Below are positions 1-64,000 of a stretch of DNA of 64,000 nt, in pieces. The notes beneath the pieces are model-generated. The model was not told where the DNA came from. It searched no databases and was given only the letters and a program-made list of their open reading frames with translations. How positions within the stretch are numbered: the stretch's first letter is position 1; the number at the start of each line of letters is the position of its first letter. Location of the stretch: positions 1,736,001 to 1,800,000 of the forward strand of contig BCJU01000002.1 in assembly GCA_001600355.1 (NCBI GenBank), read 5' to 3'. A program made the position numbers and the translations under genes. This stretch comes from Meira nashicola (lineage: Eukaryota > Basidiomycota > Exobasidiomycetes > Exobasidiales > Brachybasidiaceae).

Positions 1-1165
1 TGTCTATTTCTCTTGATAATCGTTCGTAATTCAACCATAGAAACAAGAGCAGTATCTGTATAACAAGCTAGAGGATGACAGTGCCACTTTTTACAAACGG
101 CAAAAATATCTTGTTCTGCTAAAATACTCTTCCTTCCTGTATGTTGTGCTAAAGAGAATTCGTGTAACCAAACATTGATCCATGTTCTTTGAACATTTCT
201 TCTTTCTCGAATTACACTTTCTGATGTACTTCTTTCGTCCGTGTCACATTCAAAAGATGCTTGCATGTTAATTTCTCCTCCTATTCTTCCTGCATGTGAT
301 AATAAAGTCCAAGATCGATCTTCTCGAATACTATCTGATGGAGGCTCAAAAGCTGCCAACATCATTAAAGCTTGAACGATTTCTACCGATTTGAAACTTT
401 GTAGCATAATTGCAGGTAAGACTATATTATGAACATGATTGCAAAGAGCAGATGTTAAACTTTCTTTTCCCTTTTGAGCTCTTGCCATAGTATGACAAAT
501 GACCGAAATTAATGCATGTGATCTTGATCGAATATACGAAAATGTTGCTAAATTTGGGTCAAAGTATGCTAAAGCTCTGCCAAATGTTTGTAAAAATTGT
601 TGAAAAAGATCTTGAGCTTCTTGTAATGATAAAATACCACAAACAATTGGATCCAAAGCAGTCGTTTGATCTTGATAACAACAAAAAGTGAAACAATCAC
701 GAGAACTTTTTCTACAATCCAATGTACTCCAAAAAAGTCGTTCTGCACTTTCGATTGGTAAAAGATCATTTTGTACCGCAGTTCTTGATGGAAAAGATAC
801 ATCAGATGATGATTTCAAATTAGCCGATGCTGATGCCGATGCAGAAGAAGATGATGATCCTATCCCTTTTGAATCGTAAGCTCTGTTCCAGATTGATTCT
901 TTCTCGCTTGATGAGCGTGTTGGTGTATGTATGACATTAACTGCTTCCCTCTTGCTTTGTGGACGAATGCAGTCCAAATTACGACTTCTACATCTTTGAC
1001 AAATATCACCATTTACAGTATTACAACGAAGCTGAAGTTTAAAAGAAAAGATTTAGAGATCAGATGATCAATTAATCTCTCTCTTTACATTTGGATCAAA
1101 CTCACCTTTTTATCACGACAAGCAAAGCATGCTAATCGCTTTTGTGGATATGGATCAAAAGTCAT
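1..1165 (-). CDS. Zn2Cys6 fungal transcription factor, 3' end cut by window edge
   Basis: This is a nuclear DNA-binding regulator of the Gal4-type binuclear zinc cluster class; its target genes cannot be told. Exons are 1165..1106 and 1031..<1, with a 74-bp GT-AG intron (1105..1032) placed after residue 20, inside the zinc cluster. The joined reading gives six cysteines at residues 13, 16, 23, 31, 34 and 41, spaced CX2CX6CX7CX2CX6C, exactly the family signature. After a Ser/Ala-rich linker, the region from about residue 100 onward resembles the fungal-specific transcription factor (middle homology) domain, with a segment like 'GRALAYFDPN' and a later 'RTWINVWLHEF'. About 363 residues are visible and the reading frame is open to the left edge. 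It diverges from the dioxygenase gene starting at 1470, so it may share a promoter with it. Confidence 0.85.
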
Positions 1166-1469
1166 GATTTATGCCTTGTATGTATGTACTTGGATGTCAA
1201 AAGGAGAGTCTAGGAACTCCGATTTTGAGAAGGCGTTCATTTGCTCGGGGCTCCGGATGAATGCGTATTTTTTATTTGCGTGGGATTTGACTTCCGCTCA
1301 CTCGCGCGGTAGGCATGTAGACTATAACCTGCTTTTCGGAAATCCGAAATTCGGTGCCTTAAACAAAAGATGGCGCCGGTCATTGTCATGTTAGGTATAA
1401 AAGAGTATTTATATTTGGTAAAAATAGTATTCATATCATTGCTACATCCCAAACAAACCAAAAAAAAAT
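1166..1469. promoter_or_regulatory. Divergent promoter between zinc-cluster factor and PhyH-like gene
   Basis: This 304-bp gap separates two divergent start codons. It carries a TATA box candidate (TATAAAAG, 1396..1403) pointing toward the plus-strand dioxygenase gene, 67 bp before its ATG, and an A-rich leader just before 1470. No other defined site was recognised. Confidence 0.5.
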
Positions 1470-2471
1470 ATGAAAATATTCTTATCTTTAGCAAGAAAAT
1501 CATTGCAAGCCAGCCATGGCAAATGGAGCATAGTCCAAAGAAGAGGCTTAGCCACAACGATTAGTACACCTTCTCATACAACAGAAACGGTATTTAGTAT
1601 CAAACCAGAACCAACAGAGAAACGAGAAGGAAGATTAAGCAAGAGAAATATGCAATCAGCATTGGAAGCACTTCATCATGATGGTATTGTGATGCTAGAA
1701 GATGTTATTCCAGGTAATTTATTAGATTCGTTGAATGAGAGAATGTGTAAAGATACAAAAACGTTGATCGGAAGAGGAGAAGATGGACCGTTTAATTATA
1801 ATTTAGGAAATTTACAGCAAAGTCCACCATATGAAATTCAACAATTTTCACCTGAAATATTTTTTAATCCATTAGCAACTAATGTTACAACAGCATTTTT
1901 AGGAGGTAAACCAACGATGTCATTCATTTCATCAAATGCTGCCGTTAAAGCAGAACAAGGTCAACCTGTTCATTGTGATGCAGATTTCGATCATCCAAAT
2001 ATACCATTTGCGGCAGTTGTTAATGTTGGCTTGATTGAAATGGAACCCAATAATGGATCGACAGAATTATGGTTAGGAACACATAAAGATGCATCTATTA
2101 AAGATCAACAAGGAGAACATGGTGAACGTGCATCTGGACGTATAAAAGAAGATTTATTAGAACAAAGAAGAATTAAACGTCCACCAATTCAACCTTTCGT
2201 AAAGAAAGGTTCTTTACTTTTACGCGATTTACGATTATGGCATGCAGGAATGCCGAATAAAACGGATGAAATAAGAATTATGCTAGCAATGATTCATTTT
2301 GCTCCTTGGTATCGTCAAAGGATGACTTTAAATTTACCAAAATCATTAAAAAGTTTATTCGAGCAACAAAATAAACTTGGTTTAAGTATACCTGCAACTT
2401 TTCAACAAGATCATATCGATCATCTGAATGCAGGCTTTGGTAACTCGTTTGATTTCAACCAAGACCTATAA
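1470..2471 (+). CDS. PhyH (phytanoyl-CoA dioxygenase) family protein
   Basis: The 333-residue protein belongs to the Fe(II)/2-oxoglutarate-dependent PhyH superfamily. The iron-binding facial triad is visible: His168-x-Asp170 in 'VHCDAD' and the distal His258 in 'LWHAGMPN', followed by Arg267/Arg269 in 'DEIRIML', where the 2-oxoglutarate-binding Arg is expected. The family includes phytanoyl-CoA hydroxylases and many fungal secondary-metabolism or unknown-substrate oxygenases, so the substrate is not predicted. The first 30 residues are basic, hydroxylated and poor in acids ('MKIFLSLARKSLQ'), resembling a mitochondrial presequence. This is inference only. It is the first ATG behind a TATA box. 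The divergent neighbour is a zinc-cluster regulator, which could be its local activator. Confidence 0.8.
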   Translation: MKIFLSLARKSLQASHGKWSIVQRRGLATTISTPSHTTETVFSIKPEPTEKREGRLSKRNMQSALEALHHDGIVMLEDVIPGNLLDSLNERMCKDTKTLIGRGEDGPFNYNLGNLQQSPPYEIQQFSPEIFFNPLATNVTTAFLGGKPTMSFISSNAAVKAEQGQPVHCDADFDHPNIPFAAVVNVGLIEMEPNNGSTELWLGTHKDASIKDQQGEHGERASGRIKEDLLEQRRIKRPPIQPFVKKGSLLLRDLRLWHAGMPNKTDEIRIMLAMIHFAPWYRQRMTLNLPKSLKSLFEQQNKLGLSIPATFQQDHIDHLNAGFGNSFDFNQDL

Positions 2472-3378
2472 GGTAGAACAAAGAATGTATGCTTTTTCAA
2501 TCGCGATGATGTTGTGTATCTTTTGCGTGATGGTAGCAAAGAAAGATCGGGTTCTATTTTCGGAACTAGAGAAATATACGCTCTACGAATAAGCATTGGA
2601 TCGGCTGACCTTTTTACGCCTTCCGATTGTATGTATGTATAGCGGCAAATTTCACTAGCTAGACTAGTGCCCCCCATTAATCATTGTTTAGCTTCTTTTT
2701 ACCTTGAATTTGTTTGTGCCGAAAGAAGCGAATTTCAAGATTTTGCTTGGTTCTAGGTGACTTTTTAGAATAAAAAAGAAGGGACCGTAATTTAGTGCTG
2801 TTTAAGTTCGTGCGTCTTTTGTGTGGAGCTTTTTCGAGCCGCGACACATACAGAGCTACGTAGCCGATACAAGATTTATTTTTTGAATCGGGTTTCGATT
2901 ATTATTAATTTTATCTTACCGAATCAGTCAACTTTTTTGTACAAGTTTCACACAATCAAGAATAACGGCATGTATTGGCGCCCGCAAATCAACGCGTGGT
3001 GCAGTACGTATCGTAAAGTGCCTGGCTATTATAATGTATTTGTTTAATATTTGTGCCCTTACCTATCGAATTTTCCCTTGGCATTAAATCAGAACTTCTT
3101 GGACACAATTTTGTGTCAGCCAGCCTAGACTACATTCAAGATAGTTTTATTCGATGTACATCTTCCGCCTAAAACATTCACTTCACAACCTCAATCGACA
3201 ATCTGAAGCACACCAAGTCACATCCTCATCTGACGGAGGTTTCCGATTGGTAGTTTTCGTTTGGTTACCTTTTCGGTGAGGTCCGGAATCTTTCTTATTT
3301 TCTTCTTTTCTTGGTGTATTATATCATCTAGGTCGCAAAATAGTCCACTTCCCTTTCTCAACCCTCTTTGTCATAATA
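2472..3378. other. Intergenic, 907 bp, no gene seen
   Basis: This holds the 3' flank of the dioxygenase gene and the upstream region of the next plus-strand gene. The last 100 bp are pyrimidine-rich (many TTC/TTTC runs), typical of a fungal leader. Short ORFs on both strands here lack domain features and were not accepted. Confidence 0.6.
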
Positions 3379-5121
3379 ATGGGTCAACCTGCTTATGCCG
3401 GTGTAGCAGTCGGTTTGATCTTCCTTGCAATCGTTGGTGCGATTGTGGGTTACAAAGTATACAAAAGAGTACACTGGAGACGAGTTCGTAAACGTCAAGA
3501 AGCAGAAGCTGCAAAAGCTGAACTCGAAAATGGTTTTACAACAGACGTGAATGCGGGTGGTACTCCCATTCATTTTCCTATGCGATCTACTTCGCCGGGA
3601 CCATCGATGGTAGGATCATTATATGGTGATATTTATCCAACAGATTCCACACGTGGAAGTATGAGCAAAGCTAGCTTTTACAGTAACCCAACGCCTTATC
3701 ATGGTTCAAGTGCTAGTGAATATGGTGTAAATCGTCCTCGTCGTGCAAGTACTCAAGCTCTTTTCCCTTCGATCGGAGGTATTGGTGAGGAGGGTTCCGC
3801 AGATCCTTCCATGCCAGGATCGCCAACCGATTTTGGACCTATTTCACCTGCAGATACATATGATGGACCAAGACATGGAAGAGCTCTTTCCTCTGCATCA
3901 TCTACAATGACTTTGAAGAGATCCTATGCAGGCAGTTCTTACCGCGGTATGTCAGGAAGTCACTCACCCGTACCTTTCGGTAACAAGCGCAGCCATTCAC
4001 CCGGACCAATGAACAACAAACGTGATTCTTATCTACCACACTTGCCCGAAAATCGTAATCAAGTTCAAATCGTTCCACCACAACCGCTAGGTTTCAGCTT
4101 TGGAATGGCTCAGGCAATCGATCAACGTACTTTAGCATTCTCAAAAGGAAGTGGAATCGGTGACTTTGATGATGAATTCTCACGCGGTTTATTGTGGGCA
4201 GCTCAAAATGGTAAAGAACCAGAGAATGAAGCCGAAGCTGAAGCAATCAAAGCTGCAGCAGCTGCATACATTGCCCGTGGTGGAAGCATTGATGATCAAG
4301 CACGTTTACGCTACTTGGCTGAAGGACCTTCTTCTCGATCACTCAATCCGACGATGCGAGGAGCGATTCACAATCATTTGTACGACAGTCAACCCGGATC
4401 AAGTGGTGCACGCACACCAGAAGCACCATCTCGTTCAAGATCCCCTGCACAAGCAAATTGGGATGGTACCGGATCTAGTTCAGATATCGGTCCAAGTGTT
4501 TCGCAGAGAGGTGCCGCACTTCCTTCTCATCCGCTTGAGAATGTGAATCAGGCGCCATACAATGCACGCGGCGGACCGATGGGTTTGGGTAATGAGCAAA
4601 GTCCACTCGGGCTGATGAAATTCCAACTTGACTCAAACAACGATACTGTCGAGGATGCAGATATTTCTTTAAATACCGTCACAGGATCATCACCTATTCT
4701 CAAAGCATTCCAAAATCCAAGTCGTCAAACCAGCAACGCAACTCGGGCTATAAACCCTGCTGAAGGAGAAACTCGATCCTTTCATACACCAAATGACAGC
4801 ATGAACAGCACTCACGCTGGCATCTTTACACCTGGCTTGTCAAATTCTGATAGCAGAAGCCAAACGTCTAGCCGCACTGGACCACCTTCGCTCTCCCATC
4901 ATCCTCAACATAGTCTCACCATGACTGAAGGCCGTCAATCTTCCTCTGCAGATCATTATCGCTCAAACAGTACAGCTCCCCGTTTGCAGGATATCAGTAT
5001 TGAACATGAACCTTTGCCAGAACCGGAGATGCCTGTCAGCCCTCAAAAGGAAAAGAGACGTCTCAGTAAAGGTTGGCTAGGACCTTGGGGTCGTTCTGAG
5101 AACACAACATCAACAGCATAA
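3379..5121 (+). CDS. Ser/Pro-rich protein with N-terminal transmembrane anchor
   Basis: I do not recognise a family. The 580-residue product has one hydrophobic helix at about residues 7-27 ('AGVAVGLIFLAIVGAIVGY'), followed at once by a strongly basic stretch ('YKRVHWRRVRKRQ'). By the positive-inside rule this predicts a short outside N terminus and a long cytosolic tail. The tail is low complexity, rich in Ser, Pro, Gly and Asn, with many SP/TP and RxxS sites that look like kinase targets. An Ala/Glu-rich segment near residues 270-310 ('EAEAEAIKAAAAAYIARGG') may be helical. The C terminus ends in a basic/aromatic motif ('RRLSKGWLGPWGR'). The layout suits a plasma-membrane or cell-cortex scaffold, but that is inference. 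Confidence 0.75.
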   Translation: MGQPAYAGVAVGLIFLAIVGAIVGYKVYKRVHWRRVRKRQEAEAAKAELENGFTTDVNAGGTPIHFPMRSTSPGPSMVGSLYGDIYPTDSTRGSMSKASFYSNPTPYHGSSASEYGVNRPRRASTQALFPSIGGIGEEGSADPSMPGSPTDFGPISPADTYDGPRHGRALSSASSTMTLKRSYAGSSYRGMSGSHSPVPFGNKRSHSPGPMNNKRDSYLPHLPENRNQVQIVPPQPLGFSFGMAQAIDQRTLAFSKGSGIGDFDDEFSRGLLWAAQNGKEPENEAEAEAIKAAAAAYIARGGSIDDQARLRYLAEGPSSRSLNPTMRGAIHNHLYDSQPGSSGARTPEAPSRSRSPAQANWDGTGSSSDIGPSVSQRGAALPSHPLENVNQAPYNARGGPMGLGNEQSPLGLMKFQLDSNNDTVEDADISLNTVTGSSPILKAFQNPSRQTSNATRAINPAEGETRSFHTPNDSMNSTHAGIFTPGLSNSDSRSQTSSRTGPPSLSHHPQHSLTMTEGRQSSSADHYRSNSTAPRLQDISIEHEPLPEPEMPVSPQKEKRRLSKGWLGPWGRSENTTSTA

Positions 5122-5421
5122 AGGTGATATGCTAAAAATCGTATCATCATGGACATTATTATTTTCTCGTAACTTTCTTCATCTTTTTCGTCTTCTTTCA
5201 TCTGTACACATGTGCACGCCCGTCACGTCGCTTTCGTAGAGAAGTTCATAGACTGCTTTATTCTCTACACTTTTGCTCGACAGACTGCTTTCCCTTTCTC
5301 GTTTCTCATCTTTTCAATCATGTTCACTTATCATCTCTCTCTATATGTATCGTAAAGGATTCGCTTTCCATCAAAATTAACAATGTTTCAGAGGAAAAAA
5401 GAAAAGATAGATTGCAGTAAT
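5122..5421. other. Convergent intergenic region, 300 bp
   Basis: This is the shared 3' flank of two convergent genes. It is pyrimidine-rich on the plus strand (repeated TTTC/TCTC). No gene or RNA was recognised. Confidence 0.5.
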
Positions 5422-7653
5422 CTAGTGTGATACATCTTTACGTGCAGATTCGACAATAATCTTTTTGTAATCGTTCACAGATCCGTACCATTTCTTCAAA
5501 GTTCCATCATTTGCAACCCATAATTCCGTCATGACTCGATTAACAAACGTTTGGTCGTGAGAGATTGCAATCACACCTCCATTCCATTTTTCAATCGCAT
5601 CCATCAAAGCATCCAAACCTTCAACATCCAAGTGATTCGTAGGTTCATCCAATAATAGAATGTGAGGGTTCATCAAACTTAATTGTGCAAATGCTACACG
5701 ACTCTTTTGACCTCCTGATAAAGTTGCAATTTGTTGTAAACCAGTTGAACCGGTAATACCAAATGCACCTAAATGAGCGCGATATTCTTCTGCCGACTTT
5801 CCAGGGAATTTAGCCGCTAAAAATGCTACTGGACTGACACTTAAATCCAATTGATCGATATGATGTTGTGAAAAGAAACCTACGCGAAGTTTATTGTTCC
5901 TTTGTTGATCACCCTTGCTTGGTGGTAAGTCTCCCATCAATAATTTCATCAATGTAGATTTACCTGCTCCGTTTGGACCAACAATTGCGATACGTGATTC
6001 TTGTGTAACATCAAAGCTGATATCACGTAAGAGAATCTTATCGGCAGAATAACCGAAAGTGACTGAATCCAAACGTAATAAAGGTGGACTGAGTTTGTCT
6101 GTTTCTGGTAAACGGAATTTGACAATATCCTCCGCTTCTGGTGCTTCGATGATCGGCATCCTTTCCAATTCTTTAATCTTAGATTGTGCTTGAGCGGCAC
6201 GATTAGCATTGTAACGCCAACGATCGATAAATGCTTGAAGATGAGCACGTTTGGCCATTGATGCTTCGTATTCTTTTTGTTGATTCTTTCTGCGTTCTTC
6301 GCGTGTTTCATTGAATTGAGTAAAGTTACCCTTGTATGCGTCCAATCTTTGTGAGTGCATATGAATGATATCCGTTGCCACTTCGTCCAAGAATGCTCGG
6401 TCGTGAGAAACAACTAAGAGAGTACCTGTCCATTGTTCTACCAAATAATTTTCCAACCATGCGATGGCGTTTAAGTCAAGCATATTTGAAGGTTCATCCA
6501 ACATAAGTAGATCAGGCTTACAGAACAAAGCTCTTGCTAATGCTAAACGCATACGCCAACCACCACTGAAACTGCTAGTCGGTCTTTGTTGATCTTTGTC
6601 CATGATACCCAAACCGCTTAACAAAGCTGCAGCTCTTGCAGGACCTGATTCAGCTTCCATTTCGATCAATTTAGCTTGAATTTCTCCTAATCGACCTGAA
6701 ATCTCTTCTTTTCGAATTTCACGTTGACGTGTGTTCATATCAGCCAAACTTCCTTGAGTTAAACCATTCATTTCTGCAGGATTGGCTTCGTTTGTGGCTA
6801 ATTCATCAAGCGCATTTAGTTCTGCAGTAATGCTTCTTTCTTCTTCCATAAGCTTTTCACGCCATACATCAGCTTTCAATACAGCTTGTAAAGCGGGTGT
6901 ATCATCTCCAGTAACTTCTTGTTCAACATAAAGAATAGATACGTGATTGGGAATTGGAATTTCACGTAAAGCCATATGTCTAAGTAATGTTGATTTACCG
7001 ATACCATTTCTACCGATAAGACCGTAACGTCTACCTTGTGCCATGGATAGCGTAGCACCGCTCAATAATCGATTACTTCCAAAGTTGACATCAATGTTGG
7101 GTAAATGAATATCCTTGTTCTTAGTTCTATTACCGATACTCTCCAATGGATTAACACGCAAGAACATTTCTTCGTAACTTTCTTGTTTTCGCATATTTTC
7201 GACCAATTTACTGGTTTCATATAAGTCACGTTGAGCACGTTTATGTAATTTAGCTTTTGTTTTTGCTTCTTGTTTTGCTAATTTTCCTACATCAACTCGA
7301 GATGCTTTTATTACACCACCATGTGTGATATCAATTTGACCTGATCTTTCAAAGTTTGCCGTTCTGCTTTCATCCATTTGACTCATATCAACAACTCTTT
7401 CAACACGTCTTAAACCTGCAGCACTTGTTGAAGGTTGTTCAGGTAATAATTTTGCAATCTTTTGAACGGCATCATCAATTTTTTTTCTTGATTTTTCGTC
7501 ATTCAATGTTGCTGATTCTAACATTGAACGAACGAATGCGATAACATCTTCTACTGGATCTACATCAGGTGTTTCAACATAACCTGATAAATAATCAACG
7601 ATTGGCTGATCCAATGTCGGTATCGTAGCTTGCAAAATGCTAGCAGCAGCCAT
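5422..7653 (-). CDS. GCN20: ABCF ATPase Gcn20 (eIF2-kinase activator subunit)
   Basis: Gcn20 is a soluble, non-transporter ABC protein that works with Gcn1 on the ribosome to activate the eIF2alpha kinase Gcn2 during amino-acid starvation. The 743-residue product matches the family length (about 750). It has an N-terminal non-ABC region (1-190, the Gcn1-contact region in yeast) and two ABC cassettes. Cassette 1 has Walker A 'GRNGIGKST' (about 214-222), signature 'FSGGW' (362-366) and Walker B 'LLMLDEPSN' (382-390). Cassette 2 has Walker A 'GPNGAGKST' (559-567), 'LSGGQ' (645-649) and 'LLLDEPTN' (666-673). The degenerate FSGGW signature and DEPSN box in cassette 1 are typical of Gcn20/ABCF3 rather than Arb1. 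No intron is needed. Confidence 0.95.
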   Translation of the reverse strand: MAAASILQATIPTLDQPIVDYLSGYVETPDVDPVEDVIAFVRSMLESATLNDEKSRKKIDDAVQKIAKLLPEQPSTSAAGLRRVERVVDMSQMDESRTANFERSGQIDITHGGVIKASRVDVGKLAKQEAKTKAKLHKRAQRDLYETSKLVENMRKQESYEEMFLRVNPLESIGNRTKNKDIHLPNIDVNFGSNRLLSGATLSMAQGRRYGLIGRNGIGKSTLLRHMALREIPIPNHVSILYVEQEVTGDDTPALQAVLKADVWREKLMEEERSITAELNALDELATNEANPAEMNGLTQGSLADMNTRQREIRKEEISGRLGEIQAKLIEMEAESGPARAAALLSGLGIMDKDQQRPTSSFSGGWRMRLALARALFCKPDLLMLDEPSNMLDLNAIAWLENYLVEQWTGTLLVVSHDRAFLDEVATDIIHMHSQRLDAYKGNFTQFNETREERRKNQQKEYEASMAKRAHLQAFIDRWRYNANRAAQAQSKIKELERMPIIEAPEAEDIVKFRLPETDKLSPPLLRLDSVTFGYSADKILLRDISFDVTQESRIAIVGPNGAGKSTLMKLLMGDLPPSKGDQQRNNKLRVGFFSQHHIDQLDLSVSPVAFLAAKFPGKSAEEYRAHLGAFGITGSTGLQQIATLSGGQKSRVAFAQLSLMNPHILLLDEPTNHLDVEGLDALMDAIEKWNGGVIAISHDQTFVNRVMTELWVANDGTLKKWYGSVNDYKKIIVESARKDVSH

Positions 7654-8076
7654 CTTGACAATATACTCGGATGATGGTGAGTAACATAAGGCTCAGCAAT
7701 TTGAACATTTCTTTTAGCGGTAAAGAAAAAAGTCTGTCACTTTCTTATGTAAGCTGTGTTTGTTCACCCAATCCTCGATTGGCTTTGCGTTTAAGACGCG
7801 TTCAAGACTTTCAACTGCCGGTCCTACCGGGGCTGGCGGGGTACATTTGGTATTTTTATACCTTGAGCGAGATATTTATATGCGCACACACACTGCTTCC
7901 TTGCCTCTCTATCTTCCCCGTATTCTATTTACATGTTGACCTGGTCATACACAACCCGAATTAGAATTGTATTTTGAACACCTTCGATTGATCGTTTTGA
8001 CCATCACCTATATTCGCTGTATACTTCCTCATCAACACTCTCATTTCTTATTCAAAGTTTCAAGTTTTTGATAATC
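7654..8076. promoter_or_regulatory. Divergent promoter region GCN20 / ANT1-like carrier
   Basis: The 423-bp gap lies between two divergent start codons. The side near 8076 is T/C-rich with 'TTCATTTCTTATTC' leader-like sequence. No clear TATA box or named factor site was found. Confidence 0.45.
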
Positions 8077-9066
8077 ATGAGCGATTCATTCATTCACGCA
8101 TGTGCAGGTGGTGCAGGAGGAGTTTTAGCCATGACTTCAACTTATCCATTAATGACGATCAGTACACGTGCAGCAGTTGAAACAAGAAAAGATCCGGAAA
8201 AGTCATTAATTGAAGCAGCAGGAAAGATTGTTCAAGAAGAAGGAATTTCAGGTTTATATTCAGGATTAAATTCAAGTTTGATTGGCGTTGGTGTTAGTAA
8301 TTTCGTTTATTATTTCTTTTTTGAAAAATGTAGAGATGTTATCCTTACTTCAAAAAATCGTTTAGCTGCTGCAAATGCTGCAACTGAAGGTGCAAAGATT
8401 GCAGCTGGTGGTGCATTAACAACATTAGAAAGTATGTTATCAGGAGCGATTGCAGGTTCAGCAACTACAATAATCAGTAATCCAATTTGGGTAATCAATA
8501 CTCGTCAAACGATACGAACTCAACAACCTGCACCAACAAAACAAGGTGGTCAAGTTCAAAAAGTGAAAAAGTTATCATTTTTAGAAACGATTGCTCATGT
8601 AAAAAAGACAGACGGTATAACGGCTTTTTGGAAAGGTTTAGGACCTGCTTTGGTTTTAGTCATTAATCCAATTTTACAATATACAGCTTATGAGCAATTA
8701 CGTGCTCTCGTTTTAGAAGGAAAGAGGAAACGTGGTGCAATTGTTCGTTTGTCCGATTTAGAAGTTTTCTTATTGGGAGCTTTAAGTAAACTTTTCGCTA
8801 CTGGTCTAACGTACCCTCAAATCGTTATCAAAAGTAGACAGCAAAGTGGTGGAAAAGGTTCAAGTAACGTTTGGACAGCAATGACTGATATAGTAAACAG
8901 AGAAGGTTTTTCAGGTTTATACAAAGGGATCTTCACCAAATTGATTCAAAGTGTTTTAACTGCAGCCCTTTTATTCGCAAGTAAAGAACGTATTTATGAA
9001 CTAACTAAAAAGGCTCTCGAACCTGTCGCTGCAGCTGCTGCTCAAGCTCCTGGCGTTAAAAAGTAG
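8077..9066 (+). CDS. ANT1: Peroxisomal adenine nucleotide carrier (Ant1/PMP47-like)
   Basis: A 329-residue member of the mitochondrial carrier family (SLC25), of the peroxisomal type that exchanges cytosolic ATP for peroxisomal AMP so that fatty acids can be activated inside the organelle. Three carrier repeats are seen. Their odd-helix signatures are 'YPLMTISTR' (about 23-31), 'NPIWVINTRQ' (about 135-144) and 'TYPQIVIKSRQQ' (about 244-255). The opening 'AGGAGGVLAMTSTYPLMTISTRAA' region (given here as 'AGGAGGVLA' plus 'STRAAVE') closely follows Candida PMP47. The accepted start is the ATG at 8077. The open frame continues upstream only to a TTG at 8068. It is convergent with the aminopeptidase gene, 88 bp away. 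Confidence 0.85.
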   Translation: MSDSFIHACAGGAGGVLAMTSTYPLMTISTRAAVETRKDPEKSLIEAAGKIVQEEGISGLYSGLNSSLIGVGVSNFVYYFFFEKCRDVILTSKNRLAAANAATEGAKIAAGGALTTLESMLSGAIAGSATTIISNPIWVINTRQTIRTQQPAPTKQGGQVQKVKKLSFLETIAHVKKTDGITAFWKGLGPALVLVINPILQYTAYEQLRALVLEGKRKRGAIVRLSDLEVFLLGALSKLFATGLTYPQIVIKSRQQSGGKGSSNVWTAMTDIVNREGFSGLYKGIFTKLIQSVLTAALLFASKERIYELTKKALEPVAAAAAQAPGVKK

Positions 9067-9154
9067 AAATATGTGTTCTGAAACGCAATCATTCATATAC
9101 AATTGATGATAAAGAGATGAACGAAATATTATACAATGTGCCTTTATAGGGCTA

Positions 9155-11209
9155 TTAAAGTTGACGTTTGAGCCAACGTTGAGAACGTTTGTCATGCTCG
9201 AGGAATGGAATTAATTTATCATAAACATCTTTGTTATGCTTCTTGATCCAAAATTTCTCATCAGCTGATAGAAGTTTCCATTCGATCAAATTGGTATTGA
9301 TAGGAACAGTCGTTAAACGTTCAAAGTGTAACCAATTATCTTCACCATTTTGATTAAAATGCGTCTTTGGAGCAGGTCGAACAACTAAAAGACTTTCGGT
9401 TCGAATGCCAAAATTTCCTTCTTCATAATAACCTGGCTCGTTTGTTACGACCATATTTGGTTGAAATGCAATAGGTTCTGAACTTCCACCACTTGATGTC
9501 GAAAAGCCATGAGGTCCTTCATGCACAGCTCCAAAAGCACCGACTCCGTGACCTGTTCCGTGCATGTAAGTGTATCCATCAGACCACAATGCCGTACGAG
9601 CAAGGACGTCCAAAGTAGCACCAGTTGTGGTATTACGTGGAAAGGTAACACTGTCAATGGCAATGTGACCTTGCAATACTCTTGTAAATGCTCGTTTTTG
9701 TTCTTTGCTAGGTTTACCGAAATGAACAGTTCTAGTAGTATCAATTGTTCCGTCCAGATATTGTGCTCCACTATCACAGAGATATGGAGTGTGTCTATCA
9801 ATGACTTTCGAGCCATGCTCAGGTGTCTGATAATGCGGTAATGCTGCATTTTCACCGGAAGCACTAATACCATCATAAGCTTCCATACCGCCATAATTTT
9901 CAGCCTTTTCACGGATAGCGACCAAAGCGTCAACAGCTTCTTTTTCGTTAATCTCTTTATGTTGTACTCGGATCTTTTCATCTAACCAAGATGCCCATTT
10001 TGCCCAACAAACTCCATCACGTAGATAAGCTTTACGCATTCCTTCGATTTCCACTTCATTTTTGATCGCTTTACCAAGTTCGACGGGAGAATGTGAACGT
10101 GAGACTACGTATACATTTGGTGTTCCTACTGAATTGACGATCGCCCAACTTGCTTGATCGGAAATGACTAGCTTTTGTTCATCTCCTGGACCTTTCCATG
10201 AGCCTTCGATAAGATGATTGAATACGGCATCATACTCTTGTACATCTACACCAAGTTCATTCACCAAATAACGGTATGCATCCGAATCTTTTGAGAGCAA
10301 AGATGATTGTACAAAAATGCTTGCGCGATAAGATTCTTCACCTGCACTTACGATCACATAGGCAGGAAAGAAAGGATTGTTTGGAATACTTCCTCCTCGC
10401 AAATTGAGTAACCAAGCTATTTGATCTAATTGATTAAGAATGATTGCACTTCCACGTGGAATCGGATTACGTTGATCACCTCCACCAGATGATAACCAAT
10501 CTGACAACTCTTTCAATTTCTCTTGTGATCTTTTTCCTGCAAATTCTAAAGGTTGAATTTTGATCTGTGCTTCGACCGGTTTTGGTTGTTTGTCTGCCCA
10601 AACGACATCGATCAAGTTGCGGGAAGGATATGTTAATGAAGCACCTAAAGGTGAGATTTCATCCAAAAGGCTTGAAGCAATCGCATAGCCTATCAAAGTA
10701 GGATCAACGCCGATAGAAAATCCTTTACCATTCTTACGTGCTTCTTCAATTAACCATTTGTTGTAATCCGGTACGATTGGTACTTTATGTAATGTCCAAT
10801 TTTCGTCCAATTGTTTTTCTGCTTGAATATAAAATCGACCATCAACGAATAAATGCGCACTTTCTTTACATACAACAGCCGTTCCGACATCTGCCGTACA
10901 GCCTGAAATGTATTCTCTCCTTCTTGCTTCGGGTGAAACGTATTCTGATCCATGTGCATCTACCGAAGGAACGATGTATGCATGTACGCCTTCTTCTTCC
11001 ATCAATTGACGAAGCTTTTCCAATCTTTCAGTCGTATTTACTTTTTCTCCGAGAGAATTTGGACCTCCTTTGCTTTGCGAGATCACCTTCTCGTTCAAAG
11101 ATTGCCCATCGCTAATTAATGTTAAATCTGAATTGTTAGTCAAAGGCATGACCTTACCATCATCGAGCTTTAAACCCTTCGAACGGCCAAAGATACTAAA
11201 ACAAGTCAT
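9155..11209 (-). CDS. AMPP: Xaa-Pro aminopeptidase (aminopeptidase P, M24B)
   Basis: A 684-residue metallopeptidase that removes the N-terminal residue of peptides with proline in position 2, probably cytosolic. The N terminus carries the creatinase-like domains ('LRQLMEEEGVHAYIVPSVD' near residue 65). The C-terminal pita-bread domain shows all five metal ligands in order: two Asp in 'CDSGAQYLDGTIDTTRT' (about 478-490), His in 'GTGHGVGAFGAVHEGP' (about 553), and two Glu in 'NEPGYYEEGNFGIRTES' (about 588-602). The family is usually 610-655 residues. The extra length is a 55-residue N-terminal extension without a clear signal. If translation began at a later Met the core would still be intact. 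The upstream DNA has an 11-G run at 11299..11309. Confidence 0.93.
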   Translation of the reverse strand: MTCFSIFGRSKGLKLDDGKVMPLTNNSDLTLISDGQSLNEKVISQSKGGPNSLGEKVNTTERLEKLRQLMEEEGVHAYIVPSVDAHGSEYVSPEARRREYISGCTADVGTAVVCKESAHLFVDGRFYIQAEKQLDENWTLHKVPIVPDYNKWLIEEARKNGKGFSIGVDPTLIGYAIASSLLDEISPLGASLTYPSRNLIDVVWADKQPKPVEAQIKIQPLEFAGKRSQEKLKELSDWLSSGGGDQRNPIPRGSAIILNQLDQIAWLLNLRGGSIPNNPFFPAYVIVSAGEESYRASIFVQSSLLSKDSDAYRYLVNELGVDVQEYDAVFNHLIEGSWKGPGDEQKLVISDQASWAIVNSVGTPNVYVVSRSHSPVELGKAIKNEVEIEGMRKAYLRDGVCWAKWASWLDEKIRVQHKEINEKEAVDALVAIREKAENYGGMEAYDGISASGENAALPHYQTPEHGSKVIDRHTPYLCDSGAQYLDGTIDTTRTVHFGKPSKEQKRAFTRVLQGHIAIDSVTFPRNTTTGATLDVLARTALWSDGYTYMHGTGHGVGAFGAVHEGPHGFSTSSGGSSEPIAFQPNMVVTNEPGYYEEGNFGIRTESLLVVRPAPKTHFNQNGEDNWLHFERLTTVPINTNLIEWKLLSADEKFWIKKHNKDVYDKLIPFLEHDKRSQRWLKRQL

Positions 11210-12112
11210 TTTGAGTGGTTAAATAGAGTCAAGGTAGGGCAAGAAAGTTTAGAGAAGGGGAGGGGGAGTTTGTTTGCTGACAGCGGATACTTTCTTGTGG
11301 GGGGGGGGGTTGCTTAAATAGGAAAAGTCGAAGCACCTCTTCGTTATTTCTTTCGGGGTGGTACACTAAATGATCTGTGCGTGCACGCTAAACTTAATTT
11401 CATTCTTAGGCGCCGAAAAGAGTTCCGATTTGTCATTTCACTCAAAATTGTGATTTGATATGATCGGATAACTCGAATCAATTACACAAGAAGGGCAGAG
11501 ATCACCGAAATAAAAAAGCAGTAAAATGAATCATTTTGATGAGAGAAACGTAAAGTGCATGCATGCATTACATTTAAAGACTTTTGTTTATATGTAGATC
11601 AAAGCTTTATAAAAGTGAAATATGTGTGTATATATGTATACCCAAGAAAAGAGGGATGTTTAGTACAAATTTGCAAAAGAAAAATTAGGAGGTAGAATTG
11701 CATGTTATGAATGAGAGATTTAGAAAGAGGTTGAAAAAGGGGTACAAATTGGTGTATGTCGAAGGTTTGATTGATGATTGCTCGATGCTTTGCAATGAAG
11801 CAAAAATGAGAGAGGTTTAAAATGTCGTACGTGATGCGAATTGTTGTACATCGTTAATAATAAAAGTCACAGTGCCCAACAATTCTTTCTTCAAAATTGT
11901 TCGCAATGATCAAATTATCTTCTCTGATATCTTGCAGATTGATATTATGCTCGCTCGCAGAGAGAGGTTGACCTTTGAGATTCCAACATTCGTGACAACA
12001 AATCTACCCTTGAACTCAAATGCATCCCTCTCTTCCTTCGTATGCCAACCATCTTTGTCCAAAAATCCCTCCAATCTCTTTATCCATTCGCATCCTTTGT
12101 CAATCTTCAACT
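11210..12112. other. Intergenic, 903 bp; includes an 11-G run
   Basis: This contains the aminopeptidase P promoter (right of 11209) and the 3' flank of ERV14. Seen directly are G11 at 11299..11309, a nearby GA/G-rich stretch, and alternating TATATG/TGCATGCATGCA stretches near 11560-11640. A 67-codon open stretch runs minus-strand just past the ERV14 stop in another frame, but it has no start of its own and no domain. Confidence 0.5.
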
Positions 12113-12815
12113 CTATTCCGTATCGGCGATCAAAGCCAAAATCATCCGGTATAGATAATAGAAGAAACTGATAAGGTAGAATCCTAACTTGTAAAAGCAT
12201 TCTTTTTTGTGCAGCGATAGCGTCCTAAAGATTTCCGTTGCGTCCAACATATGATTTTTATTCATCACTTTGTTCACATTAAATGCAACTAAAGGTGCAT
12301 TAAGCAAGAATGCTAACCATTGTCCGCTTAGAAGGAAGAAAACCGTTAAAACTGCATGAGCGGCCATTTCGGGAAGAGTAAACTAAGGGAGAGTGAAGGA
12401 GAGAGGTATTGTATTGTCAATATCCAACATTTCACATTCGCCTGATCAACCTGTATATACGTACCTGGTTGAGCTTGTTGCAAAGGTCGATAGGATTAAT
12501 GTAGTCGCATTCTAGATCAGAGAACATGATGATCTGTTGAGATAGAGGAATGAAGTCAGTCTTGAGCAATTCTGTGTTTTTGTAAACATCCTAAGCAAAC
12601 TCACGTAGAACACCATGGTAAATAGCAGCGCCGCAGAGAGCAGCACAGCGAAGAGGAACAACCATCCTGTTCAAGTAAATGCGTCATTGTCGAGAAAGAT
12701 GATCGATAAAGAAAGAAAGACGCAAAACATAAAAGTCAGTATAAGAAGCTCTCACTAACGCAAAGTTGCAGAATTTTCCGATCCTTATCATCACCCACGT
12801 ACCTTCGCCAGACAT
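12113..12815 (-). CDS. ERV14: Cornichon-family ER export cargo receptor Erv14
   Basis: Erv14 is a small three-helix membrane receptor that loads transmembrane cargo into COPII vesicles at the ER. The gene has four exons: 12815..12803, 12666..12605, 12533..12465 and 12382..12113. Introns are 136, 71 and 82 bp, all GT-AG, and the joins keep frame (13+62+69+270 nt). The 137-residue product matches the yeast length (138). Conserved blocks are '[18 protein letters not shown]' in exon 3, and '[14 protein letters not shown]' and '[18 protein letters not shown]' in exon 4, the last being the most conserved cornichon segment. It ends with a helix '[19 protein letters not shown]'. The first exon is only 13 nt and codes MSGE plus one base. 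Confidence 0.93.
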
Positions 12816-13381
12816 TTTTGAAAATTATGCAAAACTTTGTCTAGAATGAAAAGTCAAATCGAGCGATAAAAGAAAAGAAGATCCACTGTTCAAGATGAAA
12901 CAGAGATAGGGTATTTGTCGTCGCAATCGAGCTTTAGAAGCCGCAAATGTGGATGCTTCCTTTATTCTTTTTTGATGGCGATGAGAAAGATAGATTGAAT
13001 CGTAATTTCCAAACGCGAATACTGTGTGTGTGTGTGTACTACTGTAACATCTCCCTTAGCTTTTGTTTAGTCTAGGTCCTTCTTCCTTCTGGTTCTGCAT
13101 GTGGATTATATAGTCTACGTGCGCCGGGCACTGCGCAGCACGGCATTCTGTCAGTCCTTTCAACGCGCTAATCGATTCTGAGGCTTCACGAAAAAAAGAG
13201 AGAGGCTAATTAACGAACACGTACGATTTGCTGAGTACCGCGATACGGCTTTAAGCTGTAATCTTTTTATGCGGAAGACGGAGAGAATGGTCATCATATT
13301 AATAGAAAGATTTTTATAGACATGATCAGGACCATTGGGAATACTACAAAATACATATACAACGAAGTTCAATCTCTCACA
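12816..13381. other. Intergenic, 566 bp: ERV14 upstream and SMC5 downstream
   Basis: This holds the ERV14 promoter side and the SMC5 3' flank. A short TG repeat lies at 13023..13037. No gene or RNA was recognised. Confidence 0.5.
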
Positions 13382-16300
13382 CTATAAAACAGAAAGCTCT
13401 CTTCCCATACCATTCATACTTCCGTTCATACGTCGTTTCTTTCCCTGAAGATTCATTCCTTTTGCGTAATCTTGCAAACTCAATTTCTCCGGTAGCCAAT
13501 CTCCATTGTTGATGATTAAAACGCGCATTCGATCGTGATAATTTAGATTAGTTAGAAGTTTTGGTGTGATAAGGAAACATTGTCCTGCACTAGCGTTATC
13601 ACATGTAACGTTAACCATGTGATTATGCACTTGCCTTTCGTACTTTTGATCCATACCTTGATTAATTTCGTCCACCAAAGAGAATGGAGCTCTAGACATC
13701 TCTGTTAAGCTGAGAAGGTAAGTGACCGTTGAAATTGAACGTTCGCCTCCCGATTGTCGTTGTGCATCCAATTGTTGAAGTTCTTCTTCATCTCGGAATT
13801 TGACTTTGATTGCGATGCCCCATTTTTCATAATCTTCATCTTTCAAAATGCTTACTTCTCCTGCATTACCAACGGCAGCAAATGCTTTAGAAAATTTTTG
13901 ATCGACGTCTTTCACTAACGCCTCCAAAGCAGGAATCCATCGGTTTTCGTATTTTTCAATTTTCTTATCGAGTGAGTTCTTATTAGCTTGGTATTTTGCG
14001 ATTTTGTCACGACTCATATTCAACTCTTTCCTCCTGGCTTCGAATGTCTCTAATGCATCAGGATCGACCCTTGTTATCATTTCCAATTTTGCCACTTCTT
14101 CGTTCAATTTGCGCTGCAGCTCGTCGGAAGATTCTTGCTGATCCTTTAGATGTCTTATCTTTTCACGTGCATTGGAGGAGGCTAAGTCAGCCTTTGATTG
14201 AAGCTCCGTGAAAATCTCCCTACGATCATTCTTTACTTTTTCAAGTTTCTCCACAATCTGCTTGAGCGATTCTTTGGCTTCATTGCATAGTCGCTCTTTG
14301 CTATCCTTCAATGATTTAAGCGCTTGAACCCTTTCGTGATGATGCAGAGATTGCAAACGATACGCGTCCAATCTCGCCCTCTTGGTTATCTGATTGTCCA
14401 GCATCGCTACCACATTTTCAATCAAGTCAGCACACTTTTCAGAAATTTCGTCAATTTGTCGATTGAGCTTTTCCTTTTGATGATCGATTGTTGGACGGGA
14501 TCTCTCTTTTTCCAATTCGCCTTCTTTTAAGCTGAGTGTATGTTTATTCTTTTCCCAATTCTTTGACGCGATCAACATATTTCCTTTTTCTTGCTCAAGC
14601 TTTTGATGCTGCGTTCGAAGATCCGCTTCCCGAGCCCTCAAGACATCCTTCTGTTCTGCGATTGCGCTAACTCGCGCGTTGATTTCATTCTTTTTGCTTT
14701 CGATCTCAAGCAAACGATCATCAAGTCTCCTCTTCTGTTCTTGATCAATAGATTGATTGAAGATCCTAGCAATTTTCAGATCGCGGGTTACGGTCGAATT
14801 GTTCCTGCTTCCGTAATTGGATTGATTAATAAGATGCTGATTTCGTCCTGTGATATATCGCTGAAACTTTCCGCTACGTTGAACGTCCGGAATATTCACA
14901 TTCTGCTGATGTAATGCGACCGGGACCTTGTGCAAATTAAGATCATTGCATAGATATCGTAAAATCAGGTCAGGACCTTCGATTACATCAATGACATAAC
15001 TTTCAAAACCGTAGCCTTGCAACTCAGTCTGTGTTGCTGGTCGATCGAACTGGTCCATACTTCTGCAATTTCCACGATCACAGAAGTTCACTCGAAGGCG
15101 TTGCGTTTCCATCATTCTTCCGAATAAGTCGTAATCCTCTTGTATCTCACAAACAAACGTTTTCATCGAGGCAAAGCTAATGCAAGTCTCAACAGCATTA
15201 GCCATTCTTTGGTCTCGAATGGAAATTTCCAGCATGACAGGTTCATAAATTTCTCCCCGGAATAGGTGCTTATTTTCTCGGAGCCACAAGACAGCCTTAA
15301 ATGTGTCATGATCAGCTTGCTCCAGAACTCGTAATCTTCGCTCCTTAACGCTGTCCAATCGATGCAATTGAGCTCTGACATTCTCATGATCTCCGTTTAA
15401 TCGTCTAACGTTATCACGTATTCCATCATTTTCAATCTCGAGCTCACCCTTTTCTTGCCTGACATTTTCCATATCTCTACGAATATTGCGCATCTCTTGA
15501 TCGATTCTCGAAGTATCCTGTGATGGTGGTCGCTCTCTCACTTTTGCTTTCAAGTCTTCGATGCTCATATTGAGATGTTTGATGTGCTTTCTAATCTCTT
15601 CGTCACGCTTGGTCAACGAATCGAGCGAGTCCACTAACTCTACCGTCTTTTGTCCATTAGTTTCCAGTTCATCTCGCCCTTTCTGCAAAATGCTCCTTTC
15701 CTTTTGCAATTCGTCTGACATTTTTTTGAACTGCGCCTTCATCTTGTTATTCTCTGTATCAAATTCTCTCAATCGATTTTCGAGCGGCTGCAGATGACGC
15801 TGGATCTGCGCAAGTTCTTCTTCTTGCTTCTTTTTCTCGGTTCGAAGTTGATCGTACAAGCCCTTCTTTTCCCTTGCTTTAGAATCAAGGACCAAGACTG
15901 ACAATATTTCCACCATCTCTTGAATCTCTTGTCTCTCTCTTGCACGTTCAACATCACGTTGCAAGGCGTTTAAGCGATCCTCAATGTGGTCGGCATTGTT
16001 ACATTCCTCGCTGATCAGTTTTGTCAATCGTATTCTCTCCTTTCCTTGTACCTTCAACTTTTCATGCCATTCCGACATTCCCGCCCTCCCTGCAGCTTTT
16101 TGGGTTTGGACCAAGAGCTGGTCAGGTTTCATTTGCGCAAATTCTGCCACTCTATCCTGCGGAAGGAAACAACACAAATTCCCGACATCGATGTCAAATT
16201 CATCGACAGCTTCTTTAACCTCTTTAGCATTCGCTGCTTTACCGTTAAGGTACCACTTAGTAGTGTTATCTTGCCTTTTGAGACGTCTAGTAATGATCAA

Positions 16301-16732
16301 ATTGCGTTTGCCTTCCATTCCCTGAAGTTCAATTTCAATCAAACTTTCCTCGGTACCTTGTTTGACAAAAGAAGCGGCATCCTTTGCTCTGCCCAGAACG
16401 TTGGGCGTCCAACCGAGTCCAAGTGCAATCGCGCATACAATTGTACTTTTACCTGTTCCGTTCGGTCCTATGATCATATTTAAGCGAGGACCTGGACGAA
16501 ATTCGACGGCATCGTATGTGACAAAGTTTTGCAATTTCACCCGTACGATCGAACCAGGCAGATACTCATCTTCAGTACGGTGAGCCCTTTTTCTTTGACT
16601 TTGCGATTGAGAAGCGCTTTGAGATTCCTCTTCTTCGCTCTCACTTTCGACCGTACCTTGGTCTTCTTCCAAGTCAGGCATTTCATCTTCTAGTTCATTT
16701 TCGTCATCTGCATCAACAATCGCCCTTCTCAT
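13382..16732 (-). CDS. SMC5: SMC5, structural maintenance of chromosomes 5
   Basis: A nuclear ATPase of the Smc5/6 complex, which acts in recombination repair, replication-fork stability and SUMO-linked control of DNA structures. The 1116-residue product has an acidic Ser-rich N terminus (1-55), then the head motif 'IIGPNGTGKST' (Walker A, 89-97), a long coiled coil, a hinge near 490-640, a return coiled coil, the ABC signature 'QSGGERSIS' (about 993-1001) and Walker B 'PFSLVDEINQGMD' (about 1014-1026). The phrase 'SIVRVKLQNFVTYD' just before Walker A and the 'DEINQGMD' box are diagnostic of SMC5 rather than SMC6 or SMC1-4. The gene is intronless here. An ACGCGT box lies 66 bp before the ATG. 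Confidence 0.95.
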   Translation of the reverse strand: MRRAIVDADDENELEDEMPDLEEDQGTVESESEEEESQSASQSQSQRKRAHRTEDEYLPGSIVRVKLQNFVTYDAVEFRPGPRLNMIIGPNGTGKSTIVCAIALGLGWTPNVLGRAKDAASFVKQGTEESLIEIELQGMEGKRNLIITRRLKRQDNTTKWYLNGKAANAKEVKEAVDEFDIDVGNLCCFLPQDRVAEFAQMKPDQLLVQTQKAAGRAGMSEWHEKLKVQGKERIRLTKLISEECNNADHIEDRLNALQRDVERARERQEIQEMVEILSVLVLDSKAREKKGLYDQLRTEKKKQEEELAQIQRHLQPLENRLREFDTENNKMKAQFKKMSDELQKERSILQKGRDELETNGQKTVELVDSLDSLTKRDEEIRKHIKHLNMSIEDLKAKVRERPPSQDTSRIDQEMRNIRRDMENVRQEKGELEIENDGIRDNVRRLNGDHENVRAQLHRLDSVKERRLRVLEQADHDTFKAVLWLRENKHLFRGEIYEPVMLEISIRDQRMANAVETCISFASMKTFVCEIQEDYDLFGRMMETQRLRVNFCDRGNCRSMDQFDRPATQTELQGYGFESYVIDVIEGPDLILRYLCNDLNLHKVPVALHQQNVNIPDVQRSGKFQRYITGRNQHLINQSNYGSRNNSTVTRDLKIARIFNQSIDQEQKRRLDDRLLEIESKKNEINARVSAIAEQKDVLRAREADLRTQHQKLEQEKGNMLIASKNWEKNKHTLSLKEGELEKERSRPTIDHQKEKLNRQIDEISEKCADLIENVVAMLDNQITKRARLDAYRLQSLHHHERVQALKSLKDSKERLCNEAKESLKQIVEKLEKVKNDRREIFTELQSKADLASSNAREKIRHLKDQQESSDELQRKLNEEVAKLEMITRVDPDALETFEARRKELNMSRDKIAKYQANKNSLDKKIEKYENRWIPALEALVKDVDQKFSKAFAAVGNAGEVSILKDEDYEKWGIAIKVKFRDEEELQQLDAQRQSGGERSISTVTYLLSLTEMSRAPFSLVDEINQGMDQKYERQVHNHMVNVTCDNASAGQCFLITPKLLTNLNYHDRMRVLIINNGDWLPEKLSLQDYAKGMNLQGKKRRMNGSMNGMGRELSVL

Positions 16733-17343
16733 CTTGACATATCACGACCCTAATCAAGAGAAGGAAATGATGATCGTAAAATGTAATTAAGGATGATACG
16801 CGTGTTTGGCAATAAAGCGGCAGCCTCTATACGCGCCGGCGCCTCTTTGTGTTGTTCTTTTTCGCGTTTGTAAGGGCTCTGCGTGTGTATGAAAATGAGC
16901 TGAGCAGTGTGTGGAACACCGACAGTCAACTTGCACGGTGTTAGCTGTGTCCGCGCTGCGTATCATTTTAGACCACTCTATTCATGCAGGTATTTTGATG
17001 AGTATGTAGTCTACATACTATATGACAAAAGGCTGAATTGAGTTTGGCACCGCTTGGATCTATCTATCAATAGTGATCGTGAAAAATCCGATAGGTCAGA
17101 CAATCACTTGATCGGACAAGAATAGACGAGGCTTTCCCGTCTTTGTACAGCCGAGCAGGGTGGCGAATAGATCTTTGGCAAGGGGTAAAAAAATTCAATA
17201 TCTCCAAGCTCAATTACACGAATAAATGCTGATATGGACAGAACAAATTGACGAGAGAATTTACACATTCGGCTTGGAGAAATAGCAAAGAAAAGGAGCC
17301 TTTATCATTCTTCTTTCTCCTCAAACGGTACGCTAATTTGCCG
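16733..17343. promoter_or_regulatory. Divergent promoter region SMC5 / CNH-like gene
   Basis: This 611-bp gap separates the two divergent starts. It contains one ACGCGT (16798..16803) on the SMC5 side. Elsewhere it is mixed-composition DNA with no tRNA or other RNA gene recognised. Confidence 0.45.
16798..16803. promoter_or_regulatory. ACGCGT (MCB-like) box upstream of SMC5
   Basis: This palindromic hexamer is the site bound by the MBF cell-cycle factor in yeasts, which drives G1/S genes including cohesin/SMC-type functions. Its distance (66 bp from the SMC5 ATG) is right for control, but a single hexamer can occur by chance. Confidence 0.3.
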
Positions 17344-20300
17344 ATGGCATCATTTGTCGAAGATGTGGGCAAAGCCGGCAATGGGAACGATGACAAGACA
17401 CACAATCTAGCTTTTCCACCTCCTGCTGCCATCTTTGCAATTCCTACGCATGCCACCACCCACGCATCAGCTTCGACATTTTCTGAGCCAGCTGAAGATG
17501 AATCTATGGTAGGAGGAGGTGATACTGCCTTGCAGGGCAGACCTCGACCTTCACCAGGCTTGGAACTTGTGGAGAAGTCCGAGACAGCAATGCAAGACTA
17601 CAGATCTATTGATCCGTACGCAGGTACCTCTATTTCGGCGAGTAATCAGCATGCAACTCCTAGATTTGACGTACCTTTAAGCTATCCATCTTCCGGCCCT
17701 TGGAGAACAGCAAATACAATTCTGAGCAAAGACGGTATCCATCAACCGGACAGTATTCTCAACCACAGCGAAAGGCGATATGTACCTCCAATCACAACAA
17801 TCTCTCCAATCCAGAGTCCAATCCAGAGTCCAAAGGCTGCTGATGAAGCTCCACCCAAGTATGGAAGAAACCATTGGCCGCCATTTGTATCACTAGGAAG
17901 TCCGGTTGCAGACCGAGCTGTGGTGAACAGTGACTTGCCTGCGCAAGGAGGAAGATTTCCAAGATGGAGAGGATGGCTAGAGAAAAGGGCTATGGAGAGG
18001 CATTATGCACAAGCAGATGCATCAGCAGAAGCAGGTCCTTCTGGCCCACTCGAAACACGAGAGGATGTGCGAAGGAAAAAGAGTTGGGGAGCTGGCGTAG
18101 AAGATGATGATGCACTGAGTGATGCGGAAGAGAATGAACAAGACATGCCATTCAATATCGATTGTCCTTTACACATTCACAACTTTGGTAGTCGCTTTAT
18201 ACCCCACCTACCATCTCTGCCCCTTTGTGCAGTGACCATCGATTTACCTCCTCCTGCTTCATGGTCAACTGCAAGATTATTACGAAGAAATATACCCGAA
18301 GGCAGCAAAAGAAGAGTCTTGCTCGTAGGAACAGTTGATGGATTGTATGCTGTTGAGATTCGACGGCAAAAGCGAGAAGAGGAAGGCGGTGACAGTCTAT
18401 CACGCAGATTACGAGGTGCTGATCCACAGTCTAGACAATCGAATCGAGGTAGCTGGAATGGCAACGTTCGAGTGACTCGAATTTGGTCAGGTGTAGGTGT
18501 TTATCAGCTATCAATATTGTCCACACAACAGCCAGAACCAGATACGAAGTCTAGTCTGTACGGCTTCGCTTCACGTCCAGCACCAGCAAACGGATCAGGA
18601 ATTATGCTAGCGCTATGCTCGACAAAGACCGAATCAAGCAAAAATCATTCGCCATTTGCTATCCCTACTGCCAGTCAAAGTGGTTTGCTAGGAGAAATGA
18701 ATCTTGGCGTTGGTACTGGACCGTCATCCTCTGTTCATGGACATCGTGATCCTGCGCAGCAGGTGCTCAGTACAGGGCATGTTGGCACAGGCGGCGGCGG
18801 TGGCCAGAGTAAAATGTGCCCTCCAAGCGGATCAGGTGACGTGAGAATGTGGAGTATCGAAGCAATCAGGCGGATTGTTATACATGTTTTAGATTCAACA
18901 GACCACCAACCACTAGACCTTCTTCACAAAAATCGCACAAGCAAGAGTGGGAACGTTCGAGCAAATCTAACTGCTCGATTACGACGGGCATGGGCGCACC
19001 TGGGCGACCCTTCGACTGATAGAAAAGCAAATAGACTCTCAAGACAATATTCCAGCGATCAATCACCTGGGGACGGACTTCAAATGCGCACGTCCAACTC
19101 AGCCGACGGAAGCAAAATGGCAACAAATGCACATCGTCTTAATCATGCACGTTCTCAATCAGAGCAACTACTATCGTCAAAAGCTCGCTTCGTATCGGAA
19201 AAAGAGTCTGCTCCCGTACTGGAAGAACCTCCTGTCTTGGACTCAGCACATCAGGAGTGTTTACGTCTTGCTCATGCGTGGGTGCCAATCGTTTTGCCAG
19301 GTTCACATCCTTATCCATCCGGAAATATCGGTCATTCTGAATCAGCCACCTCACTGTTTTCTGACGAAAATCATGGCGGAACGTGTCCCACGAATAGCAC
19401 GCATGGACATTCAACACCTTCGTCAGCACCTTTCACTTCTTCGGGAAAAGGTGTATCATTTTATGCTTTGATTGAAGCAGGTGCAGAGCTACATAATTCT
19501 GGAACGTGGTATCTAGCACTTGCACATGCCAAATCGATCCTATTATACGAGTCTGTTAGGCCGATCGATAAGGGTGACTCGCGCTCTTGGGCATTCTTGA
19601 AAGAATTCTATACACCTACAGCGCCAAAGGGAATGGCTTTTTGTTTTTCAGCATCATCTGAGAATGACGATCAAGCACGTAATTCAATGTCATCCGGCCC
19701 TGGAAATTCGTCTTTGAAGCGTCAATTAGCCGCTCAGAGATCCGTCAAATCATCTTCATATTCGAGTGTTTTCCGTGCTCATCCAAGTTTAAATTTGTTC
19801 GTCAGTCTTGGCAAAAAGGCAGTCATGATACGGGCTAGCGATGGCAACGTTAAAGAGATGGAAATGCTACCCGTAACAGGTAAAGGCCATGATCCTGACT
19901 CATTAAGTCCGGCATCTGAAGCAGGTCATCAGTTGAGTAATAAAAGCTCACTCGGACATTCACATTCGCGCAAAGCATCTGAATTGTTCGAAAGTCAAAC
20001 AAACTCTAAAGAGCATTGGGTCGGTTTGGAGCGTGTTACTGCGCAGGTGGTCATTAGATGCAAGCATCACGGTTCCCTGCCTGTTGATGAAGTTGGAGCT
20101 TCAAGCAATGCTGCAAATTACGAAGATGACGACGAAGACGACGATGAGTGGGATAGCGATGGGCCAGCAACGCCTGGTGAAAGAGGTGTTACCTTACGAG
20201 ATACTTCTGCAGGATTGTCTGGGAAAGCTGCACTTCTACGTAGACAACAGCAGCGTCGACCACAAGTGCCAGCACATACAATATCCGCCGGTCTGACAAT

Positions 20301-20949
20301 TCTGAGTAAAGGCACACAAACGCAGGTCTTGCCTTCACCTTTGCCGAGAGACGTTTTTCAGCCAAGACCTCTAGATGCTGTTCAATGGTCAGCAACGCCA
20401 ACAGCTGTGACGGCATCCGCACGAGTGATTGGTCTAGAACGCGATCTCAGTAGTGGAGCAGTTTCTATCGACAGTTTAGGACGGTCAAAGCAAAAGCGAT
20501 CATCAATGATGAGCGAGTATTCTGTAATGGGACTACCGGGAGGATCAAGTAATGTAGTAATTTTACATATTCTAGTTTCCGTCTTGGCTTGCCTGCCATC
20601 GAAGATTGAAATGAAAAGAATCAAAGTACGATTACCAATTCGAACACCGTTTATGTTCCGAAGAGATTCTGAATTGGAATTAGAACCGATCGTCACACCA
20701 AATTCTGCAAGTGGAACACCGAATAGGACACCTAATCTTGTCGGAAATGGAGAAGATGATTTTGTGGTTAATCGTGAAAATGTAGAGGCGCAACAAGAAT
20801 TGGAATATTTGTGCGGCATGCTCATTCCAACGCATTATGATCAAATGTCATTGAAACCGTGGGAAGCGGGAGGCGATGGAGGTGCATGGGCATTCGATTG
20901 GAGAGGAGCAAACGATTTCAGAGTATTTTATTGCGGTGTACAGATTTAG
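17344..20949 (+). CDS. Large protein with a split CNH-like (citron homology) domain
   Basis: The protein has 1201 residues from the first ATG (17344); the open frame upstream begins only at a TTG. The function is not known. Residues 1-270 are disordered and Ser/Pro-rich. At about residue 325 'RRVLLVGTVDGLYAVEI' resembles the first blades of CNH domains, followed by 'IWSGVGVYQLSIL'. At about 720-765 'WYLALAHAKSILLYES' and 'FLKEFYTPTAPKGMAFCFS' match the later CNH pattern (a lipid/small-GTPase-binding beta-propeller seen in Rom2-type RhoGEFs and Vps39/Vam6). Long disordered inserts separate the blades, including acidic 'EDDDEDDDEWDSD' near 930. The C terminus ends in conserved-looking 'WAFDWRGANDFRVFYCG'. 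No kinase, GEF or clathrin-repeat domain is seen, so it is CNH without the usual partner domains. Confidence 0.7.
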   Translation: MASFVEDVGKAGNGNDDKTHNLAFPPPAAIFAIPTHATTHASASTFSEPAEDESMVGGGDTALQGRPRPSPGLELVEKSETAMQDYRSIDPYAGTSISASNQHATPRFDVPLSYPSSGPWRTANTILSKDGIHQPDSILNHSERRYVPPITTISPIQSPIQSPKAADEAPPKYGRNHWPPFVSLGSPVADRAVVNSDLPAQGGRFPRWRGWLEKRAMERHYAQADASAEAGPSGPLETREDVRRKKSWGAGVEDDDALSDAEENEQDMPFNIDCPLHIHNFGSRFIPHLPSLPLCAVTIDLPPPASWSTARLLRRNIPEGSKRRVLLVGTVDGLYAVEIRRQKREEEGGDSLSRRLRGADPQSRQSNRGSWNGNVRVTRIWSGVGVYQLSILSTQQPEPDTKSSLYGFASRPAPANGSGIMLALCSTKTESSKNHSPFAIPTASQSGLLGEMNLGVGTGPSSSVHGHRDPAQQVLSTGHVGTGGGGGQSKMCPPSGSGDVRMWSIEAIRRIVIHVLDSTDHQPLDLLHKNRTSKSGNVRANLTARLRRAWAHLGDPSTDRKANRLSRQYSSDQSPGDGLQMRTSNSADGSKMATNAHRLNHARSQSEQLLSSKARFVSEKESAPVLEEPPVLDSAHQECLRLAHAWVPIVLPGSHPYPSGNIGHSESATSLFSDENHGGTCPTNSTHGHSTPSSAPFTSSGKGVSFYALIEAGAELHNSGTWYLALAHAKSILLYESVRPIDKGDSRSWAFLKEFYTPTAPKGMAFCFSASSENDDQARNSMSSGPGNSSLKRQLAAQRSVKSSSYSSVFRAHPSLNLFVSLGKKAVMIRASDGNVKEMEMLPVTGKGHDPDSLSPASEAGHQLSNKSSLGHSHSRKASELFESQTNSKEHWVGLERVTAQVVIRCKHHGSLPVDEVGASSNAANYEDDDEDDDEWDSDGPATPGERGVTLRDTSAGLSGKAALLRRQQQRRPQVPAHTISAGLTILSKGTQTQVLPSPLPRDVFQPRPLDAVQWSATPTAVTASARVIGLERDLSSGAVSIDSLGRSKQKRSSMMSEYSVMGLPGGSSNVVILHILVSVLACLPSKIEMKRIKVRLPIRTPFMFRRDSELELEPIVTPNSASGTPNRTPNLVGNGEDDFVVNRENVEAQQELEYLCGMLIPTHYDQMSLKPWEAGGDGGAWAFDWRGANDFRVFYCGVQI

Positions 20950-21287
20950 AGCTGTACATTATTATTTCATTTGTATATATTTGATTTGCATGGACATTCA
21001 TATCACTATTCCCTCACACACCCTTTTTTTCTATACATGCGTACCTACATTCCTGATTCTTGGGAAAAGCTGTCATTCACATCGCATATTGCTTTAGTCA
21101 AATCTATAATCACATTTGTACAAAATGCACTTATGTGGGAAAAGAGAGTGTTTAATTATGCGGCTTAATCCTGATGGGTTGCTAATTCCGAAAAGAGCCT
21201 AATTCATTGGCTCCGAGTATTGGCTATTTCCGAGTATAGGCGCGCTTCTCCACCTTGCACATGATTGTGTGTGTGTGTGTGTAATGT
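20950..21287. other. Intergenic, 338 bp, with TG repeat
   Basis: This is the 3' flank of the CNH-like gene and the promoter of the next plus-strand gene. A 17-nt alternating TG tract lies at 21266..21282, ending 5 nt before the first possible ATG. Confidence 0.5.
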
Positions 21288-22366
21288 ATGCTCTTTGCTT
21301 CTTCTCCATCACAACAATACAAGATGTCAAAAGGGAAATCATTACCACCAGCATTGAAGCAATTATTGAAAGAGCCAACGTTTCCAGCTAGAACGTCAAA
21401 GCTTTCATCTTCTTCGATTAAATTACCAGCAGGAAGGTCAGCAGGACCATTAGGAGCACCAAAAGAAACGAAATTATTTCAAACTTTTCAAACGATTTCC
21501 GATGATGCAAAATCAAAAGGGTTAGGATGGGGAGAATGGTTAAGCTTTACTACTGCAACATTAGTAACTTTAAATTCACCAAAAGCATTACAATCTCTAC
21601 ATAGACATGCAGTTAATCCTTCTTCACTTTCAATCGAAGATCGTATTGCAAGAGCTTGTTTGATGCGTGAAGTTGGATTGAAATGTATTGGATTTATTGG
21701 TATTCCAAAAGTGATCAATCAATTGGCAGCCTTGAGAGCTGCTGTTGATGAAGATGCTCAATTGAAGGATGCTCTACCCAAAGAGCCACGCAGGTAAGTA
21801 TGTGAAAGGGAGAATTGATTTATGGAATAGATTTACTGATACAAAGACTTTTTCTATTTTATAACCATAGGAAAGTTACTGCTAAGGATACAGAAGCTGT
21901 ACAAAAGGCTGCATACGCTCTTTGGGATGATATTTATACACCAGTATCAGATCGATTGATTGATATTCTTGGTCATTCTCATCCTGATTTGCCTGTATTT
22001 ATCGTTGATGGTGAATATGGTCCTTTATTCTCTATTCCAAGTACATTTTCTTCTTCTCCTGCATTAAAAGAAGAACCTATTTGGGAAGTCAATCGATTAC
22101 GAACAAGTTTAGTAGCTATGGCAGGTTTACGTGCACAAGGTGGAGTTGGACCACAAGTGACAAGTCATGTTTGGGGTTTATTAAAAGCATCAAAAAGTAT
22201 TAAAGAGAATGATATTAACAAGAAAGGATTACAATGGCTAACAACAGAAGAAGGTGCACTTTGGACTGTAAGAATGATCGATCATATTTGTGAAGCTGTT
22301 GAAGGTGGAGCACAAGAAGAAGAAGAATTACAACAAGGACAATCAGGCAGGGATAGTAAATTATAA
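21288..22366 (+). CDS. AhpD/carboxymuconolactone decarboxylase-like protein
   Basis: There are two exons, 21288..21793 and 21871..22366, joined across a 77-bp GT-AG intron (donor GTAAGT, acceptor ATAG). The join restores one frame and gives 333 residues, or 321 if the second ATG (21324, 'MSKGKSLPPALKQ') is used. I prefer the second because the first ATG lies only 5 nt after a TG repeat. The segment 'LMREVGLKCIGFIGIPKVINQLAALRAA' (shown in part: 'GLKCIGFIGIP') matches the helical core of the alkylhydroperoxidase D / CMD superfamily as found in uncharacterised fungal proteins. The CxxC peroxidase pair of true AhpD is not obvious, so peroxidase activity should not be assumed. The C terminus is Glu/Gln-rich. 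Confidence 0.75.
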
Positions 22367-22713
22367 ACAATATGCTTTTGTCATAATATTTGTTATGTTA
22401 GAATGATCAAGACGATATGTGAATAAATGAACATCGTGAATATTTGATCAATATCATGATGAAGCTTGCAAATCTTCCCCGCATTCAAAGGCACTCTCTC
22501 GGAAAAAGGGAAAATGATGTTCAGGCTTTAGCGCGAAGCTGTGTAGAATATCTTCTTTAATGCGCGGCGCACGTGTAAAGATATTTAATAAAATTTTAGA
22601 ATTTGGAAGTAAATAATGTTGCATGCATAATATCTTCTTGGAAGGGGAGAAAAAAATAAGCTGTTTTCATACCATCATATGGATCTTTCTTTTGTGATTA
22701 CGAATAGGTCAAA
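22367..22713. other. Intergenic, 347 bp
   Basis: This is the 3' flank of the AhpD-like gene and the upstream region of the NUG1-like gene. It is AT-rich, with one GC-rich island 'TGCGCGGCGCACG' near 22560. No gene was recognised. Confidence 0.45.
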
Positions 22714-24285
22714 ATGCGTGTAAAGAAACGTGCTTCTAAACGTCTTGGAACAAAACAACGTGAAAAAGTGAAAAGAAAGGTTAGAGAACATCATCGTAAA
22801 ACGCGAAAAGAAGCCAAGAATGATGTTACTTGGCGATCGAAAAAGAAGCAAGATCCCGGAATTCCAAATAGTTTCCCATACAAAGAACAACTTTTAAACG
22901 AAATTGAACAACGTAGATCTCAAGTTGAACAAGAAAAATTAGCAGCAAAAGAGGCAAAAAAGAATGGAAATGCAGCAACAGCAACATCGGAGGAGGAAGT
23001 AGATGACGAGGAATCTATGGATGAAGATGAACAAATATTCGAAGATGTACAAGCTTCAACAAGTACGGATGTACAACCTACACCATACACTGGATCTCTA
23101 AAAGCATTCTTGTCGGAAACTTTGGCTCGTGACGCTGAACCAAATGTTGTCTTAACGATTTTAGTGCTTGATGCCCGCATTCCTTTCAAATGGCGTGTAG
23201 AAAAAGTCGAAGAGCAGATCAAAAAGATTGGTTGTCCATTAGTATATGCTGTTGCACGATCAGATTTAGTGCCAAGGGAAGAATTGGTCGTGTATTCCTC
23301 ACAATTAGCCATACAATCGCCCGTCTTTCCTATCTGCAGTCCAGCACCCGCCAAAAATGGCATTCCTGCTCGACAAGGTGGCGGAATTACATCTTTGGTC
23401 GAACACATTGAAAAGGCAGTCGGTAAAGCAAAGTCAAAGAGTAACAAAGCACCAGCAGTTGCTATCATCGGAATTGAGAATGCAGGTCGTACATCATTGG
23501 CTAACATCTTGGCATCTTCTTTGCCTGAAGTGACCATATTGGACACGCCGGGAATTTTACTAGCAACGTCAAGAATTGCACATCCAGATGACGTAAATGC
23601 TGCAGAAGAAGAAGAAGATTCGGAAGAAGATGAAGACGAAAGTGATCTAAGGCTGCGTGATTATAATGCTGCTTCAAGACTTTTGATTCGCAATGCAGGT
23701 TCCATTTTCAAAGTTCGCGAACCATTACCACTCATTAACGTATTGATGGATTCAATTGCTGATAAGAAAGATCTGATGATGAATTATAATACCCCTGCTT
23801 TTGTTGACGCAAAAGATTTCTTGATCGGCGTTGCTCGTTCTTCTGGACATTTGAAGAAAGGCGCAATTCCTGATACAGTTGCAGCTGCAAGAACAGTTTT
23901 ACATCAATGGTCAACCGGCCTGGTGGGATATTACAGTAAAGGACCAAGCAAGATCAATATGACTACAGATCAATCAAAATTGTATTCCTCTCATTTACAG
24001 AACTTTGAAAGTACAATCAACTCGGATGAAAGCCTTGCTCAAATCTGTTTACCAAGGAAAGAATGGCGCAAAAAATTCAACAGCAAAGAGATTCGTCTAA
24101 AACCCGAAGGATATGGTATGCTTGGCTTTGAACCGAAACTTGCCTTTGTGAAGACAGAAGATGATGAAGTTGAGGAGGAAGAAGAGGGCGAAGAGGATGA
24201 TGAAGATGTCGAATTTGATGATGAGGACGAAGATGAGGAAGACGACGAGGAAGAAGAAGAAGAAGATGATGATGATGATGAATAA
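22714..24285 (+). CDS. NUG1: Nug1-family 60S ribosome assembly protein with degenerate GTPase motifs
   Basis: A 523-residue protein. The basic N terminus and the block 'DVTWRSKKKQDPGIPNSFPY' (37-56) closely follow yeast Nug1, a nucleolar circularly permuted GTPase of pre-60S particles. The permuted order is visible, but the motifs are altered. DARDP is 'DARIP' (153-157), the G4 NKxD is 'ARSD' (181-184), and the G1 GxxxxGKS is 'GIENAGRTS' (253-261), with Arg for the catalytic Lys. Only about 15 residues separate G1 from the G3 'DTPG' (277-280), so the switch-I/G2 segment seems missing. A C-terminal part ('ARSSGHLKKGAIPD', 'AARTVLHQW') is normal for the family. The last 45 residues are almost all Asp/Glu. 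It is probably a non-GTP-binding scaffold form of Nug1, or a paralogue with the active copy elsewhere. Confidence 0.85.
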   Translation: MRVKKRASKRLGTKQREKVKRKVREHHRKTRKEAKNDVTWRSKKKQDPGIPNSFPYKEQLLNEIEQRRSQVEQEKLAAKEAKKNGNAATATSEEEVDDEESMDEDEQIFEDVQASTSTDVQPTPYTGSLKAFLSETLARDAEPNVVLTILVLDARIPFKWRVEKVEEQIKKIGCPLVYAVARSDLVPREELVVYSSQLAIQSPVFPICSPAPAKNGIPARQGGGITSLVEHIEKAVGKAKSKSNKAPAVAIIGIENAGRTSLANILASSLPEVTILDTPGILLATSRIAHPDDVNAAEEEEDSEEDEDESDLRLRDYNAASRLLIRNAGSIFKVREPLPLINVLMDSIADKKDLMMNYNTPAFVDAKDFLIGVARSSGHLKKGAIPDTVAAARTVLHQWSTGLVGYYSKGPSKINMTTDQSKLYSSHLQNFESTINSDESLAQICLPRKEWRKKFNSKEIRLKPEGYGMLGFEPKLAFVKTEDDEVEEEEEGEEDDEDVEFDDEDEDEEDDEEEEEEDDDDDE

Positions 24286-24416
24286 GGGATTATATAATAT
24301 AGATCTTTCACACGCATTTTATTACTGTACTTTATTCTTTTCAGCGCAATGACACATACGCTTTTCTCTAGGCAAGAGTTTGATTTCATATAATACATTC
24401 AATAGGTATACCGGCA

Positions 24417-25112
24417 TTAATCATCCGCCAAAGGAGCTTCCTCTTCCAGATAGCGCACAAGTCTTACTCTTAATTCTGTCGAATCATCTCCACGTAAGAT
24501 ATCCGAAACGAAAAAGCATTCCGTCTGCATTTGCACCATTTCCAAACAACCGCGAACTACACCTGCAAGTACATTGCTAAACCAAAGTCCTCCTTGTCTT
24601 GCATCTTCTGGAAGTTCTACGAATTCTGCTAATGGATTTTCCTCAAAAGTTAAAGAGAACTCTTGTGTTGTGTTATTTGCCAAAGCAGAAGCTCCTGTTG
24701 CTGCTGTTGCATCATTCGCATTTCCAGGTTGTCCAGCTGTATCTCCGCTCGTGCTAGCATTATCAGCAGATGTTCCAGTTGTAGTTTGTATTGATGATCG
24801 ATTATGATGTGTAATTGTTGGTGTGATGTTCAAAAAAGATTTAAAACCAACTTTGCTTACAACTTCAGCCGTTTCTTTAAAATCTTGACATCTTTGAATA
24901 TTTGATCTTGCAAGAAAATCTTCAATTAATCTTGTACCGATATTATAACCCATCTTGTCTAATTGTTTATTCACTTCTTCATAATCTTCATAATCTTTTA
25001 TCAATTGAACTACTAATGCTCCATACGTTAGGGCAAATAGTTCTGCGTTCACTTTTTCAGTCTTATTCTTCCATACATCCTCCCCCGTTGTTTTGAATTG
25101 TTTCGTAGACAT
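24417..25112 (-). CDS. BET3: TRAPP complex subunit Bet3 (TRAPPC3)
   Basis: Bet3 is a core subunit of the TRAPP tethering complexes, which act as Ypt1 GEF in ER-Golgi and Golgi traffic and autophagy. The 231-residue product carries the diagnostic runs '[18 protein letters not shown]' (26-43), '[13 protein letters not shown]' (47-59) and '[15 protein letters not shown]' (61-75). Cys75 aligns with the palmitoylated Cys of Bet3. The C-terminal half ('[17 protein letters not shown]', then '[19 protein letters not shown]') is also conserved. Family members are about 180-193 residues. The surplus is a single Thr/Ala/Asn/Gly-rich insert of about 45 residues (103-149) placed between the two conserved halves. 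It is convergent with the NUG1-like gene (131 bp between stops). Confidence 0.95.
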
Positions 25113-25538
25113 CTTTTGTCTGAATGGTTAAGGCAACAGAAGATGATGATCAAAAGGAAGGAACGTATGGTTCGTGCGCGACTTCCAATTTAGACCACTT
25201 GTCACCCTTATACTACGTACTTCACGTGTGATTTCGCAAAAATGCACTTCCCGCGCCGCGCATAACACACAGCAAAGTGTTCTTGAATTAGAAAGACTAC
25301 TTTCTCCTCACGGACTCTGATCCATTTGTCAACCTGTTCGGAAGTAAACGATCCGAAGGGCTATTGTTTTGTGCTGAGTAGAGTGTCCTGCTTATTTTCG
25401 TGTTTTCCTTGTGGGCGTGAACTCTTTGAGCCTGAGTAGACTAAATAATCAAATTTTGACAACTGTTATGCGTTTCCTTTTTAACCACGCACATTCTTTT
25501 TTTTTGTGTAAATTATTTGCGGGTTGCACAAACGTTTC
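25113..25538. promoter_or_regulatory. Divergent intergenic region, 426 bp
   Basis: This lies between the start of BET3 (minus) and that of an uncharacterised plus-strand gene. It includes a GC-rich patch 'TCCCGCGCCGCGC' near 25250 and a T-rich tract at about 25495-25506. No recognised factor site was found. Confidence 0.4.
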
Positions 25539-26738
25539 ATGAACCGCCACATTGATAGCTCAGATACGAGCTGTACAATTTTGAACTCTCCTAGTGGACA
25601 TAATAGTGGTGTTTCGTATTTCATTGATACAAATTTGGTTGTAAAGGAAATAGATTCTGAAGCCTCACACAGCGCCGAGATGGTATCCAAACTACATGCA
25701 CAGCTTCAAGCCATTGAAAGCGCATCAGCACAAAGATCTGATTCAGAATATGATGAAAATGAAAAAAGTCCCGCCAAGAGAGGACGATCAACACCAAGAG
25801 GAAGACCGATTACACTTGAGAATGTCAATATTGATAGAACAAGGCGTTCTGCATCGGTTGCAAGCAGGAAAAAAACGCGAGCAATGATACAAACACCAGT
25901 TGAAGATTTTGAGGATCAAGAAAGCTCACAGGAACAAGAAGAGGCTGCTGAAAAAGTCAAAAACGTTAAAGAAGTCAAAGAAGTCCAAGCAAGTAATTCA
26001 CCAGAAAAAGAAGATAGTGCAAGAAAACGACACAAGAAAAATGATTCAAAAGGCGAGAGTTACTCCTTAGAATCTGTATCATCAGCACCTCCATTGAAGT
26101 GTTCACTTCCGATTGGTCCAATCAAAGGCAGAGGGAAGAAAGATGCAAGTGCTTATGACAATCTTAAAAAGTATCTTCCCAACAATGTACGCCTAGGCGT
26201 TGATCAAATTTTGAAAACGGTTGATGCTCAAACATTGAATATTCAAGGCTTTGAATTTGATGAATTGGAGGTGGAGATACGAATGGAAGAAGAAGAGGTA
26301 GAGGCAGGAGAAGTTGATCAGTCGGAAAAAGGGGAAGGTGAAACTACACAACCGGCTGGTGTCGATGAAACAACTTTGTTGGACGAAACAGTACAACGCG
26401 AGAATGCGGAGAGCACCGAAAGACAAAGATCAAACAATTCACCATCATCTTCCTCGGAAGCAACACGCGTTGAAACGAATGCACCAGCTAAACGTTCTCA
26501 ACAAACAGTCTTGCAAAAGTTTTTGAGCGATGCTGTGAAAGACTTCGGAAGAGAGCATTTCGAATCAGAAATGAAAGAGCAAATAAAGAAGGCAAAGCTA
26601 GAAGAGCTTCTCCCTGATTTGATGAAAAAAGAACTTCAGAAATACATCAGCAGCAACGCAGGTGGGCTGATAAGTGAGCTCATCAATTCTAATCTGAATT
26701 CGTCGTTCAATCCAAGTGATGAGCTTGTGGAGGAGTAG
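25539..26738 (+). CDS. Charged, mostly disordered protein of unknown function
   Basis: I recognise no family. From the ATG at 25539 the product is 399 residues. A second in-frame ATG at 25680 ('MVSKLHAQLQAIESA') begins a more protein-like helix and may be the real start. Seen in order: a helix, a basic stretch with an AT-hook-like core 'TPRGRPI', Lys/Glu-rich segments ('KVKNVKEVKEVQ'), a compact segment 'YDNLKKYLPNNVRLGVDQI' with 'LNIQGFEFDELEVEIRMEEEE', an acidic/Ser-rich linker, and a C-terminal helical block ('TVLQKFLSDAVKDF', 'LEELLPDLMKKELQKYI'). The AT-hook-like motif and charge pattern would suit a chromatin or nuclear protein, but this is only inference. Confidence 0.6.
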   Translation: MNRHIDSSDTSCTILNSPSGHNSGVSYFIDTNLVVKEIDSEASHSAEMVSKLHAQLQAIESASAQRSDSEYDENEKSPAKRGRSTPRGRPITLENVNIDRTRRSASVASRKKTRAMIQTPVEDFEDQESSQEQEEAAEKVKNVKEVKEVQASNSPEKEDSARKRHKKNDSKGESYSLESVSSAPPLKCSLPIGPIKGRGKKDASAYDNLKKYLPNNVRLGVDQILKTVDAQTLNIQGFEFDELEVEIRMEEEEVEAGEVDQSEKGEGETTQPAGVDETTLLDETVQRENAESTERQRSNNSPSSSSEATRVETNAPAKRSQQTVLQKFLSDAVKDFGREHFESEMKEQIKKAKLEELLPDLMKKELQKYISSNAGGLISELINSNLNSSFNPSDELVEE

Positions 26739-27153
26739 TTTCAGCATACACACTTCGCCATGGTACCGAAACGCAAATGCCGAAAGATTTCTGATAAATA
26801 CTCGCTCTGAACAATACATTCATCAGATTGTTCATCATTGTAAAATACCCAATATGTTTCATTAATATTGACGAAATGGCCATCTTTATTACAATCAATC
26901 CATCTTTGCACTGACGCGAGGTGAAAGCACTAAACTTAGGTCCAAGGAAGCATAAGCTGATGAAGTCAATGACACGCTAAAAAGCTTCTCGGAGAAAAAG
27001 GCTTTTTGACAGGCATTTAGCGTGATAAAATCTTAGATTAAGCAAACGTGGCTTGCAAATTTTTAAAACCAAAATTTTACATCTTCTATTTCTTATTATT
27101 CACCATTGATTTTGTGAAGATGAGAAGACCATGAGGTATCGCATTGAGTCATC
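26739..27153. other. Intergenic, 415 bp
   Basis: This is the region between two tandem plus-strand genes. It is AT-rich before 27154. Short open stretches on the minus strand have no domain features. No RNA gene was recognised. Confidence 0.45.
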
Positions 27154-28491
27154 ATGGCGGTGACAGCTGAAGTATTAGAGGTGGAAAGAGAAGGGACAGA
27201 GAACAAGGAGCAAATGATATACTTTATTCCTTCAAGAGATTTACCAATTCTGTCCAAAAGGTCTAATTCATCAGTATCACCAAGAGATATTGCAACCAGC
27301 TTACAGCATATTGCATCCTCTTTAGGAGTCGCAAAGGGTCAATCAGAGCATATACTGGTAAATGTTCGCCATGCAAGTGGAAAAGTGACAAATGCAAACA
27401 CTATATGCGAAGAAATAGAAGAAGTTGCGGATCACTTTGAAACGCAATTTACACATCGATGGCTTCTCAACGTCAATTGTCTTGGCTGGTTAAAGAGTAA
27501 TTTTGATGAAAATGAAGACTTAATTGATGGTATATTGTCTGAATCAAGTCGATTGGTAGCTGTATTGTCCGGTCAATCAGCTTCGGGTGGAATTCGAAAG
27601 ATGTATCACTTTCCTGGATCCAGTTCGAGATCAGATGATGACGATTCCGTCTCTGTAATTATCAAAGAGGCTGCCATTGTGGAAGACTCCTTAGGAGGAA
27701 GAACATGGAGTGCGGCACCTTTGCTCGCAGATTATTTGTTGAAACACTTCAATAATGATTCTCTTAATAAGCTCAATATCTTGGAGCTTGGTGCAGGTAC
27801 TGGATTGACAGGTCTCACGTTGGCAAAAGCATTACAAAAGTATGGAAAACAGGCGAATGTACACCTTACGGATTTCAATGAGAATGTGTTGGATAATCTC
27901 AAGATTAACACTCGTTTAAATATCTTATCTGACAAGGCGGAAGACAGCTCTGTTCACGTAAAAGTGTTTCCACTTGATTGGTCAGATGCTCTTTCCAATT
28001 CTCTGTTGGAGGATAATAAGGACTTATCAAACACCTACGATTGCTTGCTATGTGCCGATTGCATCTATGAATCTCAACATGCTGAACTTATTCATGCTGT
28101 CGCAAGTCGTTTATTGACAAAAGAGTTCGCTATCACAAAGCCAAACAATCATTCTCGACGAAACTTGTTTGGAAAGATGTTTGTTTTAACTCCATTACGT
28201 GTCAATCTTCAGAACGAAACCGAGGCGCTGTACCATTTCTTTCCTCATGCAGATAAGAGAGAATTAGACGAGGCAAAATTGTCTTTATGTATTACAAACC
28301 AACAAGACTACATTCTTGAATCTCAAGAAGATTTTGGACCGCCAAAATTACGAACTACGACAAATCCAGCCAAAGAAGCCGGCCCTTCTTCTTCCCTTAG
28401 AGCACATCTCATTAATGCATCCAACAATTCTCATATAGACGGCATAATTTATAGACTCCATACGATAGAATGGTGCAATATGATAGATTGA
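27154..28491 (+). CDS. Family-16 (METTL21-like) S-adenosylmethionine methyltransferase
   Basis: A 445-residue protein. The C-terminal half is a seven-beta-strand methyltransferase of the METTL21/FAM86 (Methyltransf_16) group, which methylates lysines in proteins such as translation factors and chaperones. Motif I is 'LNILELGAGTGLTGL' near residue 207. The acidic strand-2 end is in 'VHLTDFNENVLDNL'. Post-I is 'VFPLDWSDA', and the motif typical of this group is 'DCLLCADCIYE' near 293, in the place of DxxY. An upstream 'TWSAAPLLADYLL' also fits the family (usual 'W.a.. La.yl'). The first 170 residues are family-specific and not assignable. The substrate cannot be predicted from sequence alone; yeast Rrg1/Efm-type enzymes are the closest idea. 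Confidence 0.8.
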   Translation: MAVTAEVLEVEREGTENKEQMIYFIPSRDLPILSKRSNSSVSPRDIATSLQHIASSLGVAKGQSEHILVNVRHASGKVTNANTICEEIEEVADHFETQFTHRWLLNVNCLGWLKSNFDENEDLIDGILSESSRLVAVLSGQSASGGIRKMYHFPGSSSRSDDDDSVSVIIKEAAIVEDSLGGRTWSAAPLLADYLLKHFNNDSLNKLNILELGAGTGLTGLTLAKALQKYGKQANVHLTDFNENVLDNLKINTRLNILSDKAEDSSVHVKVFPLDWSDALSNSLLEDNKDLSNTYDCLLCADCIYESQHAELIHAVASRLLTKEFAITKPNNHSRRNLFGKMFVLTPLRVNLQNETEALYHFFPHADKRELDEAKLSLCITNQQDYILESQEDFGPPKLRTTTNPAKEAGPSSSLRAHLINASNNSHIDGIIYRLHTIEWCNMID

Positions 28492-28694
28492 CAAGTAAGA
28501 AATAGAGAAAAAGTGAGATTGAGCGATATCTAGACAAAATACATGAGAATTTGCTTCTCCAAAAAAAAAAGAAAGAATAAAGACGATGGATGATGGTATG
28601 ATTGCTAAGGACAATAATAATGTTGACAACAAGGAGAAAGTAGAGTAAGAAAAAACACGAATAAGGAAATTCTTTTTTGTTTTCCTGAGAAAGA

Positions 28695-31664
28695 CTAATG
28701 CTCTTGATTGGAATGATGTTGCTGTTGAGGATTTGGTCGCAGTGTAGATTGTGATGATGGTTGAAGTGTAGATTGTGATGATGCTGAGGTAGAATATCTC
28801 TCGAATGGGTTGATAGTAGCGATTGGTGTCATTTGTCCCGGGTCAAAGCGACCAGGTGCAAAGGGATGATCGATCGATCCAACGGAAGAATCAATGTTTG
28901 CGTTCAAATTTGCGCTTTGAAGGGTTGGCAAGGGAGGTGTAGCCAGTGCTGCTAAAGCTTGCGTTCTTTGGCCAGGTGTGATTGGAGTATTTTGTGTATT
29001 CATATTGCTTGGCAACGATGTGCCGGAGAAACGACTTCCAAAATGCGAAGCAGGTCTGCTTCCTAACGTCTGACCTTGACCTGGGTAAATGCCATTTGTA
29101 TTTACTTGGCGGTCGGCGATATTATGTGCATTGGATAGCAAACCCACTTCCGGCTGTACAACACTCCCACTGCCTTGCCCTGAATTTGGATTGGCCGATG
29201 TAATTGCATCTTTTCCATCTTCATCCATACGCTCATATCCATCATCGTGGCTTCTGTTGAAGTCTGCCCTAGGATGTAAATTGGGCATCGCAGCTGTGCC
29301 TTGCTGAGAAGATCCAAACGGATCAAAAGGTGGTAATTGCCTCTCATCTGCGTCGTCTACAGCGGCAAGAGAATGGCTGGTATATGTGAGCGGCTCTGAT
29401 ATCGATCCAATCATATTAAACAAAGGCATTTGTTGTGCAGCCATTGCTTGATCCAAATTAATTCCGTGATGTCTAGACGTGAATTGTAGAGGCATTCGTT
29501 GTGTCTGAGCTGGCTCAATTCCATCCATTACTGCTGGCATTTGTGAACGTTGTTCTTGCTGCTGCAGCTGCTGATGATGTTGCTGTCTAGCTGCCCGCCT
29601 TTCGCGACTCTCAGATAGTCTTGCCAAAGCATTGTGCACTTCCGGAGTTAAATGGCCAAACTGTGCAGCTCTTGTTGGATCTGCGTAGACGCATTGAAGG
29701 AATTTTCTCAATTCATTGACACCTTTTCCGCTGTACACACAAAAGGCAGACCTTTGATGTGCATTAAATTCTCTTGGCGGCTCACGGCACATCATTTGAA
29801 GTTCTGCATTGCGGAATGCATTGACACCTGTCAAACTCAAATGCGTCAACCGTGGAAGCCTTTCTAGGAGCCAAAATATTGCCGGTACGGAAATATTTTC
29901 ACAATAAGAGAGATGGATACGCTCCAAGCTGGTATGGCGTTCCACAAGTCCATAGATGGCCTGATCCGTCAAATTAGCTACCCTCACAAGACCAATTCGA
30001 CGTAATTTGGGAAGATTAGCTGCCAGCTCCAGAACGCTCAAATCCGTCAATTGAGGACAGCAAGCTAAATCGATATAGCGCAATCGTGTACACGAGCGTG
30101 CTAGATGACAAACAGCGCGATCGGTCAAATTACTGACATGTCCCAAGTGCAAATAATGCAAATTTTTGCCCAATCTTGCGATGCTATAAGCACTTTCATT
30201 TGTCAAACGAGTACATTTTGCCAAGATCAAATTTCTGATCCGCGGTACATTGGAAACAATACCTTCGATCGATGCATCGGAAATTGTGTTGCAATTTGTC
30301 AAATCCAAAATGCGTAAATGATCAAACATACGTGAAGGACGTAAGTGAGTGTGCATTGGTATATCGACCCGTGGAAGTGTGTCATGAGATGATGATAGGT
30401 TCAACGGCCTAGACTGAGGAGCGGTTGTATTTCCCATAGGCGATGCACCACGACTTGTTGGGGCCGAATCGCTTCCTCGACTCATACCTTGGTTGATGAT
30501 CGAAATTTGTCCATGCGCAATCGGTGAGTGAATATGAGCATCTGCGCTACTTTGCAGCGTACTTGGAGGAGCAGGAAATGCTAAATCTGTCAGTTTGCCA
30601 CACTGTGCCAAACGTAATTCCCGCATATGGAATGAGAATTGCCATATCTTTCGCACAGAGGCATCGCTGATCAGTGGACAATTGATTAGATCAACCTCTA
30701 GAAGTACTGGACAGTGCTCAGCCAAAGCAGCCAAGGCCTCATCACCAACCAAATCACATCCACACAACTTGACACGACGCAAGAGTTTGCAATTCTTTGC
30801 CAAAGCTGCTATGCTGGCGGAAGTTACCTTTTTGCATCCTGACAGATTTATACCTTGTAATCTTGGACAATTCTCGGCAATTGTGAATACAGTCTTGTCT
30901 GTTAAGTTCTCCACATCTGTAAAATCAGCAGCAACAAGATGTTTGGTATGTTTTAATACGCCGGAAAGTGTGTCATCCGATATGCCGTTGCATTGTGTCA
31001 ATGTCAACCTTTCTAATCGTGTGCAAACGTCCATACGACTAAAAAGTGAGTCTTCCAAATCTTGTCCCAAAAGAGATAGATTGAGACGACGAATAAAAGT
31101 GGCATACGGGAATGTTTGATCAGGTTTTCGAATATTGTGGATTAGTTTGAACAAGCTTGAAATTCGGTAAAATGATGGGCGATGCCACAACAATTCCACA
31201 CCGCATAGACACCAAGCTTTGCATACAGTCAAACTTCTGCGTAGATCGGGCGGATTGATTGAGACGTACTTGAATATATGCAGTAAGATTTCGTGTGGTA
31301 GTGTGGCAGCGGAAGCATTTCGTGCAGTTGCTGGGGTCACACTCCAGCTCTCACTTGTGTTCACCTTTGGCACCAATGCTGCTGAGCCGCGTGCTTTGAG
31401 TGTATTCCTGCGATCCTTGAACGAAGGTCCTACATCTGTATAATCCTCATCGTCTTCGTCATCTTCCACTTCATCATCTTCTTCACGATCCGGATCGTCA
31501 GATTGCGATGTTATACTAGGCGAAGGCGAAGGCCGAAAAGATGATGAAGGTCTTGGCTCTGGCACCTCCACTGACATGGACGAGGATGCTGCCGCTTGTC
31601 CTATGCCTTCATCCGCCAAGTCTTCGTTTCTCGCAATGGGCAAATCCGTCGAATTGGATGCCAT
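28695..31664 (-). CDS. GRR1: SCF ubiquitin ligase F-box/LRR protein Grr1
   Basis: Grr1 is the substrate receptor of an SCF E3 ligase that controls nutrient (glucose) signalling and cyclin turnover. The 989-residue product has an acidic disordered N terminus (1-105), an F-box 'TLPHEILLHIFKYV' (about 121-165) followed by 'SLTVCKAWCLCGVELLWHRP', and about twelve cysteine-containing leucine-rich repeats, e.g. 'LQGINLSGCKKVTSASI' and 'LRYIDLACCPQLTDLSV'. As in other Grr1 proteins, a low-complexity insert (about residues 375-440) interrupts the repeat array. The C-terminal 330 residues are Gln/Ser/Pro-rich and disordered. It is intronless. The divergent neighbour is REB1. Confidence 0.93.
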   Translation of the reverse strand: MASNSTDLPIARNEDLADEGIGQAAASSSMSVEVPEPRPSSSFRPSPSPSITSQSDDPDREEDDEVEDDEDDEDYTDVGPSFKDRRNTLKARGSAALVPKVNTSESWSVTPATARNASAATLPHEILLHIFKYVSINPPDLRRSLTVCKAWCLCGVELLWHRPSFYRISSLFKLIHNIRKPDQTFPYATFIRRLNLSLLGQDLEDSLFSRMDVCTRLERLTLTQCNGISDDTLSGVLKHTKHLVAADFTDVENLTDKTVFTIAENCPRLQGINLSGCKKVTSASIAALAKNCKLLRRVKLCGCDLVGDEALAALAEHCPVLLEVDLINCPLISDASVRKIWQFSFHMRELRLAQCGKLTDLAFPAPPSTLQSSADAHIHSPIAHGQISIINQGMSRGSDSAPTSRGASPMGNTTAPQSRPLNLSSSHDTLPRVDIPMHTHLRPSRMFDHLRILDLTNCNTISDASIEGIVSNVPRIRNLILAKCTRLTNESAYSIARLGKNLHYLHLGHVSNLTDRAVCHLARSCTRLRYIDLACCPQLTDLSVLELAANLPKLRRIGLVRVANLTDQAIYGLVERHTSLERIHLSYCENISVPAIFWLLERLPRLTHLSLTGVNAFRNAELQMMCREPPREFNAHQRSAFCVYSGKGVNELRKFLQCVYADPTRAAQFGHLTPEVHNALARLSESRERRAARQQHHQQLQQQEQRSQMPAVMDGIEPAQTQRMPLQFTSRHHGINLDQAMAAQQMPLFNMIGSISEPLTYTSHSLAAVDDADERQLPPFDPFGSSQQGTAAMPNLHPRADFNRSHDDGYERMDEDGKDAITSANPNSGQGSGSVVQPEVGLLSNAHNIADRQVNTNGIYPGQGQTLGSRPASHFGSRFSGTSLPSNMNTQNTPITPGQRTQALAALATPPLPTLQSANLNANIDSSVGSIDHPFAPGRFDPGQMTPIATINPFERYSTSASSQSTLQPSSQSTLRPNPQQQHHSNQEH

Positions 31665-32504
31665 ATTGTGTATATATGCGATAAGTTTTGCAATCTCTAA
31701 CTGTAAATGCTGCTTATTGTTTTTCCAGAATTAGTCGTAGAGGCAATTATGAGAATACGATGATTTAATGATATCAACGTCTAATGAAAAACCTGTAGAT
31801 GAATTGAACGGTAGCAATAAAAGCAAAGAAAATTCTTTGACAGCGAGCCTTGAATGAAGGCGTAAAGGGGTTCTAGTGTATCAAACAATGAAGCCGTATT
31901 CTGTTGACCGCTCCTTTCGGCTCAAACGGAATGACGCGATGAGCCGTGCTGAATGATCCGAATAATGAGCAAAAGAATCGAATAGCCGAAAAATGTTTCG
32001 ATTGAATGGGAAGTAAATTTCCCTGAAGAATGCAGTTGTGATCTTGAGAGCGTCAATGATGATGATTGAGATGCTGAGACATGTAAAATGGATTGACAGC
32101 CAATCGCAAGTGAAAATGCATAGGCCACCTTGCATTACTGCTTGTATACGTCACTCTTAGCTTGGATTGCTTCATGCGTCGTTCTTAAGGATTCCGGGCG
32201 ACTGTGTTGTTCAAAACGCCTTCAAGGCGTGTAGCCGCGTGTATGCACACCAATCCTAAAGTCTTTTTTCCGCTTTTGGCTGAGTATGGATTTTGGCTGG
32301 GCTGATAATGGCTGGCGTAGCTTTCCGCGTTCATGAGTTCAGCACCATACTTTTGCCAAAAAAAAGTTGGAGTTCGGGGAGCGCAACTTTGTTCAACACT
32401 TCAACACCATCACCATCTGCACATATCCATATTCGAAGTTATCATATCACAATTTATTTTAACTTTAGCTTATATTGAAAGAAGTAAATCTAGGCAACAA
32501 CAAA
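31665..32504. promoter_or_regulatory. Divergent promoter region GRR1 / REB1
   Basis: This is an 840-bp gap between divergent starts. The leader just before 32505 is A/T-rich. Small opposite-strand open stretches (31881-32135) look like chance. No RNA gene or clear TATA box was recognised. Confidence 0.45.
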
Positions 32505-34559
32505 ATGGTTGACAAAACCAGCGCGGATGCCATCCAGCATCAAAAAAAGAAGCGCAAAGGAGGTATCGAGCCTTCCTTTGAGCATCAAGCCGGGCTTCAT
32601 AATGAACTATCATCGGTGCCAGAAAAATCTACACATTCGTCAAAAAAGTCTAAAAAGAAGGACAAATTAAAGGCTCAATCTGACATTGCTGAACAACCGG
32701 CAGATAGTGTATCTCAAGGTAGAAGCAACAATGTTGACGATGATCAAGAGAAGAAGGAGAAGAAAAGGAGGAAGAAGGACAAAGGAAGGTCCGAAGTGAA
32801 TACTGATACAATCGATTCAGCATCTTCACAGCTCAAAGAGAAGTCTAAAAAGCGAAAAGTCCCCGAAGAAGAACCATCATCTTCGAATCATGCAGAGCCG
32901 AACGACTCTAGTCCCCAAAACAAAAAGAATAAACCAGATACACCAGCAGAAATCGACACACAGGTCAGCCATGAGGCCGATGTGCAAGAAGAAACTTTTT
33001 CCAATTCAAACAGAGCTGAAAACGGAGAGAAAAAGAAGAAGAAGTCAAAGAAGAATAAATCCAAACAACCCGATCAAGCTCCGCCGAGCAGCGTTGTAGA
33101 AGAATCTTCATCTACAAAGGGGAAGGATAAAGAATCCGATAAACCAACCGAAACGGTCGATGATGTACAAGAAAGTACTGAATCACTGGAAAAGAAGGAC
33201 AAAGCAGACGTTCAAGACCGATTGGATGCCCTGATGGAGAACGTTGAGTCCAAATCTCGCGGCGTTGTTCATCGTTCAAGAAAATCTTCTGGCAGTGGTC
33301 AACCGACACGTCAAGCAGGAAGCAACCGTAAAACGAACAAAGATTATTTCTTGCAAACGCTTGATAGCCAATTGACGCACGAGGATATGTTAGCAAAAGA
33401 ACTCTTTTACTACAATCAGCTCAGATGGTTAGAGGAAGAACGTGGTTTGAAGGTCAAGAAAGGGCCATTTGACAAGAGTGAAGAAGAAATCATCAAAAAT
33501 AAATTAGATGAATTCAAAGAAAAACTTGAAATGGATCAAAATTCCTTTAACGATTTCGTGCTCGAAAAGCGTGAAGATAAAGAGCGAGCTGAACAATATT
33601 CGACACTTTGGCAAGAAATGACGGCCATGTTGGTAGGCCGTCCAAACCGCTCTGTACGTACGCATGTTCGTCGCAATTTGACAAATTACGTTTACAAGAC
33701 CGGTCCATGGACCGAAGAAGAACAGAAAGCACTCGAAGATGGTGTTAAAGAACACGGTCTCGTATGGTTCAAGATTGCAAAGAAAATCAATCGATCTCCC
33801 GAGCATTGTCGGTTGCGCTGGCGCGACTACAAGGGAGATGGCAAGCTACAAAGGCAAAAAGGGAAGTGGTCTAACGAGGAAGATGAAAAGCTACGAAAAG
33901 CAGTGGATGAATCAGAAGTGGAATTGAAGGAAAGTGTGGCGGACGAAGAGAAAGGAAACGCATTTTGGGATCATGTTTGTGAAAAGATGGAAGGTGCACG
34001 AAGTGGTCGTCAATGTGAGTCACGTTGGAGGATCATGAATCCCAAGGATGGTAAGAACAATTTCTATAGTCAGCCAACCGATGGGCCAATTCTCATTAAT
34101 CTTCTACACGATCAGGCAAACGAAGCTCATAACGACAATTTTTCAGATGTAGATCTGAAAAAGATTTTACATTTACAGCCAAATTGGACGGTAAAGATCA
34201 TCAAGCGTGCATGGAGATCTATGGTAGATCGATTTGTCATTAAAAAGGAACAAGAAGATGTAGATCATTATCAAGACTTCCGCAATCGATTGAGAATCAT
34301 CAAGGAATCTTTGGAAAATTTACAAAAACAAAAAACGACAGACGAATCGAAGAAGCGAAAAAGGAGACCGACTAAGAAAGATAGCGAAGACTTGATTGAA
34401 AGTGATAATGAAGTTGACCTGTTGACCAGAAATGGTGACGAAGAAGGTGTTGCAAAGACGGACGAATCCTCAAGCAATGCCAAAAAGAAAAAGAAGAAGA
34501 GCGGATCCAAAGAGAAGAGAAAAAAGCAAGGAGAAGAAAGTGACGATTCAATTGGTTAG
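32505..34559 (+). CDS. REB1: Myb-domain DNA-binding protein Reb1 (Pol I termination factor type)
   Basis: The protein has 684 residues from the first ATG (32505); an upstream TTG in frame is not used. Reb1/TTF1 proteins bind rDNA terminators and some Pol II promoters, halting RNA polymerase I and replication forks. The N-terminal 260 residues are Lys/Glu/Ser-rich, with many KKxK nuclear-localisation-like runs. The conserved DNA-binding part begins with 'HEDMLAKELFYYNQLRWLEE'. Myb repeat 1 is 'GPWTEEEQKALEDGVKEHG' plus 'CRLRWRDY' (about 399-445). Repeat 2 is 'GKWSNEEDEKLRKAVDE' with 'RQCESRWRIMNP' (about 451-515). A third Myb-like part follows ('FSDVDLKKILHLQPNWTVK'). The C terminus is again Lys-rich. 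The repeat pattern with 'CRLRWRDYKGDGKLQRQ' is characteristic of Reb1. Confidence 0.88.
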   Translation: MVDKTSADAIQHQKKKRKGGIEPSFEHQAGLHNELSSVPEKSTHSSKKSKKKDKLKAQSDIAEQPADSVSQGRSNNVDDDQEKKEKKRRKKDKGRSEVNTDTIDSASSQLKEKSKKRKVPEEEPSSSNHAEPNDSSPQNKKNKPDTPAEIDTQVSHEADVQEETFSNSNRAENGEKKKKKSKKNKSKQPDQAPPSSVVEESSSTKGKDKESDKPTETVDDVQESTESLEKKDKADVQDRLDALMENVESKSRGVVHRSRKSSGSGQPTRQAGSNRKTNKDYFLQTLDSQLTHEDMLAKELFYYNQLRWLEEERGLKVKKGPFDKSEEEIIKNKLDEFKEKLEMDQNSFNDFVLEKREDKERAEQYSTLWQEMTAMLVGRPNRSVRTHVRRNLTNYVYKTGPWTEEEQKALEDGVKEHGLVWFKIAKKINRSPEHCRLRWRDYKGDGKLQRQKGKWSNEEDEKLRKAVDESEVELKESVADEEKGNAFWDHVCEKMEGARSGRQCESRWRIMNPKDGKNNFYSQPTDGPILINLLHDQANEAHNDNFSDVDLKKILHLQPNWTVKIIKRAWRSMVDRFVIKKEQEDVDHYQDFRNRLRIIKESLENLQKQKTTDESKKRKRRPTKKDSEDLIESDNEVDLLTRNGDEEGVAKTDESSSNAKKKKKKSGSKEKRKKQGEESDDSIG

Positions 34560-34831
34560 AGTCGTGTATCCATACAAGCCATCAAAACAGTTTCCTATTT
34601 TATCCGGAGATGAACATAGTCCTATCCCTCTAAATGTACAATACGATACCTACTGTTACTACTTATGTACATAATTCATATTATCACTGTTACCACTTTG
34701 AGGCAAAAGGTAGTACTCTATAAATTATGTGAAGATGTGCTTTATGTCTACTAATGTACATGTGTATATGTGAACCAGCAAAAGGTAAAATTGCATTTTT
34801 TTTGCTAAAACAAAAGTTGTGCCGATAACAA

Positions 34832-36925
34832 TCATCGACTTGGTCTTTTTCCGTGTTTATTTTTCATACGACTGGCAAATCCTCCTTGCTGACTACCACC
34901 AAGCTTTCCATTATCAAATCGATTGTTGCCATTTTTGCTTGCCATAAAAGGTGATGAAACAAGGTTGCTTCGAGTCTTTTCCTGTATTCCTCTGTTGGAA
35001 GTATATACTCCCATCTTTCGTTTTTGCTTTTTAGACATAGGTGGATTGTAGGGTGACGTTGAAGGACCGGTGAGACTCTCATACTCTTGAGGATCTTGTG
35101 CGTAAGGGTTGCCAACAGCTTCACCAATATCATCGTCATCTTGATATAAATTGGATGGTCCAGCCGAGAATGATCCATTCTGCTTGCCTGATAGGCCATG
35201 TCTCTGCGTGAATGCACTTGTCCCACTTGACTGAGAAGAGCCAGCAAGAGTAGGTGAACGAGAGAAAGAATCGTTTTCATCTTCTTCATCTTCTTCGTCA
35301 TCTTCGATACGTCTCTTCTTTGGCTTAGATGAGGCTACAGGTTGGTGCAATACATTATCGAGTGCATTTCCGGGTGCACGAACGTAAAATAAAACATATG
35401 CACTTGAAGAATTGATAGGCGCTCCCCTTATTGCATGAACGCTGCTATCATTCATCTCATACCATCTCTTTCCAGAAGTGCCGCGAACGGAAGCGATATA
35501 ATGACCGCTATTGGGTCCGCTACCGTGATGATGAATGACAGAATGTAATTTGTATTTTTGCATTGGTTGACCCTCTGATAGTACGTTTTTGTTCAACGTC
35601 AAATCCTCCCCAAATCCAATCTGTCTAGTGATCTTTTGACCTGTGAGTGTGAATCGTTTGAGGTGAATAGTCAAAACAGGTGGCGCTTGGTGAATGGTGA
35701 ATCTTTTCGTAGCATTGACTGACATTTTGCATTTTTCACATCGATACTTTTCCGTTCCTCTTAGGTAGTCCGTACTTGTAAAATGCTCCAATGCGCCTGC
35801 AATATTACTGTTATTCGATTTACGTATATCCAAGCTTAAATCCAAAATGGTATCATATGTATCCGAATTATGATTACACCTTTCACAAGTTACCCTACTT
35901 CTCAATTTGCCTCCAAAAATTTTGTGTACAAGTGTCGTTTCCCTTAATGGATCGAAAGGCTTTAGTGATTTTGGCGCTCTGACCAAACTGCAAAATTGCA
36001 TTGCTTCCAATAAAAATCGTAGGAATTCATGAGCATCTTCTTGTCGATACTTTACCAAAGTTCGTGCGTACGATTTCAAATCATGAATGAAAGCGTTCGG
36101 GCCGATCGGCATCTCACTTCCATTTCGGGATATTGTCTTTTGTGCTAATTTGACCATTTCACCAATCGCATCAAACTTTTGCATCGGTCTTGCGCCTAAT
36201 TTTCCGTATAGTTGATCTAGATCGAGCATCAGCAAGGCATTTGCTAAAGGAGGCAAATGTAGGAGAGACTGTAAAGTAGAGTTCATATAACAGGTATTCC
36301 CCTTATTGATCAACCCGGATCCCCTTTCTTTCATCGATTTAGGAGGATATAGAGCAACTTTGTAAGGAAAAAGTTCAAATGGCTTTTTGGTTGGAGAAGC
36401 AGATGAAATGGCGGTATTGATGGGATTGCCATTCACCTTTGAAGACGATCGATTGTCCACTATATTGAACATGATGTTATCTTTCTTCTCGTTTGAGTCA
36501 TCTCCTTTTTTCTGTTTAGCGATTGCCTCCGTATTTGCTGAAGCGGCATCCTTTTTACGCTCCGCCAACACGGAGGGGTCATTAATAGGTTTGTATGGTA
36601 ATTCTTGTGTTGAGCTTTGTTGACTAACAATAAATCGGACGGGGTTTTTCAATGTATCGATTATGAATTGTTGCACTCTAGCTATCGATGGTTCCTCTAA
36701 AGCAGATAACCAACTTTTTCCATTAACTGTAGCGGTAGGATCTAAATTTTCCTTTTGTGAGTTTGGTGCTGAAATGGTTTGATCTTCATCTTTTTCCTCC
36801 ACTTGTCTATTAGTATAGCCATTCTTTTGCTCGCTACTCCCAGAAATACCCTTACTGCTCGCTATACCATCATTATGCATATGTCCCATGATATGTTGAC
36901 TTGGTTTGGGTAACACCTGCGTCAT
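34832..36925 (-). CDS. Ubiquitin-specific protease, USP36/42 (Ubp10/Ubp16) type
   Basis: A 697-residue cysteine deubiquitinase. The Cys box is 'GLINKGNTCYMNSTLQSLLH' with catalytic Cys212. The His box is 'GPNSGHYIASV' with His475, and the third residue is Asp493 in 'YEMNDSSV'. A zinc ribbon is formed by 'CERC' (347-350) and 'CEKC' (396-399). Sequence around 'DAHEFLRFLLEAMQ' and 'LTIHLKRFTLTGQKI' is closest to USP36/USP42, a nucleolar group (yeast Ubp10, fission yeast Ubp16) that deubiquitinates Pol I subunits and histone H2B. The C-terminal tail is disordered and ends in Lys/Arg-rich stretches ('KKQKRKMG', 'RMKNKHGKRPSR'), fitting nucleolar retention. The family assignment is firm; the orthologue name is inference. 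Confidence 0.88.
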   Translation of the reverse strand: MTQVLPKPSQHIMGHMHNDGIASSKGISGSSEQKNGYTNRQVEEKDEDQTISAPNSQKENLDPTATVNGKSWLSALEEPSIARVQQFIIDTLKNPVRFIVSQQSSTQELPYKPINDPSVLAERKKDAASANTEAIAKQKKGDDSNEKKDNIMFNIVDNRSSSKVNGNPINTAISSASPTKKPFELFPYKVALYPPKSMKERGSGLINKGNTCYMNSTLQSLLHLPPLANALLMLDLDQLYGKLGARPMQKFDAIGEMVKLAQKTISRNGSEMPIGPNAFIHDLKSYARTLVKYRQEDAHEFLRFLLEAMQFCSLVRAPKSLKPFDPLRETTLVHKIFGGKLRSRVTCERCNHNSDTYDTILDLSLDIRKSNNSNIAGALEHFTSTDYLRGTEKYRCEKCKMSVNATKRFTIHQAPPVLTIHLKRFTLTGQKITRQIGFGEDLTLNKNVLSEGQPMQKYKLHSVIHHHGSGPNSGHYIASVRGTSGKRWYEMNDSSVHAIRGAPINSSSAYVLFYVRAPGNALDNVLHQPVASSKPKKRRIEDDEEDEEDENDSFSRSPTLAGSSQSSGTSAFTQRHGLSGKQNGSFSAGPSNLYQDDDDIGEAVGNPYAQDPQEYESLTGPSTSPYNPPMSKKQKRKMGVYTSNRGIQEKTRSNLVSSPFMASKNGNNRFDNGKLGGSQQGGFASRMKNKHGKRPSR

Positions 36926-37797
36926 GACAAACGAGTTTTGTTAACCAAACTACGTCGTGTGACGTGTCTTTTGTCTTTTATCCCTTCTAGTCTCGATTCG
37001 ACATCCGTAAAGAAAAAGTATCGGTAAATGCGTGTGTTCCCTTTCACGTTAAATATACAAGCTACCAAAAATTGGGATTCCTTCAGATATCGATCGAAAG
37101 GATAATGGCTGAATGTGTTTGAATGTTATAACAATCGCGTCTTTTGATTTGTTTCATTTCCATTTTATACAACATTCACCCGAACTTTTTTTTTTTTGAA
37201 CAAACAGAAAAAAAATTGATGCATTTATTAAAAAAACTCTAAAACCGGGGAGAAAGCTAGTGTTCGCGTTTCGCGTTTCAGCAAGGCTGAAGAAGCCTAA
37301 AATTGAGCGGCGTGTACAGTACATACTATGCATGCAAGAAGAGACCGCGATTTGTAGCCAATTTGGCTTAAGCCGCGTTGATATTCGTTACTAAAGAATG
37401 TTTTTGACGATGTCCAATATCTGACGTTTATATGGAAATATTCTAATTAGAATGAGACTGGCACTTACCATTGCGAAACTTCATTTTGAGTGGGATGAGC
37501 AGTTGACCTATAGAGAAATCAGTGGTAGAGTGTGATCATGACAGAGTAACAACGGCTGTCGAACCTGTAGGCGTAGAGAGTGAAGTGACCTTTAACGCCT
37601 TTCTGGGCACGCGTGTCAAGAGACTGGAGTAACAGCTTTACGCTCAACGGACAGCAATTGCGCTGGCTTTAACCCTAGGCTGCCAGAAAACACTTTATTG
37701 TGCCTGTGCGAGAAGGAAGTAGTTGCGTTTTGATTTTTAATGTGTTGTACCCGGCTGCCATCATCTATACTTGAGAGCGTGCGTAAAATAAGACACG
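36926..37797. promoter_or_regulatory. Divergent promoter region USP / SEC28
   Basis: This is an 872-bp gap between divergent starts. It contains a run of T's near 37190 followed by A-rich DNA. An 11-nt 'CAGTGGTAGAG' at 37520..37530 resembles a tRNA D-arm, but the rest of a tRNA is absent. No gene was recognised. Confidence 0.45.
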
Positions 37798-38766
37798 ATG
37801 GAAAATCTAGACGCAATCACATTGGAGATTCAATCTCTATTTTATCAAGGAGCATATCAAGCATGCTTGGAATTGGTCAGACAAAATTCATCTGGACCAC
37901 CTTCTGATCCTACTTTTCAACAAAGGTTATTATATGGGGCCAGATCAGCAATCGCTTCAAATGATACATCTTCAGCATTAGCTCTTCTTCCATCTGGAAG
38001 TATAAATACTCCTTCAGCACAAGCAGTTCGAGCATTAGCAAACTTTGTCGCAGCACAAAATGCAAATAATTCAGCGAAAAGTGAACAAGCTTTGGAAGAA
38101 TTGCAAAACGTTTTAGATCAAGCAATCTTTAACGATCCATCTGGACAAATTATTAGGGTATGCATTGGTACAGCTTTAGCACGCAATAATGATCCTGTTG
38201 GTGCTTTGGAAACATTGGGAATGGGACAGGCAAATAGTAAAGAGATCGAATGCATCGCATTGGGTATTCATATTCTCTTATCCATTCATCGATTGGATTT
38301 AGCACAAAAGGAGTATAATGCAGCTCGAGTTTGGGCTGACGATTCATTGCTTATTCAATTAATCGAAGCACACATCGGTATTTATGAAGGTGGAAGAGCA
38401 GCACAACAGGCATATTATGTTTACGATGAATTGGCACAAAATCCATCTTATGCTGGAAAGCCAAGTACAGTACCTTCCTTGACAGGCAAAGCAGTCGCTA
38501 GAATCGTTTCATCGGAATATGATGATGCTCAATCTACACTAACACAAGCAACCGAATTAAATCCAAAGTATGCCGATGCTTTAGCCAATCAAGTACCTTT
38601 AGCCACTTTAGGAAAGCAAACTGGACAAACGGAAGCATTACATGAAGCCTTGGCTCAATTACGTTCTGCTGCTCCACAACATGCCCTATTACGGGATTTG
38701 AAGGAAAAGGAGAGGTTGTTCGATGAAGCATTTGTGCAACACAGAGAAGCATTAAGCAATGCATAA
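37798..38766 (+). CDS. SEC28: Coatomer epsilon subunit (epsilon-COP)
   Basis: Epsilon-COP is a TPR-like helical protein of the COPI coat that stabilises alpha-COP during Golgi-to-ER traffic. The 322-residue product is slightly longer than the usual 295-310. It opens with the family's N-terminal block ('LDAITLEIQSLFYQGAYQAC') and keeps helical repeats ending in 'AYYVYDELAQN' and 'SEYDDAQSTLTQATELNPKY' (a TPR-like pair). It is intronless. It is convergent with DID2, with 185 bp between stop codons. Confidence 0.9.
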   Translation: MENLDAITLEIQSLFYQGAYQACLELVRQNSSGPPSDPTFQQRLLYGARSAIASNDTSSALALLPSGSINTPSAQAVRALANFVAAQNANNSAKSEQALEELQNVLDQAIFNDPSGQIIRVCIGTALARNNDPVGALETLGMGQANSKEIECIALGIHILLSIHRLDLAQKEYNAARVWADDSLLIQLIEAHIGIYEGGRAAQQAYYVYDELAQNPSYAGKPSTVPSLTGKAVARIVSSEYDDAQSTLTQATELNPKYADALANQVPLATLGKQTGQTEALHEALAQLRSAAPQHALLRDLKEKERLFDEAFVQHREALSNA

Positions 38767-38951
38767 ACGTCCTTTGTCAGATCTTTGTATGTACTATGAA
38801 ATGATATAAGTTAGGGTTAAAGTTACGTCTAGTCATTGTTAGATTGTGTATAGATTGAGTTAGTTCACATAGTACATGATAATGATGATCGCAATAACGC
38901 TAAATGCAAGACATGGGCACAGATTTGTTTTCTTGAGGATTCACTGTACCC

Positions 38952-39725
38952 TTACACTGCAGGTCTTAGCGCACGTAACCTCTCCGCCAGCTTATCATCC
39001 TCTTCCTTCTGTGGTGATTCGGTTTGTGCTTTTGATAAATCGGCCACATTGCCTTCCAAACCTGCCTCTCCAAGTTTTTGTCCAACTTCAATTCCGTTCT
39101 CATCAGCTACTTGTTGTAATAAAGTATCGATTTGATCTTGTGGTGTTGTACTTGCTGTTGTTGCTCCAATCGTTCCTTCCATATAAGATGTTTGAACATC
39201 CAAATCTTCAAATTGAGTTTCGAATTTATCCATTACCATTGATATTTTTTCCAAATTCATACTTTCCATTGCTCTATCCATACCTTTTACCACGCTTGCC
39301 ATACTTCCGGTAACCTGTCGCATAGTTACCGCAGTTTCAACTCTACTTGCAACCGCATCAATCCTACTTGATAATCGTAAAAGATTTAAACCTTCATTCT
39401 TTTTTCGGATCGCATTAGCAGCATAAATTCTTGCTCCTTCTGTGTTTCCTTGAGCCAAAGCTTTCTTTAATTTTGCCTTTTCTGTTGCTTCATCTTTTTG
39501 AGCTTTTTTGGACTGTCTTTGTAGTGACTTTCCTGTGAACTGTAGGTAAGTAAAAGGAGAGATGTTTGATCAGCTCCTGTGTGTTTGGTGTAGCATTTGT
39601 CGTATGATCGACTTACCTTTAGCTGGAATAACGACTCTAATTAGATCAAAAAGGCAAAAACGTCAGCCTATGATACGAAATCAACTTCAATACAGCTTTA
39701 ATAACTTACTCTCTAGCCCGCTCAT
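38952..39725 (-). CDS. DID2: ESCRT-III-associated protein Did2 (CHMP1/Vps46)
   Basis: Did2/CHMP1 recruits the AAA ATPase Vps4 to ESCRT-III on endosomes during multivesicular-body formation. There are three exons: 39725..39710 (16 nt), 39636..39617 (20 nt) and 39539..38952. Introns of 73 and 77 bp are GT-AG. The join gives 'MSGLEKSLFQLKFTGKSLQR', which matches the family start (yeast 'GLENTLFQLKFT'). Later blocks 'RIYAANAIRKKNEGLNLLR' and 'RVETAVTMRQVTGSM' are CHMP1-specific. The C terminus 'LAERLRALR' is an MIT-interacting motif 1, used to bind Vps4. Total length is 207 residues, normal for the family. Without the two micro-exons the N terminus would be lost. Confidence 0.92.
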
Positions 39726-40824
39726 CTTTCTTCTTTTCTGTCAAAGGGTTATGAAGGAGAGAACTGTGACTGAATGCTTATCGGACTGCAGATTGTAGAT
39801 GATCGTAGGCCAAGACCAACACGCAGGCACAAATGCACACTACATCTCAAGGCGCCGGCGCGTTTACGCTGCGTTAAGGGCTGAACTGACTGCTTGCTTA
39901 AAAGCTTGTATGACCGGTTCGATTGAACGACAAGAATTGAATCTGGTAAATATGTACATATGACTACAAATCTTATCAAATCCTTATCGATACTTTAGAA
40001 GATTGTCAATCACTCAATTTCAGTTTTTATCACGCATTATCTATCACGGTAGAGGGGGTTCCAAAGGTAAAAAGCAACGTGCGCCCGAATCACTTTGCAT
40101 ACTGGACCGTGGCGTTACCTGCAAACTTCGGCGTAATAAGATTCAATGCGCCCTCATAGTTAGAATTCGGGCCCTGATGAATGCTCTTACAGTCATTCAA
40201 TAGCATTTATTCTTTGAATCTTAAAGATGATATATGACTTTCTTAACGTCAAAAACATCCGCCCTATACGCACATAAACATTTATAGTATGTACTAGGTG
40301 GAGAAGAACTCTCCACTCAAGTCTGCTGCATATAGTAGTAGCTGATCGCACAGCGGCTTTCCGCAATGAGGTCTTGGGGGCAGTGTCTGTAAATACATAC
40401 ACATATGTGCGCGCGCGCTCTGCCTCGAAAGGAGTATCCTACATATTTCCCATACACAGTGCTCATAGGCAGACAGACAGACGTACGTACGTGTAAGAAT
40501 AACTTGTACAACAAACACTGTCGTGTTTTGTTATTTTTCGCTCTTCCTGTTACATACATATATTATAAACATTCTCCTTACTCCTAACTTCATCATCACA
40601 TTTCGCAAAAAAAAAAATCCTATCTTTTGGCGTTACACGTCCTTATTTGAATTCTTTTGAGCTTTAAGCTCGTTGCTTTCTTTTGATCGTCAATCGATCT
40701 TTACGTTCTCCAAGTCTTTATCGTCAAAAGAAAGGTCAATCATCTTCTTCGTTCTGACGATACATTTTGACTTTTTATCTTTTTGATATTAAGGCTTCAG
40801 TTTGCTGCTTGGTCCCAATCTCGA
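39726..40824. promoter_or_regulatory. Divergent intergenic region DID2 / SEC14, 1.1 kb
   Basis: This holds both promoters. Simple-sequence patches are visible: alternating CG near 40407..40418, and AGAC repeats running into ACGTACGTACGT at about 40471..40492. The last 200 bp before 40825 are T-rich. 'GCTTCAG' at about 40794-40800 could be a splice acceptor of a 5'-UTR intron, but no paired exon was proven. Confidence 0.45.
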
Positions 40825-41817
40825 ATGTTCCGTACCAAATCTCGCGAGAGCACTGGCTCAAAAGCCTCAAGGCTAAGTAAGAAAGAACTCAAAATGCAAC
40901 ACGCTCGCGATCCAATGACGGGAAGGCCAGGACATTTGGACCCAGGTCAAGAACATCAATTGAAAAAGTTTAGACAGGTGATTGAAGAAAAAGGTATCTA
41001 CAATCCTGAAAGACATGATGAAGCATGTTTGTGCCGATTCCTTCGCGCAAGGAAATGGGACTTTGATGCCTCTCTAGCCATGTTTGAAGCAAGTGAACAG
41101 TGGAGAAAAGATTTCAAAGTTGACGAATTATACCACAACTTTGAATATCCCGAGAAGGAAAAGGTAGATGAAATTTATCCTCAATATTATCACAAGACGG
41201 ACAATGAAGGTAGACCGGTATACATTGAACAATTGGGAAAATTAGACTTAAAAGCTCTTTACCAGGTTACGACGCCCGAACGACAATTGCAAAAATTGGT
41301 GGTCGAATACGAAAAGTTCCAACGGGAAAGATTACCTGTTTGCTCCCACGATCGAGGTGAACTGGTAGAGACTAGTTGCACAATCATGGACTTGAAGAAC
41401 GTCGGTATCAGTCAATTCTGGAAGGTTTCTGGTTACGTTCAACAAGCCAGCAATATTGGTCAACATTATTACCCAGAGACTATGGGTAAATTCTACATTA
41501 TCAATTCTCCTTACATCTTTACGACTGTTTGGTCCGTCATCAAAGGATGGCTTGATCCAGTCACTGTGGAAAAGATTAAAATCTTAGGATCCGGATTCGA
41601 AAAAGAATTGATGGAACAGATTCCACCAGAAAATTTCCCTCACACTTTAGGCGGTCAATGTGAATGCCCTGATGGAGGATGCTCTTTATCTGACGCCGGT
41701 CCATGGAATACTGAAGAGGGTAAAAAGATCATCGATGACGTACGCAAAGAAGAGGCAAAGAAGCGTGAAAACCACGAAAAAGAAGCAAGTGGTGCACAAG
41801 TCAATGGAAAAAAGTAA
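40825..41817 (+). CDS. SEC14: Sec14-type phosphatidylinositol/phosphatidylcholine transfer protein
   Basis: Sec14 exchanges PtdIns and PtdCho and coordinates lipid signalling with Golgi vesicle formation. The accepted start is the ATG at 40825 (330 residues); upstream frame is open only from a TTG. Residues 40-90 form the CRAL-TRIO N-terminal domain ('LCRFLRARKWDFDASLAMF'). The lipid-binding CRAL-TRIO domain follows, with 'DNEGRPVYIEQLGKLDL', 'TCTIMDLKNVGISQFW'-like sequence (actual 'SCTIMDLKNVGISQFW'), 'YPETMGKFYIINSPYIF' and 'FPHTLGGQCECP', all diagnostic of the Sec14 core group. A 20-residue Arg/Ser/Lys-rich extension precedes the usual start. The tail is Lys/Glu-rich. Confidence 0.93.
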   Translation: MFRTKSRESTGSKASRLSKKELKMQHARDPMTGRPGHLDPGQEHQLKKFRQVIEEKGIYNPERHDEACLCRFLRARKWDFDASLAMFEASEQWRKDFKVDELYHNFEYPEKEKVDEIYPQYYHKTDNEGRPVYIEQLGKLDLKALYQVTTPERQLQKLVVEYEKFQRERLPVCSHDRGELVETSCTIMDLKNVGISQFWKVSGYVQQASNIGQHYYPETMGKFYIINSPYIFTTVWSVIKGWLDPVTVEKIKILGSGFEKELMEQIPPENFPHTLGGQCECPDGGCSLSDAGPWNTEEGKKIIDDVRKEEAKKRENHEKEASGAQVNGKK

Positions 41818-42311
41818 GGGAGAGTGTTCTTTAGCTTGATATAGTTTAACACTTTGATCAAGATTATCGCATTCTCACTTTTTTTACCCACATAAAGGCT
41901 CAGCTTTATCTCGTTTGCTCTTACAATCCGTTTCAGCATGCAAATATTGCCCAAAAAGTCTTCCAATCATTGTCCACACATGCACGTATTATAAGCATCA
42001 TACACTATAAACAGCCCTTTTTTTCTTCATTCTTTATCTCCTCTTGCTTGTTAATAGTATATAAAACGAAATTTGGCTTTTGTGGGAGTGGTGCGTTACT
42101 TTTTATTGAGTCAGCCAAATGTACTTGGATTTTACATCATTCTCATAATAATAAACTCAAAGAAGAAGCTGTTCAACGTTTGCTTTTTTTCGATTATTCT
42201 TCTGAAAATAGTGATCATTTCTTCAAAGACCACTTTCGAGGTTTATATATCATATATTGTTAGGTATATAATTCGCCGAAGTTGCCGATCTCAATCCCCT
42301 TTTTCGTCTTT

Positions 42312-42359
42312 CGGTGAAACCGTGCTGCTTATAGCACGGGCTTGCTTGGCGATTGCAAG
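42312..42359. repeat. Two adjacent stem-loops in non-coding DNA
   Basis: Stem 1 pairs CCGTGCT (42320..42326) with AGCACGG (42333..42339) around a 6-nt loop. Stem 2 pairs CTTGC (42341..42345) with GCAAG (42355..42359). An alternative small stem CGGT/ACCG (42312..42315 with 42319..42322) competes with stem 1. These pairings are read directly; any function is unknown. Confidence 0.6.
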
Positions 42360-43190
42360 GAAATAATTTATAGCACTTTGGCAGCCTTTTTCGAATTTTC
42401 CCACCAAGATCTTCTTCTTCACAACATTACGCGTACTGGCGTACGTGTATTGCTTATGCCTAACTTTATATAGCCGCACATTGACCTGCATATTTGCAAG
42501 CATGATTCCGTCATCGAACAGAAAAATCAACATCTTGGACCGTCTCTTATTTATATTACGCTGTGTAACGCACGCACGCACGCTTTTCCGGCGCGCCGCG
42601 TATTTAACAAAGGTTTATTTTCTCTTTGTATCCACCGAAACGGTATACAAACAAAAAATAAATTGGGTCAATTTTTAGGTTCATATCCGCTCTTACTTTG
42701 ATGATTTGCCGTTTTTGTCAACAAAGAAAAAAAAAAAGAAGCTAAAGAGATGATAAGGAGAAGATCAGCCCATTTAGGTAAGATAGTATAATGAAAGTAT
42801 AGAAGTATAGATTTTTTAGCACCCTGCATGAAATAAGTACAGCGAATTTGTTTTTTTTATTGTATGATCGTGAAGGATAAGCCACTCTTTCAAAAGAGAA
42901 AATTAAATTTTCAAACCGGTAAATATCAATTTGCAGAGGAGAACAACCGAGATGAAATTACGACGCGATTATTATTTATTCTGTGTTTATGCATGCGTAA
43001 TCAATAAAAACAACAAAACTGAAATAGTGCCTTTGATTCTATGCACATTTTGATTATTCTTAATGCAGAAAATCAGGCTAGAAGCCACCCTTTCTAATTC
43101 TCAATTCAGGGCTCAAAAGATACCATTTGTAGACTACATGCATGGACAATCCCATCATTTTTTATCGGCTAAAATTAACCCCAGGGTACA

Positions 43191-43208
43191 TACGTACATA
43201 TGTACGTA
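43191..43208. repeat. 18-bp perfect palindrome TACGTACATATGTACGTA
   Basis: The sequence equals its own reverse complement. It sits in an ACGTACAT-rich stretch about 540 bp upstream of the RhoGEF start. It could be a dimeric regulator site or a simple-sequence accident. Confidence 0.6.
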
Positions 43209-43750
43209 CATACATTCAATTATGAATCGGGCGAAAGTTTGTCAAAAGGTAGTTATGTAAAATAATGGTAAGGAAGTGCATTCATTCTCATCGCCATCAT
43301 TCGATCACCCAAGCCTATTATACAATAAGGACGAATTGTCTATAAATAGGCTAAATTAATTAAACGGCATCCATTCTGCCTGTAAAGAAGGTGAGTATGG
43401 TATAAATTCCACTAGACAACCGGCCCGAAATATCAAAGCGTCATTAAAGGAAAAATCCGATAGGAGTTGCACCGGTATGACGGTCATGGCACTCATATTC
43501 ATCCTCATAACACGTTCGCGTCAGGAACAAGAATGTTTGACGGCTTTAACATGAATTGTGTTTTCATTTACAATGTGAACATATATACTGACATCTATCC
43601 TTTTGATCCTTTTATTGTTCTTATGATCAGACTTGGCATCGCAGTTAAACGGAAAAGTAGGCTAATCATGCTGATGCAATAGAAATCTCACAGCATATAT
43701 TACGCAAGAAAAGTGCAGCGCCTCGCCTCATAAAGCAAGGATCGAGCAGG

Positions 43751-46700
43751 ATGGGTAGCCCAAACAGCGAAGTGATGCTTGCAACATCATCGATCGATCA
43801 TCAACCCAGTAGTTCCCATGCCACAGCATACGAAGCAGGGATCTCTCAAAATCACCAATCACAAAAATCGAGTAAATTAGAGACCGAAGCTCGAACACAT
43901 AAAGTCACATTTGATTCGGACAGCATTCAGCCATCCACCTCTTATGGACGGAAAGATGAGATAGATATAGGTCAAAGTGCACTTGGACTCAGTATTGATA
44001 GTCCTGCCGGAGAAGTCACCGATGAGCATGGACCTGATTGGCCTCAATCAAGGCCAACATCTGACATTAGCAGAACGCCTTCTCAATCTACAACTGGAAC
44101 TGTGCAATCTCACAACAGTCTTGAAACGGCCGCAAGTTCATTACAATCTGCCGTTTCAGCTGCAGCAACGACGAATAATGCCGCCGTTGAGAAAGAAATT
44201 AATCAGCACGGTACATCTTCGGTCGAGAAAGAATTGCCTCCTATTCCATCTTCACCTCGACAATACGTCACAGCATGCTCAACGCCAGCAGAAATGGACG
44301 AGGAAAAACGAGAAGCAGAAGCATTGAGGAGATATCATGCTCTTTTGGAATTAATTGAGACCGAACGAGGATATACTGAAGATCTAAATAATTTGGTGAC
44401 AGTTTTCTTTCCAAATCTGGTATATCAACCATTCTTTGAAGAAGATGAAAGTAGACTGACAGCTGTTTCACGAAACGGAAATAAGTTGCACGAGCTGCAT
44501 TCTGCCCTTCTGCGAAAATGGGACTCGATATTGGAACAAGAACAACTCCGCCAACAAGACCCTGAAACATCTTTAGAGAAAGCTCTTAGATGCGGCGATG
44601 CTATACAGAAAATCGTTCAACAGCTTCAAGATACTATTGTGCAATTTCAACACTACAGAATCTTTTGTTCACGTCATTCTGAAGCAATGGTAATGATAAG
44701 GGAAGCGGAAAGAAGACATGGAGGAGATGATTTTGCCGCGTATGAACGTTTGTGTGGGAATTTGATCCGCACTCAATCTCGCACTTCCTCTACACCAAGT
44801 TCTAGGAGGCAATCATTCTCAAGACAATCTTCGGGCTTTTTCGCTCCATTGACATCGTCAGGTATTCTTTCTAGTCTAACGCCTGCGGATACAACCTCTC
44901 CTTTCTTGCCCTCTTCGCCCTCTTCCGGTACCACGACACCTTCTAGTCCCAGCACGGTCTTGCCTCGATCGGCTAACAGTCATAGACTCTTGCTCGCAGA
45001 TTATTTGATTAAGCCAGTTCAAAGGATGTGCTTGTATCCTTTGGTATTAAGCTCATTGCTGAAAAACACTCCACCGCAAGAAATGCACACAAGAATGTCT
45101 ATTCAGACGGCTATCGAATCCATGCGAAGGGTGGCGGATGAAGTGGATGAAGCAAATCGAATACGTGAAAAAGATCTGATGGCACAACTAATCTTGACAC
45201 GAATCGAGCCGAATGTCTTGCTCCCTCAATCTTTCGTACAATCTTTGGGTGCTCCTCAATTATCCGGCACATTGGACGTCTTGCATCATCATAGTATTGA
45301 AGAACCTTTGACAGTGCCTTTGCGATTTCAACGACTTGGTGTGGTGATGTGGTCCAATTTTGTGCTCATAGCTCGCACAAGGAAGAACGGTCAGCTTGAG
45401 TGCCGATATTGGTTTCCATTGGCTGAAGTCAGTATTGTACCAAATGTTGATATTGCGGTATATGAAGAATTGAGCAAAAAGTCGAGCACGCCACCTATCG
45501 AAACTCATCAAGTATTTACTACAATGGAAATTGGCGGAAAAACAGCTGTGCCGCACGGCTTTAGACTTTCTCTTGGAGCTCATCACTTTGAATTTTCGGC
45601 CTCTAATGAGCGTGAAAGAAGAACATGGCACGATGCTCTTCGCCTTGCAACTGCTGAGAATGAGAAGATTAAACGAAAACCATCCGAAGTACGAGTATTA
45701 AATAGTTTAAGCTCTTTACCAGGAATGACAAATGGTGCCGTTCTTGTCTCCAATTTCTTGTCCGCCAATGTCAAGGCAACACAAGCCAACAGCAATAGTT
45801 TAGAATCTCTCGTCAAATTTCCTTCTGCTTCTACACGTGCTACTGTAGATCGGAATATGGTATTCTCTGATGTATTGATCGCTCCTGCTGGCTTGTTAGG
45901 CGTTTCTACTTCTGCTATGCAAAATGTTACCGGAAGTAACAGTAATAGTAGCGGCGGTAATAGCGCAATTGGACCTTCTACCGTCAGAGAGATCAGCGAA
46001 GCACTTATGTCTCATCAATTACGTCAAAATTCTGCGCCTTCGATCGGATCAGCGGTTGGAGCAGCGATGGGATTGGCAAAATTAGCAGCAACGCAAATGC
46101 CAAATGTGAAAAGGCCTAGAAGGATGAACAGTCTAACGCCGATTGATTCATCTGTCTCACGTCCACCTATGACGTCCACAATAAGCGAAACCAGTACTTC
46201 AAGCAGTTCTGAATCAAATACAACGCCAAAAAGGAATTCACTAAACACATTACGAGCGAACACTTTGCCTGGCATAGATACTACTACAAGCCCAAAGACA
46301 TCCGTTCAACGAATCTCTTCGCCGGTGGAATCTATAAGCTCTCGCGTTAGAGGTACATTGAGACGTGCAAATTCACGATTAGGTAGTATGAGATCGACAA
46401 CAGGCAGTTTACCTGCTTCTCCTATGAATTCAACAATCGATCTAGGAAGAAGTGCAAGTGAAGAACAATCAACAGCAGAACAAGCTGAAGACGCCAATGA
46501 AACAGCTAAACCTGCTCATGCTCGTAGGAAATCAGTCAATTTACGTGAGGTATGGAAGAGAAGATCGCGATCACAATCTGCTCAAGGTTCATTTACTATG
46601 GGACCAGCATACGAATCATTTTCTGTAGTGAATCGAGTGCCAACATCATTGGATATGTCAACAATGTCTCCTGTTCCAACACGCCATTCTATTTGCGAAG

Positions 46701-47527
46701 ATACTCCGACCCAATTCTACGATAGTCCACCTTTATCGCCCAGTGCTACTTATTCAGAGGCAAATGTTGTATCGAGTGCGACTGCATATCAAGGACCAAC
46801 TGCAATTGTCGGTAGCAAAGTATCTCCTAATTCATCTTTGCATACGACCAGTGCTCCAACAAGTCAAGCTAGTAGTAGAAGACAAAGTGTTGCTTCAATC
46901 TTTGCTAATTCTTATACAGATTTACAAAGAGCAGTACAAACTCCTTTACGATCTTCTTCACCTTCATTGAATATGACACAAATGCGAGAAGATGCAGCAA
47001 ATACGCTCAAACGTGCAAAATCTTCAGCAAGAAATCGATTTAGCATGTATGGTGTTTCAACTCTTCTTACTAGCGCATCAAGTTCAACAACTGCTCAACC
47101 TTTGGCAAGTGCTACTAATGCACGAGGATATTTTGATACAAAAAATTCGCCATCAAGTAAAAATACAGAGAAAGATGATTTGCGTCAAGAACGTTCGAGT
47201 ATTGGTGGTCTATCTCCTGGTACGGTGGCAGGTGATCAAACTCCTGTCAACTTTGGAGCAGATTCTGCTATTAATCAATTGCGCGATTCTTTAGGCAGGA
47301 ATGGATCAACACATAGATCTAAAGATTCTGATGTTACAACGCAAAATCATCATCAAAACTGGGAAAAACAGAAAAATTTGTTAAAGGATTCAGTATCCAC
47401 CAATTCATCTCCCAAATCCCTTGCTGAAAAACGCTTTCCTACATTGCAATCAGTAGAAGAAACTGCAAGCTCTGCTGAACAGTCAAGAGATGAAACATAT
47501 AGATCATTTCCTGAAAATTCCCCATAA
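43751..47527 (+). CDS. Rho-family guanine nucleotide exchange factor (DH-PH)
   Basis: A 1258-residue protein with a Dbl-homology (DH) domain that would load GTP onto a Rho/Cdc42-type GTPase, and a PH domain beside it. The DH domain starts near residue 195 with CR1 'YHALLELIETERGYTEDLNN'. CR2-like 'QHYRIFCSRHSEAMVMI' follows. CR3 is 'LLLADYLIKPVQRMCLYPLV' near 415-434. The split is filled by about 70 Ser/Thr/Pro-rich residues (about 336-408), an unusual insertion in the fold. The PH region is about 505-635, ending in the typical 'ERRTWHDALRLATAEN' helix. The N-terminal 190 and C-terminal 600 residues are disordered and Ser-rich, with many SP/TP sites. No BAR, SH3, DEP or CNH domain is seen, so the target GTPase is unclear. 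Confidence 0.85.
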   Translation: MGSPNSEVMLATSSIDHQPSSSHATAYEAGISQNHQSQKSSKLETEARTHKVTFDSDSIQPSTSYGRKDEIDIGQSALGLSIDSPAGEVTDEHGPDWPQSRPTSDISRTPSQSTTGTVQSHNSLETAASSLQSAVSAAATTNNAAVEKEINQHGTSSVEKELPPIPSSPRQYVTACSTPAEMDEEKREAEALRRYHALLELIETERGYTEDLNNLVTVFFPNLVYQPFFEEDESRLTAVSRNGNKLHELHSALLRKWDSILEQEQLRQQDPETSLEKALRCGDAIQKIVQQLQDTIVQFQHYRIFCSRHSEAMVMIREAERRHGGDDFAAYERLCGNLIRTQSRTSSTPSSRRQSFSRQSSGFFAPLTSSGILSSLTPADTTSPFLPSSPSSGTTTPSSPSTVLPRSANSHRLLLADYLIKPVQRMCLYPLVLSSLLKNTPPQEMHTRMSIQTAIESMRRVADEVDEANRIREKDLMAQLILTRIEPNVLLPQSFVQSLGAPQLSGTLDVLHHHSIEEPLTVPLRFQRLGVVMWSNFVLIARTRKNGQLECRYWFPLAEVSIVPNVDIAVYEELSKKSSTPPIETHQVFTTMEIGGKTAVPHGFRLSLGAHHFEFSASNERERRTWHDALRLATAENEKIKRKPSEVRVLNSLSSLPGMTNGAVLVSNFLSANVKATQANSNSLESLVKFPSASTRATVDRNMVFSDVLIAPAGLLGVSTSAMQNVTGSNSNSSGGNSAIGPSTVREISEALMSHQLRQNSAPSIGSAVGAAMGLAKLAATQMPNVKRPRRMNSLTPIDSSVSRPPMTSTISETSTSSSSESNTTPKRNSLNTLRANTLPGIDTTTSPKTSVQRISSPVESISSRVRGTLRRANSRLGSMRSTTGSLPASPMNSTIDLGRSASEEQSTAEQAEDANETAKPAHARRKSVNLREVWKRRSRSQSAQGSFTMGPAYESFSVVNRVPTSLDMSTMSPVPTRHSICEDTPTQFYDSPPLSPSATYSEANVVSSATAYQGPTAIVGSKVSPNSSLHTTSAPTSQASSRRQSVASIFANSYTDLQRAVQTPLRSSSPSLNMTQMREDAANTLKRAKSSARNRFSMYGVSTLLTSASSSTTAQPLASATNARGYFDTKNSPSSKNTEKDDLRQERSSIGGLSPGTVAGDQTPVNFGADSAINQLRDSLGRNGSTHRSKDSDVTTQNHHQNWEKQKNLLKDSVSTNSSPKSLAEKRFPTLQSVEETASSAEQSRDETYRSFPENSP

Positions 47528-47734
47528 TAATTTTCTCATTCTAAGCTTGCTCCTGCCTTTTTGATCTTTCTGCTCGGAAAATCTCGCCTGCTTTTTGTAT
47601 TTTTATATTCACACCACTACGAACAATACCTTTTCCCTTTTCTACTGACATAAAACTTCATTATCTTTCTATATGTACTATGCAATCAATAATTTGTTCA
47701 ATTTGTTTATATTTCTAGCACGATTTTTTAAAGT

Positions 47735-49324
47735 TTAAGATCGGTAATCACCATTAATGGCAACATATTCCTTGCTGAAATCGCAAGTCCAATATGTTGC
47801 CGATGCATTTGCTTTCCCCTTTCCCCAAGAACCACCTTGAAGGTCCACTTCGATTTCAATATCCTCTAAATCAAGCAAAGCCTTTGCTTTAAATTCATCC
47901 ACTTTTTGAGGTGTACCTTCTTTCAGTACCACTAATTCGTTCACAATATCGTGAGAGTTGGAAGGGGAAGTGGCTGGTTTCAAAAAGCGTACCGAAATGG
48001 AAAGAGGATCAATTTGCCAAGATTTTGTAGCGAAATCGCTCGTTTGCGTAGCTTCAGGTGTTCCATCAACACTTCTAGAATCAACCAATCCTCCACGCAT
48101 ATTTGTGTATCCTGCTGCACATAAAATTCTTCCCCAATTTGCATCACTTCCATGTAAAGCACATTTGGTCAATGCAGAAGTACTGATAGAAGATGCAATA
48201 GCATGTGCATCTGCAAATGTGGGTGCTCCCTTTACATGAATTTGAACAAACTTTTCCGCTCCTTCTCCATCTCTAACGATCAAATGAGCTAATTCTGTAC
48301 AAAACTCTGTCAATCGTTCGACAAAAATTGCAAATTCTTCAGGATGACTTTCGCGGGATAATTCTTGACCGGAGGGCAAAGCATTCTTTGAGCTTGATAA
48401 TGCTGGAGCTTGACCTGATGCCAGAGCAATGATTGTATCATTTGTGCTCATATCACCATCAACGCTGATACAATTGAATGATTTGGTGACAGCAGCTTCA
48501 AGAGCAAATTGCAAAGAAGTAGGTTCGATTGGAGCATCTGTGCAAATCAAGCCCAAAAGAGTGGCGTGTAATCCGGCAGAAGCAGAAGCTGCAGGTCCGG
48601 TCATATTTGGATGAATCATACCTGCACCTTTATCTATTCCGACCATATTGCATTGTCTACCTGCTAGCTCGAATGAGCGTGCACGTAATTTTGGGAACGT
48701 ATCAGTTGTCATAAATGCTCTAGCTACTTCCCACCAAGACTTTTCATCATTTTTCAATGCATCTCCCGAGGCAATCTTTGGCAATGCCTTTTGAATAGCG
48801 TTCATCGGAAGTGGTACGCCAATGACACCGGTAGACAATAATAAAGTCTTGTTATCCTCTTCATTCTTTGCAGGTCGCAATTCTGAAACCCATTGAGCGC
48901 ATTGATTTGCATCATTGTAACCACCTTGTCCTGTAACTGCATTTGCACAACCGCTATTGACTAAAATACTCTTTGCTCGGGCTCCTGCTTTGGTCTTTGA
49001 TCCTTGAACCAGAAGATCGCTACTCAAGACCACAGGAGCAGCCTTGAACACATTTCTCGTAAATGTTCCAGCTGCAGCCACTGGCTCATCTGCTGTGATT
49101 AAAGCCAAGTCTGGTTTAGGATTGGCTTTTGTTTGATTACTGCCTGGTGGAGTGGCTACAGGTGAGATAGCAGCTTTGATTCCAGCATACGTTGCTGCCA
49201 CTTTGAATCCTTTCGGTAAGCTTGATGCATCTATCGGTGTTGCGAACCTAGCTGCTTTTGAAGATGATCCAAGAGTGGAAGCAGCTGCCATTGTGCTGGT
49301 AGAGAAGAGACGTCGAGCAAACAT
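47735..49324 (-). CDS. ARG7: Glutamate N-acetyltransferase / ornithine acetyltransferase (ArgJ, Arg7)
   Basis: A mitochondrial bifunctional enzyme of arginine biosynthesis that moves acetyl groups between N-acetylornithine and glutamate, and also makes acetylglutamate. The 529-residue precursor begins with a basic Ser/Arg-rich presequence ('MFARRLFSTSTM'). Conserved parts are 'ITADEPVAAAGTFTRNVFKA', 'LVNSGCANAVTGQGG' (oxyanion-type loop) and the self-cleavage region 'KGAGMIHPNM...GLHATLLG', with nucleophile Thr255 at the new N terminus of the beta chain. 'SVDGDMSTNDT' lies at about 288-298. About 12 extra residues sit between HPNM and ATLLG. The start codon lies only 8 bp downstream of the AIM19 stop, on the same strand. 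Confidence 0.93.
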   Translation of the reverse strand: MFARRLFSTSTMAAASTLGSSSKAARFATPIDASSLPKGFKVAATYAGIKAAISPVATPPGSNQTKANPKPDLALITADEPVAAAGTFTRNVFKAAPVVLSSDLLVQGSKTKAGARAKSILVNSGCANAVTGQGGYNDANQCAQWVSELRPAKNEEDNKTLLLSTGVIGVPLPMNAIQKALPKIASGDALKNDEKSWWEVARAFMTTDTFPKLRARSFELAGRQCNMVGIDKGAGMIHPNMTGPAASASAGLHATLLGLICTDAPIEPTSLQFALEAAVTKSFNCISVDGDMSTNDTIIALASGQAPALSSSKNALPSGQELSRESHPEEFAIFVERLTEFCTELAHLIVRDGEGAEKFVQIHVKGAPTFADAHAIASSISTSALTKCALHGSDANWGRILCAAGYTNMRGGLVDSRSVDGTPEATQTSDFATKSWQIDPLSISVRFLKPATSPSNSHDIVNELVVLKEGTPQKVDEFKAKALLDLEDIEIEVDLQGGSWGKGKANASATYWTCDFSKEYVAINGDYRS

Positions 49325-49332
49325 ACTTTACC

Positions 49333-49997
49333 TTAGGAAGATGAACTACCAAACTTGTAAGGAGTTGAACTCTTTTGGGGATGCAAACCAGGAACGGCTC
49401 CTTTCCAGGATGTTTTGTTGAAATAGTAACAGCCGTGAATGGTGGCACCAACGGAAAGCGTAGACGTTGTTAGAAGCAGAGATAACGGTGATGGTCTTCG
49501 TATGGCACTGATTGCGTTGAAGAACAAATAAATACCGGACCAAGCTATAGAGAAAAAGAAATTCACAATGTTAGCGAGAAATGCACAAATGCTTACCACA
49601 CCCTCAACCCATACGCCTATACTCTACACATACCTGTAACAGTTCCCGTTCCGTTTAGGATATCACCTTGATCGATAATATAACCACCACCTCCGAATGC
49701 GACCGCAAAGCCTGCTAATTGCCAAAAAGGAGGTAAAGAAGATGGTTTTTTGAGAGAATTAGAAACAGTCTTTCCGGCAACTTTTCCAATAATTGCTTGA
49801 CTACGCGGAGTAACGGTAGCGTTTTTTACCCTTTCCAAATCTCTTCCACCTGCAAATCCAAATGGAGCACTTAGAGCGAATAAAGCGGATAAAGTGTATG
49901 CCGGATAAGCAGTCTTTGCGTAAGAGCCTATTTCAGTGATCAAAGGTTGAAAGGAAGATTGTTGAACGGTCGAATTCAAATTGTTATCTTTGCTCAT
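49333..49997 (-). CDS. AIM19: Aim19-like mitochondrial membrane protein
   Basis: There are two exons, 49997..49634 and 49544..49333, with an 89-bp GT-AG intron (donor GTATGT, acceptor CTATAG). The join completes a split Ala codon and gives 191 residues. The product follows the fungal Aim19 family, small integral mitochondrial membrane proteins of unknown biochemical role. The first half has 'AYPAYTLSALFALSAPFGF', the second 'GGGYIIDQGDILNGTGTVTG' running over the junction into 'AWSGIYLFFNAISAIRRPSP' and a helix 'LLLTTSTLSVGATIHGCYYF'. Yeast Aim19 shows the same order ('YMIYDNDLENGAGFIATWSALYL'). The true start is the ATG at 49997; further upstream only a TTG is in frame. Its stop is followed 8 nt later by the ArgJ ATG. 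Confidence 0.85.
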
Positions 49998-50410
49998 GAT
50001 TAACACGCATATGCATGCCGGGAAGAAGATTCGCAAAACTGAGTCACGCTGATGTACAAGTATTTTCCGCGTATAAACTCTCTAGCGCCAAATTCAATTC
50101 AGACTATAGTCTCTAAATTCCAGTTCTGGCTGTCGGTCGTTTTCGATTAGAGATTGCAATCTGATAAATACAACGAGTAGAAGTTATTCAGAGCAAAGTC
50201 GAGTACAAAAAATTGATTGAAAGATGTGCTAGAAGTACAAAAAAAGTAAGAGGTGAGGGCGACATGATCGCCTTTTTTTTCTACATAATACATGGGAGGC
50301 TTGTTTGCATGTACATGGCTTTGGCCATGTTTTCTCTCTAATAAGGTAAAATGTCCAGCTTGATCGGGAAAAGGGATCATTCAAGCTATCCGTTGCAATG
50401 CCAAGAGTGT
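49998..50410. other. Intergenic, 413 bp: AIM19 upstream, PPH3 downstream
   Basis: This holds the AIM19 promoter, possibly also driving ArgJ, and the 3' flank of the PP4 gene. No RNA gene or factor site was recognised. Confidence 0.45.
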
Positions 50411-51328
50411 CTATAGGAAATATTCTGGAGCACATCGCTTTGAAGGTATGTTTTGACTTTCTTGAGCAGCTGCATCAAAGGTTTCATACTTTTGGTTTAA
50501 ACCATCGTCCAATTTAAGAATACTTGCAACATTTCCGCATCTATAACAATAATTTGGTGCGCTCCAAACGGTTACGATTGTTGAATCAAACATGATCTTA
50601 TACCCTTCCAACACTAATTGATGCGCTCGCGCTATTAGATCAATGTCATTCGTATGAGCGAATTGGGTTGCAACATCGCCTCCGAACAAATATCCTGCCC
50701 CTCTAGGTGACATTCCCCAACCTTGTATCTCATCTGGATCGGACCAAAGAAGATCGCACATTGCTCCATCGTGTGGTACTTCTTGCTTTCTGTCTATCGA
50801 TCGAATCTCGTCTATGGTGGCCACGCTTGGACTTAATCCTCCATGTACACAAAATACCCTTCCATCCACTACAGCACCCAAGGCAAGATAGTCAAATACT
50901 TCACAGCAATACCGCCAAACGTTTGCACTTCCATACTTCCGCGAGCACTCGTCATAAAATCCGTACACCTGAGTAATCTGTCGTGATTCGTGATTTCCCC
51001 TGATTAATGTGATTCGATCCGGATAGCGTACTTTGTATGCAAGCAGTAGCAGAAATGTTTCAACACTATAAAATCCTCTATCGACAAAGTCACCCATAAA
51101 GAGGTAATTCGTTTTGGGGCATAAACCTCCATGTTTGAAAAGTTCCATTAAATCCCAAAATTGGCCATGAATGTCCCCACAAATTGTCACAGGTGCATCG
51201 ACATGCTGGACATTAGATTCCTCTACCAAAATTTCTCTCGCTTTCAAACATAAGTTCTTTACTTGGGCTTCAGAAATTGGTTCGCATCGCTCTAGTTGAG
51301 CAATCTGCCGATCTAGATCCGACGACAT
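50411..51328 (-). CDS. PPH3: Protein phosphatase 4 catalytic subunit (Pph3/PPP4C)
   Basis: A PP2A-family Ser/Thr phosphatase that reverses DNA-damage checkpoint marks (gamma-H2AX, Rad53) with regulatory subunits Psy2/Psy4. The 305-residue product contains the metal-site motifs 'GDIHGQ' (51-56), 'GDFVDRG' (79-85) and '[20 protein letters not shown]' (from 111). It ends in the 'YFL' tail that is carboxymethylated in PP2A-like enzymes. Details such as '[20 protein letters not shown]', '[19 protein letters not shown]' and 'CAPEYFL' match PP4 rather than PP2A or PP6. The length is normal and no intron is needed. Confidence 0.95.
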
Positions 51329-51894
51329 CCTTTGCCTTTGTTATAGGGACCGAGTCGGAGGAAGACCGGATTATGATCGTCTATCTTTCTCGTCTTGGTA
51401 AGCTCTATTTTAATGATAGCTTTTTCGCATCAACGGCTCTAAAACTTTGTTGATCAATGACAAGAACAATCTAAATCGCTTCTCGGTACGAATTTGGCAC
51501 AATTTTGTGTCGGGTATATTTGGATGATGATGGTGAATGGCGTACGTAAAAAGGATGAAATGAAATGAAATGAATTCAAAGACGCGTGTGTGTGTAAAGC
51601 GTAGTGGGCGTGTTAAATCCGTATGGCATAAGAACGAAAGTTTATTATCTCAGAAAAAAAAACTTTCAGATAAAAAGACCCCGAAAGGGTTTTGCATAAC
51701 AGTCCTTTTGTGCCTGCATTTACCTACTGCATAGTACCTATACTAGTATACGTACGTGCTCGTGTGAAGTGAACCTGTCAAGATCTATTTGATAGTACAT
51801 TAGGGCTAAAAATTAAGGCTTTCTATGCATCATTTCTTTCCTTCTCTCTTACATATATGGACTCGTTTGGCAAGTTTGATTTGGCTGGGAGGAA
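51329..51894. promoter_or_regulatory. Divergent promoter region PPH3 / EFM7-like
   Basis: This 566-bp gap contains an ATGAA-type tandem repeat (about 51555-51574), one ACGCGT near 51582, and a small upstream ORF at its right end (51857..51898). No RNA gene was recognised. Confidence 0.45.
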
Positions 51895-51898
51895 ATGA
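51857..51898 (+). promoter_or_regulatory. Upstream ORF overlapping the main start by ATGA
   Basis: An ATG at 51857 opens a 13-codon ORF (MDSFGKFDLAGRK) that stops at TGA 51896..51898. The stop overlaps the main ATG (51895..51897) in the tetranucleotide ATGA. Such an overlap would favour termination-reinitiation or lower translation of the downstream methyltransferase. Whether the mRNA includes this ATG is not known. Confidence 0.5.
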
Positions 51899-52908
51899 CC
51901 AAGCGCATTCATCCTTCTTTGGGCTTGCCAGGCGATGTTGTCTCATATACGCCCAATAATGTAATTCAAACGCCAGAGGAAGAAGAGATTCCGAAAGAGT
52001 CAATTAAAGTACAAGTGCCAACAGCAGAAATTGTTAATATCTTTGCTCATCGTCAATGGCGTGCGGGTATGCTTTTAGCAGATCTCATTTGGAGTCAATG
52101 TATTCCATTGCAAGATAGAATTGTTGGAGAATTTGGAGCGGGAACGGGATTGCCAAGCATTGTTTCTGCTAAATATGGCAAAGCACGTTTCACTTTAAGC
52201 ACAGATTATGATTCGCCTTCTCTTATATCCATTTTAACAAAAAATGTTCGAGACAATGTCAATTCAAATCAATGGCAAAACAAAATTCGAGTCATCGGTC
52301 ATACATGGGGTAAATCAATCGAAGACGTTGAAGATGCATTTCCCAACTCTTTAAAAGTTGATAAATTTGACGTCTTGCTACTAGCCGATTGTATTTGGGA
52401 TGATTTATCTCATAATTGGCTAATTCGATCAATCGTTCATCTTCTTGCCAAAGACAAAGATTCTCGAATATACATGGTATCCGGCCTACATACTGGAAGA
52501 GAAAAGATTATCGCCTTTATTCGTCGAATCCATAAAGCGGGTCTGAAACTAACGCAATTCCCTCAATCATCAAAAATGCAACAATCCTTGTGGCCTGCTT
52601 TAGACCAAGATGAGATAGCAAAACAGAAGCAAGAACTTGTCAGATTACAAGATGATGAAGCTATTTGTGCTTCGCCTGAATTGGTTATGGAATGTGAATT
52701 GGCTTGGCATGAAGATGAAGAGAGTTTCCCAACTGCTATAGAAACAGAGTCTGGAGCTCAACAGAGACAATGGCACTCAAACAAGGCACGGCTATCGGGA
52801 CATAGAAGGGCTTTCGTTGAATTAGAGCGTCCCGAAGAACGTAAAGAAGCAGCAGGTGTTCATCTTCGAAATAGATGGATCACGTTTATGGCTTTCAGCT
52901 GGCAATAG
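51895..52908 (+). CDS. EFM7: Efm7/Nnt1-like protein methyltransferase
   Basis: A 337-residue S-adenosylmethionine-dependent methyltransferase of the METTL21/Nnt1 group. In yeast Efm7 methylates the N terminus and Lys2 of translation elongation factor eEF1A. Seen are 'QWRAGMLLADLIWSQ' (about 62-76), motif I 'VGEFGAGTGLPSIVSAKYG' (from about 78), the strand-2 acidic residue in 'STDYDSPSLI', 'VIGHTWGKSIE' (compare 'GYIWG' in Nnt1) and 'FDVLLLADCIWDDLSHN' (from about 155). The C terminus ends with a conserved-like 'RNRWITFMAFSW'. It carries a family-atypical acidic insert around residues 245-300. Orthology to Efm7 is likely but rests on motif similarity. Confidence 0.75.
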   Translation: MTKRIHPSLGLPGDVVSYTPNNVIQTPEEEEIPKESIKVQVPTAEIVNIFAHRQWRAGMLLADLIWSQCIPLQDRIVGEFGAGTGLPSIVSAKYGKARFTLSTDYDSPSLISILTKNVRDNVNSNQWQNKIRVIGHTWGKSIEDVEDAFPNSLKVDKFDVLLLADCIWDDLSHNWLIRSIVHLLAKDKDSRIYMVSGLHTGREKIIAFIRRIHKAGLKLTQFPQSSKMQQSLWPALDQDEIAKQKQELVRLQDDEAICASPELVMECELAWHEDEESFPTAIETESGAQQRQWHSNKARLSGHRRAFVELERPEERKEAAGVHLRNRWITFMAFSWQ

Positions 52909-53017
52909 ACAGATGTACACTATAGACCTTCATGAGTCGCAATATACCCAATAGAACGTAGTAAAGCTAATCATTAATTTTAGAGATGTAGTACATTATT
53001 TTCTCGAAATAACACCT

Positions 53018-55282
53018 TCAAAGACCGTATCCTCGAGATCGTCCCAAGTTGCTTCCACTTCCCATAGCAACAGTTGCTTCACTCCATCCCGCTCCTGCAC
53101 TACGTCCTACACTTCCAGCACGAGCATAGCCAGGTCCAACGCTGCCGGCACGTACGGGATCTGGACCGATGCTACTTTGTCTATCGCGAACAGAGGCTGA
53201 AGAAGGAGCTACAGATTCTCCACGATGACGTGCGGTAGCGGGACTGTTTGCTCTTCCTTCACTTCTCTTCAAAGATCCAACACCAGCACTTGAACGTGGG
53301 TCACCATTCGGTCCTGCACCAACTTGACCACGTCTTAGATTTTCCACCTTTTCGCGTAATTGTGACGCATTTGAATCGATCCATTTCAAGCTGCCCAGAT
53401 GAGCATTCAAAATTGCAACAATATCTGCAACTGGATCTTTGCTGCTTTGGTTGAACTTACCTGCCACACGTAAAGAGGTAGGATCAGCTTCGGCGCTATG
53501 ACGTGAAGCGTTTGCAGCGGTGGAAGATGTCAAATTATTCACTTCTACAATCATGGAAGATAAATTGCGAGAAAGTTCGTCCAATTGTGCATTCAACGAT
53601 TCTGCCATTGCATATGCCCTCTCCCTTTCAGCATCAGCAGCACCAGTTTCTAAGTTTGAACGTGAAGTGCTTCCACCAAATGCAGTAATTCCTCCTGCAG
53701 CAGCGGTTTCTAATAGATCTCCAACTTGAGCCTCATAATTGTCTAGTAATCCACTCAATTCTGCTTGTTGCTGTTCTACATAATCCAATGTCTGCTCAAT
53801 GGATGCTTGTCTTTCTTCAGCTACCTGTAATGCATGCAATAAGCGTGAAATCTCATTCCCACCTCTACGTAAAACTCCATCCCAAACTGCAACTTCGTTT
53901 GCCTGTCTTGTAAATTCTTTTGTTGCTTCATCCAATTCTTGGGTCCACTTGTTCACAATCTCTTCCATACTCCTTCCGCGTAATAGACTTGGCGGTGGTA
54001 GAGAAATTGAGCCTGGAGCAGCTGTTGTGCTGGGACCAGGTTGAGTAGTTCCTGCTTGCGCTCCTGTTGTTCCGCTTGCACTTGCAGTAGGTGTGGCAGG
54101 TTTACCGAATCCTCCGAAAGAAGTTCCAGCTGCTGGAGCGGCAGTGGTCGTATTTGTGGCAGAAGTTGCAGCAGGTGCGGCCGGCTTAGCACCGAACAGG
54201 CTGTTTGTTGTCGAAGCAGGTGCAGCAGCTGCCGGAGTGGTGGAAGATGTAGTTGCGTTTCCAAATGAGAAACCTCCTGTCGCTGGAGCTGGCGGTTTGC
54301 TGGTCTCTGTGGTTGGTTTATCCTTCTTATCGCCAAATTTGATGCCTCCCAAAGAGGGAGCAGCAGGAGCAGCTGTAGATGGTGTAGTTGTACCGCTTGC
54401 TGCTGGGGTTCCAAAGGAGAATCCGCCAGCAGCAGGAGCAGTAGATCCGGATGCTGGTTGTGACGTGCTGGTAGAAGTTGTAGTATTTGCTGGTTTAGGA
54501 GCACCAAATGAGAAACCGCCAGCAGCCGGTGCAGCTGGGGTGGTCGTTGTTGCAGCTGGTTTGCCAAATGAAAAACCACCTGAAGAAGGAGCAGCAGCAG
54601 CAGGTGGAGCTGATGAGGCGGGAGTAGAAGTTGTCGTTGGTTGTGCGGGTGTAGCAGCAGGTTTACCGAATGAGAATCCACCTGTGCTTGCAGCAGGTTG
54701 GGCTGGAGGTGCGGCAGATGAAGACTGTGTTGATGTACCTCCAAAGCTGAATGAAGGAGTACTTGTTGAAGTTGGAGCTGTAGACGTAGTGGTGGTATTA
54801 TTTGCTTGACCAAACAATGATCCTCCTGAAGCAGGTGCAGCATTAGCAGGCTTACCGAAACTTCCAAATAAATTCGTCGGAGGTGCAGCGGCAGGTGTTG
54901 TGGTATTTGTTGTGTTACTTTGACTTGCTGCTGGAGCTGTAGGTTGACCGAAGCTGAATGTACTTGGTGGTTTAGCGGCAGGTGTTGTGCTTGTATTAGA
55001 ATTTGAACCAAATAGGCCGCCGCCGCCTGTCGTTGTTGAAGGAGTTGAACCAAAAGTAAAACCTGTTGAACTTCCTGTGCCTGCAGATGGATTTGTTGCA
55101 CCTCCTACCGTTTGACCAGATGAACCACCTCCAAAGCTGAAGGATGAAGATGCAGGTTGTGCAGCATTATTTGTCGATGCATTTGGTGTTCCAAACGAGA
55201 AAGGAGTTTTATTGGCTTGATTGTTGTTACTATTGCTATTTGCTCCTCCGAATGAGAAGCCACCTCCTCCTCCAAAAGACAT
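53018..55282 (-). CDS. NSP1: FG-repeat nucleoporin Nsp1 (Nup62 family)
   Basis: Nsp1 is a central-channel nucleoporin, forming with Nup57/Nup49 and Nup82 the core that carries FG repeats through which transport receptors pass. The 754-residue product has residues 1-420 filled with FG units, mostly 'GGFSFGKP' and 'SLFG' types separated by Thr/Ala/Pro/Gln-rich spacers. The conserved Nsp1-C coiled-coil domain follows ('SMEEIVNKWTQELDEATKEF' near 430, then 'EERQASIEQTLDYVEQQQAE'). After the coiled coil a 100-residue Arg/Ser/Gly-rich tail appears, with two near copies of 'RAGSVG'. Other-frame open stretches over the FG region are composition artefacts. Confidence 0.93.
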   Translation of the reverse strand: MSFGGGGGFSFGGANSNSNNNQANKTPFSFGTPNASTNNAAQPASSSFSFGGGSSGQTVGGATNPSAGTGSSTGFTFGSTPSTTTGGGGLFGSNSNTSTTPAAKPPSTFSFGQPTAPAASQSNTTNTTTPAAAPPTNLFGSFGKPANAAPASGGSLFGQANNTTTTSTAPTSTSTPSFSFGGTSTQSSSAAPPAQPAASTGGFSFGKPAATPAQPTTTSTPASSAPPAAAAPSSGGFSFGKPAATTTTPAAPAAGGFSFGAPKPANTTTSTSTSQPASGSTAPAAGGFSFGTPAASGTTTPSTAAPAAPSLGGIKFGDKKDKPTTETSKPPAPATGGFSFGNATTSSTTPAAAAPASTTNSLFGAKPAAPAATSATNTTTAAPAAGTSFGGFGKPATPTASASGTTGAQAGTTQPGPSTTAAPGSISLPPPSLLRGRSMEEIVNKWTQELDEATKEFTRQANEVAVWDGVLRRGGNEISRLLHALQVAEERQASIEQTLDYVEQQQAELSGLLDNYEAQVGDLLETAAAGGITAFGGSTSRSNLETGAADAERERAYAMAESLNAQLDELSRNLSSMIVEVNNLTSSTAANASRHSAEADPTSLRVAGKFNQSSKDPVADIVAILNAHLGSLKWIDSNASQLREKVENLRRGQVGAGPNGDPRSSAGVGSLKRSEGRANSPATARHRGESVAPSSASVRDRQSSIGPDPVRAGSVGPGYARAGSVGRSAGAGWSEATVAMGSGSNLGRSRGYGL

Positions 55283-55503
55283 GATTGATTAGAATACACG
55301 AAAGGAAAGACTTGAAATACAAGTCTTGCAATGGTGATGGGTATGATGAAGATAAAAATGCAAGATGATCGCAATTCTTCTCTCACTAAAATACAAGCGC
55401 GCTTCCGTGTAAGACTACGAGCGCGTAGAAAAGAAGATGCACAGACGATCCACGTGAATTTAACATTCTTCCATTTCAATCATCACCTCATCCTCTTTTA
55501 ATC

Positions 55504-56460
55504 ATGGCACGCAATCAAGAAAAGGCACAATCGACTTTATATCGTTTCAGGCAAGCCCAAGCAGCAGAATTAGGTCTGCCGCCAGCAAATGCAAAACGAC
55601 CAAGGGTAGCGAATCGGGTAAACAATTTACGAGAAGCAGAAAAATGGAGAGGAGAAGTACTTCGAGAAATTTCAAGAAAAGTATCAAAGATACAAGATTT
55701 TGGTCTGACGGATTATGAAGTTAGAGATATTAATGATGAAATTAATAAACTTTTACGTGAAAAGAATGCATGGGAAAATCAAATTGTAGCTCTAGGCGGA
55801 GCAAATTACAAGAGAGGGATACCAAAAATGATGGATGATGAAGGAAAGGAAGTACCTGGTTCACGAGGGTATAAGTATTTCGGAAGAGCAAAAGATTTAC
55901 CCGGTGTAAAGGATATGCTAAACAGAACGGCTGAACAAGAAGCAGAGGCTGAATCATTTCGATCACAAAAGTTTAAACGGTTTGCTAACCAACCACCAGA
56001 GTATTACGGAGACCTTGATGAGGATGATGGAATTTTACTTGAATCAGAAATAGATTCGGAAATACAGGCCTGGAGGCGAGGTTTTGTCGATCTACTTGAA
56101 GGTTTGGAGGAAGAAGTGAAGAGTGAAAATATTCCAGATATACCTAGACCACAACCAAAAAGTCTAAAAGAATTAAGAGAACAAGCAGATAGTGATATGC
56201 AAGAGGACAGCAGTGACTCAGCAGATCGAGCAGCTGGAGATGCTGGCAGGGTATCGGCAATGTTTAATGTTCTGGATAGCGAACAACTAAAAATGCCCGA
56301 AGTGCCTGATCGAGCCAAGATGGAACAATTCATACTTTTGGCAAAGAAAAAAGCTTTACGACAGCAATGTGAGTATTTGATCATCCAGAAATGAAGAAGA
56401 AGAAGAAGCGAGTTAGATACTGACAATCATCCTTTACACACTGCAGATATTGGTCAATGA
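55504..56460 (+). CDS. ISY1: Pre-mRNA splicing factor Isy1
   Basis: Isy1 is part of the Prp19-associated (NTC) spliceosome complex and helps the first catalytic step. The N terminus 'MARNQEKAQSTLYRFRQAQ' and the block 'KIQDFGLTDYEVRDINDEIN' are family hallmarks, with 'YKYFGRAKDLPGVKDML' further on. I model two exons, 55504..56368 and 56447..56460, with a 78-bp intron (donor GTGAGT, branch-like CTGAC at about 56420, acceptor GCAG). This gives 292 residues ending in 'LRQQYIGQ', which matches the family's 'LLxKY' end. Without splicing the frame reads on to 296 residues ending 'CEYLIIQK'. The final exon has only 14 coding bases. It is convergent with MIX23, 99 bp away. Confidence 0.88.
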
Positions 56461-56559
56461 TCTTGGACTGAAGAACAAATCAAGAGTGTACTTTATCTCA
56501 CAATGTACTTTTATCTCTGTAAAATATCATCCTGAGTTGTGGTAAATTTAATTGTACAT

Positions 56560-57495
56560 CTATCTTCGAGCTTGTTCGCCTGCCTTCGTTTCCTTTCCTT
56601 CCCACATGGTACGCTCTTGTTCACCTCTTACGCCTTCAGAAAAGGTAGGCGTGAAAAAGCGACAACGAGATTTGAAGACTGGAAGGAGGATATGTTTTAG
56701 TAAGAAGCGCTGAGAAGGTTAAATATCATGTAATCTTTTACTCACCATCAAGGGATCTCTTCCTTATAATGGCTTCCACAGATAATTCGTTCTTCATTTG
56801 TCGGCGCTGATAGTAAAGAAGTTTAAGTTCAATTCTTTCGCCAATTCATCAAATCAATCAATTGTCAAACTTACCAGAGTTTCTGCACTATCCTCTGTCC
56901 TTGAAGCTCGTGAATCAAAGGCATCATACTTGCTCTTTCTCTGTGGAGATTGGGAGGAAGTAGGCAAGCCATTTCTTCTTCTTTCTCTTTCTACGTCATT
57001 ATCCAATAACCATTCTTCTCTTGAGGATCCCGTTATTGATGTTCCGATTGATGGCGTTTTCTGTAACCTACTTCGTTCTTCGACTTGTAAACAATACTTT
57101 AATACTTCTTCTCTCCCTATCCAAACATTGACAAGCTCACGCCAGAATTGTAGACAAGCCTGTTCGGGTGCGATTGCATAAGTGGATTTACCCAAATCTA
57201 AAGAAGAATTTGAAGGAACATGTCCACTAAGTATTGAAGGTGAAGAATTTAATCCTGAAGATCTTGTATTGGCTAATGTTCTGTTCAATCTAGTTGTAAC
57301 GCTATCGTCTAAAGCTCTATATTCTTGCATCAATGCTCTGAATTGAACCATATTTAAACATATTAAAGGTGAAACATTACGAACCGATGGCGGAGTTAAA
57401 GGTGTTTCTACAGCTGCTGAACCGAGTATTTCATTGGGATTTGGTGTTTCATCTTGTCCCGTTGAGCCACGACTTAGACGCCATGAATAAGACAT
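56560..57495 (-). CDS. MIX23: Mix23/CCDC58-like mitochondrial intermembrane-space protein
   Basis: Mix23 is an intermembrane-space protein that supports mitochondrial protein import under stress. There are three exons: 57495..56875, 56806..56746 and 56678..56560, with introns of 68 and 67 bp (GT-AG). The join gives 266 residues. The N-terminal half has 'CLNMVQFRALMQEYRALDDS' and 'CLQFWRELVNVWIGREEVLK' followed by 'YC'. The two cysteines of this second helix are 20 residues apart, as in human CCDC58. Exons 2-3 restore the conserved end 'MKNELSVEAIIRKRSLDVFK' with 'SRCRFF'. The human protein has 144 residues. The extra length is a Ser/Asn insert (about residues 75-105), a polar linker and a C-terminal tail. 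The true start is the ATG at 57495. Confidence 0.85.
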
Positions 57496-57848
57496 TATAT
57501 TGCTCAATGTCAACTTTGCAAAAGTAGTGAGGATGACACTCGAACAAAGGTGGAGCTAGCTTTCTTCTTATTTAATACGCACAAGAATTTTGCCCGCTTC
57601 TGCATTTAGCGTGATTTTTTTCTCAGAAAGGGACAATCACTCAATTCATTTTGTTCTAGACTGTGCAATAGCTTACCTACAAACATGCACGGCTTAAATG
57701 AATTCTTTTAGTCTGATATGTACATACCCTTCCAATTCTATTTTTTTCTCCTCTTTATCATATTCACAAATATTTTGTCTCTTTTTGACTTAGCAAGCGC
57801 CTGAATTGGCGCTGCTTTGTTGAAATCTTTGACATCATCATCATTAAA
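57496..57848. promoter_or_regulatory. Divergent promoter region MIX23 / MDM31
   Basis: This 353-bp gap separates divergent starts. T-rich stretches lie before 57849. No clear named site was found. Confidence 0.45.
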
Positions 57849-60539
57849 ATGTCTTCATCGGCTCGTTTGGGATCCACATATGTCAGAATGCGATCAGTGA
57901 AGATCAACCTGTCGAATACACGTTTGATGGCGGAACAACCCAAAATGTGGAGAAATGTCAATTCATTTGGTAAGCAATCGATAGGCAATAATGAACAATC
58001 TTATCGTTATACTACTATTCAAAGATTCTTCTCATCTTATGCTCGAGAGACGTTAAGACCAAGAACGACAGTCCGCTTTGCATACCAAGGAAGCATACAG
58101 ACAAGAACGTTTTTCTGGGGTTCTTCACGTTCTAGGCATAGTGATCCTGAAGATGATGCTACTTTAGCCGAAATTCGATCCGCTCAATCTAGAAAAAATG
58201 ATCATTGGAATTTGAGATCGGATCAACCCTATCACAATTATCCACGATCATTACGTGAATTGGCATTGCGAGCGCGGGAGAGAGGCACACGAGAAGCAGA
58301 GAAAGAATTTAGAGAAGCTTTAGCAGAGACGGAAAGAAGAGGTCAATTTGCAGGTGAAACGAAATCATTAATTGAGACAAACAGTGAAACCACATCAACG
58401 GGCAAAGATGACAAAGAAGGACAAAGCGGAGAAGAAAGTGGAAAGGATAAAAAGTCATCTTCTCGATGGACCAGACCTCGACCGCCTTCTAAAGAGGAGC
58501 TTTTGCAACTTGCTCAAGGTTTTTGGACTAGGCTACGTATCCGATTTAAGTGGTTCACAATTCGTGGCTTCCGGCGTTTCAATGCTGATGATATTTCGGC
58601 ATTCTTCACTTTGGGAGGTTTGGGAACGGTTGTGTTTATCATTGTTGGTACCACTACTGCAGTTTCGTTGGTTTTCTCAGCACTGAATGCACTCAATATG
58701 CAAGAATGGATTGCAAGAAAAATTGCTGATTACCTTACCGCCGAAACGGGCGTGACTGTCATCTTCGAAAGTGCAATCGTGCCTAAATGGAAGGAATCTC
58801 GAATCTGCTTTCAGAACGTATTCATTTCACGCAGGGCATACAATAATGATGCAGAGACATTGAGAGAAGAAAGAGGTGTAGCCGATGGCTTACAACCCGT
58901 TTCTCGAAAACGCAGAGGTATGGCAACAACCGCAGGACACGGAATGGCGTGGGAAGGAACACATTTTAACGAATATGACGATGAAGAAGTCGCACCACCT
59001 ATGAGTGATGAAGCAACAGGGAATGCACCAGATCAAGATGATGGACGTTATACTAATTTTTCCATGTTTGATATGAATGTAGATAGTATCGAAGTCAAGT
59101 TGAGCTTCAAAAGATGGTGGGATGGCAAGGGTTTAGTAGAAGATGCCGTTGTGGAAGGTGTGAGGGGCATCATTGATCGAAGAAACGTCTTTTGGGATCC
59201 TGACAAGCCATACGATCCAAAAGCTGCCCGTCGTCAGGCCAAACATGGTGATTTCGAGCTTGATTCTTTGACTATAAAGGATTTCTTAGTAACAGTTTAC
59301 CAACCTAGCGGATTTAGACCTTTCAATTTAAGTATCTTTGAAGCTCAGATGCCGCGATTACGGAAGCAATGGCTTTTCTATGATCTTCTCGGTGCTGATC
59401 GTATTACAGGTCAAGTAGATGGATGCCTTTTCAGTCTACACAAGCCTCAGAGTATCGGACGTACAAATGGACGAGAAAGAGAACTTTTGACGGGTAGATG
59501 GAAGAGCCTTTCAAGATTACGCATTGATGGTATTAACTTTGATCATATTCAAAATCAATCTGATGTTCACGGTCCAGTCTCATGGATTTTATCGGGCAAA
59601 TTTGATGTTGTTGCTGATATTAAATTACCTACAGAAGCGTCATCGGATATCGACATCAATGTGATCATTAGCGAAATGTTGGACCACTTCACCCAAGCAG
59701 TCGGTGCAAATGATCAAAGATCAGACGGTCCAATTCCAGGACAACATCGTCTCAGTGGTCCTGCGATCGAAGCACCAGTCACAACAGTTGGACCTGCATC
59801 AGAAAGCGCTTGGAAGCAAAAGCAAAAAGAAGAAGAATTAGAAGCTATCAAGAACAAAAGTCATCAAACAGGATGGCGAGATGAGATGGAAATGGCGGCT
59901 AGAGAAGTAAGCAAATTGCGTCGTGGAAGCCGCGAAGAAGAAGAAGAAGATACGGTGAATGAAACGAACAGACAAACAGATCGCTTTGAAACAGCAGTAG
60001 ATCATACTGAAAGAGATGAAAAAGCAGTAGTTGAGGTTGGAGATATCAGCGTGCCCAATCAGTCATCCGTTGATGTATCTCAACCTGCTATGGTGCCTAA
60101 TGCTGCAAGCGTGATCATTGATTTAGACGTACGTTTCAAGGATATAAAAGCAGCAGTTCCTCTTTATGGAAGTGATCTAACTTATCGAACACAAACATTT
60201 GTTCGACCAATCGTTGCATTTATGAATGCAAATCATACTCTCATTCCTGTTCATTGTAGGGTTGTGATGGATCTGACTGAATTTGATGGAGCGATGGATT
60301 TAGCACAAACAGGATTATTGCCCATCATTTCAGAAAAGATTTATGAAGCTTTAGCGAATCACGTTCAATCACAAGGAGCAAATAATCGTAGAATTCGTAG
60401 CGTTTCACAATGGTGGTTACGTTTAGCTTCCGATCAAGTTTTACAATATGCACGATTGATTCGTGATACAATGGTTCGAAATAGAAATTCTATGGAAAAT
60501 ATAGATCCAGGTCATTTGAGCCTGAAGGGAAATAATTGA
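57849..60539 (+). CDS. MDM31: Mdm31/Mdm32-family mitochondrial inner-membrane protein
   Basis: Mdm31 family proteins sit in the inner mitochondrial membrane and affect mitochondrial shape, nucleoid stability and phospholipid homeostasis. The 896-residue product starts with a basic, Ser/Arg-rich presequence-like segment (1-70, ending near 'TRTFFWGSSR'). A family block 'RFKWFTIRGFRRFNADDISA' (from about 230) follows, and a strong transmembrane helix 'GGLGTVVFIIVGTTTAVSLV' (about 257-276). Next come 'TVIFESAIVPKWKESRICFQ' and a beta-rich part ('YDLLGADRITGQVDGCLFSL', 'IDGINFDH'), the core of the domain. An acidic Glu/Asp insert (about 690-740) breaks the C-terminal region. The second C-terminal membrane helix of the yeast protein is not obvious. 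Confidence 0.88.
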   Translation: MSSSARLGSTYVRMRSVKINLSNTRLMAEQPKMWRNVNSFGKQSIGNNEQSYRYTTIQRFFSSYARETLRPRTTVRFAYQGSIQTRTFFWGSSRSRHSDPEDDATLAEIRSAQSRKNDHWNLRSDQPYHNYPRSLRELALRARERGTREAEKEFREALAETERRGQFAGETKSLIETNSETTSTGKDDKEGQSGEESGKDKKSSSRWTRPRPPSKEELLQLAQGFWTRLRIRFKWFTIRGFRRFNADDISAFFTLGGLGTVVFIIVGTTTAVSLVFSALNALNMQEWIARKIADYLTAETGVTVIFESAIVPKWKESRICFQNVFISRRAYNNDAETLREERGVADGLQPVSRKRRGMATTAGHGMAWEGTHFNEYDDEEVAPPMSDEATGNAPDQDDGRYTNFSMFDMNVDSIEVKLSFKRWWDGKGLVEDAVVEGVRGIIDRRNVFWDPDKPYDPKAARRQAKHGDFELDSLTIKDFLVTVYQPSGFRPFNLSIFEAQMPRLRKQWLFYDLLGADRITGQVDGCLFSLHKPQSIGRTNGRERELLTGRWKSLSRLRIDGINFDHIQNQSDVHGPVSWILSGKFDVVADIKLPTEASSDIDINVIISEMLDHFTQAVGANDQRSDGPIPGQHRLSGPAIEAPVTTVGPASESAWKQKQKEEELEAIKNKSHQTGWRDEMEMAAREVSKLRRGSREEEEEDTVNETNRQTDRFETAVDHTERDEKAVVEVGDISVPNQSSVDVSQPAMVPNAASVIIDLDVRFKDIKAAVPLYGSDLTYRTQTFVRPIVAFMNANHTLIPVHCRVVMDLTEFDGAMDLAQTGLLPIISEKIYEALANHVQSQGANNRRIRSVSQWWLRLASDQVLQYARLIRDTMVRNRNSMENIDPGHLSLKGNN

Positions 60540-61137
60540 TGCAAAAGGACACAAGCAAGGAAATTTGTATAACAGGATAGTACATGTACAATATAACAGT
60601 TACGCAATATACATTTAAGTCTATAAGTTGACAAATTCAATTAAGATTATTGGTTATTAAGAAATCTCAGCTCGTAAGAGGAACTGCTGAGTCAATAATT
60701 TAATTGTCAAATTTACGTGATTATATTCAAACTTGCATCGGGCAAAACTGCATGCGCTGCGCTATGTGCTCAGTGTGCTGCTGGGCTACGGGCTGCCCGA
60801 TTGCTGAGCCGTAAAAAAAGCTGTAAATTGTGGATGTAATTGTTATATCAGGCACTTTACCTGTTTTTCTTTTTCGAACTGACAGATCAGTCTTGCATCG
60901 GCTTTTGCACGGATTACAGAGCCGTATTGACTAATATAAGTATGATGACATCCGGGATGTGTATATATGTATACAACACGATTCATCAATTAATCCCACC
61001 ATCTCTTCATGAATCAAAACTGATCACCAATACAAGTAGAATTGGATCGACATTGGCTAGGATCACTATTGATTAGATTCGATTGAATCAGTATCGATCT
61101 GGGCAAATTCGATTCAGATCGTATTTGTTTGCACAAA
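60540..61137. other. Intergenic, 598 bp
   Basis: This is the 3' flank of MDM31 and the promoter of the PIN-domain gene. 'GCATGCGCTGCGCTATGTGC' near 60750 is GC-rich. Just before 61138 GATTC/GATCG-rich repeats occur ('ATTAGATTCGATTGAATCAG'). No RNA gene was recognised. Confidence 0.45.
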
Positions 61138-62574
61138 ATGGTTTATGTACCTTCTTCGTCGTCAGCGATGACGACGACAACAATGACATCAACAAAGACA
61201 GAACAAGCAAATCAATCAATTTCTCAACCTAGTTATCTTTTTCGTCAACCTTCAGGTAATAGTATCAGAAATTCGATTAGCAGTTCCAAATCAAATACGC
61301 GTAGCATAGGAAACAAAAGACCAACAAAAGAAAATAAAGATCATACGACATCTTCTTCTAATCTCGTTCGCTTATCTTCCAAACGATCTTCATCCGACAA
61401 CAATTCCGATGTAGAATTGAATGAGAAATCGAAATGTACAGATGCAAAAGAAGCATTATGTAGGAGAATGGGAGCTTTATTCTTACGTCATAGAGTGGAA
61501 CAATTGGCAGATGATGTTGAAAAGATGCAACAAGGTAAAAATCAAAGATGTCCAATTCAAAGGAGAATGCAAAGAAAAGTGAGGAATGAAGTTGGACAGA
61601 TTGATTCGTCGGAAAATTTAAGCGTTACAAATACCACTACAACCGATCTTACTACTCTAACCAGCGGCAGCGAAGAACTAGTTGCACAATACGCAAACGA
61701 GAGCAACATTAAACAACAACAAAAATGGAAATCCCCCTCTTGTAAAAAATCTCGATTTTCATCTTGCATCACTTCTTGCAAACAGCCACAAAGGGAAACG
61801 AATAAACCTTCACAAAGTACAACTTCAGATCCCAGCTTACCTTCTTCAAAACCTTCTAGTACTTCTGTTTCACGCATCATTATTGCCGATGCAAGCTTGC
61901 TTATTTATTCTTTACGTACCGTTCACGAATATCTCAAAGCGGGCGATTGTCAAGTAATCGTTCCATGTGAAGCTTTGAGCACTTTGGATGTTCTCAAAAA
62001 AGGTGAACATACTTTAAATTGGGCAGCTCGTCGTGCTACACGATTTTTGGACGAAAGATTTTCTATTTTGGATGATGGATCAGATGATGCCGAAGATTTG
62101 CAATTTTCCACGAATGAGAAGAGAGACTTTTCCAATTTACGAGCAGGACTTTTTCCACAAGGATTACATCAACGCTTAAGCATTGTAAAAAATCAATTAA
62201 GCGATGAAGAAAACTTACTTGAGAAACTTGGTATTTCGATTCAATCCCTCAAAAAGGCACCTTTAGTAGCAACAAAGACATTCGATTGTGCTCTATACTT
62301 CTTTGATAAGTATCAGAGCAATGATCAAATTTCATGCTCTCTTGCTATTGCCTTACCACCGCCACATCTGGATTTCGAGCAAGAAGCATTACATGTCGAA
62401 TCAAGTTGTAACCTTCGTTTTGCTGAAAGAGCAGATGGAAATCTGATGCTACAATGGTCAAAAGAATCCGGTTTGATAACGCCTGAAAGTGTTCGGTCAC
62501 CACGCTTGATTGTAGCGCCAACTGCTGCTAGTTGGCTTACAGTGGCTTCCACAATTCCAAATTCTGCTGCTTAA
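61138..62574 (+). CDS. PIN-domain (putative endoribonuclease-fold) protein
   Basis: The protein has 478 residues from the ATG at 61138; the open frame reaches only a TTG further upstream. The N-terminal 240 residues are Ser/Thr/Asn-rich and unstructured, apart from a helical block 'KCTDAKEALCRRMGALFLRH'. From about residue 245 a PIN domain begins: 'SRIIIADASLLIYSLRTVHE' with the first acidic Asp (about 251), then 'CQVIVPCEALSTLDVLKKGE', 'AARRATRFLDERFSILDDG' and 'DCALYFFDKYQ'. PIN domains are Mg-dependent nucleases or inactive RNA-binding folds. The pattern 'VPCEALSTLDVLKKG' resembles Nmd4/SMG-type PIN proteins of nonsense-mediated decay. Whether all acidic residues for catalysis are present cannot be judged by eye. 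Confidence 0.65.
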   Translation: MVYVPSSSSAMTTTTMTSTKTEQANQSISQPSYLFRQPSGNSIRNSISSSKSNTRSIGNKRPTKENKDHTTSSSNLVRLSSKRSSSDNNSDVELNEKSKCTDAKEALCRRMGALFLRHRVEQLADDVEKMQQGKNQRCPIQRRMQRKVRNEVGQIDSSENLSVTNTTTTDLTTLTSGSEELVAQYANESNIKQQQKWKSPSCKKSRFSSCITSCKQPQRETNKPSQSTTSDPSLPSSKPSSTSVSRIIIADASLLIYSLRTVHEYLKAGDCQVIVPCEALSTLDVLKKGEHTLNWAARRATRFLDERFSILDDGSDDAEDLQFSTNEKRDFSNLRAGLFPQGLHQRLSIVKNQLSDEENLLEKLGISIQSLKKAPLVATKTFDCALYFFDKYQSNDQISCSLAIALPPPHLDFEQEALHVESSCNLRFAERADGNLMLQWSKESGLITPESVRSPRLIVAPTAASWLTVASTIPNSAA

Positions 62575-63009
62575 AAGCGCTCTCACATGAAAACATTATG
62601 ATACTGTATAATTATACCCTCTTCTTCATCTTGAACTTATACCCCCCCGCCCAGCTTTGTATTTTACTGTATTTTTTTCTTTCTCTTCATTGTCATTTAA
62701 TGATACCAATATCACTAGTATGATATGACTATATTTTTTATCGAAGTGAATTCAAAGCCTGTAACAAAGAAGATAATGAATGAAGATTCGTTGAAAATAC
62801 AGTTTACATCTACAAATGGGTCAAAGTTTTATACGATCGAAAGAGAGGGTGATGTTATTCTGTTTGTGGATGAAAGAACGAACTTTTCAGCTATGACCAA
62901 AATAAAAGGAAAAGAGGCATTTGAGTCAAGTATGATTGTTGTATAGATCATTTCGACAAATTGAGAGAGAATGAGAAGAAAGAAGCACAAATGTTGTCAA
63001 TAAGTTGTC
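62575..63009. other. Convergent intergenic region, 435 bp
   Basis: This lies between the PIN-domain gene (plus) and the repeat-peptide precursor (minus). A C-run occurs near 62641 and T-rich DNA follows. It contains one small plus-strand ORF (62725..62946), listed separately. Confidence 0.5.
62725..62946 (+). CDS. Possible small protein, 73 residues, unknown
   Basis: It is an ATG-started ORF with a fairly protein-like, mixed-polarity sequence ('DSLKIQFTSTNGSKFYTIER', 'GDVILFVDERTNF'). No homologue is recognised, it lies in a 3'-flank region, and it has no support other than composition. It could also be chance, or the last exon of something unrecognised. Confidence 0.25.
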   Translation: MTIFFIEVNSKPVTKKIMNEDSLKIQFTSTNGSKFYTIEREGDVILFVDERTNFSAMTKIKGKEAFESSMIVV

Positions 63010-64000
63010 CTATTGTGGTTTCGACTTATCGTTTTTGGCTTTATCGTTTTTGGACGTAGCGATTTGCAATGATTTGTAGATATTATTGACGCCTCCTCCT
63101 CTGGTTGTTGGTCTGAAAACTGGTGAACGTTTTTCCGCATCTGGTGAAGGTAAGGCTTTCTCCTCAAGGCTTCTCTGATAAAGATCATTTGCGTCATCTC
63201 TTTTAGTGGGTTTTTTATCGGGTCCTAGGTAACCACTTCCTTTCCAAGAAAAGATTGGTGAACGTTTTGCTGCATTTGGTGAAGGAAAGGCTTTCCCCTC
63301 AAGGCTTCTTTGATAAAGAACGTTTGCGCCATCTCTTTTAGTGGCCTTTTTTGTGGCAGGTTGTAGGTAACCCTTTCCTTTCCAGGAAAAGATTGGTGAA
63401 CGTTTGCTAACTTGCTCTTCTTTGCTTTCTTGTTTATCAAAGACGTTACGCTCGATTACTTTTGCACCACTTTCGTCATTCTCAGCAGCGAGATTACGAG
63501 GGTCAAAAGAGTACATCTTATACTTTCTGTATGCTGGATCACGAATTTCCACTTCTGAAGTTGTTTCTTTTTCGGACAAGCCACGTTTATGGCCAAAGTT
63601 ATAATAGCTCGACTTGGCAAAAGCTGGCTCACGTTTTTGATTGTTTTCTAGACCAGAATAATATCGATTGATGTGGAAAATCGGCTCACGTTTGATCAAA
63701 TTGGCTTTTGCAACATTCGTAGATGAGGAGGAAAGTTCACGTTCCATTTCTTTTTCATCGTTATGCTCGTCCCGCTTATCAAAAACGATTTCAGTCTTTG
63801 CATTTGTCTCTAACTCTTCAATCGAGCGGCGAGGAGGAGCGCCCCAGAAAAATTTGCCATATCTAAATATTGGACTTCGTTTCACAAGTTGAAGTTGATC
63901 TGGTGTATATTGAGTCTCACGCTCTTTCTCTTCTTCGATGGAACGGCGATGTGTTCCTGGGCGATATGACAACCAATTTGCCCAAGTCGGTTCACGTTTT
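63010..64000 (-). CDS. Kex2-type multi-peptide precursor, N-terminal part beyond window edge
   Basis: The frame runs off the right edge (first complete codon at 63999..63997, stop at 63010..63012), so 329 C-terminal residues are visible; the apparent start at 63972 is an internal TTG. Eleven Lys-Arg pairs cut the chain into segments. After KR, seven segments begin X-Pro: 'EPTWANWLSY', 'SPIFRYGKFFWG', 'EPIFHINRYYSG', 'EPAFAKSSYYNFG', 'SPIFSWKGKGYLQP', 'SPIFSWKGSGYLGP' and 'SPVFRPTT'. An eighth copy, 'DPAYRKYKMYSF', follows a single Arg. A second peptide kind alternates with them: 'DGANVLYQRSLEGKAFPSP' and 'DDANDLYQRSLEEKALPSP'. This matches how fungal Kex2-processed repeat proteins (mating alpha-factors, U. 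maydis Rep1, dikaritin RiPP precursors) are built. A signal peptide should lie beyond 64000. I know no family with this core. Confidence 0.75.
   Translation of the reverse strand, partial: KREPTWANWLSYRPGTHRRSIEEEKERETQYTPDQLQLVKRSPIFRYGKFFWGAPPRRSIEELETNAKTEIVFDKRDEHNDEKEMERELSSSSTNVAKANLIKREPIFHINRYYSGLENNQKREPAFAKSSYYNFGHKRGLSEKETTSEVEIRDPAYRKYKMYSFDPRNLAAENDESGAKVIERNVFDKQESKEEQVSKRSPIFSWKGKGYLQPATKKATKRDGANVLYQRSLEGKAFPSPNAAKRSPIFSWKGSGYLGPDKKPTKRDDANDLYQRSLEEKALPSPDAEKRSPVFRPTTRGGGVNNIYKSLQIATSKNDKAKNDKSKPQ
63133..63405 (-). repeat. Two tandem 138/135-bp coding repeats
   Basis: Unit 1 (63405..63268, 46 codons) and unit 2 (63267..63133, 45 codons) each encode KR, the SPIFSWKG-type peptide, a second KR, and the LYQRSLE-type peptide. 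DNA and protein are closely alike, as expected from a recent tandem duplication. The remaining peptide copies in the gene are more diverged. Confidence 0.85.

Follow-up and report, generated by a model that had tools for sequence, protein, structure and literature searches.

A probable Kex2-processed repeat protein with x-Pro aromatic segments and acidic spacers in Meira nashicola

The window, i.e. the whole 64,000-nucleotide stretch of DNA analysed here, corresponds to G000:C2:1736001-1800000 in a genome of 17.88 Mb (20 contigs) and has a GC content of 38-47% when taken in 4-kb pieces. At its end, positions 63010-64000 hold a stop-free minus-strand frame of 329 residues. This frame overruns the window end: its first Met lies at G000:C2:1801088, 1,088 bases outside, and the complete gene (G000:C2:1801088-1799010, minus strand) is a single unbroken ORF of 692 amino acids, here referred to as the precursor. 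The part within the window (63010..64000, minus strand, by ORF reading) encodes the C-terminal residues 364-692 plus the stop. From residue 1 on, the precursor reads MLTKITKWASWAITIAILQHLILTTLATPVS, a signal-peptide-like start. By hydropathy, the sole method applied, MLTKITKWASWAITIAILQHLILTTLATP is signal-peptide-like, and the homologue from Meira miltonrushii (P0002, described below) is alike; such an N-terminus is one of the marks of Kex2-processed repeat proteins (KEPs). The hydropathy peak is 1.92 at the N-terminus versus 1.06 elsewhere in the precursor, and 2.05 versus 1.48 in P0002, with 21 of 39 aligned N-terminal residues being identical between the two proteins. The preliminary description of this DNA had proposed a secreted Kex2-type precursor, to be given up if no signal peptide lay upstream. 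The hydropathy-based, signal-like N-terminus present there, matching the one in the Meira homologue, supports the proposal.

Cutting at [KR]R splits the precursor into 28 segments, 27 of which were scored (the signal segment was left out, and none other is shorter than 6 aa). Nine open with x-Pro (xP), and the window holds seven of these; they are given here from the N-terminal side, all on the minus strand. The xP segment EPTWANWLSYRPGTH followed by RR (63943..63993; residues 366-382, net charge 0) precedes an acidic segment (63877..63942; residues 383-404, net -4 before KR). The next xP segment, SPIFRYGKFFWGAPP followed by RR (63826..63876; residues 405-421, net +2), has an APP end, and ends like it recur in P0002 and in a second homologue, P0003. 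Two acidic segments, each of net -4, come after it (63772..63825, residues 422-439; and 63688..63771, residues 440-467). Two xP segments then adjoin each other, EPIFHINRYYSGLENNQ followed by KR (63631..63687; residues 468-486, net -1) and EPAFAKSSYYNFGH followed by KR (63583..63630; residues 487-502, net 0), before a long acidic segment (63400..63582; residues 503-563, net -4), which contains a IRDPAYRKYKMYSF stretch without a dibasic site before it. Further on lie two repeats, each made of an xP segment as its first half and a spacer as its second: SPIFSWKGKGYLQPATKKAT with KR (63334..63399; residues 564-585, net +4) and a spacer of net 0 (63262..63333; residues 586-609), and then SPIFSWKGSGYLGPDKKPT with KR (63199..63261; residues 610-630, net +2) and an acidic spacer (63127..63198; residues 631-654, net -5). 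The C-terminal xP segment, beginning SPVFRPTTRGGG (63013..63126; residues 655-692, net +6), closes the protein. Beyond the window, two more segments of the precursor open with xP, one as SPVF and the other as APII, and there is also a second type of segment, rich in Trp; residues 191-258 form segments that do not fall cleanly into either peptide or spacer. Six of the nine xP segments are 14-20 aa long, two are 29 aa and one is 38 aa.

The dibasic sites and the openings behind them are far more frequent than composition would give. A recount agreed with the 11 Lys-Arg pairs reported earlier for the 329 window residues and with the seven Ser-Pro or Glu-Pro openings directly after KR (EPTW, SPIF, EPIF, EPAF, SPIF, SPIF and SPVF). 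When residues 31-692 were shuffled 20,000 times at constant composition, the 18 KR observed were never reached (shuffle mean 5.5), and neither were the 27 [KR]R (10.4 expected), an excess of sites that is a second mark of KEPs. The pattern [KR]R-[SEA]P-[IVAT]-[FIWY] occurs nine times, versus 0.0036 expected, and again none of the 20,000 shuffles reached it. For the density of dibasic sites, 3.9 per 100 aa, the comparison set was the 32 mechanical ORFs that reach 250 aa in L006, L007 and the window, some of them perhaps spurious; their median is 0.81 and their maximum 1.50, and none of the 32 carries the xP opening. Internal repeats, also expected of KEPs, are present as the nine xP openings and one 45-codon repeat pair. 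They are degenerate, and Tandem Repeats Finder (score 40) gave just one 25-base row within the gene. As in the STE13 signature (XP or XA after a dibasic site), an xP dipeptide follows the site in these nine segments, with one dipeptide per unit and no run.

The window part, used as query against 5.8 billion proteins, had P0001 as its sole match. Since P0001 is identical over 435 residues and divergent thereafter, it appears to represent this gene in a different assembly and was set aside as independent evidence. It differs from residue 436 on, as if a T run (L002 near 1280-1290) were one T short, and ends at residue 463; the shift is probably a sequencing difference. With the full protein as query, two further sequences were found: P0002, an uncharacterised protein of 865 aa from Meira miltonrushii (28% identity over 97%, E 2.7e-95), and P0003, a 528-aa fragment on a 2,553-base ENA contig (34% over 65%, E 5.3e-65). 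A profile search with the three-sequence alignment, scoring the 7,999 candidates with the most words in common, gave no further relatives. The family is thus known from three distinct sequences, and because the protein searches rest on shared 5-residue words, relatives in other Exobasidiales could be missed. Within the precursor's own genome, the window part, the full precursor (692 aa) and P0002, each taken as a protein query, matched only the precursor locus. At the DNA level, a degenerate pattern encoding K-R-x-P-[IV]-F, which admits AGY (Ser) and misses KEPs opening otherwise, gave 50 matches genome-wide versus 38 for its reversed control and no second cluster of the opening; six of the 50 lie within the precursor gene, and the only other pair within about 1 kb (C5:318688 and C5:319347) has AGT (Ser) for Arg in one member.

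The three sequences share a two-class anatomy. Segments opening with xP number 9 of 27 scored here, 12 of 41 in P0002 and 9 of 31 in P0003. In the precursor, their mean net charge is +2.1 (n=9) versus -2.3 for the other segments (n=18; permutation p 5e-5), with six xP segments positive, two zero and one negative, and with 14 of the 18 others negative, two zero and two positive. The corresponding means are -0.1 (n=12) versus -1.8 (n=29) in P0002 (p 0.004), and +1.7 (n=9) versus -2.6 (n=22) in P0003 (reached in 0 of 20,000 permutations). The share of xP segments that are positive (6/9, 5/12 and 6/9 in the precursor, P0002 and P0003, respectively) is low for classical antimicrobial peptides. Charges of neighbouring segments alternate in P0002 (lag-1 -0.62, 0 of 20,000) and P0003 (lag-1 -0.50, p 0.002), and the alternation is not significant in the precursor itself (lag-1 -0.26, p 0.11). 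The spread of segment charges is weakly above that of shuffles except in P0003, being reached by 299 (precursor), 187 (P0002) and 5 (P0003) per 5,000.

Phe, Trp and Tyr are richer in the xP segments of the precursor (p 0.014); in P0002 this enrichment is not significant (p 0.18). Trp as such is not concentrated there, with 6 of 14 Trp in the xP segments of the precursor, 4 of 22 in P0002 and 6 of 15 in P0003 (scored segments). All six Cys of the mature precursor are paired, with three segments having one pair apiece (chance 0.001), and the one Cys pair of P0002 sits in the aligned YFFG..C...CHK segment. The Trp-rich type is represented in the precursor by WAPYCWWCRYMAAGGST, in P0002 by four PWW segments plus WRAWFLNRFKPGG, and in P0003 by two PWW segments; the PWW segments have no xP opening. 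A STNWLEWF stretch in the precursor aligns with the homologues' PWW segment, and the leading KR is absent here. Counting this degenerate unit, the precursor has one Trp-rich unit plus one degenerate, versus five in P0002. As the numbers of Trp-rich units differ among the precursor, P0002 and P0003, it seems to be whole Kex2-bounded units whose copy number changes.

Conservation was scored on the alignment with P0002 and P0003, leaving out homologue-gapped columns and the first 41 residues. Dibasic residues were kept at 43 of 53 positions in P0002 and 34 of 40 in P0003, versus 21 of 54 and 16 of 33 for lone K/R (p 7e-6 and 9e-4). The xP openings were also better kept than other openings (23/35 versus 28/65 in P0002, p 0.025; 21/28 versus 20/46 in P0003, p 0.0075), although aligned units may be paralogous and the kept-opening counts possibly inflated, so that the conservation is better evidence of the motif than of orthologous peptides. 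Past the opening, xP segments were no better kept than the rest (45/124 versus 140/355 in P0002; 35/92 versus 85/231 in P0003). The two most alike C-terminal repeats (45 codons) have a pS of 0.215 and a pN of 0.129, with pN/pS of about 0.6 in both halves (pS/pN 0.244/0.154 in the peptide half and 0.189/0.107 in the spacer half). We do not use this comparison as evidence for peptide over spacer, because the sample is too small and shows no preference for the peptide. Selection is thus visible at the cutting sites and at the opening, the rest being looser. The earlier suggestion of selection on the peptides is supported in part: the homologues keep the xP opening and the dibasic sites, the remainder of the xP segments is no better kept than other segments, and the peptide and spacer halves of the repeat pair have a similar pN/pS.

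The preliminary description had also named a conserved folded domain across the KR sites as evidence that would speak against it. Such a domain was sought by Pfam (at cut-off) and by PDB sequence search (at E 1), neither of which gave a match for the precursor; these two sequence searches answer the objection in part. NCBIfam gave nothing above cut-off. DUF5137 (E 0.0096) and Tachystatin_B (E 0.066) were considered and rejected, as both are below their curated cut-offs and absent from P0002 and P0003 at E 0.1.

Matches to the enzymes that such a precursor would need are present in the genome. There is one proprotein-convertase (kexin) match genome-wide, a 919-aa ORF with subtilase and P domains, and one Ste13-type dipeptidyl peptidase, a 1031-aa ORF with DPPIV_N and Peptidase_S9 domains, which is the enzyme that goes with the STE13 signature. 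Matches to S10 serine carboxypeptidases account for 22 rows genome-wide; two clusters of such matches lie at G000:C1:4532491-4551167 and C5:370938-393033, and two rows have internal stop codons.

Fourteen neighbouring ORFs were scanned, eight in the window from position 40783 and six in L006. Eleven carry Pfam domains (CRAL/TRIO, RhoGEF, ArgJ, phosphoesterase, methyltransferase, Nsp1_C, Isy1, MDM31/32, two acyl-CoA thioesterases and PH), and three do not; a ribosomal L1 gene is situated between the scanned neighbours. The 478-aa ORF adjoining the precursor (61138-62571) has no Pfam match. None of the neighbours suggests a peptide-tailoring cluster. On the minus strand, L006:1041-2048 and L006:2290-3297 are tandem ORFs of 335 aa, both with an acyl-CoA thioesterase N-terminal domain. 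Divergent from the precursor lies a plus-strand gene (L002:4509-6868, i.e. G000:C2:1803008-1805367), the two start codons being about 1.9 kb apart. It has three exons joined over GT/AG introns and encodes 737 aa, with several hydrophobic stretches (judged by eye) followed by a long tail. A weak DUF6533 match in its exon 1 (E 0.0012) is below cut-off and was unseen in the whole-genome search; for DUF6533 itself, the literature searched offered nothing usable. We regard this gene as a candidate membrane receptor.

Taken together, these features make it very probable that the precursor is a KEP, and it looks built for cutting into more than two dozen short pieces. The 692-aa preproprotein would enter the secretory pathway via its N-terminal signal peptide, the genome's kexin would cut behind KR and RR, and the basic residues left at the ends would be trimmed by S10 (Kex1) family carboxypeptidases. 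The predicted products fall into two classes. The first would comprise about ten aromatic peptides of 14-38 residues, neutral to basic (net -1 to +6): nine with an x-Pro-[IVAT]-[FWI] opener, plus the Trp-rich WAPYCWWCRYMAAGGST; of these ten, three would have one Cys pair each. The second would consist of mostly acidic segments that balance the charge within the precursor and presumably serve as spacers. The Ste13-type dipeptidyl peptidase may then take off the x-Pro dipeptide. Most likely, the peptides would act extracellularly, in an antimicrobial or effector-like way and with the membranes or walls of the fungus or of other organisms as targets, and not as a mating pheromone. For this account as a whole (a KEP, two product classes and outward-acting aromatic peptides), we estimate a probability of about 0.5.

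As to what the released peptides might do, an antimicrobial or effector class of function is our tentative choice, and one that could well be mistaken. KEPs are widespread in fungi and the functions of most are unknown, according to the available text of PMC9769878, which also reports that deletion of six Coprinopsis kep genes had no apparent phenotype in axenic growth and suggests roles towards the biotic environment; the same paper used Pichia to express Coprinopsis KEPs. In a more specific version, the precursor would be an antimicrobial polyprotein, releasing a Trp/Pro/Arg cocktail of indolicidin- or tritrpticin-like xPWW peptides, x-Pro aromatic peptides and Cys-loop cores, with acidic spacers keeping them harmless while in the secretory pathway and with Kex2-bounded units gained and lost between species. 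The composition of the PWW type does resemble that of indolicidin and tritrpticin, as far as these are described in the available text of PMC6017362; otherwise, the literature searched on Trp-rich peptides gave general papers only. This specific version is, in our view, rather unlikely.

Another possibility, unlikely but still to be reckoned with, is a Rep1-like coat, in which Kex2-released aromatic peptides would self-assemble into surface-active, possibly amyloid fibrils that render hyphae or yeast cells water-repellent or adhesive, the acidic spacers keeping them soluble within the secretory pathway. The order of events would be the same as for Rep1 (as described in the available text of PMC8528282 and PMC6339444), aromatic stretches such as KSYFFG and KFFWG are present, and the divergence of the copies might be tolerable for a structural coat. 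However, the peptides of Rep1 are described as 37 aa long and without the STE13 signature (available text of PMC6339444), and most xP segments here are only 14-20 aa long.

The peptides might also be secreted signals for a receptor of the same fungus, hormone- or pheromone-like, with the Ste13-type enzyme taking off x-Pro, as happens in alpha-factor. Le Marquer et al. propose xP after a dibasic site, the STE13 signature, as a mark of Basidiomycota hormone precursors (available text of PMC6339444). The Ste13-type enzyme is in the genome, and the Pro is kept while the residue before it varies (S, E, A, Q, V, M or T). A varied residue before a kept Pro is what the specificity of DPP IV would allow. 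The divergent membrane-protein gene with a weak DUF6533 match adjoins the precursor, but that match is below cut-off and did not appear in the whole-genome search. The single xP also differs from the repeated XP/XA runs of alpha-factor precursors, and the copies within the precursor differ widely, as would not be expected of a single ligand. No genome match was obtained for STE2 (PF02116), and the control genomes are likewise without a match. STE3-type receptor matches above cut-off are on contig C1, whereas the precursor is on C2. On this evidence we consider signals for an own receptor unlikely but, like the coat, still to be reckoned with. The narrower reading as an alpha-factor-like mating pheromone precursor, a type that the preliminary description named as an analogue, finds no support in the same results: near-identical mature copies, as expected of a pheromone precursor, are not what the precursor has. 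The STE3 places (G000:C1:3456532-3457259 and C1:3463028-3463672) are about 6 kb apart and likely represent a pheromone/receptor mating locus; two TGA codons stand in frame in one STE3 row and may reflect an intron, and C1:4675843 has a weak STE3 match below cut-off.

That the precursor is an uncut secreted repeat protein, e.g. a disordered wall or adhesion protein with its KR pairs unused, is very improbable, given the excess of dibasic sites over expectation, their preferential retention in the homologues and the change of copy number in units bounded by them. A dikaritin-type RiPP precursor, with cores cyclised by UstYa-like oxidases, would share the Kex2-bounded repeats with Tyr and Trp, but UstYa (PF11807) has no match in the genome (nor in any of 14 control genomes) and at E 0.001 no RiPP-tailoring domain, UstYa included, was found in the 14 neighbouring ORFs. 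This reading has hardly any probability, and the modified RiPPs proposed earlier are not supported. A mating pheromone and a dikaritin RiPP are thus both unlikely, and we return to the KEP with two product classes as the preferred reading.

The precursor had been called undescribed, which is correct for the protein itself, unreported in the literature searched, but not for its kind: X-Pro (STE13) KEPs of Basidiomycota are already described in the available texts of PMC6339444 and PMC9769878. The main texts of these two KEP surveys make no mention of Meira or of Exobasidi*. Since KEPs with the X-Pro signature are known from Basidiomycota, the precursor family is new and its class is known. What the precursor offers is a two-class anatomy, a kept x-Pro opening and whole peptide units that vary in number between species, probably within Exobasidiales. 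Such anatomy and unit change make the antimicrobial, coat and signal readings separable. Exobasidiales include fungi associated with plants and fungi of leaf surfaces (cf. PMC13010171).

The closest comparison is with the STE13-signature KEPs (Le Marquer et al. 2019, PMC6339444; Vogt et al. 2022, PMC9769878), with which the precursor, judged by the available text of both papers, shares a signal peptide, a large number of units set between dibasic sites, xP behind the site and both enzymes in the genome. By the descriptions given there, the published STE13 KEPs have repeated XP/XA before near-identical cores, some ending in Trp; the precursor, in contrast, has a single xP in front of cores that are diverse, and it mixes these with acidic spacers and with segments that are Trp-rich or Cys-paired. 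Rep1 of Ustilago maydis is likewise a secreted basidiomycete polyprotein cut by Kex2 into several peptides, but differs, again by description (available text of PMC6339444), in peptide length and in lacking the STE13 signature. Ascomycete alpha-factor-type precursors have the Kex2 sites, the x-Pro after the site and the repeated units in common with the precursor, which departs from them in its diverse copies and in the receptor results given above (STE2 unmatched, as in the controls, and STE3 on another contig). The Impatiens Ib-AMP precursor sets its peptides between acidic spacers in one multi-peptide polyprotein. The precursor resembles such Ib-AMP-type antimicrobial polyproteins, compared by description, in having peptides between acidic spacers within one protein, and differs from them in the modest charge of its peptides.
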